A DNA stretch of 31,544 nt from a virus. The stretch lies in IMG/VR virus record IMGVR_UViG_3300030106_006047, positions 2,115-33,658 of that record; one strand, written 5' to 3'. A program made the position numbers and the translations under genes. This document shows positions 1-31,544 of the stretch, piece by piece. How positions within the stretch are numbered: position 1 is the stretch's first letter; every line of letters begins with the position of its first letter. Under the pieces are notes generated by a model. It was not told the origin of the DNA and did not search any database. It saw only the letters and a program-made list of their open reading frames with translations.

Positions 1-1
1 C

Positions 2-295
2 GGCAAATATATGTTTACCGTTGATTATACTGAGCACTCAATAGCAGATGATCCTGCACAACACAAACAAAGTCATGTGCTATACTTGACTAACGCTGGT
101 GAATACACAGGTAATTTTGTTGCTTTGCCAAATAATCGCGTTAGAGCAACTAATCCAGCTTTATGGAGAACGGGTGAAGGACCACCAGATTTTTCTCCAT
201 CACAGTGGGTTCACTCAGCTGAGGCACATGAAAGTTACACAGATCCAGTAACTACATTTGACAATTTATATGCCTCAGACGAAGATAGAGAGTAA
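2..295 (+). CDS. Hypothetical virion-operon protein, probably 5'-partial
   Basis: The frame is open from base 2 and has an ATG at base 11, so the gene either starts there or, more likely, is the 3' end of a longer gene running in from outside the window. No ribosome binding site is visible before the ATG in the ten available bases. The readable part is about 95 residues, soluble, rich in aromatic and acidic residues, ending in an acidic tail (DEDRE). It lies 2 bases before the connector-type gene at 298, so it belongs to the head-tail operon and is probably a small structural or assembly protein. I do not recognise a domain. Confidence 0.7.
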   Translation, partial: GKYMFTVDYTEHSIADDPAQHKQSHVLYLTNAGEYTGNFVALPNNRVRATNPALWRTGEGPPDFSPSQWVHSAEAHESYTDPVTTFDNLYASDEDRE

Positions 296-297
296 TT

Positions 298-993
298 ATG
301 GCATTATCAGGCAGTAAAGATTTTGAATTAGATGTAGCTGATTACGTTGAAGAGGCTTTTGAGCGCTGTGGTTTAGAGCTTAGAACAGGTTATGATCTTA
401 AAAGTGCTACACGCAGTCTTAACCTAATGTTAGCTGAATGGGCTAACAGAGGCCTCAATCAATGGACAGTGCAAGAAAAAACCCTAGACATGGTTAAAGA
501 TACGGCAACATACAACATAGATAGCACCAATGCTACAGCACCTATAGATGTATTAGATGTGTTTATAAGAGAGACAGTAGGCACTGAAACCACGGATCTA
601 CCGCTTACAAGACTAAGCAGAGCAGAGTATTCACACATAACAACTAAATCTAGCACTGGTAAACCCAATCAATTTTTTATCAACAAACAAACAACACCAA
701 CAATTAAAGTCTGGCCTACGCCTGATAAGTCAAGCACTTATGTTGTGCACATGAATGTACTAACAAGGATGGATGATGCGGATGCTGGCGCTAACACATT
801 AGATATGCCATTTAGGTTTTATCCATGTTTAGCAGCTGGATTAGCTTACTATATGTCTTTGAAAAGAGCGCCGGAGAGAACAGGATTGCTAAAAGGATTG
901 TACGAAGAAGAGTTTCAAAGAGCACTGTCAACAGACGAAGACCGGGCATCATTTAATATTACACCCAACTTAAGAAGTTACAATAACGCATAA
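298..993 (+). CDS. Head-tail connector/stopper-like protein (P22 gp4-like)
   Basis: A 231-aa soluble protein. The N-terminal third is helical (residues about 8-50, with LMLAEWANRGLNQW), followed by a beta-rich middle (about 55-150) and a C-terminal helical part. This organisation, and the helix containing 'LNLMLAEWANRG', is typical of the adaptor/stopper proteins that bind below the portal in podoviruses (P22 gp4-like family; from memory). Its expected role is to extend the portal channel and retain packaged DNA. It overlaps the next gene by one base (TAATG), consistent with translational coupling within the morphogenesis operon. Confidence 0.7.
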   Translation: MALSGSKDFELDVADYVEEAFERCGLELRTGYDLKSATRSLNLMLAEWANRGLNQWTVQEKTLDMVKDTATYNIDSTNATAPIDVLDVFIRETVGTETTDLPLTRLSRAEYSHITTKSSTGKPNQFFINKQTTPTIKVWPTPDKSSTYVVHMNVLTRMDDADAGANTLDMPFRFYPCLAAGLAYYMSLKRAPERTGLLKGLYEEEFQRALSTDEDRASFNITPNLRSYNNA

Positions 994-1304
994 TGGCTTT
1001 TGCATCTGGTAAAAATTCATACGGTATTTGCGATATTACTGGTTTTCGATATAAGTTGCGTGAAATGCGTAAAACTTGGGATGGTTTGTTAGTAGGTCCA
1101 GATCAGTGGGATGCCAAACACCCACAATTACAACCAAAACCGTCTGCTGTAGACCCACAAGCAGTTAAAGATCCTAGACCTGACACCGCAGACGACAACT
1201 CTAAATTTTTGGTTTATACAAATGTTGGTGATGGGAAATTAGGTAGTTTGCTTACAACTTTTTCTGTAAGCTCTGGTGTTGGCGAAGTAACGGTAACAAC
1301 ATGA
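993..1304 (+). CDS. Small conserved virion-operon protein with eroded zinc-knuckle-like N-terminus
   Basis: 103 aa. The N-terminal half (residues about 8-50: SYGICDITGFRYKLREMRKTW, then LLVGPDQWDAKHPQ) resembles a small phage protein family in which a CxxC pair precedes GFRY and a second CxxC precedes the RHPQ-like motif (from memory). Here only the first cysteine of the expected four remains, so metal binding is unlikely. The C-terminal half is polar, followed by a short beta-rich tail. It sits between two connector-type genes with one- to four-base overlaps, which argues for a structural or assembly role. Function is otherwise unknown. Confidence 0.65.
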   Translation: MAFASGKNSYGICDITGFRYKLREMRKTWDGLLVGPDQWDAKHPQLQPKPSAVDPQAVKDPRPDTADDNSKFLVYTNVGDGKLGSLLTTFSVSSGVGEVTVTT

Positions 1305-1945
1305 GTTTTACATTAGCTACATTAAAGACAGCAATACAAGATTATCTTGAGGTATCTGAGTCAACATTTACTACACAATTACCGACTTTCATACAAGAGG
1401 CAGAGGATCGTATATTTTCTTTTGTACAACTGCCTGAACAAAGAAAGAATGTACAAGGGACTTTGACAACAGGTAATCGTTTTTTAGCTACACCAACAGA
1501 TTTTTATGCATCGATGAGCTTGGCTCTAATTAGCTCGTCAACATACGATTATTTAGATTTCAAACATCCGTCATTTATTAAAAAATATTCATCAGGCACT
1601 ACAAGAAGTACGCCTAAATATTATTCTTTATTTGACGATGCGGCTTTTGAGGTTTCGCCTATACCTGATGCAGATTATACGGTTGAACTTCATTATTTAC
1701 ATAAACCAGTCTCTTTGACTGCTGGTAGCGACTCTGGCACGACATTCTTATCAACGGACTACAGCGATGCATTGCTGTATGGTTCTCTGGTGGAGGGTGC
1801 AATCTTTTTAAAAGAACCTGCTGACGTTATCGCACAGTTAGAAGGGCGTTTTAAGGAGGCGATAGCTAGAATGAAAAACACATCAGAAGGTCGTGGTACA
1901 CGCGACGAATATAGGTATGATTCAGTTCGCTCTAATGTGAGCTGA
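1301..1945 (+). CDS. Phage adaptor / head-tail joining protein
   Basis: 214 aa. The N-terminal region (about 1-60) contains LKTAIQDYLEVSESTFTTQLPTFI followed by EAEDRI, the helical signature of phage adaptor proteins that assemble as a dodecameric ring under the portal (family knowledge). The middle is beta-rich and the C-terminus (about 165-205) is a helix containing EPADVIAQLEGRF. It overlaps the preceding gene by four bases (ATGA) and the following one by one base (TGATG). I infer it is the second ring-forming adaptor or tail completion protein. Assignment to the adaptor class is fairly secure, while the exact position in the tail is not. Confidence 0.7.
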   Translation: MSFTLATLKTAIQDYLEVSESTFTTQLPTFIQEAEDRIFSFVQLPEQRKNVQGTLTTGNRFLATPTDFYASMSLALISSSTYDYLDFKHPSFIKKYSSGTTRSTPKYYSLFDDAAFEVSPIPDADYTVELHYLHKPVSLTAGSDSGTTFLSTDYSDALLYGSLVEGAIFLKEPADVIAQLEGRFKEAIARMKNTSEGRGTRDEYRYDSVRSNVS

Positions 1946-2664
1946 TGAGTAGAATACAATCTTTAGAGGGCAAAAGTATTGCTCTAGTCGGACTTGGCAT
2001 ATCGCAAGTTGATTTTGCCATAGGTTTACAAAACGGTAGAACGTGGGACGAGGTTTGGTGTATCAATTCAGCTGCGTCAACATACCCATGTGACCGCATA
2101 TTTATGTTAGATCCTGCAAGTAGGTTTTTTGATACCGACGATGCAGGCAAACAAACGTCTGTTATGTGTAGAGTTCTGCGAGAAACGCAGACGCCAGTTT
2201 ACACCTGTGAGTTAGATCCTAGAATTAACAACCCTGTGATGTATCCTGTAGAGGATGTATGCAATGCGACAAAATGCGCATATTTAAACAATACAGTAGC
2301 TTATGCTATTGCTTATGCTTTATACAACAAAGTAGGCAGATTAGATCTATTTGGTATAGATTTTTCATACAAAGAAAATATGCACTTTGCAGAAGCAGGC
2401 AGAGCTTGTGTTGAATTTTGGATTAGTAAATGCATGAGCGAAGATATACTTATAGGTATTAGTGGTAGATCTACAGTGTTAGATTCTAATGTTCCGGGCA
2501 CAGAAAAACTTTACGGTTTCCATAGATTAGACAAACCACTTGTAGCTGTACCGCACGAAGGGCGATTTATTATTGGCCCGTATGAAGATATTAACAAACA
2601 GTTAGAACAATACGGACTCAAGATTGATGAGGATGTAGTGCCACCAGAGCCATACAAAGGATGA
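1945..2664 (+). CDS. DUF115/motility-accessory-factor-like Rossmann protein
   Basis: 239 aa. Residues 9-25 (GKSIALVGLGISQVDFA) form a Rossmann-type glycine-rich loop after a beta strand. 'VWCINSAAS' and 'CDRIFMLDPASRFFD' follow, then 'LFGIDFSY' and 'EAGRACVEFW' near residues 134-160. This pattern resembles the DUF115/6-hydroxymethylpterin-kinase-like family, which includes flagellar motility accessory factors and sugar-phosphate enzymes (recognition from memory). The gene is embedded in the virion operon with single-base overlaps. A nucleotide-sugar or glycan-related enzyme co-expressed with tail parts is possible, but no catalytic residue can be named from sequence alone. Confidence 0.55.
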   Translation: MSRIQSLEGKSIALVGLGISQVDFAIGLQNGRTWDEVWCINSAASTYPCDRIFMLDPASRFFDTDDAGKQTSVMCRVLRETQTPVYTCELDPRINNPVMYPVEDVCNATKCAYLNNTVAYAIAYALYNKVGRLDLFGIDFSYKENMHFAEAGRACVEFWISKCMSEDILIGISGRSTVLDSNVPGTEKLYGFHRLDKPLVAVPHEGRFIIGPYEDINKQLEQYGLKIDEDVVPPEPYKG

Positions 2665-2948
2665 GTGCGAAAAGCGACTTTGTTTTAGGAAAGGTTGGCG
2701 TCACAACAACCGAGGGCAAAGGACATGATCCAGAGTTTTGGGCAGCTCAAGCTACAAAGAAAATATGTGACATATCTGACGGTGCTCCTGACCATATCAA
2801 ACAGCAGGCTTTGGCTTTTCAAAACCAAGTTTATACTGTAATCTTATATACTATAAAAAATGCAATTAAGTCGCAAAATACGACTTATGCGAATTTATTA
2901 GAAAAACAAGGCCACAGCGACATGGCTAAAATATTGAAGGAGCTATAA
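2661..2948 (+). CDS. Small conserved virion-operon protein, unknown function
   Basis: 95 aa, soluble. The N-terminus (SDFVLGKVGVTTTEGKGHDPEFWA) is followed by a long helical stretch (about residues 25-95) with hydrophobic heptad-like spacing, suggesting a helical-bundle or chaperone-like protein. The start overlaps the DUF115-like gene by four bases (ATGA) and the stop overlaps the next start by one base. The position between adaptor and tail genes is typical for small tail-assembly proteins. I do not recognise a characterised family. Confidence 0.65.
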   Translation: MSAKSDFVLGKVGVTTTEGKGHDPEFWAAQATKKICDISDGAPDHIKQQALAFQNQVYTVILYTIKNAIKSQNTTYANLLEKQGHSDMAKILKEL

Positions 2949-3376
2949 TGGCAATAACATCAGCAATATGTACAAGCTTTAAACAAGAGTTGTTAGTCGG
3001 CACACATAACTTTACAGCGTCTAGTGGTAATTCATTCAAACTGGCTTTATACACTAGCTCTGCAACATTAGGAGCAGGCACGACAGCTTTTGTCACAACA
3101 GGGCAGGCAAGTGGCACAAACTATACTTCTGGCGGATCAGCGCTAACAAGCGTGACTCCAACCACATCTGGAACGACAGCTGTGTGCGACTTTGCAGATT
3201 TAACCTTTAGTAACGCCACAGTTACAGCAAGAGGATGTTTGATCTATAACGACACGCAATCAGACAAAGCTGTAGCAGCGATAGATTTTGGTGGAGATAA
3301 AACATCAACCGCAGGGGATTTTACTATAGTGTTTCCTAGTGCTACTGCGACTGGCGCAATCATTAGGTTAGCTTAG
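2948..3376 (+). CDS. Beta-rich virion-operon structural protein, unknown
   Basis: 142 aa, dominated by small and beta-branched residues (Ala, Thr, Ser, Gly), as in beta-sandwich capsid-decoration or tail proteins. Features include 'FKLALYTSSATLGAGTTAF' near residues 28-46 and 'DFTIVFPSATATGAIIRL' at the end. The composition and context support an exposed structural protein, for example a decoration or tail-sheath-like component. No signal peptide or membrane segment is seen. Ten bases separate it from the following large tail gene. Confidence 0.65.
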   Translation: MAITSAICTSFKQELLVGTHNFTASSGNSFKLALYTSSATLGAGTTAFVTTGQASGTNYTSGGSALTSVTPTTSGTTAVCDFADLTFSNATVTARGCLIYNDTQSDKAVAAIDFGGDKTSTAGDFTIVFPSATATGAIIRLA

Positions 3377-3386
3377 ATGTCGCCTC

Positions 3387-5279
3387 ATGCCGCTATCAAA
3401 ACTTAATTTTAAGCCTGGTATAAACAAAGAGGAAACCGATTACTCCAACGAAGGTGGTTGGGTGAACGGCGATAAAATTCGTTTTAGAAAAGGCAGAGTT
3501 GAAAAAATAGGTGGCTGGGAAAAACTTTCCTCTGATACCTTGGTTGGTTCTGCAAGAGCATTACATTCATGGATTTCTCTTGGGGGTAACAAGTATCTAG
3601 GCATAGGCACAACTAACAAGTATTACATCGAAGAGGGTGGTGCATATAACGACATAACCCCAGTTAGAAAAACCACTACTAACTCAGCAACGTTTGCAGC
3701 CACCAACGGATCTTCAACTTTAACAGTAACAGATAGCGCTCACGGCGCTGTTAACGGGGATTTTGTAACCTTCTCAAGCGCTGTTAGTTTGGGTGGTAAT
3801 GTAACAGCAGCCGTCATAAATCAAGAATATCAAATCTCGTTAGTAACAGGCACAAATACTTATGAAATAACTGCAAAAGACACGAGCGGAGCTACAATTA
3901 CTGCAAGTGCTAGTGATTCAGGAAATGGCGGCTCGGCAACTGATGCCGTATATTTGTTAAATTCTGGTTTAGATGTTTATGTTCCATCTACAGGTTGGGG
4001 TGTAGGAGCTTGGGGTGCTGGATCATGGGGAGCTGCCACTGAGTTATCAGACACAAACAATCTTCGGTTATGGACTCACGATAATTATGGAGAAGATTTA
4101 ATTATCAACCCAAGAGCAGGTGGTGTGTTTAGGTGGATTGAAAACGACGGCGTTAGCACTAGAGCTGTAAATTTAGCAACTACAAGCGGTGCTAACTTAG
4201 TGCCAACCAAAGCTTTACAAGTAATAACCTCTGAAACAGATAGACATTTAATTATTTTAGGAGCTGACCCAATTAGTAGCGGCGCTAGAACAGGCGTATT
4301 AGATCCTATGTTGATTGCATTTAGTGACCAAGAAAACCCGTTACAGTTTGAGCCGTTAGCCACCAATACTGCCGGATCGTTAAGATTATCTTCTGGTTCT
4401 GCAATAGTTGGTGGTTTGAAAGCAAGACAAGAAGTGTTGATATGGACTGACACCTCCCTATACTCAATGAATTTTATCGGACCACCTCTTACTTTCGCAG
4501 TCAACCTTATAAACGAAGGCGCAGGTTTAATAGGTCCAAAGGCTGCCACCAATTCACCGCGAGGTGTTTATTACATGTCGAAAAAAGGTTTTTATTACTA
4601 CAACGGCTCAGTGCAAAAACTGCCTTGTAGCGTGCAAGATTATGTTTTTTCTGATCTTGATGATACGCAAGCCTTCAAATGTTTTGCAGGTTTAAACGAA
4701 GAGTTTTCTGAAATATGGTTTTTCTATCCGTCAACCACGGATAATGAAACAGAGATTTCAAGATACGCAATATACAACTATGAAGAAGGTTCTTGGAGTA
4801 TCGGTACTTTAGAGCGCTATAGTTGGTTAGCCGCAGGTGTATTGGATAAACCATTAGCAGCTGGTGAAGAAAGTTCAACAAAGCGCATCTACGAGCATGA
4901 GAAAGGGTTTAACGATGACGAAAGCGCTATGGATGGTGTGTTTGTAGAATCAGCTGACATAGATATTGCAGATGGCGATAGATTTGTGTTTTTAAAACGT
5001 ATTCTGCCAGATATCTTGTTTGTTAATCAGGCAGGAACAAGTCAAAACCCAGCTATCAATGTAGTTGTTAAGAGGCGTGATTTTAATAATCAAACATTAT
5101 CAACAGATTCAACGACGCAGATTACTGCTAGTTCAACCTTTGGATCTTTACGATCACGAGCTAGACAGTTTGTGTTGCGTTTTGAATCAGATGACGATAA
5201 TGCCGTCAACGATAGAAAAAATTACAAGTGGAGGCTTGGCAGCACAAGAGTAGAAGTACAACCATCCGGGCGTAGATAA
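3387..5279 (+). CDS. Large tail protein (tail nozzle/hub-like, P22 gp10 or T7 gp12-type role)
   Basis: 630 aa, beta-rich throughout. The N-terminus (LNFKPGINKEETDY, then GDKIRFRKGRVEKIGGW) is a signature I associate with the large tail-tube/nozzle protein of short-tailed phages, which follows the adaptors. Residues about 195-213 hold a Trp-Gly repeat (GWGVGAWGAGSWG) that also appears in the fibre-type protein encoded at 30098. The C-terminal third is beta-rich with charged turns. The expected role is to form the distal tail tube that contacts the cell surface. It overlaps the next gene by one base. The name is inferred from gene order and N-terminal motif rather than a catalytic signature. 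Confidence 0.65.
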   Translation: MPLSKLNFKPGINKEETDYSNEGGWVNGDKIRFRKGRVEKIGGWEKLSSDTLVGSARALHSWISLGGNKYLGIGTTNKYYIEEGGAYNDITPVRKTTTNSATFAATNGSSTLTVTDSAHGAVNGDFVTFSSAVSLGGNVTAAVINQEYQISLVTGTNTYEITAKDTSGATITASASDSGNGGSATDAVYLLNSGLDVYVPSTGWGVGAWGAGSWGAATELSDTNNLRLWTHDNYGEDLIINPRAGGVFRWIENDGVSTRAVNLATTSGANLVPTKALQVITSETDRHLIILGADPISSGARTGVLDPMLIAFSDQENPLQFEPLATNTAGSLRLSSGSAIVGGLKARQEVLIWTDTSLYSMNFIGPPLTFAVNLINEGAGLIGPKAATNSPRGVYYMSKKGFYYYNGSVQKLPCSVQDYVFSDLDDTQAFKCFAGLNEEFSEIWFFYPSTTDNETEISRYAIYNYEEGSWSIGTLERYSWLAAGVLDKPLAAGEESSTKRIYEHEKGFNDDESAMDGVFVESADIDIADGDRFVFLKRILPDILFVNQAGTSQNPAINVVVKRRDFNNQTLSTDSTTQITASSTFGSLRSRARQFVLRFESDDDNAVNDRKNYKWRLGSTRVEVQPSGRR

Positions 5280-5590
5280 TGAGTAAATTATTACCTACAC
5301 AACTGCCTTTAGCTGATGGTGACACCGTTTCGGCAGATACTTTTAACAGATTAATTAGAATATTAGAGATTAACCTTGGTTCTGTTGATCCAGACAGCAT
5401 AAAATCGTTTAACTCCACAGACCTTAGTGAGTTGCAATTTGCCACCGGTGCTATTATATTTAACTCAACGACAGAGGTTCACCAAGCCTTTGATGGAACG
5501 CAGTTTAGAAACCTGTATGAGCATCAAACTTATTTAACTGGGATCTCTGCAACAATGAGTATAGGAGCAGTAACAGTAAGTACACCATGA
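5279..5590 (+). CDS. Small tail-associated protein, unknown
   Basis: 103 aa. Residues 12-30 (ADGDTVSADTFNRLIRIL) form a helix after a short polar start; the rest is beta-rich. There is no signal peptide. The gene overlaps both neighbours (one base upstream, four bases downstream), placing it in tight translation with the tail and internal-protein genes. Similar small proteins next to the nozzle gene often connect tail and fibres, but this is inference. Confidence 0.6.
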   Translation: MSKLLPTQLPLADGDTVSADTFNRLIRILEINLGSVDPDSIKSFNSTDLSELQFATGAIIFNSTTEVHQAFDGTQFRNLYEHQTYLTGISATMSIGAVTVSTP

Positions 5591-7113
5591 TAAGCGAAAG
5601 ACTAAAGCAAAGAATAGCAAATCTTACAAGTGACTCTGCTGTGAAAGACATGGCAATGAGAACAACTGATCCTGTATCGCCTCCAATGAAAATAGGTGAT
5701 ATGCCTACAGGCGGTGAGCCAATGATGCTTGGTGCTGAGGACATGTCGCCCGAAGATAAAAACGCGCTTCAATCTATGTTACAAAGAGCACAACAATCAA
5801 GTATGGCGCCTATGTCAGGACAAGCTCAAGAGCTGGCTATGCAAGGCGAAGGCGAAGATACGCAGTTAGCACATTTACGTCCTGGCGAAGTTGTGCTACC
5901 ACCAGAGTTTTTTGAAGATGCTAAGTTTGAAAAAGCTGTAGAAAATAAGTTTAAGCAAGCAGGCATAGATCCTGAACAAGCAGTAGTCGGTGTAGGTATA
6001 GCAAGCCTTAACCCAATGACAGGCTTAGAGCAGTTTGGATTTTTTAAAAAGATAGGTAAAAGTTTAAAGAAAGTCGTAAAAAAAGTTGCACCGATAGCTT
6101 TACCTTTATTAATACCCGGTGTGGGCGGTGTTCTAAGTAAAGGCTTAAGTTCTGTTGGTAGTGCTTTGGGCATACCAAGTGGCATAGGCTCAAGCATATT
6201 AGGTGGCAAAGGTGTTTTAGATACTGTTGGTGGGATAAGAGGTGGTATTGGGAGCTTACTTGGAGGTGTGGGTGGCGGACAAACAGACGTGTCTCCACAG
6301 AGCGATGTCATCGGTACGCTAGACGGCAAGCCTTTGACAAGATCAGATATAAAGAATTTAACACCCGATCAGATAAGCAGGATGCAAATAACTCAAGCAA
6401 CGCAAAATGATAAAAGCATTATGCAGTTTCTTAGCTCTAAATTATTACCACAAGGCGTGGAAGATGCCTTGGGTATTGGCACAAGCGGTGGCGGACTTGC
6501 AGGTCTGTTCGGCGGTCAAAATCAAGGCGGTGGCTTTGGTGACATGCTTAAGTTGGGTGGTATCGGTGCGTTAGCGTCTGGTTTAGGTAAGTTAGCGTAT
6601 GAGGATGCAAAAAAACAGAAAGGCGTGCCTCTAACACCATTAACAACCATGAGTCCGACAGGCAGATACAATATAGAAGCTGAGATTGCAAGAAGAATGG
6701 GACAAGCTGCGCCAAATCCAGTTGAGTTTGGGTTATTGCCAGCAGGCACTCTGCCAGAACTATCGGGTGGTAAACCAAGAGGTATGCGAGCTGGCGGTAT
6801 TATGGCTTTCGCACAAGGCGGAGCCGTGCAAATGCAAGAGGGTGGAGAGATGGATCCAAGTCAGTTTCCAAGAAAAGATGGCGATATAAACGGTCCCGGC
6901 ACGGAAACCAGCGATGACATACCAGCTATGTTAAGCGATGGTGAGTTTGTAATGACAGGACGAGCTGTAAGAGGCGCAGGCGCTTACGAAATACAATCCG
7001 ATGGTAATGGTATTATTAGCCTAATACCGTCATTAAACGAAGACAGAGAGCGTGGCATGGACAATATGTATAAGATGATGGATACCTTTGCTAACAGAGC
7101 GGAGCCTTCATAA
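5587..7113 (+). CDS. Internal virion / ejection-type protein with cationic membrane-active segment
   Basis: 508 aa. Residues 84-106 carry an acidic linker and 'LAHLRPGEVVLPPEFF'. Residues 151-180 are a cationic amphipathic helix (FFKKIGKSLKKVVKKVAP) running into a hydrophobic stretch, then Gly-rich segments to about 231. These are features of proteins that insert into membranes during genome ejection. A linker with FAQGGAV at residues 408-414 precedes a compact C-terminal domain (about 427-508) containing GPGTETSDDIPAMLSDGEF. 'RPGEVVLP' and 'SDGEFVMT' look like two versions of one short motif. The position between tail and other large operon proteins fits an internal virion protein. I infer ejection; no enzyme activity is evident. 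Confidence 0.65.
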   Translation: MISERLKQRIANLTSDSAVKDMAMRTTDPVSPPMKIGDMPTGGEPMMLGAEDMSPEDKNALQSMLQRAQQSSMAPMSGQAQELAMQGEGEDTQLAHLRPGEVVLPPEFFEDAKFEKAVENKFKQAGIDPEQAVVGVGIASLNPMTGLEQFGFFKKIGKSLKKVVKKVAPIALPLLIPGVGGVLSKGLSSVGSALGIPSGIGSSILGGKGVLDTVGGIRGGIGSLLGGVGGGQTDVSPQSDVIGTLDGKPLTRSDIKNLTPDQISRMQITQATQNDKSIMQFLSSKLLPQGVEDALGIGTSGGGLAGLFGGQNQGGGFGDMLKLGGIGALASGLGKLAYEDAKKQKGVPLTPLTTMSPTGRYNIEAEIARRMGQAAPNPVEFGLLPAGTLPELSGGKPRGMRAGGIMAFAQGGAVQMQEGGEMDPSQFPRKDGDINGPGTETSDDIPAMLSDGEFVMTGRAVRGAGAYEIQSDGNGIISLIPSLNEDRERGMDNMYKMMDTFANRAEPS

Positions 7114-9431
7114 TGATTAGAATGAGGCCGCCGATGATGAGAACACCAATAAGAAAACCAAACCCCATAGCGGTTGGCAGACCCGTGCCTCCGCCACCAA
7201 GCTTTGATGACTCTGATTTGCGCAGGAGGCTTAGACTCTTAGAGGGCAGAGAAATACCACAATTTGATCCAAGCGCATTACAGGCAAGACTAGCAGAGCT
7301 GGAGAGCAGACAGGTACCTGTGTTTGATCCTTCACAGTTACAGGCAGGTATACAAGGATTAAGTGATCGTATATCTAACATACCTCAGTTCGATCCTTCT
7401 GCTTTGCAAAACAGATTAAGTGCGTTAGAAAATAGACAAGCACCAACGTTCAACCCAGATGATTTTAGAGAACAGTTTTTAAATATAGCAAGAGAAGGTA
7501 TAGATATACCACTACCACCAGCACCATTTGATCCAAGTAGTTTGCAAAATAGACTACAAGCTTTAGAAAACCTAGAAATGCCACAATTTGATCCATCCAG
7601 ACTGCAAGAGCGTTTATCTGCATTAGAAAATATTAAACCAATAGCGCCACCACCAGCTTTTGATCCTAGCAGTTTACAGGCTAGATTAGATGCACTAGAG
7701 AACAGAGAGCCGGTTGCGGCTCCACCTGCATTTGATCCAAGTGGTTTGTTAGCAAGATTAGATGACTTTGAGACCAGACTTGGTGCTATGCAACAACCTT
7801 TACCAATACAACCACCAGGTGATTTGAATTTAGATATTAAAGAAGATGCACCAGATATAAGAGATCTTGCAAAAGAATTACCAGAAGGCGGAACTATTTT
7901 TGACAGATTACCAGTGCAAAAACCAACGCCCCCTATGTCAATAGAAAGACTTGGTGAGGACAGATTAGTAGGCGCACCAGTAGGAAATTTGCAGATGGGT
8001 GAGGGTGTTCCATTTACGCCACCAAATCAAAGACCAACACCCCCAATGTCCATAGGCGGCCCAGGTGGAGGTCGAACAGATCCTAGAATGTTCCCAGGCG
8101 GTTCACGGACTTTTGATGAAAGAGGTGAAACGTTAGATCCACTTGCTGCACCAAACAATCTTGTTACCACAGGCCCTGATAATATTGGTGGTGCACCTAG
8201 TTTAGTAGATCAACAACAAGACTTAACCACAGGCGATGATATGCTGGCTCCTACTATCGCGAACGAGCAACCCTTTGCTGCAGGCGTAACTCAGGTCGCA
8301 ACTGGCTTAGATCCGCTAACAGAACAATTATTATTTGGTATCGGTGGACAAGGTGGCTTCATTCCTGGTGCTATGCGAGCTGCTGAGAAGGTATTTTACG
8401 ATGATCAAGGTAATCCTGTGGTTATCGATGAACAAGTAGCTGGTTTTAGTCCAGATCAATTACAAGCCATGCAAATGCAAAGAGAAGCGCTTGGCATACA
8501 AAATCCTTATTTACAAGAAGCAGGACAAGCTTTTGGTGCTGGTACACAAGCCTTAGAAGAGGGCTTACAAAGAGGCAGAACTGCTGCTATCGGAGCGCTA
8601 GAAGCAACCAAGGGAGGAGTTGGATCTTTACAACAAGGCTTAGGTGAATCAGCTGACATACTTCGAGGCACCTTAGGTGGCTATGATCCTAGTATGACAA
8701 GTCAGTTTTATGATCCGTTTGAAGATCGTGTTGTGCAACAAACCATCGAAGATATTATGGAACAAGGTGCAAAGTCAGATATTGGAGCACGAGCTAGCGA
8801 TATTGCAAGAGGTGGAGAGTCAGCCTTTGGCTCTAGAGCTCGTCTCGGCGCAGGAGAGCGTCAGGAAGCATTAGGAAGGGGTTTGGCTGAGGCATTGAGT
8901 GGCATACGCTCTAGAGGCTTTAGAGAGGCGCAACAGACAGGTTTAGGCGAGTTTGCTCGACAAAAAGCTGCAGAAAGAGCTGCAAGCACAGGTTTAGCTA
9001 GTTTAGCAGGTCAAGGCTTTGGTGGTTCGCAAGCATTAGCAGGCGCTCTAAGTGGTTTAGGACAAACCGAGCAAGATATAGGACAACAAAGATTTAGTGG
9101 GCAATTTGGTCTTGGAACAAGTTTACAAGGCCTAGGAGCGCAAGCAGCAGGCGCATCTGCATCTGACATAGCTGCACTTTATGGCATGGGATCACAGCAA
9201 CAAGGACAAGCCCAAGCAATGTTAGATGCACAACGTCGTAATTTACAACAGCGACAGATGACACCATTGCTTCAATATCAAGCATTGGCTCCGTTTATCA
9301 GTATGGCACCAGCAGGTCAGTTCACAACTACAACTCAATTTGCGCCGCCACCTAGCCCAATGCAGTCTGGGTTATCAACAGGACTCGCTGCGTTTGGCGC
9401 ATTAGGTAAACTATACGGTGGCTCATCGTGA
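7113..9431 (+). CDS. Large virion protein with nine FDPS/LE helical repeats
   Basis: 772 aa. After a Pro/Arg-rich start, residues 31-226 hold nine tandem units of about 20-26 residues with the pattern F-D-P-S-x-L-x-x-R-L-x-x-L-E-x, separated by short Pro-rich linkers. Each unit predicts one short amphipathic helix. Residues about 230-400 are Pro/Gly-rich and disordered-looking. The C-terminal half is Ala/Gln/Gly-rich helix with 'DIARGGESAFGSRARL' and many AQ repeats, as in internal core or ejection proteins. It overlaps both neighbours (TAATG upstream, GTGA downstream). A structural role inside the virion is inferred. Confidence 0.65.
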   Translation: MIRMRPPMMRTPIRKPNPIAVGRPVPPPPSFDDSDLRRRLRLLEGREIPQFDPSALQARLAELESRQVPVFDPSQLQAGIQGLSDRISNIPQFDPSALQNRLSALENRQAPTFNPDDFREQFLNIAREGIDIPLPPAPFDPSSLQNRLQALENLEMPQFDPSRLQERLSALENIKPIAPPPAFDPSSLQARLDALENREPVAAPPAFDPSGLLARLDDFETRLGAMQQPLPIQPPGDLNLDIKEDAPDIRDLAKELPEGGTIFDRLPVQKPTPPMSIERLGEDRLVGAPVGNLQMGEGVPFTPPNQRPTPPMSIGGPGGGRTDPRMFPGGSRTFDERGETLDPLAAPNNLVTTGPDNIGGAPSLVDQQQDLTTGDDMLAPTIANEQPFAAGVTQVATGLDPLTEQLLFGIGGQGGFIPGAMRAAEKVFYDDQGNPVVIDEQVAGFSPDQLQAMQMQREALGIQNPYLQEAGQAFGAGTQALEEGLQRGRTAAIGALEATKGGVGSLQQGLGESADILRGTLGGYDPSMTSQFYDPFEDRVVQQTIEDIMEQGAKSDIGARASDIARGGESAFGSRARLGAGERQEALGRGLAEALSGIRSRGFREAQQTGLGEFARQKAAERAASTGLASLAGQGFGGSQALAGALSGLGQTEQDIGQQRFSGQFGLGTSLQGLGAQAAGASASDIAALYGMGSQQQGQAQAMLDAQRRNLQQRQMTPLLQYQALAPFISMAPAGQFTTTTQFAPPPSPMQSGLSTGLAAFGALGKLYGGSS

Positions 9432-10648
9432 CGATAGGCAGACCACAAATATTTGAATCTATTGATATGGCAGAGGGCGGTGATCCTATAGCAGAGCAAA
9501 ATAGGCTATTAGAGGAGCTAGCTGCTGAACTTAGAGGCAGGGTGGAAGCTTTTGATTATGATACAGAAAGACAAAAATATGTGGATCGACTCTCACAATT
9601 TGCACCACAGCCAGATAAGTTTGACATATTTGATTTAGCCACCAGCATTTCACAAGGTTTAGCGGCGCAACAACAAGGCGCAGGGCCAGATTCTATTGGT
9701 CAAGGTTTAGCTATGGGGTTTAACTTAGCATCAGCTGACATGCGTGAGAGAGATCGTTTGATGGAACAAGCAAGACAAGAAATTGGATTACAAGCGGCTA
9801 AATTAGCTATGAGTGATGAAAAAGAAGCGTCAGACTTTTTAGATAAGGCATTATTTGAGCTAGCAAAACAATCAGGCACAGCTGGTGGCGCAAAAGATAC
9901 GGCAGATATTTCTAATTATAATTTTTATCAAGGCTTAGATGATGAGGGTAAAGAAACGTGGAATAAAATGAAAAATCAAGATCCGCTAGCCTTGTTCGCT
10001 TTGGAGGAGGCAAAAAGAAGGGGTAAATCACCTGGAGGTGTAGATTTAACAGCCGGACAAAAAAAGGTTGATGAAGAATTTGGTAAAATTATGGCAGATT
10101 ATGTTTTAAAAGGTGGTCCACAGGTAAAATCAAATTTAAAAAATTTAGAAGAAAAAATACAGATACTTGAGACGGGCAAGCTCAATGTTTCAGGTCCTGT
10201 GATTGGTGTCCTAGGTGACGCGGCGATGGGTGCCTTTGCGCCAGATGCTGCATCTTTTATAAGTGATATTAGGGATATTGTTTTCCAGTCTCTTAGAGAA
10301 AAACTTGGAGCTCAGTTTACAGAGAGAGAGGGCAACAGGCTAGTAAATGCGGCTTTTAACCAATATCTTGATGAAAGCAGAAATGTCGCAAGACTGCAAA
10401 GGCTATATGACACCATAGATCAAGCCGCTAGAGCCAAAGAAGCAGCCATAGCGTATTACGAAGAAAAAGGCACACTACAGGGTTATGAGATACCCACACT
10501 AGATTTTGAAAGTATTATGAACAACCTTGTGCAAGAGTCAGACTTTGAGGGTATGACCGATGATGAGATTAAAGAATATTTTGCCAACGCAAGTCCAGAG
10601 GAACAAGAAATTATTCTAGAAATGTTAAGAGCGCGAGAAGAGCAGTGA
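9428..10648 (+). CDS. Internal virion-type helical protein
   Basis: 406 aa, strongly helical and charged. The start is taken as the GTG at 9428, which overlaps the upstream stop (GTGA); the next in-frame ATG is 13 codons downstream. Residues 12-30 contain IDMAEGGDPIAEQNRLLEEL, followed by long helices with coiled-coil character (about 80-150 and 300-350) and an acidic C-terminus rich in Glu. There is no signal peptide or membrane helix. It lies between two large operon proteins and probably forms part of the internal core or the ejected complex. Function is inferred from context only. Confidence 0.6.
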   Translation: MTIGRPQIFESIDMAEGGDPIAEQNRLLEELAAELRGRVEAFDYDTERQKYVDRLSQFAPQPDKFDIFDLATSISQGLAAQQQGAGPDSIGQGLAMGFNLASADMRERDRLMEQARQEIGLQAAKLAMSDEKEASDFLDKALFELAKQSGTAGGAKDTADISNYNFYQGLDDEGKETWNKMKNQDPLALFALEEAKRRGKSPGGVDLTAGQKKVDEEFGKIMADYVLKGGPQVKSNLKNLEEKIQILETGKLNVSGPVIGVLGDAAMGAFAPDAASFISDIRDIVFQSLREKLGAQFTEREGNRLVNAAFNQYLDESRNVARLQRLYDTIDQAARAKEAAIAYYEEKGTLQGYEIPTLDFESIMNNLVQESDFEGMTDDEIKEYFANASPEEQEIILEMLRAREEQ

Positions 10649-13485
10649 GTTTACTTGAGGAGCTTGAGGCAAGCCAAAAACAGGCACAAGATCAAGAAGA
10701 AAAAATCTCTGGTGTAGAAGTTGTCACTGAGGCTGTAAAAAATTTACCATCAAGCGCAACACAATTGGTCACAGATGTTACTTACCCAATTAGACATCCA
10801 ATAGAAACAGCACAGTCTTTGGCATCACTTGGCAGAGGTGTTGTAAAGCTTGTTGCACCCGGAGAGCCAACATTTTACGATGAAGACGAGGAAGCCGCAA
10901 AAGCAGTAGGTAAATTTTTTGCAGATCGATATGGCACCTTTGATGGTTTTAAACAGTCTTTTGCTACTGATCCTTTGGGTGTGTTGAGCGATGTTGCGCT
11001 AGTGTTTACTGGTGGTGCTGGATTAGCTGCTAAAGTGCCCGGTGTAGCAGGTAAGACTACACAAACTATTTCAAAGGTCGGAACTGCAATAGATCCGGTT
11101 TTGCAAGGAGCTAAGTTAGCTGGAGCAACAACTGTCGGTGCTGGTAAACTGGCTGCACCCATTCTTGGACTTACGACAGGCGCAGGCACAGACGCAATAC
11201 AGGTCGCAGCAAGAGCTGGTGCTAGCAGTCCTGAAATTCAAAAAATGTTTTTAGAAAACTTGCGTGGTGATGTTGCGCCCGAGGAGATAGTGCCGAAGGC
11301 ATTGGGTGCTCTTAAAGATAGACAAACAGCAACAAGAGGCAGGTTTAAAAAAGATAAAAAGGCTTTGCAACTTGAGGCTACGCCAGTAAATTTTGAAAAC
11401 ATAAAACAAGCTATCAAAGCTTTCGAGGACGGCTATATGTTTGAGGGCGTGTCAGAGTTGTCAGTAAAAGCACAAAAAAAATTATCTGATATAAAAAAAA
11501 TTGTAAAGCTCTTTGAGGAAAACCCAAAGCTTCACAACGCTAAAGGCTTAGACATACTGAAAAGAAGAATAGATGCTGAGTATCCTACTGGTCTAAATGT
11601 TGGCGATTCAGGAGTAGTAGTAGCGAAGCTTAGAAATGTTGTTAAATCAAAAATATTGGAAGAAGTGCCAGATTACGGCAAGGTTATGCAAGATTATGAG
11701 GTAGCCATTAAACTAGAGAGAGAGTTTATGCAAGAGCTGTCGCTTGGTAAAAATAAACAAGCAGGCACTACATTAAGAAAACTACAATCTGCTCTAAGAA
11801 ATAATGTCAACACATCTTATGGCAATAGGTTGAACATGCTTGCGGACTTAGATCCTAGCTTAATTACTGAAATTGGTGGCCAAGCATTAAGCAGTATTAC
11901 GCCTAGAGGTTTACAAGGTTTAAGCGCAAGCGGCGTTGCTGGTTATGGCGCTTTTGTAAATCCAGCAATGTTGGCTGGGTTGCCGTTACAGTCTCCTAGG
12001 TTGGTCGGTGAAACAGCCTTTAAAATAGGTCAAGCACAAAAAGGTTTAGCGCCGTTGAAAAGCCAAACAGCTTTAGATCTAGCCAGAGGCGCAAGATTTA
12101 CTGGTGAGATCATGCGTGCTGATGATATTGATAACGCTCAATTATTAAGGATGTTGTTAGATACAGAGGACAACGCTGGAAATATACAAAAATCACAAAT
12201 AACTGCTATAAAAAAAGACGCAAGTAAGCTAGCAGAAGAGTTTGATGTGGCTGAAGAAAGCAAAAAACCAAGCCTATTAACAAAAAGATCTGGTTTTGCA
12301 GAAGGCGGTATTGTAGACAGTGATGAAGAAAATATTGCAGATGCAATATTAACCAAGCTTAACATGATGTTTACTCCTGTTGACCTACAAAATGAACAAT
12401 TACAGGAACAAGTTGTGCCTTTACAAAGAATATCAAAAGACGCGCAAAGCAAAAAATATAATGACCAAGTATTTAAAGAACTACAAAATTATTTACAAAG
12501 ACTAGAGTCTACTGTACGGGAAACAAAATCAGTCAGTCTTCAAAGATTAAAAAACATTGTTGAGCGCTCTGTTTTTAACGCTATTGATAATGGGTTTGCT
12601 AATGACGATGAAGAGCTACAAAACCAACTACAGTATGCGCCCAGCATTTACGACAAATATGCTGGTTTGAGCGATACAGACGAGCCGTTTGAGGCCAGAG
12701 AAAAAGTTGCTAACAAAATGTTAGAAAAAGTAATAAATAAAAAATATAACCCTGTACAGGTATCTAATTTTTTATTATCGCACAATAGGTTTGCGCCAAA
12801 AGAATCTGTGCCTCTTTTTATAAATAAATTAGCAAGCGTTGTCCCTGAAAAACAGTTTACAAACGCAGAAAACTCATTAAAGGATGCAATGTTAATAAAG
12901 GTTTTCGAACCAAAGCAAGCTGATAGCAACAATAAAGCTAATAACTATGAAAGCCTAATGCAAGAAAATGCAGACTTATTTGATATTTTGTTTACTGATG
13001 AAGAATTGGCTGATCTCAAGTCTTTCAAAGACAATGTGGTGCCAGAAATAACAAAAAGAAAAGACGTAAATCCGCGACAAACGCAGTATTTATTTGTTTC
13101 TGCTTTAGCTAAAACAGGTTTATTAGGGCCAAAGGCTATTGTCGCAAGCAAAAACTCTTTTAATGTGGCAAGAAGCAGTTTGAAAAAATTAAGGAAACCT
13201 TTACTGCCTGAAAAAGAAAACATGCAGCTTGATACTGAAGCAGTTGACTTGCCAACGCCAGACGCACAAGCACAACAACCAGAACAAGTAGAACAACCAC
13301 AAGTAGATCCTAATTTACAGACATCTTTAGATCAGTTCAGTATACCGAGGTTGGAACAACCTGCTTTTGACTTGCCCGGATCAGATCTAGCGCCACCACA
13401 AATGTTGTCGCCGACTATATTGCCAGATGAAAGAGATCGTGAGATCGCAATGCGACAAATGGGTGGGTTGGGATCTTTAGCTTGA
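10645..13485 (+). CDS. Very large internal virion / ejection-type protein
   Basis: 946 aa, starting at a GTG that overlaps the upstream stop (GTGA), the same arrangement as the gene before it. Residues about 110-185 hold a Gly/Ala-rich hydrophobic region (DPLGVLSDVALVFTGGAGLA, then repeated GAG/GVAG turns) that could act as a membrane-spanning or translocation segment. The middle is helical with many Lys/Glu. An FAEGGIV motif occurs near residue 551, the same short motif as in the proteins encoded at 5587 and 28631. The C-terminus is Pro/Gln-rich. As the last and largest gene of the operon it resembles the big ejected internal proteins of podoviruses. No lytic transglycosylase motif was recognised. 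Confidence 0.65.
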   Translation: MSLLEELEASQKQAQDQEEKISGVEVVTEAVKNLPSSATQLVTDVTYPIRHPIETAQSLASLGRGVVKLVAPGEPTFYDEDEEAAKAVGKFFADRYGTFDGFKQSFATDPLGVLSDVALVFTGGAGLAAKVPGVAGKTTQTISKVGTAIDPVLQGAKLAGATTVGAGKLAAPILGLTTGAGTDAIQVAARAGASSPEIQKMFLENLRGDVAPEEIVPKALGALKDRQTATRGRFKKDKKALQLEATPVNFENIKQAIKAFEDGYMFEGVSELSVKAQKKLSDIKKIVKLFEENPKLHNAKGLDILKRRIDAEYPTGLNVGDSGVVVAKLRNVVKSKILEEVPDYGKVMQDYEVAIKLEREFMQELSLGKNKQAGTTLRKLQSALRNNVNTSYGNRLNMLADLDPSLITEIGGQALSSITPRGLQGLSASGVAGYGAFVNPAMLAGLPLQSPRLVGETAFKIGQAQKGLAPLKSQTALDLARGARFTGEIMRADDIDNAQLLRMLLDTEDNAGNIQKSQITAIKKDASKLAEEFDVAEESKKPSLLTKRSGFAEGGIVDSDEENIADAILTKLNMMFTPVDLQNEQLQEQVVPLQRISKDAQSKKYNDQVFKELQNYLQRLESTVRETKSVSLQRLKNIVERSVFNAIDNGFANDDEELQNQLQYAPSIYDKYAGLSDTDEPFEAREKVANKMLEKVINKKYNPVQVSNFLLSHNRFAPKESVPLFINKLASVVPEKQFTNAENSLKDAMLIKVFEPKQADSNNKANNYESLMQENADLFDILFTDEELADLKSFKDNVVPEITKRKDVNPRQTQYLFVSALAKTGLLGPKAIVASKNSFNVARSSLKKLRKPLLPEKENMQLDTEAVDLPTPDAQAQQPEQVEQPQVDPNLQTSLDQFSIPRLEQPAFDLPGSDLAPPQMLSPTILPDERDREIAMRQMGGLGSLA

Positions 13486-13698
13486 AGACTCAGTAGCTTT
13501 TATTATCGCGCCGTCAACTTCATAATCTAGATCGAGACCATGAATGTCTTGGCCATCTACATTAATAATGACATTTCTTGAAATCAGCCTGAGCAAGGCA
13601 GCTTGTTGGTGTAGTGTAGTTCTACTAAAAACATCGACAATCTCTTGCGCCTCCATAACTGGGCGATAAGACTGCGGTGTGGGTTTGGTTTTAGCCAT
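13477..13698 (-). CDS. Small protein of unknown function
   Basis: 73 aa from the ATG at 13698 (MAKTKPTPQSYRP...). An in-frame ATG at 13725 would give 82 aa but overlaps the upstream gene by 20 bases and has no clear ribosome binding site, so I prefer the shorter form. The sequence has a helix (QEIVDVFSRTTLHQQAALLRLI) and a beta-type C-terminal part. It is convergent with the 946-aa gene and overlaps its end by nine bases, with no room for a terminator between them. It is co-directional with the ribbon-helix-helix gene upstream, with only seven bases between stop and start. No family recognised. Confidence 0.6.
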   Translation of the reverse strand: MAKTKPTPQSYRPVMEAQEIVDVFSRTTLHQQAALLRLISRNVIINVDGQDIHGLDLDYEVDGAIIKATESSS

Positions 13699-13705
13699 GA
13701 TCTTA

Positions 13706-13876
13706 TTAAACAGCTTCATCTGCATTGACCGTAGCTAATCGTTTGTGTTCTTTTTGAATTAACACTTTGAGCTGATCTATTTTAGATCGGTGCTCACTTG
13801 CGCATATCTCACACAACAGATCATAAGTGCTAGGATCTACTGCTAAACTTTTTCTAATTTCTTTTCCTTCGCTCAT
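13706..13876 (-). CDS. Probable ribbon-helix-helix (CopG/Arc-type) regulator, 56 aa
   Basis: ATG at 13876, TAA at 13706-13708. The short protein reads as a single ribbon-helix-helix domain: a beta strand with alternating residues (IRKSLAVDPSTYDLLCEI), then a turn with 'EHRSKIDQL' and a second helix (KVLIQKEHKRL). That is the order and length of Arc/CopG DNA-binding domains (family knowledge). No Shine-Dalgarno is obvious before the ATG; the leader is nearly all A and T. It faces the oxygenase gene at 13975 across a 98-base AT-rich region and is therefore well placed to regulate both directions. Identification rests on pattern, not a search. Confidence 0.6.
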   Translation of the reverse strand: MSEGKEIRKSLAVDPSTYDLLCEICASEHRSKIDQLKVLIQKEHKRLATVNADEAV

Positions 13877-13974
13877 AATTTTTTATATAAATATATTTAT
13901 GGTTTGGTATATTCTATAAAAATTTACACAAATATACAACATCTTATTTATATTTATCTGATATACTAAATCGC
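13877..13974. promoter_or_regulatory. Divergent AT-rich promoter region
   Basis: 98 bases between the leftward regulator gene and the rightward oxygenase gene. Rightward, TATACT at 13962-13967 lies seven bases before the ATG at 13975, which puts the transcription start at or next to the A of the ATG, so the mRNA would be leaderless. Leftward, a TTGTAT box and a TAGAAT box about 17 bases apart can be read on the minus strand. The positions suggest the small regulator could bind here. Confidence 0.45.
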
Positions 13975-14688
13975 ATGTATAAACTTAGAAACTATCTGTT
14001 GAGCATGCAGTCGCATTGGATGATAAACCATACGACGTATCAAGCTGTCCAAGACAGTATTCCAGCCGTGATTAAGTATAAAGCTGGCAACGGCATGGAG
14101 GATATGGCCAAGACTCCTGTGCATGATGTGGTCAAGAAGATCTATCCGGAGATTTATCGGTTTCCTTTATTCCGCAGACACTTTTGTACTATTTTGCTAC
14201 GCGAGATAGAATACATGAAAAAAGAGATAGGTTTTGCGGGCAATGCTGAGGAAGATACACTGCGACAGATCCCAGAGATAGTTTTAAAAGAACATGTGCC
14301 TGAGCTGTATCGGACCATGTGGTTTGTAGTGCAAACAGTATTAAATCCGATCTTCAATGCCATTTGGCAACGCGATTGTAAAGATCCTGCAAGTATACAG
14401 ATCGCTAACTACAATCTAATCGATAAACAACAAGGCGCTTGGCACCATGATGAATCAGCAGATATATCGGTGGTGGTGCCGTTGAATACTGGTAAGTATA
14501 AAGGTGGCGGCACGGCGTTCCACAATTATGGCGAGGTCCCACCGTTACCTACTGGCCATGCACTCATGTTTCCCTCATTCAACAATTTACATAAAGGCCT
14601 GCCGGTTGACAGTGGCGACAGATATTTATTGGTTTTCTGGCTATGTGATAAGCAAAAAACGGTAGATTTATACCATTCTTTAGAATAA
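13975..14688 (+). CDS. 2OG-Fe(II) oxygenase (prolyl/lysyl hydroxylase-like)
   Basis: 237 aa. The C-terminal half has the full iron and 2-oxoglutarate set in the right order: HHD at 157-159 (His-x-Asp), then a beta strand 'ISVVVPLN', GGGT at 177-180, the distal His at 206 in 'NNLHKGLPV', and Arg216 in 'GDRYLLVFWL' for binding 2-oxoglutarate. Spacing matches the prolyl/lysyl hydroxylase type of double-stranded beta-helix dioxygenase. The N-terminal half (1-130) is helical and may hold the substrate. The substrate is unknown; proteins, lipids or small molecules are all possible. It is flanked by a small regulator gene and has its own leaderless-type promoter, as in a transferable accessory gene. 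Confidence 0.85.
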   Translation: MYKLRNYLLSMQSHWMINHTTYQAVQDSIPAVIKYKAGNGMEDMAKTPVHDVVKKIYPEIYRFPLFRRHFCTILLREIEYMKKEIGFAGNAEEDTLRQIPEIVLKEHVPELYRTMWFVVQTVLNPIFNAIWQRDCKDPASIQIANYNLIDKQQGAWHHDESADISVVVPLNTGKYKGGGTAFHNYGEVPPLPTGHALMFPSFNNLHKGLPVDSGDRYLLVFWLCDKQKTVDLYHSLE

Positions 14689-14694
14689 AACAAC

Positions 14695-14746
14695 TTGTTA
14701 TTATTGTGTGTAAATAGTTGCAAATAGTTGCAATTTTTAGTAATAT
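14695..14746 (+). promoter_or_regulatory. TTGCAA promoter with two boxes 10 bp apart
   Basis: Two overlapping copies of AAATAGTTGCAA occur at 14712-14723 and 14722-14733. The first TTGCAA (14718-14723) is exactly 17 bases from TAATAT (14741-14746), a good -35/-10 pair for the small-gene operon starting at 14792. A 16-base stretch (14711-14726) recurs exactly at 26988-27003 before another small-gene operon, and TTGTTATTATTGT (14695-14707) recurs at 27013-27025. Confidence 0.6.
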
Positions 14747-14791
14747 ATCTATGTGGGAATTTTAATTGAAAACACTAAAAAGGAGGGTGGA

Positions 14792-15049
14792 ATGACTGCA
14801 AAGATTGTTAGCAACGATTGTTGCGATTATAAAATTGAGAACGATCAATTAATTTACAACGACTTTAAAGGAACAGGTGATAACAGTTGGGGAGAAGTTC
14901 AATTATTTGAACACTTCTCTAAAGGTGATATTGCTTATATGAAAAAAAAGTTTGGTCAAGATTTTAGGGTTTGGTGTAGTCAGTTTGGAGATTGCACAGA
15001 ACAATTAATTGATACAGACGAACTTGTTGAGTTTAAGGAGGTATTGTAA
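14792..15049 (+). CDS. Small hypothetical protein, first gene of a tiny-gene operon
   Basis: 85 aa from the ATG at 14792, which has a very strong ribosome binding site (AAGGAGGGTGG) just upstream; an upstream GTG in frame lacks one and is not favoured. The protein is soluble with five cysteines and alternating beta/helix segments (DNSWGEVQLFEHFSKGDIAYM in the middle). No recognised family. It is followed at once by three more small genes coupled by one-base or short overlaps, an arrangement typical of early phage host-takeover genes. Confidence 0.65.
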   Translation: MTAKIVSNDCCDYKIENDQLIYNDFKGTGDNSWGEVQLFEHFSKGDIAYMKKKFGQDFRVWCSQFGDCTEQLIDTDELVEFKEVL

Positions 15050-15246
15050 TGGCTTATAAAAATTACACAAGAGAAGAACTTATTAAGAAGTTCGGTAAAA
15101 GCAAAAAACATTTATATGTTTACAGAAAATACGACTACATAAACCATGAATATATTTACGAGTTAAGAAGTGTAAAAAACAAACCGCATGAAAATCATAC
15201 AACAATAGATGAAATTTTAAGTGAGGAGGCGGCGATATGGAAATGA
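15049..15246 (+). CDS. Small hypothetical protein
   Basis: 65 aa, basic and tyrosine-rich (YRKYDYINHEYIYEL). The ATG overlaps the previous stop by one base (TAATG) and follows AAGGAGG, so translation is well supported. No domain recognised. It is part of the 14792-15514 operon of tiny genes. Confidence 0.6.
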   Translation: MAYKNYTREELIKKFGKSKKHLYVYRKYDYINHEYIYELRSVKNKPHENHTTIDEILSEEAAIWK

Positions 15247-15383
15247 TCGGAGGATATACTTTGGTTGAGAGACTTGAAATGACTATTAAGAATATCAAGT
15301 TTCAAAAGGGTAAGGTTTTTTGGGACGATCTTGAGAAACTTGAGTTGATACTTGAAGCGCTTAAAAAGCAGGAGGTGGCGTAA
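15237..15383 (+). CDS. Small hypothetical protein (48 aa)
   Basis: ATG at 15237 preceded by GAGGAGG, TAA at 15381-15383. It overlaps the previous gene by ten bases. The peptide is mostly one long amphipathic helix (VERLEMTIKNIKF, then DDLEKLELILEALKKQE), suggesting a helical-hairpin or coiled-coil protein-binding role. No family recognised. Confidence 0.55.
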   Translation: MEMIGGYTLVERLEMTIKNIKFQKGKVFWDDLEKLELILEALKKQEVA

Positions 15384-15514
15384 TGGATTTAATAGATAAA
15401 ATAAAAGAATGGTTAGAAAGAGAAGTTGAACACAACAATATATATGGAGATGATCCTACTGATGTTGCCAAAGACTTGCTAACAAAAATCAAAGATTGGG
15501 AAACAGAGAAATAA
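15383..15514 (+). CDS. Small hypothetical protein (43 aa)
   Basis: ATG at 15383 overlaps the previous stop by one base and follows GGAGG at suitable spacing; the stop is at 15512-15514. The peptide is acidic and helical, with a loop 'NNIYGDDPTD' between two helices (LIDKIKEWLEREVE and VAKDLLTKIKDW). It ends eight bases from the stop of the leftward exonuclease gene, with no visible terminator between the convergent genes. Confidence 0.5.
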   Translation: MDLIDKIKEWLEREVEHNNIYGDDPTDVAKDLLTKIKDWETEK

Positions 15515-15522
15515 TCTAGCCA

Positions 15523-16302
15523 CTAATACAAATCTGAGATCTCTACAACTTGGACGCCGTCTAGGTTGTAAGGTCTAAAATCATCTTTATCTTTACACTT
15601 CAATAACAAATCTAAGGCTTGCTCATTACGAGCTCTGGCATACTCTAATGCTTCATCAGATAGCGTATAAACGCCGTATGGGTAAGGGTGTGCCTTTTCC
15701 TGTGCAAGGAAGTTAAAACCATCAGCACGCAAGCCAGAGGCTTTACAGCCATCTAGATACAGCGCAGCTTGCATGTGATAGTTAAAACTGTTAATTGCGT
15801 TACGAAAGCCGCGCGGTGAAGCGTCACGGCAGGTTTTTAGATCCCAAACGCGCTCACCGTCATACCAGTCGAGTCGACACTTGAAGGGATGACCATGGAG
15901 CTCAAAGACAAGCGTCAGCTCAGTTTTATGATCTTTAGCTGGCACATACTCTTGCACAACTGCGCGTCGCTCCATACAAACGTCATACAGATCCCGGCTG
16001 ATTGCTGTGCGCTCACCCACACTTGTCATGAAGTTAGCATAGTCTTCCTTGCCGACTTTAGTTCTGCGATCAATATTCGGTTGAATCACAAACTCTTTGT
16101 CAAAGTTGTGGTGTTCTAAAAACACAGTATGTTGGACGCGGCCTTCCAATAGAGCTGGCGTTTGCGTCATCTCTTTTTGGTGCTTCCAGCGATATGGGCA
16201 TTTGATGACCGCAGTTAAATCGTGAGATCTAAACGCCGGGATTTGTGCATACTCTTCGTACGGTATATCTTCGTATATACCTGGTTTCATATCTTCAAAC
16301 AT
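15523..16302 (-). CDS. RecE/ExoVIII-like PD-(D/E)XK exonuclease
   Basis: 259 aa. The order of motifs fits the YqaJ/RecE-type exonuclease fold (DUF3799-like): an N-terminal 'SHDLTAVIKCPYRWKHQ', 'LLEGRVQHTVFLE' with the helix His, the acidic 'FKCRLDWYDGERVWDLKTC' holding the D...DxK catalytic core (about residues 138-155), and 'SFNYHMQAALYLDG' as the downstream Gln/Tyr helix. It should degrade double-stranded DNA ends to allow annealing-type recombination or to break down host DNA. The start at 16302 has GAGG five bases upstream. It is expressed after the SSB-like gene, as expected for a recombination pair. Confidence 0.8.
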   Translation of the reverse strand: MFEDMKPGIYEDIPYEEYAQIPAFRSHDLTAVIKCPYRWKHQKEMTQTPALLEGRVQHTVFLEHHNFDKEFVIQPNIDRRTKVGKEDYANFMTSVGERTAISRDLYDVCMERRAVVQEYVPAKDHKTELTLVFELHGHPFKCRLDWYDGERVWDLKTCRDASPRGFRNAINSFNYHMQAALYLDGCKASGLRADGFNFLAQEKAHPYPYGVYTLSDEALEYARARNEQALDLLLKCKDKDDFRPYNLDGVQVVEISDLY

Positions 16303-16319
16303 AATGTCCTCAGTAATGT

Positions 16320-16373
16320 GGCAGGCAACTAACTCATGTTGGAGTTATGTGAGTAGGAGGGTTGTTGCCTGCC
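16320..16373 (-). promoter_or_regulatory. Nested inverted repeat between SSB-like and exonuclease genes
   Basis: GGCAGGCAAC (16320-16329) is the exact reverse complement of GTTGCCTGCC (16364-16373), and within the 34-base interval TAACTC (16330-16335) pairs with GAGTTA (16342-16347) around a six-base loop. In leftward mRNA it begins six bases after the stop of the SSB-like gene and ends 17 bases before the exonuclease start. There is no U-run, so a processing or translation-control structure is more likely than a terminator. Confidence 0.6.
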
Positions 16374-16379
16374 TCCAAA

Positions 16380-17135
16380 CTAAAACGGAATATTCTCCTC
16401 AGTCAATCCGCCTTTGGTATCGTCGCTATCAAAGTCGTTACTGTTCATTTCCGCTGCAGCTTGATCGGTTAAATTAGATAAATCATCAGCCATCGTGGTG
16501 TCAGTTGATTGTCCAGCAGCTGCGATAAATTCATAACTGCTTGAGATATCTTCCTGTTGCCATGGTGGCAGAGTTTCATAGATGTCAGCCATAGCTTGGC
16601 CGTCAGGTGTTTTATTGCCTCTAACAAAATCACAATATATATCAAGATCAAACGACTCTTGGTTGTTGTGAGTTTGCACTTGTTGGATGCCGCCGTCTGG
16701 TCTTTGTAAACTTAAGATTTTTGGATTACCGCCCGGACTGGTATCAGTTTGTGCAGTATGACCGACTTCTATTCTAGCTGTGCAACCTAATAATTTTGAA
16801 ATATCAAAACCCTTGAGTTCTTCCTCGGTAAAACTTTTACCACGCCAGCTTTGTAGATCTTTACGCAACGCAGCCATTTCAAACAACGATGCTGTATAAG
16901 TTTTTGAGACTACAAATGGTCTGCCGTCGTCCATCAAAGTTTGGTTCTCAACAGGATCTAATGCTTCGGATACTTCAAAAGTTATATGCACTCTAGTTTT
17001 CTTGCTTTTTGTGCCTTGATAGTCTCTTTCTGTTGTGCCCATATCGACAATCCGATAACAGGTCCCTAGGTAAATGCCTTGTTGTAATTTAGGTAGAGCT
17101 TCGCCACCACCTTCGCCACTAATTGTTAAGCTCAT
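16380..17135 (-). CDS. Phage single-stranded DNA-binding-like protein
   Basis: 251 aa from the ATG at 17135, which has GGAGG seven bases upstream; an ATG nine codons earlier lacks a site. Residues about 1-150 are beta-rich (YLGTCYRIVDMG, TRVHITFEVSEAL, TARIEVGH) as in an OB-fold domain. The C-terminal 90 residues are polar and acidic and end in EENIPF, closely like the DDDIPF tip of bacterial SSB that recruits repair and replication proteins (established for SSB). Together with the exonuclease downstream, this supports a role in coating single-stranded DNA during replication or recombination. The OB-fold assignment is inferred from pattern. Confidence 0.7.
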   Translation of the reverse strand: MSLTISGEGGGEALPKLQQGIYLGTCYRIVDMGTTERDYQGTKSKKTRVHITFEVSEALDPVENQTLMDDGRPFVVSKTYTASLFEMAALRKDLQSWRGKSFTEEELKGFDISKLLGCTARIEVGHTAQTDTSPGGNPKILSLQRPDGGIQQVQTHNNQESFDLDIYCDFVRGNKTPDGQAMADIYETLPPWQQEDISSSYEFIAAAGQSTDTTMADDLSNLTDQAAAEMNSNDFDSDDTKGGLTEENIPF

Positions 17136-17155
17136 GTATATTCCTCCATAATGTG

Positions 17156-17185
17156 TTTGCAAATTATAATAAACTTGGGTAATAT
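17156..17185. promoter_or_regulatory. Divergent promoter: TTTGCAAA box shared by primase and SSB genes
   Basis: Palindromic TTTGCAAA lies at 17156-17163. Rightward, TTGCAA (17157-17162) is 17 bases from TAATAT (17180-17185), the same pair and spacing as at 14718-14746. Leftward, TATAAT can be read on the minus strand at 17168-17163, so the box overlaps the expected start of the SSB transcript. A factor binding the box could therefore switch between the two operons. Confidence 0.55.
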
Positions 17186-17235
17186 TCTATACACTTTTAT
17201 AAAAGAAGTAAACACAAAAAACAAGCGATGGATTG

Positions 17236-19398
17236 ATGTCATTAAAAATTAAAGGGCCTAACAAAAATTTCAACAAACCTTTTACCAAGGATTACACCTC
17301 TCAGTTTAGAGATTTCTTAGCCGAGCATGGCTATGAACCCGATCCCAATAAGGGATTGATTACCGATGGCTCAATAGGTCGAGCCTACATCAATATCGGC
17401 AATCAACGTAAGCTCGTGGGTTGGTATCAGGCTTGGCTCGATCAGTCATCCCCCTACGGTAGACTGGGCGATTATCGAGTCAGCACGGATCAACCCACAG
17501 CTACTTGGAAACCAGAAAATAGTAAAAGGTATCGCATGACCAAAGAGCAGAAGGCGGAGATCGAGGAGCTACGACGTCAGGCCGAAGTCAAGACAGCTGA
17601 AAAATATACGCAGGCCGCACAGCGAGCGCAGTCCATTTGGGATCGAGCTGAGGATTGTGTGAAACATGAATACCTGGAAAACAAACAGGTCTTGTCGTAT
17701 GGCTTAAAAAAGGACACGCACAACAACTTAGTGATTCCGATGAAAGATGGTCAAGGCACTATCGTTGGGTTGCAGTTTATCGCTGCCGATGGCACCAAGC
17801 GTTTTCTCACTGGTTCTAAAAAAAGCGGTAGCTTTTTTCTTCTCGGCAGAGAGATCTTTAATAGTTCAGATACCCTAAATTATGCCGAAGGCTATGCGAC
17901 CGCAGCGTCGATTTATGCAGATAGATCGCAACCTGTAGTAGTGGCTTTTGATGCATTTAATCTTAGTCCGGTAGCTGAAGTTATGTATAAATACTTTCCC
18001 AATCATAAACATGTCTTTGTCGCTGATAACGATGATAGTAAAACAGGTGAGAGGGAGGCGAAGAAAGCGGCAGCTTACATTAAGAAAGTCGGTGGTTATG
18101 CCGAGATTCAAATGCCAGAGAGCAAGGGCGACTATAACGACCATAAGAACGAAGTTGCTGTCGTCGAAGGCGAGGTGGTCATGCAGAGTGTCGATGTCCC
18201 GGTGGAGTTTGACTTTGTCAGATCTGCAAGCGGACGCTTCTTGAACACCAAAGACAATATCGGTGGGGTGTTGCTGACGCATGGCGTTGATGTGCGCTAC
18301 AACGTCATTAAGAAGAAGATGGAGATAGATATACCGAACATGACTTTTATTGCTGACATGCATGAGGAGGCCAGCCTGATAGAGATTGAAAATCGGTGTA
18401 TTAATATGGGCATACCGCATACCAAAGTGCGCGACTATTTAAAGGTCTTAGCACGCGAATACAACCCGGTCAAAGAATGGATAGAGAGCGAGCCGTGGGA
18501 TGGAGTCGATAGACTGCCAGACTTTTTGGACTCGTTGACAACGGAGGAGTCGGCGCAGTTACGCGATATGTTGCTGAAAAAGTGGCTCATATCTTGCGTA
18601 GCTGCTGCCTTTGAAAAGAACGGCGTTGAGCTCGAAGGTATCCTCGTGTTGCAGGGCGCTCAAGGACTCGGGAAAACCTTATGGTTTAAGCGACTGTGTG
18701 ATTACAATAAAGGCTGGCTGTTAGAAGGTGCAACGCTGAATCCGTCGGATAAAGACAGCGTTAAGCGGGCGGTTAGCCATTGGATTGTCGAGCTAGGCGA
18801 GATCGAGTCGACGTTTAAAAAATCGGACATCGATCAGCTGAAAGCATTTGTGACGGCGAAGACGGATGAGCTAAGGTTGCCGTATGATCGGGCGTTTACG
18901 ACCTATCAGCGCAGGACGGCGTTTTATGCATCAGTTAATGCACGCGAGTTTTTGACGGATACGTCAGGGAATCGAAGATTTTGGGTGTTGGCAGTGCGCG
19001 ATATCAACGTCAATCATGGCGTCAACATGCAACAGTTGTGGGCGCAAGTTAAAGAGACGATGTATGTGCCCGGACAGAAGAATTGGTTTCTCTCACCGGA
19101 TGAGCGTGAGCTCTTACAAAACAGCAACGAGCAGTATCGCACACAGTCGAGTGTGGAGGATCTGATCTTGGAGCATGTGGACTTTGATAGTGAGGATACA
19201 AAGCCAGTGCAAATGACGAAACTGTTGCGTGATCTTGGCATAAAGGCGCCAAGGATGCCTGATTTCAAAGAGGCAAGTCGGGTGTTACACGATAGAGGCA
19301 TCGAGCCGCGCCGATCGAACGGCAAGAAGATCTTTGATCTGGACTACAGCGCAGCTGGAGATGACGATAGTTATGGCTCATACGCGGATAAATTTTGA
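17236..19398 (+). CDS. Toprim primase / VirE-type helicase
   Basis: 720 aa from ATG 17236 (a TTG one codon earlier is possible). The N-terminal third precedes a Toprim-type region at about 205-290: 'LNYAEGYATAASIY' with the conserved Glu, 'VVVAFDAFN', and 'HVFVADNDDS' with paired Asp. The C-terminal half is a P-loop ATPase of the VirE family: 'WDGVDRLPDFLDSL', Walker A GAQGLGKT near 474-481, Walker B 'HWIVELGEI' near 516-524, and 'NRRFWVLAV' as the arginine motif. It should prime and unwind DNA at the phage origin. The next gene starts on its stop codon and a repeat-rich control region follows. Confidence 0.9.
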   Translation: MSLKIKGPNKNFNKPFTKDYTSQFRDFLAEHGYEPDPNKGLITDGSIGRAYINIGNQRKLVGWYQAWLDQSSPYGRLGDYRVSTDQPTATWKPENSKRYRMTKEQKAEIEELRRQAEVKTAEKYTQAAQRAQSIWDRAEDCVKHEYLENKQVLSYGLKKDTHNNLVIPMKDGQGTIVGLQFIAADGTKRFLTGSKKSGSFFLLGREIFNSSDTLNYAEGYATAASIYADRSQPVVVAFDAFNLSPVAEVMYKYFPNHKHVFVADNDDSKTGEREAKKAAAYIKKVGGYAEIQMPESKGDYNDHKNEVAVVEGEVVMQSVDVPVEFDFVRSASGRFLNTKDNIGGVLLTHGVDVRYNVIKKKMEIDIPNMTFIADMHEEASLIEIENRCINMGIPHTKVRDYLKVLAREYNPVKEWIESEPWDGVDRLPDFLDSLTTEESAQLRDMLLKKWLISCVAAAFEKNGVELEGILVLQGAQGLGKTLWFKRLCDYNKGWLLEGATLNPSDKDSVKRAVSHWIVELGEIESTFKKSDIDQLKAFVTAKTDELRLPYDRAFTTYQRRTAFYASVNAREFLTDTSGNRRFWVLAVRDINVNHGVNMQQLWAQVKETMYVPGQKNWFLSPDERELLQNSNEQYRTQSSVEDLILEHVDFDSEDTKPVQMTKLLRDLGIKAPRMPDFKEASRVLHDRGIEPRRSNGKKIFDLDYSAAGDDDSYGSYADKF

Positions 19399-19517
19399 TG
19401 ATTGAGGTGTTAAAAGACATAATTGAGGTGGTAGCTGTTACCTTTTTTTCTGTACTCGCGGCCTCGATTGTTGTGGTTGGTATCGCGGCAATAGTGGTGG
19501 ATCGCTTCTTTCGATGA
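19398..19517 (+). CDS. Single-span membrane peptide (39 aa)
   Basis: ATG at 19398 overlaps the stop of the primase-helicase (TGATG); TGA at 19515-19517. The peptide has an acidic amphipathic start (MIEVLKDIIEVV), a hydrophobic segment of about 22 residues (VTFFSVLAASIVVVGIAAIV) and a short charged end (DRFFR), so one membrane helix is clear. A small holin, antiholin or membrane anchor of the replisome are all possible. It is coupled by overlap to a replication gene, which argues for a replication or early membrane role, but this is not certain. Confidence 0.55.
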   Translation: MIEVLKDIIEVVAVTFFSVLAASIVVVGIAAIVVDRFFR

Positions 19518-19718
19518 GATTTCAAGGGGAAAAAGGGTATAGCACAGGGTATAGTAAAAGTAGCTATACCCTGTCGCAATCCCTTGCTATGACTACGTTT
19601 CCTATATATAAGGGTATAGTGTATATATATACTATAATAAGGTTAAGTATAAGAATACATTCTTACGCGTTACATAATATATATAATAGAAGCGCTATAC
19701 ACTCTACACTGTACACTG
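19518..19718. promoter_or_regulatory. Repeat-rich AT control region or candidate replication origin
   Basis: Three direct AGGGTATAG copies (19534-19542, 19546-19554, 19611-19619) and one inverted copy are present. ACAGGGTATAG (19544-19554) pairs with CTATACCCTGT (19564-19574) as an 11-bp stem with a nine-base loop. A TA-rich palindrome (GTATATATATAC, 19621-19632) and a 7-2-7 inverted repeat TAAGAAT-AC-ATTCTTA (19650-19665) follow, then a run of TA steps to 19690. Iteron-like repeats beside an AT-rich stretch directly after the primase-helicase gene fit an origin; an operator/promoter cluster is the alternative. Confidence 0.5.
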
Positions 19719-19832
19719 ATGAGTAAGGGCTCTAAAAGACGTCCCGGCAAACAGACGGTTTATAATCGGGAGTGGGAGAGAATATTTAAGAATAAGGATA
19801 AACATGCCAAGACCAAAAAAGCCAACCAGTAA
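19719..19832 (+). CDS. Small basic conserved phage protein (37 aa)
   Basis: ATG at 19719, TAA at 19830-19832. The peptide begins MSKGSKRRPGKQTVYNREW and has ERIFKNK after it, a pattern I associate with very small proteins next to terminase or structural genes in marine phages (from memory). It is strongly basic and could bind nucleic acid. Its last 29 bases overlap the small terminase gene in another frame, implying coupled translation. No Shine-Dalgarno is visible before the ATG. Confidence 0.6.
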   Translation: MSKGSKRRPGKQTVYNREWERIFKNKDKHAKTKKANQ

Positions 19833-20313
19833 GAAATCACAAGCACCGATTCAATTCGATAAGGATAATGAATATAGCTTGACTGAAATGCAGGCCAGCT
19901 TTGTGTGGCACTACACCGAAGGTGCGTGCGGTATGACCGAGGCTGCCAGAAAAGCTGGTTATGAATTTCCGAGCGCAAGCGCGAACAAGCTGTTGAACGG
20001 GAAGGACTATCCGAATGTGGTGAAAGCTATCCGGATCAAACAAGATGAGCTGGCAGAGAAGTATGCGATCACGCCACAGAAGACAGGCACGATGTTGTGG
20101 AAGGTGATGGAGAGCGCATACGAGAAAGGACAATACAATGCGGCCGTGTCAGCGATTAAAGAGCTGAATCAACTCGCTGGTTTGTCTATCAATAGATCTC
20201 AGAACATCAACATTAACGCTAACCTGGAGAAGATGAGCCGAGAGCAAATCAAGGAGAGATTGGGACAATTACTCGGCGCAAATACTGACGACTATTCGCA
20301 CAAAGATAAGTAG
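19804..20313 (+). CDS. terS: Terminase small subunit
   Basis: 169 aa. After a basic N-terminal tail, residues about 25-75 carry 'LTEMQASFVWHYTEGACGMTEA' followed by 'ARKAGY' and 'ASANKLLNG', the helix-turn-helix signature of Terminase_2-type small subunits that recognise the packaging site. Residues 85-135 form the central helical oligomerisation region (KYAITPQKTGTMLWKVMESA, IKELNQLAGL). AAGGATA lies before the ATG. The large subunit is not adjacent and not in the window, an unusual separation. It follows the repeat-rich region, which could therefore also contain the packaging recognition site. Confidence 0.85.
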   Translation: MPRPKKPTSKKSQAPIQFDKDNEYSLTEMQASFVWHYTEGACGMTEAARKAGYEFPSASANKLLNGKDYPNVVKAIRIKQDELAEKYAITPQKTGTMLWKVMESAYEKGQYNAAVSAIKELNQLAGLSINRSQNININANLEKMSREQIKERLGQLLGANTDDYSHKDK

Positions 20314-20651
20314 GTGTATAACTGTGTGAACGAGCGCACTTATCCAAAACCAAAAAATCTCAGAAAAAAAACAATATCCTTTAAAAACCTTATGTAGCAA
20401 GGCTTTCAGCCTATTGCAAACATGTATTGTTTAATGCAAATAAGTGCAAATTGTGAGCACAATAGTAACAGGAGTCCCTTGAAGCCGCTTTTTTACAGGG
20501 AAAAAGACATATTAGGGACCCCTACACCCCAATATTGGCCAGCGCGTTTACAGTTGTAGTTATAACTAGGTTTGACACACTGAATCACATGAAAAAATGA
20601 ATCCTACCCCTCAACTTTACTAGCCAACATTTCCTAAGCTACAATCACTAC
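20314..20651. promoter_or_regulatory. 338-base intergenic region with phased TGCAAA boxes, an operator-like palindrome and a leaderless promoter
   Basis: An imperfect hairpin (GCAAGGCT/AGCC-TA-TTGC, 20397-20417) may end terminase transcription, though no T-run follows. TGCAAA occurs at 20415, 20435 and 20445, that is at 20- and 10-base steps. A perfect ATTGTG-AG-CACAAT palindrome lies at 20450-20463. Near the right end, TACAAT (20640-20645) stands six bases before the ATG of the 573-aa gene. No open reading frame or tRNA was seen here. Confidence 0.5.
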
Positions 20652-22373
20652 ATGGAAACCGACGGCATCAACGCATTAAATCCTGCTCCAAATGTAGGCG
20701 GCGTTTTGCCACCACAAATAAATCGACCCAAACCAGTCATCGACTACCTCACTAGACCGATGGTTCCATCGCCAAAGTCTAGACGTCGCGACACCCTCAA
20801 AGGTATAGCTCAATTCCTACCGTTTATCAGTGGTGAATTAGCTAAAGCTGAAGGCGATAAACTTGGCGTGGCTTTATCTGGACTAGATTTTCTAGGTGCA
20901 GCTGGCGCACCAGCGAAAGCGGCTATCAAAAAAGGCATAGACGCCATACCTGACCAAGCCACCAAAAATTTTTCCGATGCTATGAAATCTAAAAACCTAA
21001 TGTTCGTTCACAATACTTCTGAGGAAGCAATCCGCAGCTTTGATGCTATGGGCGGTTTACCCTCACCTAGTCTAGCCGTAACCGAAAGCGAGATCCCCCT
21101 CAAAGGCTTTGGTAAAATCCAACTAATTGGCAAGCCGGAAAAGTTTGATCCAGCCATAGATCCTCGCAACAAAGTATATTCAGCTGACGCCTACACACCC
21201 AGAGCGCCAAAGAAACTTCGTTTAGCCAAAGAAGGAGCTGAATCGAAACTTACCAAAGAGTACGAATCGTTAGCAAAAGAGTATGGTGAACTAGATCAGC
21301 TTGAACAAGGCCAATATGCTTTACGCAATTTGCAAAAAGACAATATGTATTACCCAGAAAATAGACTTGATGAACTTGATAGGTTTTTTGACTCAAACCT
21401 TGCAAAAATAAAATTTATGCAAGAAAAAGTTGGAAACTTAGATGATTTCTTTGGACCAGCTCTAAATCAAGAATTTTTTAAATATCAAAGAGATTTTAAT
21501 AAATGGATGAAAAAAGAGAAAAACAAATATCTCTCCCAGAACGGCGTGCTGCAATACTTTGACGACTTTGAAGAAACCATGGTTACCAAACCCTACACTC
21601 TCGAGAACGCAGTCAATAGCATGATAAAAGAAACGCAACGCGGTGGCGAAGGCTTTGCTGGTGGTTATTCGCCAGCCAGAATGAAAGCACTCATGTCCAA
21701 GGAGTTCAAAGATCTGCCTGATATAAAAGCCGAACGTGGGAGGCTTATTGATAAACCACCTAGCGCAATGGATTTAGGCATACAAATAGATGAGCTGTTA
21801 GCTAAATACAAATTTCCTGCAACTCTGGATGCAAAATTAACTCCGAAAGGTTCATTTTACGATGAAAATGTCGGCAGTAACATGCTTAACGACATCGGCA
21901 TAGCTATTGAAGATGGCAAAAAATTTGACCAAAAATTATTAAAAGATGTTTACAATCAAAACATTGACTTTGACGATCTAGAAAAATTTACGCGCAATAA
22001 GTTTGAATACGACAACCCACCCAAAGGATTCTTGGATGATCTTGAAGATCTATTTATCAAAAACGCTACCCGCAATGTCGAATACTTTGAGGCCAAGCCA
22101 ATCCGAGCTGTTGGCTTTGATGAATTTGCAGGTGCTATTGTGCCCAAAGATACCAGCCAAGATGTTATTAATATCTTACAAAAACGCGGCTTGAAAGTTA
22201 TCAAACAAACCGATGACGACTTTACCGAAGATTTTTTTAAAACTGGCGCCCGGAAACAATACTTCCAAGACCAAATGTTCTCCTTTGCACCGATTGCAGG
22301 TGCTGGTGGAGTTGCTGCGCTGTCAATCGAAAAAAATACTGAGGATGAGGATAAAGGTTTAGGCTCGCTGTAA
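20652..22373 (+). CDS. Effector-like large protein with polyvalent-protein-type domain
   Basis: 573 aa. Residues 50-100 are a Gly/Ala-rich hydrophobic module ending in 'KKGIDAIP', matching the N-terminal module of the protein at 28631. Residues 116-185 (NLMFVHNTSEEAIRSFDAMG, then 'LPSPSLAV', 'GFGKIQLIG' and 'ADAYTPR') resemble a domain I recall from large polyvalent proteins of phages and conjugative elements. Residues about 475-520 (YFEAKPIRAVGFDEFAGAIV, then 'ILQKRGLKV') look like a second such domain. The middle is helical and Lys/Glu-rich. The C-terminus is hydrophobic (FAPIAGAGGVAALSI). Its leaderless-type promoter and position outside the virion operon suggest an accessory gene. Delivery into the host is inferred. 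Confidence 0.5.
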   Translation: METDGINALNPAPNVGGVLPPQINRPKPVIDYLTRPMVPSPKSRRRDTLKGIAQFLPFISGELAKAEGDKLGVALSGLDFLGAAGAPAKAAIKKGIDAIPDQATKNFSDAMKSKNLMFVHNTSEEAIRSFDAMGGLPSPSLAVTESEIPLKGFGKIQLIGKPEKFDPAIDPRNKVYSADAYTPRAPKKLRLAKEGAESKLTKEYESLAKEYGELDQLEQGQYALRNLQKDNMYYPENRLDELDRFFDSNLAKIKFMQEKVGNLDDFFGPALNQEFFKYQRDFNKWMKKEKNKYLSQNGVLQYFDDFEETMVTKPYTLENAVNSMIKETQRGGEGFAGGYSPARMKALMSKEFKDLPDIKAERGRLIDKPPSAMDLGIQIDELLAKYKFPATLDAKLTPKGSFYDENVGSNMLNDIGIAIEDGKKFDQKLLKDVYNQNIDFDDLEKFTRNKFEYDNPPKGFLDDLEDLFIKNATRNVEYFEAKPIRAVGFDEFAGAIVPKDTSQDVINILQKRGLKVIKQTDDDFTEDFFKTGARKQYFQDQMFSFAPIAGAGGVAALSIEKNTEDEDKGLGSL

Positions 22374-22379
22374 ATTAAG

Positions 22380-22409
22380 TTTGCAATTGTTTGCATGTTT
22401 TGAGAAACT
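22380..22409 (+). promoter_or_regulatory. Phased TTTGCAA/TTTGCAT boxes before the resolvase gene
   Basis: TTTGCAA (22380-22386) and TTTGCAT (22390-22396) are 10 bases apart, as at 14712-14733. TTGCAA at 22381 is 17 bases from a weak GAAACT (22404-22409), which would start transcription at the ATG of the resolvase-like gene at 22416. No ribosome binding site is visible. Confidence 0.4.
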
Positions 22410-22415
22410 CTATCA

Positions 22416-22835
22416 ATGCCTATTAATTCTAGAAATAAGGGCGCACAATTTGAACGCGACGTAGCTAAGATTCTCAACGGCTTTTTTGCCGATAACAATA
22501 TTGATTTCCAAACAAAACGCAATCTAGATCAATACCAACAAAAAGATCTATGCGATCTCGACATACCCTTTCATGCGGTTGAATGTAAATTTTACAAAGC
22601 AGGCGAATGGCTTAAAAAAGCCTGGTGGGACCAAGTTTGCAGTGCCAGTGATGGCAGGATCCCTGTCCTGATCTTCAAATTCAACCGCAGACCTATCCGC
22701 GTGTGCGTGCCATTGCATGCTATGAACCTTGAGTGGCCACATGAAAACGACAAAATATGTGTTATGGACATGGAGCATTGGCTCGATGTTCTTAAAAAGA
22801 ACTGGCGCAGATATGACAAACACTTTGCAAGCTAG
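22416..22835 (+). CDS. Holliday-junction-resolvase-like PD-(D/E)XK nuclease
   Basis: 139 aa. 'NSRNKGAQFERDVAKIL' gives the N-terminal helix with Glu13, 'LCDLDI' contains the acidic residue (Asp47), and 'HAVECKFY' (Glu56-x-Lys58) completes the E...D...ExK catalytic set of archaeal Hjc and phage resolvase-type nucleases. 'EWLKKAWWDQV' follows as the Gln helix. The expected job is to cut branched DNA before packaging and to process recombination intermediates from the exonuclease/SSB pair. It is followed two bases later by the SET gene, so the three genes to 23708 form one operon. Confidence 0.75.
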   Translation: MPINSRNKGAQFERDVAKILNGFFADNNIDFQTKRNLDQYQQKDLCDLDIPFHAVECKFYKAGEWLKKAWWDQVCSASDGRIPVLIFKFNRRPIRVCVPLHAMNLEWPHENDKICVMDMEHWLDVLKKNWRRYDKHFAS

Positions 22836-22837
22836 CG

Positions 22838-23167
22838 ATGCAATATAAATTTAATAAATTTTATTACAAACCATTACCTGATAATCTTACTGTGCGACCA
22901 AGTAAAATCGAAGGCTTGGGACTCTTTGCAACAGAAAACATACCTGCACAATCTGATCTGGGCATGACTCACCTCAAGGTGCCGATCATTGATGGCTATA
23001 TACGGACTCCCTTAGGTGGCTTCCTCAATCACACTGAGCGCCCAAACTGTTGTTTAATTGAATTATTAGATTGGGACGACTATCGTGTGTATCATTTGTA
23101 CACCATCGCTGCCATAAAAAACGGCGAGGAGCTAAGTTTGAACTACCATGCAGACGAACAAGATTAA
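22838..23167 (+). CDS. Minimal SET-domain protein, putative protein lysine methyltransferase
   Basis: 109 aa, essentially a bare SET core. 'SKIEGLGLFATENIPA' (residues about 22-37) is the N-terminal SET motif, 'GGFLNHTERPNC' (about 60-71) is the NHxxxPN-type cofactor loop, and 'NGEELSLNYH' (about 95-104) is the C-terminal motif with the catalytic-site Tyr. Pre-SET and post-SET cysteine clusters are absent, as in bacterial and viral SET proteins. It would methylate lysines on a protein using S-adenosylmethionine. The target is unknown; a host chromatin, ribosomal or capsid protein are options. It overlaps the 2OG oxygenase gene by 20 bases, so the two are translated together. Confidence 0.8.
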   Translation: MQYKFNKFYYKPLPDNLTVRPSKIEGLGLFATENIPAQSDLGMTHLKVPIIDGYIRTPLGGFLNHTERPNCCLIELLDWDDYRVYHLYTIAAIKNGEELSLNYHADEQD

Positions 23168-23708
23168 AAAACCTAATCACGGCGTCACCGGACTGTCGAT
23201 TAGCCAAGATGAAGTAGATCTGTTCTTAGATTACTTGGTTGAAAGTGAACCAGTGCAAGCAAAAGTGCACAAAAACGCTAAGGAGACAGCAAATACTGAT
23301 ATCAGGGATGCGCAGATCCATTATATTGACGCAAAACAAGACCGGCTCTACAGAATCCTTAATAAAATAGCTGTTGCTGCTAATAAATACTTTAATTATC
23401 AAATTACTGGCATCGAAACAGCACAAATTATCCACTATGAAGCTCCAAGTAACGGTTATGGCTATCATATTGACATTGGACCTGACGGCACAGCTGCGAC
23501 GCGTAAGATAAGTATGACACTTTGCTTGAATGAAGAGTATGAAGGCGGCGAACTTTGTTTTAGAACCAGCGACCAGCCTAGCTGTACGCGCCCCAAGGTA
23601 GGTGAGATCGTGGCTTTTAGCTCATTTATCTCGCACCAGGTCAAACCAGTGACCAAAGGTAATCGTTATGTAGTGGTTGCTTGGTTTACAGGCCCGCCGT
23701 TTCGTTAA
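23148..23708 (+). CDS. 2OG-Fe(II) oxygenase (PKHD/prolyl-hydroxylase type)
   Basis: 186 aa. The iron ligands are His and Asp in 'GYHIDIGP' (about residues 105-107) and His in 'SSFISHQVKPV' (about 163); the 2-oxoglutarate Arg is in 'KGNRYVVVAWF' (about 173). 'RKISMTLCLNEEYEGGELCF' is the typical strand pair between them. This is the PiuC/P4H-like double-stranded beta-helix family. It differs from the 237-aa oxygenase at 13975 in length and N-terminus. The ATG lies inside the SET gene, so a shared substrate with the methyltransferase is worth considering. Its stop overlaps that of the convergent zinc-finger gene. Confidence 0.85.
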   Translation: MQTNKIKKPNHGVTGLSISQDEVDLFLDYLVESEPVQAKVHKNAKETANTDIRDAQIHYIDAKQDRLYRILNKIAVAANKYFNYQITGIETAQIIHYEAPSNGYGYHIDIGPDGTAATRKISMTLCLNEEYEGGELCFRTSDQPSCTRPKVGEIVAFSSFISHQVKPVTKGNRYVVVAWFTGPPFR

Positions 23709-23860
23709 AAACGTGGCGCAAACATAGCGCGCAAGGTTGACACCGTATCCTCTGGTACATCACGCAAATGTTTAGGCACTTCACCCTCACATTTATGCTT
23801 TAAAATCTCATTAACAGGAATAGTCCTGCCACATTTTTCACATTTAGCTTTTGCTATCAT
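23705..23860 (-). CDS. Small zinc-finger-like protein (51 aa)
   Basis: ATG at 23860, TAA at 23705-23707. 'KCEKCGRTIPVNEILKHKCEG' contains CxxC (residues 7 and 10) followed by HxC (residues 22 and 24), a C2HC-type zinc knuckle. GGAGG lies seven bases before the ATG. Its first 17 bases overlap the end of the methyltransferase gene, so it is the last gene of the leftward operon. It is convergent with the oxygenase and overlaps its stop by four bases. A DNA- or protein-binding role is likely. Confidence 0.6.
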   Translation of the reverse strand: MIAKAKCEKCGRTIPVNEILKHKCEGEVPKHLRDVPEDTVSTLRAMFAPRF

Positions 23861-25613
23861 TTTCAACCTCCATATTTTGTAAAATATGTTTTATAACCTC
23901 TACTGTCCAACCGTTGCCAAGCATTTTATAGCGCTGAGTGTTTGATACATGGTTCGTGTAATTATCCGGGACTGTCTGCAAGCGCTCACATTCCAACGGT
24001 GTAAGCTTACGCCAGTGTAGTTCATCAACACTATCCCATTCATGTCTGTCATAAGATCCTCTGCCACCAGCTCTAACTGTTTTTGATTTTTCTCGCAGTT
24101 TTGACTCTTGAACCACCACACTATCTTTACCAACTGTAGTTATAGCGTTTGATTTATTATCTTTGCGTAGCTCTAACATCTGTTTAGTTTGCTTTGCAAC
24201 TGAACTACCATCCCTATCTTTTCTTTTACCATCTTTGTCGTACGCTCTGCCACGAAACGCACCACCTGTGACAACCTTTGGCTCTCTATTACCACCTTGA
24301 CAGGTATTGACCGTTGGCGATTTACCTTCTGGACTATACACTCGTTTCAGCACATCATGGCCACTAATATCTACAGCAACACCTACTTGTCTAGGCCTCG
24401 TCTCTATCATCTGTTCTTTGTTTGATGCAGTAAGCGTAGGTGATTTTCCTTGATCGCTATAAACCCTTTGTGTGCTTTCAAATACACCATCTCTATATTC
24501 AAACTCCATAATCTGTTTATCAAATACGCTTGATGTAAACCCAAGAACTTCTTTGAGCTTAAACCATATATCATCACTTGGTATAGCAAAGCTACTATCA
24601 GTTCTAAACCAATGCTCTACTTTAGTGATTGGCATATTTGTTTCATCTGCAATTTGTTTGTTAGTTTTTTTACTATTTTGTTTGTAAGCACGAAGCGCTT
24701 GTTGTAATAACAAAATATCAACCTCATGCTTTCTAACCTTTACTTCTTCTACATTCATGCCTACTTTGATAGGTTTCTGTGGAACTAAGGCCATACCATT
24801 ATTCCCAGCACCTTTGTACATAGTCGCTGTCATACACAAAGACTTCTCATCTAACTGTTTGAGATGTCTGCGATTGCGCTCTGTTTTTTTCACAGGCTTG
24901 TGCACCGGCTTACCATTATCATCACAGGCCAGGTAATTACCTTGTCTGCCGTTCTTAACATATTCCATAGCAGATAAATTACTAGCCTTTTCTTTGTTTT
25001 GGTCAATCATGCAATTTCTATCGCCATTTCTTTTAACAAACTTATCTGACATCTTAGTAAAATTATTTGGCTCTGTTTCCAATATATCTCTCAACACTAT
25101 ACCCCTATCCTCTGGTTGCTTGATACCTGGTATATTAGTCCAATAATATCTTTGTCTGGATTGAGCGCTAAGAAGCGAACTATTTATAAAAATAGGCTCA
25201 ATACCAAACGGTATCTCTGGATAACACTCCGATACTTGTTGGGATATAACTTGTAAGAATTCTTTTTTCATTCTTACATTTTCAAGTAAAAAATATTTTG
25301 GCTTAATTACTTTGAGCAAGCGTATGAACTCAAAAAACAATGCAGATCTAGGATCATCAAAAGCTAGCTGCTTACCTGCAAATGAGAAACCCTGACACGG
25401 ACTGCCTGCTAAGATCAAATCTACATCTTTGTAATCTTTTGGATCTAAATTACAAATATCGCCAACTTGTTCTATATCTGGATAGTTTGCTGCACTAACT
25501 TGCATAGCGTATTTATCAATTTCACTAGCGTAATACTTCTCTACAGGTAACCCAAGCTGATCGAGTGCAATCCGCCCACAGCTCATACCGTCAAATAAAC
25601 TTAATACTTTCAT
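23844..25613 (-). CDS. C5-cytosine DNA methyltransferase with several putative target-recognition modules
   Basis: 589 aa, longer than the usual 330-450. Motif I is 'LFDGMSCGR' (6-14), motif IV 'GSPCQGFS' with catalytic Cys73, motif VI 'ENVRM' (111-115), motif VIII 'QSRQRYYW' (151-158), motif X 'GNGWTVEVI' (566-574). Between VIII and X the variable region is about 400 residues and holds five short lookalikes of a 'xKSxTxT' element (near 257, 390, 431, 487, 509). It also has an inserted helix-turn-helix-like segment at 296-358 (QIADETNMPITKVEHWFR). Multi-specific phage methyltransferases carry several recognition modules here (family knowledge). It probably protects phage DNA from restriction. 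No partner restriction enzyme was found. Confidence 0.9.
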   Translation of the reverse strand: MKVLSLFDGMSCGRIALDQLGLPVEKYYASEIDKYAMQVSAANYPDIEQVGDICNLDPKDYKDVDLILAGSPCQGFSFAGKQLAFDDPRSALFFEFIRLLKVIKPKYFLLENVRMKKEFLQVISQQVSECYPEIPFGIEPIFINSSLLSAQSRQRYYWTNIPGIKQPEDRGIVLRDILETEPNNFTKMSDKFVKRNGDRNCMIDQNKEKASNLSAMEYVKNGRQGNYLACDDNGKPVHKPVKKTERNRRHLKQLDEKSLCMTATMYKGAGNNGMALVPQKPIKVGMNVEEVKVRKHEVDILLLQQALRAYKQNSKKTNKQIADETNMPITKVEHWFRTDSSFAIPSDDIWFKLKEVLGFTSSVFDKQIMEFEYRDGVFESTQRVYSDQGKSPTLTASNKEQMIETRPRQVGVAVDISGHDVLKRVYSPEGKSPTVNTCQGGNREPKVVTGGAFRGRAYDKDGKRKDRDGSSVAKQTKQMLELRKDNKSNAITTVGKDSVVVQESKLREKSKTVRAGGRGSYDRHEWDSVDELHWRKLTPLECERLQTVPDNYTNHVSNTQRYKMLGNGWTVEVIKHILQNMEVENDSKS

Positions 25614-25822
25614 GTCTTGTTATTATACTCCCGGATCAAAACCTCAGCGCGTCGATTCACCTCATCCGTCATCTCGTGCAATGTGTCGATCCGTTTTTGT
25701 AGATCCTCTCGTTCCAGCGGATTGGTAACTTGTGGCAGTTGATCTTCTAGATCTTCGATCTGTTGTGAACACACAATCCTTAAATGTCGTGCTACACCCT
25801 CAATCTCGTCTTTCATCTTCAT
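25610..25822 (-). CDS. Small coiled-coil protein
   Basis: 70 aa, almost entirely charged helix (IEDLEDQLPQVTNPLERE, DLQKRIDTLHEMTDEVNRRA) with heptad-like Leu/Ile spacing. It starts MKMKD, as does the next gene upstream, because both starts lie in an identical 18-base stretch. GGAGG precedes the ATG. The gene overlaps the methyltransferase start by four bases. It may be a helical accessory or regulator of the methyltransferase; no family recognised. Confidence 0.6.
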   Translation of the reverse strand: MKMKDEIEGVARHLRIVCSQQIEDLEDQLPQVTNPLEREDLQKRIDTLHEMTDEVNRRAEVLIREYNNKT

Positions 25823-25823
25823 G

Positions 25824-26060
25824 TTATTTTATCCTCCATATTCTTAAACCCTTATCTTGTTTTCTAACTGTAAATTTCATACCTCTTCTATTACCATGCT
25901 GACAAAACCTGTCTGCTGTTGTTCTATTAGGTAAAACTATAGAGTCGTTGATTTGCATGTCATCTACAATTTTTGCCCATTTACTCCAATATTTTGATGG
26001 CACTGGTACATTTTTTTCTATAAAAACTTCATAAACTTTTTTATCGTCTTTCATCTTCAT
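25824..26060 (-). CDS. Small conserved phage protein (DUF7303-like)
   Basis: 78 aa. The C-terminal part 'FCQHGNRRGMKFTVRKQDKG' followed by 'LRIWRI' matches a short motif (RGMKF...R...G.RIWR) I associate with a widespread small phage protein family of unknown function that sits in early operons. 'MQINDSIVLP' precedes it. The basic, aromatic end suggests nucleic-acid binding. GGGAGGT lies upstream of the ATG. Its first bases share an 18-base identity with the start of the downstream gene. Confidence 0.6.
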   Translation of the reverse strand: MKMKDDKKVYEVFIEKNVPVPSKYWSKWAKIVDDMQINDSIVLPNRTTADRFCQHGNRRGMKFTVRKQDKGLRIWRIK

Positions 26061-26154
26061 GGCGCTTTACCTCCCTCTCAAATAATTTATTAGACTGGTT
26101 TTGCAACGATTTCTCAACGCATTTATCGATTAAGCTCCAAAACCAATCAAGCAT
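26041..26154 (-). CDS. Possible small protein (37 aa)
   Basis: ATG at 26154, stop at 26041-26043. The ATG begins five bases after the stop of the upstream HTH-like gene, with AAGAG before it. The peptide starts MLDWFWSLIDKCVE, an amphipathic helix with two tryptophans, then is polar and charged. It overlaps the start of the next gene by 20 bases. It fills an otherwise empty gap in a tightly packed operon, but coding is not proven. Confidence 0.4.
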   Translation of the reverse strand: MLDWFWSLIDKCVEKSLQNQSNKLFEREVKRHEDERR

Positions 26155-26159
26155 CACTC

Positions 26160-26420
26160 TTAATTACTGAAAAAATCCTCTGGTTTGTATTCATTTGCTG
26201 CTTTAATTTCTAGCTTTATAGCTTCAACTCGTTTTATCATCTTCTCAAACTTTTTATCCTGTGGCATAACTCCCTTTTTTGTAAAATCTCGCAAAACTTT
26301 GGGCAGAATATCAAGAGCTTTTGCCATACTTGTATTATTGTGAAAATAATGTTTTGTCAAAAACTGTATGTCCTTATGAAGCCTTATTACTTCTATTTGT
26401 TTAATCATACTTCTAATCAT
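26160..26420 (-). CDS. HTH-like small protein, paralogue of its upstream neighbour
   Basis: 86 aa, helical and basic. It aligns end to end with the 101-aa protein encoded just upstream: KD-(I/L)-QFL near the start, a degenerate helix-turn-helix in the middle (SMAKALDILPKVLRDFTKKG), then V-x-x-IK-x-x-IK and Y-x-PE-x-FF at the end. The recognition helix is less conserved here than in the neighbour. Its ATG overlaps the neighbour's stop by four bases. Probably a regulator or a protein that pairs with the neighbour. Confidence 0.6.
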   Translation of the reverse strand: MIRSMIKQIEVIRLHKDIQFLTKHYFHNNTSMAKALDILPKVLRDFTKKGVMPQDKKFEKMIKRVEAIKLEIKAANEYKPEDFFSN

Positions 26421-26722
26421 TCTTCTTTTTCTTTATCAAAAAAAAATTTTTCTGGATCGTACTTATCGACCTCTTTAATTGCTCTTTTAATTAAATTTAC
26501 TCTCACTAAGACATGATTATAAGTTCTGTCATGCATTTTATGATTTCTTTTCAACCAATCTCCCATAACTTTGCCTGTTACGCCTAACATTCTGCCTAGA
26601 GCTGCATCCGACTTAAAAAATCTTTCTTTTAAAAACTGCAAATCCTTTTTAAGTTTCATTTCTTTAATTTCTCTGTCTAAACAAAAACCGTCATCCTCTT
26701 TAAAAATATCTGCTCCCATCAA
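26417..26722 (-). CDS. HTH-like small protein, second paralogue
   Basis: 101 aa. The middle 'AALGRMLGVTGKVMGDWLKR' reads as a helix-turn-helix of the Cro/CI type. Flanking helices (KKDLQFLKERFF and VRVNLIKRAIKEVDKY) and the ending 'YDPEKFFF' are shared with the 86-aa neighbour, so this is a tandem duplication. It overlaps both neighbours by four bases (ATGA). A DNA-binding regulator of the leftward operon, or of the divergent rightward one, is likely. Confidence 0.6.
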   Translation of the reverse strand: MMGADIFKEDDGFCLDREIKEMKLKKDLQFLKERFFKSDAALGRMLGVTGKVMGDWLKRNHKMHDRTYNHVLVRVNLIKRAIKEVDKYDPEKFFFDKEKEE

Positions 26723-26937
26723 TGCACCACCCTTGTCGCCGCATCGTCTTTATAAACCACTCCAACCTTGCGGCCATTCATTTCTTCAATCTCTTGCCAC
26801 AGCTTAAGATCCTCTGGCGCCATCTCAGACATAGCTATCTGATTGTATGGCTTGTCATGTTTCCTAGACAAGTAGCGAATAAAAATTTCTATTAACATCG
26901 GATACAAAGTATCTTTGATATGTTTTGGTTTATTCAT
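26719..26937 (-). CDS. Small hypothetical protein, first gene of the leftward regulatory operon
   Basis: 72 aa. 'IFIRYLSRKHDKPYNQIAMSE' and 'PEDLKLWQEIEEMNGRKVG' are helical; the end is beta-like. GAGGGA lies eight bases before the ATG. It is the first gene after the divergent promoter region. No recognised family, though the first half could form a small helical DNA- or protein-binding domain. Confidence 0.6.
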   Translation of the reverse strand: MNKPKHIKDTLYPMLIEIFIRYLSRKHDKPYNQIAMSEMAPEDLKLWQEIEEMNGRKVGVVYKDDAATRVVH

Positions 26938-26971
26938 AATAATTTTCCCTCAAAATTAACTTACAAAAAAC

Positions 26972-27025
26972 AATATACTAAATTTTATAAATAGTTGCAA
27001 ATATCTGCTCATTTGTTATTATTGT
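26972..27025. promoter_or_regulatory. Bidirectional TTGCAA promoter
   Basis: TTGCAA (26995-27000) reads the same on both strands. Rightward it is 16 bases from TATTAT (27017-27022). Leftward it is 17 bases from TATATT (26977-26972 on the minus strand). One box can thus act as -35 element for both the operon at 27058 and the operon at 26937. A 16-base stretch (26988-27003) is identical to 14711-14726. Confidence 0.6.
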
Positions 27026-27057
27026 ATCGTGAGTAACAAATTTTTTATGGAGGGACT

Positions 27058-27258
27058 ATGAAAAACAAAAAAGTTTTATTTATTGATAAGTGGAATGATG
27101 TTTGTGAGGGCATCATTATCGACAACAACTATAAACACGAGGATCTACCACACCTAGACTGCGTGCTTGTCGAAACGACTTCTGAGCTGCATGGAGAACC
27201 ATTTACTTTTCAATCTGTCATTGAAAGAGATCAAATTATTACTAAGGAAGCAGTATGA
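27058..27258 (+). CDS. Small hypothetical protein
   Basis: 66 aa, acidic, with beta strands (KVLFIDKWNDVCEGIIID, 'CVLVETTSEL'). A strong GGAGGGA precedes the ATG. It is the first gene of a rightward operon ending in the serine recombinase, with each start overlapping the previous stop (ATGA). No family recognised. Confidence 0.65.
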   Translation: MKNKKVLFIDKWNDVCEGIIIDNNYKHEDLPHLDCVLVETTSELHGEPFTFQSVIERDQIITKEAV

Positions 27259-27518
27259 ACGTCAAAGAAGATACTATGAAAAATCTTGTTTTTATTGTAA
27301 AAGAGTGGGCCAGAACACAAGATCTTAAAGAAATTGCAGAACTATATAATGATGCAAAAAATGACGAGAGAATGAAACAGACACTAGATGACGGTGGCAA
27401 ATGTTGGAATATTGACCACGGTCTAGGTCTTGGCGCTACTGACTGGCTGTTTGAAACTAGAAACATTTTAAGAATGATTAAACGTGGTGAGATTAAGTTT
27501 GAGGAGAAGGCAATATGA
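27255..27518 (+). CDS. Small hypothetical protein
   Basis: 87 aa, helical and soluble (KNLVFIVKEWARTQDLKEIA, 'DWLFETRNILRMIKRG'), with a Gly-rich centre 'DDGGKCWNIDHGLGLGATDW'. It overlaps both neighbours by four bases. AAGGAAG precedes the start. No recognised family. Confidence 0.6.
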   Translation: MNVKEDTMKNLVFIVKEWARTQDLKEIAELYNDAKNDERMKQTLDDGGKCWNIDHGLGLGATDWLFETRNILRMIKRGEIKFEEKAI

Positions 27519-27811
27519 AAAAATGGTGGGTTTACATAAACGGCTATAGGGTTGTTGAGACCAAGTCTATTGGATATAAGTGGGTGCGTTATAGAACATC
27601 TGAAAACTCTCTTTTTAGAAGAATCAAAAGAAGCGAGTGGGACAAGGCGTGCATTAGACCATTAGAAGAACAACAACACAGACTACACATTCGCAATCTA
27701 GCTGATGACTTAAATATATCTAATGTAAAAAAATCAAGGAAAAAATTTGGTTGGTCTTACAAGACTTTTACAGAATTAGAATCTGAGGTAATTGATAAGG
27801 AGGCAATATGA
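27515..27811 (+). CDS. Small basic hypothetical protein
   Basis: 98 aa, rich in Lys, Arg and Trp. The first half is beta-like (KKWWVYINGYRVVE); the second half contains 'NLADDLNISNVKKSRKKFGW', which could be a helix-turn-helix. It directly precedes the recombinase with a four-base overlap, so a recombination directionality or DNA-binding accessory factor is a reasonable guess, no more. Confidence 0.6.
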   Translation: MKKWWVYINGYRVVETKSIGYKWVRYRTSENSLFRRIKRSEWDKACIRPLEEQQHRLHIRNLADDLNISNVKKSRKKFGWSYKTFTELESEVIDKEAI

Positions 27812-28599
27812 TTGAGCCAAGAAAACAAGTAAACCATATCTACGGCTATATCAGAGTATCGTCTGAGCAACAGGTCAAAGACGGCTCTTCACTCGAAGAA
27901 CAAAAAAGATCGATTGAGGAGTTTGTCGCTAACAAATATGGTGGGAGGAAAGTTGACAAGTTCTTTACCGACGCTGGTATCAGTGGCATGAAGCCATTAT
28001 TAGAGCGACCAGGCTCTAGGGAGCTGACCGACGTTATGGACGCCAACGATGTGATAGTAGCAACCAAATTAGACAGGCTCGCAAGATCTTTTCTCGAAAT
28101 GCTGAACATGATACCTACGCTTGAGGAGACCGGTATCACACTGTATTTCTGCGATATGTTCAATGATATACCTGTGGTTTTACCTAAAGAAAAAGCCAAA
28201 ACAGGCCTAGAGGCAAAGATGGATATGACAAGGATCGCTAACCAACAACTGGTCACCAATATGGCCATGTTTGCTGAGATTGAAAGAGAAACGATTATGT
28301 CAAGACTCAACGGCGGCAAACTTGTCTACGCAGAAAAAGGCTATTCTATTGGCGGTAAAACGCCGTTTGGTTATCGCAAGGAGTATGACGACTCTGGCAG
28401 TAGACGCAGAACCAAGCTAGTGCCCATACCTGAGGAGTTTGCAGTGCTGAAACATATTTGGGCGTTACGCGAAAAAGGCTTAGGTGCAAGGAAAATAGCC
28501 AAACAGATCCAAAGCTCTCATCCCGGCTATGAGGATTTTCCGTATCACAAGGTCCACAGGATCCTAAAACGTAAGTTCCAAGGACTGCACCACGAATAG
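27808..28599 (+). CDS. Serine site-specific recombinase, short form
   Basis: 263 aa. 'YGYIRVSSEQQVKDGSSLEE' carries the catalytic Ser of the resolvase/invertase family, 'VIVATKLDRLARS' the conserved DRLARS arginine motif, and 'FAEIERETIMSRLNGG' the E-helix end. A recombinase-type domain follows (GGKTPFGYRK to 'KVHRILKRKFQGL'). There is no zinc ribbon or long coiled coil, so it is longer than a DNA invertase (about 190 aa) and much shorter than a large serine integrase. It could invert a segment, resolve multimers or integrate. No paired crossover sites were identified by eye. Confidence 0.85.
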   Translation: MIEPRKQVNHIYGYIRVSSEQQVKDGSSLEEQKRSIEEFVANKYGGRKVDKFFTDAGISGMKPLLERPGSRELTDVMDANDVIVATKLDRLARSFLEMLNMIPTLEETGITLYFCDMFNDIPVVLPKEKAKTGLEAKMDMTRIANQQLVTNMAMFAEIERETIMSRLNGGKLVYAEKGYSIGGKTPFGYRKEYDDSGSRRRTKLVPIPEEFAVLKHIWALREKGLGARKIAKQIQSSHPGYEDFPYHKVHRILKRKFQGLHHE

Positions 28600-28618
28600 A
28601 AAAAGTTAGCGTTTCAGT

Positions 28619-28630
28619 TATAATCATGGA
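28619..28630 (+). promoter_or_regulatory. Leaderless-type promoter for the 445-aa gene
   Basis: TATAAT (28619-28624) ends six bases before the ATG at 28631, so transcription should begin at or next to the start codon. No ribosome binding site is present in the remaining bases. The same geometry is seen at 13962 and 20640. Confidence 0.5.
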
Positions 28631-29968
28631 ATGTATCAAAATATTGACATATTCCAACAAGGTGGAGCAGCTGACAAAGATCTTTTAGATCGAGCGGTTG
28701 AAGGCTACGAAGAGAATGTGCCTTTACTCGCACAAATAGCAGCTGGTTTTACACCACCCGGAATGGCAGCAGACTTAGTCGCTGGCGGTAAATACGGCCG
28801 CGATGCAATCGAAGAGTTTAGAGAAGGCAATATAAAACCTGGCCTAATGTATGCAGGTATCGCCGGACTCTCAACTCTTGGTGCTTTACCGCTGATTGGC
28901 GATTTATTTAGACCAGGCAAACAAGCGCTAAAAAGCGGTATTGCTAGCTTACCAACCACCAAAGCAGATGTTATGAAACATCAAGAGGATTTATACTCAG
29001 GCAATACGATACGCGATGCCAATAAAATGTTTGATCGAGCTGTGCGTAGCGCACCTGAGTTTAATCAGAGCATAGATGAATTAGCAGCAAGCTTAAATCT
29101 ATCAACCAGCTTGCCCAGCAAAACACTTAAGTTTGATAGCTATGGAGTGCCTTTTGGCAAAATAAAACAAGTGCCTAGAGCAATCGAAAAGTCTGTCGAT
29201 AAGTATGAAGGTGATGTAACAAAGCTAACCGATCCCATAAGAACAAGAGTTTTAGTCTCTACACCAGCAGAGGAAGAGGCTTTGGTTAGTCTTATTAAAG
29301 AAAATTTTGAAACTTTTGATAAAGGCAGATTAGTGAAACCTGAAGGTTTTGTCGATCGTAAGCTACTAATTAAATTTACCAACTCTAAAGGCGAGCCTAT
29401 AGTCGGTGAAATATCTGCTATTACTGAACCTATGTGGCGCGCAGCTGACGCTAATCATAAGGCCTTTGAAGAGTTTAGATCTTTATTTCCCAAAGGCATG
29501 CCAACTGATGCAGCAGAGCGTCAAGCAATTAATGCTGATATTTTAAGGAGAGGGGAGGAGCTTGAAAAACAAATGAGTGCTACATTTGGCGTTGCTAAAA
29601 AACAAATAGATCCTAGTTTTTATAAACCAGACGTTAAAAAATTTGCTATGGGTGGCTATGTCTCAGCTGGTAGCTCGGGCAAATCTTTACCGATTACGCC
29701 AAACTTGTCAGCAAATGCAGACTTAGACATTTTTTCACCGTCAATCAAAAAGTCGGCTACTTGGCTAGGCATAGCTAGTGTCCAGTCAGACTTACCGGGC
29801 GCTATGAAGTATCCTTCATATCCCATGCCAACAGGATCGACAACCGCAGGACCGTCCTCCCATGTAAAAAATAAAGTTTCTTTTGCCATCACCCCTAGTT
29901 TACACAAATTTACAAAAATCTACAACCCAAATCAAATTAATATTTTTGATAAAAACGATGACCGATAA
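28631..29968 (+). CDS. Effector-like protein with RelA/SpoT-like core and virion-type motifs
   Basis: 445 aa. Residues 4-12 (NIDIFQQGG) resemble the start of the operon protein at 9428 (SIDMAEGG). Residues 31-110 are a Gly/Ala-rich hydrophobic module ending 'KSGIASLP', like that of the 573-aa protein. Residues about 175-285 resemble a RelA/SpoT-type nucleotidyl-/pyrophosphotransferase: 'KYEGDVTKLTDPIRTRVLV' (Asp201, Arg204), 'EGFVDRKLLIKF', 'VGEISAITEP' (Glu260) and 'DANHKAFEEFR' (His276). FAMGGYV at 338-344 is the short motif also found in the proteins at 5587 and 10645. The last 100 residues are Ser/Pro-rich and overlap an antisense frame. Activity is inferred from weak motif similarity. 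Confidence 0.5.
   Translation: MYQNIDIFQQGGAADKDLLDRAVEGYEENVPLLAQIAAGFTPPGMAADLVAGGKYGRDAIEEFREGNIKPGLMYAGIAGLSTLGALPLIGDLFRPGKQALKSGIASLPTTKADVMKHQEDLYSGNTIRDANKMFDRAVRSAPEFNQSIDELAASLNLSTSLPSKTLKFDSYGVPFGKIKQVPRAIEKSVDKYEGDVTKLTDPIRTRVLVSTPAEEEALVSLIKENFETFDKGRLVKPEGFVDRKLLIKFTNSKGEPIVGEISAITEPMWRAADANHKAFEEFRSLFPKGMPTDAAERQAINADILRRGEELEKQMSATFGVAKKQIDPSFYKPDVKKFAMGGYVSAGSSGKSLPITPNLSANADLDIFSPSIKKSATWLGIASVQSDLPGAMKYPSYPMPTGSTTAGPSSHVKNKVSFAITPSLHKFTKIYNPNQINIFDKNDDR
29656..29886 (-). CDS. Possible antisense small protein (76 aa)
   Basis: ATG at 29886, stop at 29656-29658, entirely opposite the C-terminal part of the 445-aa gene. The translation (MAKETLFFTWEDGP, 'YEGYFIAPGKSDWTLAMPSQ', 'ADFLIDGEKMSKSAFADKFG') has the balanced composition of a real globular protein, whereas the sense frame here is unusually Ser/Pro/Thr-rich. 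AGGGG lies close before the ATG. Codon third positions of the two frames coincide, so a bystander reading is possible. Its being a real gene is uncertain. Confidence 0.35.
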   Translation of the reverse strand, partial: AKETLFFTWEDGPAVVDPVGMGYEGYFIAPGKSDWTLAMPSQVADFLIDGEKMSKSAFADKFGVIGKDLPELPAET

Positions 29969-30098
29969 AGAAAAAATTATTAGCGCCATAGCTACTATTG
30001 ACTCCATGCTTACACTTGATTTTATGACAGATCCGGTGCGCGCAGATCTTAATAATATTAAGATCTTGTTAGTTGCAGTAAGAGATAACTTAAGCTAA
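29958..30098 (+). CDS. Small hypothetical protein (46 aa)
   Basis: ATG at 29958 overlaps the stop of the 445-aa gene by 11 bases; an upstream in-frame ATG at 29883 would add an atypical 25-residue extension and is not preferred. The peptide is a helical hairpin (KEKIISAIATIDSMLTLDFM, 'RADLNNIKILLVAVRDNL'). It overlaps the fibre-type gene start by one base. A small chaperone or connector for the fibre is possible. Confidence 0.55.
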   Translation: MTDKEKIISAIATIDSMLTLDFMTDPVRADLNNIKILLVAVRDNLS

Positions 30099-30955
30099 TG
30101 AGCAACACCACTCTTACAGGCTGGGGTCGAGGGTCTTGGGGTGAAGCTGCTTGGGGAACGCCCTTACCAGTAGAAATATCATCTGCTGGCGTCATAACTT
30201 CTGCGGTTGGCTCAGTCAGTGTAGTCGCTAAAGCTAATGTTACCCCGGCAAGTCAATCGATCACAGCATCGACTGGATCACCGTCTGTCATTGCCGCAGC
30301 CATCGTGCAAGTCAGTGGCACAGCCGCAACCACTAGCCTAGGAGTTCCAAGCGTCACCGCAGCAGCTGATGTTTCAGTTACGGGAGTTGCAGCCACAGGT
30401 AGCACTGGCGCTCTAACCATAACTGGGAAAGCCAACGTCATACCAACAGGTCAAGCAGCCACCAGTGCTGTAGGATCTATAGCACCTACAGCTGATGCAA
30501 ATACAACTATATCAACGGTTGGTGTAATGACCGCAAGCTCCGGATCTGTGACCACCAATGCTGCGGCCAATGTAACACCTGATTCGCAAGTTGCTACATC
30601 GCTACTAGGCGCACCAACTATTACTTTTGGTATTACCTTAGAGCTTACAGGCCAAGCATCTAACAGTGGCGTTGGCGCAATTAGCCCAACTGCAGCAGCT
30701 GATATAAATATTACAGGAGTTGATATAACAACTAATCCTGGCTTTATTTTAGTATACGGAGAGATAGACACTGACCAAAATGCAAGCTTTGCAGAAATCT
30801 CCACCACGCAAACTGCAAGCTATGCAGAGGTTAGCACATCGCAAACACCGAGCTTTAGCGAAGTTTCAACCACTCAATCTGCTAGCTATTCAGAGGTTGC
30901 GACAAGTCAATCTCCCAACTATACTAATATAAAAGCAGGTAGGGACGCGGCATAA
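30098..30955 (+). CDS. Repetitive tail-fibre-type protein
   Basis: 285 aa. The N-terminus has a Trp-Gly motif (GWGRGSWGEAAWG) like that in the 630-aa tail protein. Residues about 28-215 consist of tandem beta-type repeats of roughly 23 residues (G-x-A-A-T-S-x-G-x-x-x-V-x-A-x-A-x-V), and the C-terminus has five short degenerate repeats of the form S-(F/Y)-(A/S)-E-(V/I)-(S/A)-T-(S/T)-Q. Such composition, rich in Ala/Thr/Ser/Val, is typical of elongated trimeric fibres or receptor-binding accessory proteins. It precedes another fibre gene. The repeats could vary in number between relatives. Confidence 0.65.
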   Translation: MSNTTLTGWGRGSWGEAAWGTPLPVEISSAGVITSAVGSVSVVAKANVTPASQSITASTGSPSVIAAAIVQVSGTAATTSLGVPSVTAAADVSVTGVAATGSTGALTITGKANVIPTGQAATSAVGSIAPTADANTTISTVGVMTASSGSVTTNAAANVTPDSQVATSLLGAPTITFGITLELTGQASNSGVGAISPTAAADINITGVDITTNPGFILVYGEIDTDQNASFAEISTTQTASYAEVSTSQTPSFSEVSTTQSASYSEVATSQSPNYTNIKAGRDAA

Positions 30956-30973
30956 ATATGAGAAGAGTTTAAT

Positions 30974-31544
30974 ATGGCAGCTTATACAAATGACTTAAGA
31001 TTAAAAGAAATAGGTACTGGTGAATCTTCCGGTACTTGGGGAACAGAAACTAACACCAATTTAGAGCTGATTGCTGAGGCGTTTAGTTTTGGCACCGAGG
31101 CTATAACTACTAACGCAGATACCCACACCACTACTATTGCAGACGGCTCTACTGATCCGGGCAGATCTATTTATTTAAAATACACAGGCACACTTGACTC
31201 AGCTTGCACCATAACGATTGGCCCAAATACCGTATCTAAACTTTGGTTTATTGAAAACGGCACATCAGGATCACAAAACATCATTATTTCTCAGGGCTCT
31301 GGCGCAAATGTCACGATCCCAGCAGGTCATGTAAAAGCTGTATATTCAGACGGAGCTGGCTCTGGCGCAGCTATAGTAGATGCTTTTACTAACTTAAATC
31401 TTGGTGGAACTACCACAGTAGATGACTTAACTATCTCAGACGATCTAACAGTCACAGATGACATGACTGTTGGTGGCACATTAGGAGTCACAGGTATAGT
31501 TACACTTTCTGATGATTTAATTATTGGTGATGGTAAAACTATAG
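30974..31544 (+). CDS. Tail fibre protein, 3'-truncated by the window end
   Basis: 190 codons are visible from ATG 30974. The N-terminus (AAYTNDLRLKEIGTGESSG, then 'TWGTETNTNLELIAEAF') is the anchor type seen at the start of many marine phage tail fibres (from memory). It is followed by a beta-rich domain with 'TIADGSTDPGRSIYLKYTG' and 'GSQNIIISQGSGANVTIPAG', and then the start of a repetitive shaft: 'TTTVDDLTISDDLTVTDDMT', 'VGGTLGVTGIV'. The C-terminal receptor-binding part lies outside the window. AGAAG upstream serves as a weak ribosome binding site. Confidence 0.75.
   Translation, partial: MAAYTNDLRLKEIGTGESSGTWGTETNTNLELIAEAFSFGTEAITTNADTHTTTIADGSTDPGRSIYLKYTGTLDSACTITIGPNTVSKLWFIENGTSGSQNIIISQGSGANVTIPAGHVKAVYSDGAGSGAAIVDAFTNLNLGGTTTVDDLTISDDLTVTDDMTVGGTLGVTGIVTLSDDLIIGDGKTI

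Follow-up and report, generated by a model that had tools for sequence, protein, structure and literature searches.

Two predicted divergent promoters of an uncultured phage group share a self-complementary -35 box

Divergent promoters with genes for DNA-binding proteins nearby are known from phage lambda (PR/PRM). In the MotA-dependent middle promoters of phage T4 the -35 is replaced by a phage-specific box, which is followed by a sigma70 -10 element; we know of no divergent use of these promoters. Bidirectional promoters of E. coli have been measured directly: in five of them weakening one direction hardly altered the other at basal activity, and competition was confined to conditions of strong activation in one direction (PMC12825309). 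In pLS20, overlapping divergent promoters form a switch in conjunction with the regulator Rco (PMC4207663). A literature search that combined back-to-back promoters with -35 elements returned no paper.

The locus described here lies in a window of 31,544 nucleotides, positions 2115-33658 of a 33,658-base IMG/VR virus record (IMGVR_UViG_3300030106_006047). The first-pass annotation had placed a self-complementary TTGCAA as common -35 box between a TATATT 17 nt to the left and a TATTAT 16 nt to the right, and coordinates and spacers were exactly reproduced. The box occupies 26995-27000 and can be read on both strands. The leftward -10 TATATT (AATATA on the plus strand) is located at 26972-26977 on the minus strand. 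The rightward -10 is an extended element, TG(T)TATTAT, at 27014-27022 on the plus strand, made up of TGn at 27014-27016 and TATTAT at 27017-27022. Transcription is predicted to start leftward at 26965, 6 nt past the -10 and judged from spacing only, and rightward at 27029, so that the two predicted starts are 64 bp apart. At the predicted rightward +1 we found GTGAG (27029-27033, plus strand), the start motif that defines the promoter class described below. TTGCAA is surrounded by an 18-bp quasi-palindrome (26989-27006) with the consensus AAATAGTTGCAAATATTT, of which AAATAGTTGCAA is invariant. Both flanking ORFs, beginning at 26937 on the minus strand (72 aa) and at 27058 on the plus strand (66 aa), are preceded by a Shine-Dalgarno sequence.

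Single promoter-like matches are about as frequent in the region as chance predicts (17, with 14.9 +/- 4.0 expected), and single pattern matches therefore prove little. We scored the joint divergent arrangement, defined as one hexamer with at least 4/6 matches to TTGACA on both strands and a 5/6 match to the -10 on each side. This arrangement is found once in the window. Over 60 shuffles of the whole window the mean was 0.03, and of 4000 shuffled versions of the intergenic stretch 6 contained it. TTGCAA itself matches 4/6 in each direction; the consensus used is of the E. coli type and is assumed to apply to the host.

Relatives were gathered via the recombinase (52 loci), via the genes of the left operon and via the DNA of the element. 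The 71-bp element at 26971-27041 is found ungapped in 34 other IMG/VR contigs, giving 24 distinct sequences including the window; these sequences are related and the counts given for them are not independent events. TTGCAA and the preceding AAATAG are invariant in all 24. To the left of this block only 4 of 34 columns are invariant (26972 and 26975-26977), and these are exactly T1, A2, T3 and T6 of the leftward -10. It reads TATnnT in 24/24 homologues, with the variants TATATT, TATTCT, TATACT and TATAAT. By chance, four invariant columns would land on TAT..T in 1 of C(34,4) = 46,376 cases, a figure that ignores kinship. In the rightward -10, positions T1, A2 and T6 as well as the TG of the extended element are invariant in the 24 sequences, and in distant relatives only TTGnA of the box is retained. 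The fixed columns are those that would be expected if two sigma70-type -10 elements were constrained to a set distance from a common box. The first gene on either side is freely swapped among relatives and the promoter stays. Among cultured phages we found no convincing copy of the shared-box element or of the promoter class. A host and prophage search of GTDB genomes (84,980 species) likewise returned no match in the pattern scan, and no relative in the recombinase scan.

The rightward promoter belongs to a class with the layout AAATAGTTGCA box, 16 or 17 nt, TAnnnT, 6 nt, and GTGRG at the predicted +1. It fits the class fully in box, spacing, -10 and GTGRG (match at G000 29106, position 26992 of the window). 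The class regular expression yields 16 sites in eight genomes, compared to about 0.1 expected in shuffles. Pattern scans of IMG/VR recovered 33 distinct tandem-box promoters, all 33 with a Shine-Dalgarno sequence and an ORF shortly downstream. The same holds for 33 of the 36 distinct matches of the single-box scan, and the other three look like chance matches. The proteins encoded downstream of the IMG/VR class promoters fall into 50 clusters, which indicates that the promoter is constant and its cargo varies. The class is present at more than 60 distinct places, ahead of small swapped genes. The leftward promoter falls outside it: the reversed box reads TATTTGCAA or similar, and most sequences have something other than GTGRG at the predicted +1.

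The class provides an internal control for the shared box. We distinguished between divergent members, with a nearby gene that points leftward (23 distinct), and one-way members (41 distinct); the members are related, so that the counts are not independent. Every divergent member carries both TTGCAA and a TATnnT 17 nt to its left (23/23 each), compared to 18/41 and 2/41 of the one-way members, respectively. One-way members with a single box mostly have TTGCAT (13/19), which is not self-complementary. These counts agree with the box being maintained for two-way use, as far as sequence comparison can tell. Since a palindromic box accompanies divergent genes and the left -10 is missing from one-way members, the comparison alone separates bidirectional promoters from look-alikes. 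In addition, the class marks, by sequence alone, the promoters of exchangeable small-gene operons in uncultured phages, and these operons are good places to seek host-takeover or counter-defence genes.

The same phage has a second class promoter at 14697-14757 on the plus strand. It has tandem AATAGTTGCAA boxes at 14713 and 14723, 10 bp apart, followed by the -10 TAATAT at 14741-14746 and GTGGG at 14753-14757, all on the plus strand. Just upstream of the tandem boxes, at 14697-14704, there is an extended -10, TGTTATTAT, which is also present in many relatives, as if a further start were located there or parts had been reused. The AATAGTTGCAA box is also found at other promoters of related phages. 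Behind the tandem-box promoter (14697-14792) follows a block of small genes at 14793-15515 that has no counterpart in seven related genomes and looks like an exchangeable cargo site. The genes behind this promoter, like the first genes to the right of TTGCAA, are mostly missing from relatives that keep the promoter. In 7/8 distinct one-way members, recovered with a pattern that did not require it, a second box follows the first at a distance of exactly 10 bp. In the clade of L019, L025 and L026 the leftward promoter itself has the tandem-box layout. The leftward gene of these three is an unrelated protein of 439-442 aa to which no family could be assigned.

The two flanking operons had initially been labelled as regulatory and recombinase operon. 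The left side does contain HTH-like genes and the right side a serine recombinase, but the recombinase is only the fourth gene, behind three small ORFs, and the pairing does not hold across relatives, in which the first genes on both sides are swapped. The left operon comprises the 72-aa ORF, two small HTH-like paralogues, two further ORFs and a C5 cytosine methyltransferase. The 72-aa gene (26719-26937, minus strand) belongs to a conserved family in which no DNA-binding fold was recognised, and its predicted fold gave no useful structural match. The adjacent paralogues at 26417-26722 (101 aa) and 26160-26420 (86 aa), both on the minus strand, are candidate regulators. They match phrog_4441 (E 0.016) and are modelled by AlphaFold with a pLDDT of 82, and their top Foldseek matches are the P22 c2, Aca, HigA and HipB regulators (probability up to 0.98, E 0.26). 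Pfam HTH_3 gave no match, but in its predicted fold the protein of 26417-26722 is similar to HTH repressors. Of these paralogues, some relatives carry a single copy and many carry none. In about half of the relatives the first left gene is an RHH (RelB/CopG-like) gene. The Pfam match of the methyltransferase (23844-25613) is split into two stretches, and the part between them (NKQIADETNMPITKVEHWFR...) resembles a helix-turn-helix insertion, through which the enzyme might be self-regulating.

The rightward operon (27058-28599, plus strand) consists of three small swapped ORFs (27058, 27255 and 27515) and the serine recombinase (27808-28599, plus strand). At 263 aa the latter is shorter than large serine integrases typically are. 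A second copy of the recombinase's first 38 residues is located about 430 bases before a full copy in L003/L051 (contig IMGVR_UViG_3300030102_008182), possibly through scaffold overlap or partial duplication. Further downstream, at 28631-29968, conservation in several close relatives (L006, L007 and L022) is limited to the first 120 residues, which suggests that the rest of the gene has been exchanged.

Several features at the site bear on a regulator. A conserved dyad, TGTTAyT-N11-ArTAACA, spans the rightward -10 and start (27014-27038) and is a candidate operator. Its left arm overlaps the extended -10, and the right arm alone is free of a promoter-based reason for conservation. The dyad, the 10-bp phasing of boxes in sister promoters and the RHH and HTH genes of the left operons point to a regulator, as far as can be read from the DNA. 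We rejected the RHH protein as universal regulator, since a profile search did not find its gene in the window and it is patchy among relatives. Sites of serine recombinases have a 2-bp centre. The dyad has an odd length and a single-base centre, and we consider it unlikely to be such a site. The invariance of AAATAG extends beyond the -35 hexamer, so that another protein may account for some of this conservation. Concerning the reading polymerase, no phage sigma region 4 was matched in 19 records in a search that detected its control, which leaves the host sigma factor as the simplest reader. A search for T7-type RNA polymerase gave no match, and its control also matched nowhere.

We consider it likely that the locus contains real overlapping divergent promoters of the sigma70 type which use one self-complementary -35, with any on/off choice between them needing a regulator. 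The hexamer at 26995-27000 is flanked by conserved -10 elements on both sides, and the claim of two divergent promoters on one palindromic -35 is strongly supported by this conservation and by the comparison of divergent and one-way members. The shared box appears as a selected feature of the phage promoter class. The rightward promoter would be the class member placed before the exchangeable small-gene operons of this phage group, and the leftward promoter would use the same TTGCAA read backwards together with its own TATnnT. Most likely host RNA polymerase would read both directions, with a single molecule bound at any one time. That the two directions compete for these six bases is very likely on steric grounds, given the known footprints of polymerase and the 64 bp between the predicted starts. 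Two polymerases could not occupy the same -35 at this distance, which makes exclusion per binding event likely. Through the shared box both operons would depend on one recognition event and have a common timing, while competing only modestly. An on/off choice would need a regulator, most likely one of the small DNA-binding proteins encoded in the left operon or else some other factor, with the dyad over the rightward start (27014-27038) or the AAATAGTTGCAAATATTT quasi-palindrome as its target.

Alternatively, the box could be mainly the site of a phage or host activator, in the way that MotA takes over the -35 contact in T4. Its near-palindrome would then recruit polymerase either way, and the two operons would be co-activated and not exclusive. 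We regard this as possible but doubtful. It would explain why AAATAG is invariant outside the hexamer, why 7/8 one-way members have a second box 10 bp on, in a spacer without sigma -35 contact, and why tandem boxes occur leftward too in the clade of L019, L025 and L026. No constant regulator gene was identified, however; RHH and HTH genes are present in some carriers of the box and missing from others, and the retention of TTGnA alone in distant relatives is a better fit to a -35 read by sigma. Equally tentative is the reading that AAATAGTTGCA is bound by a phage or host transcription factor that replaces the -35 contact throughout the group. At the recombinase locus its near-palindrome would allow a single bound factor to direct polymerase both ways, making it a bidirectional activator box selected while the cargo is exchanged. 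A repressor bound at TTGCAA, which would silence both promoters together, seems unlikely to us. The 18-bp quasi-palindrome, the repetition of the box at helical period at another promoter and the RHH gene in first left position in about half of the relatives are compatible with such an operator. A repressor would not need the fixed spacing between -35 and -10 found in every one-way and divergent member, and the profile search found no RHH gene in the window.

The first-pass annotation had proposed that exclusive occupancy by polymerase alone makes the two operons mutually exclusive without any repressor, a compact two-state switch. Simultaneous occupancy of a shared -35 with predicted starts 64 bp apart is indeed sterically very unlikely, but exclusion per binding event without feedback has no memory. 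In published examples a regulator or strong activation of one side is required: at basal activity the measured bidirectional promoters compete little (PMC12825309), and the pLS20 pair works with Rco (PMC4207663). A candidate operator and genes for DNA-binding proteins are present at the site. We find this proposal unsupported and a regulator-free switch very improbable. That both promoters are chance look-alikes in A+T-rich DNA, conserved through recent common descent only, can hardly be maintained despite the chance level of single promoter-like matches here: spacers and flanks diverge while key hexamer positions are fixed, one-way class members are without the left -10, and the invariant columns together with the divergent/one-way control already largely refute it.

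Returning to real overlapping divergent promoters as the preferred reading, we compared the locus with the known systems. From the T4 MotA promoters it differs in the sequence of the box. TP901-1 PR/PL (PMC7250872) resembles it in having divergent promoters with genes for DNA-binding proteins nearby. Both TP901-1 and lambda differ from it in that the right operon here is without a recognised repressor and relatives exchange the first gene on either side. No DNA-binding protein was recognised in the small right ORFs, and with inconstant flanking genes the locus is set apart from a mutual-repressor pair. The bidirectional promoters of E. coli described by Warman, Grainger and colleagues (PMC12825309, PMC10268837) likewise consist of near-symmetric DNA that accepts polymerase in two orientations, one at a time. 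They share a -10 and their starts are 7-25 bp apart (PMC10268837), whereas the element shared here is the -35 and the predicted starts are separated by 64 bp, which places the locus outside that type. We regard pLS20 Pc/Pr (PMC4207663) as the closest working parallel. There, too, divergent promoters overlap, one polymerase excludes the other, and a regulator gene on one side faces a large operon on the other. In pLS20, however, the putative -35 of one promoter is the -10 of the other, whereas here the -35 is shared and the -10 elements are located outside; furthermore, the regulator Rco is proven there and only suspected here. In kind the locus would belong to the overlapping divergent promoters, and what is new is that the -35 is shared and forms part of a promoter class specific to these phages.
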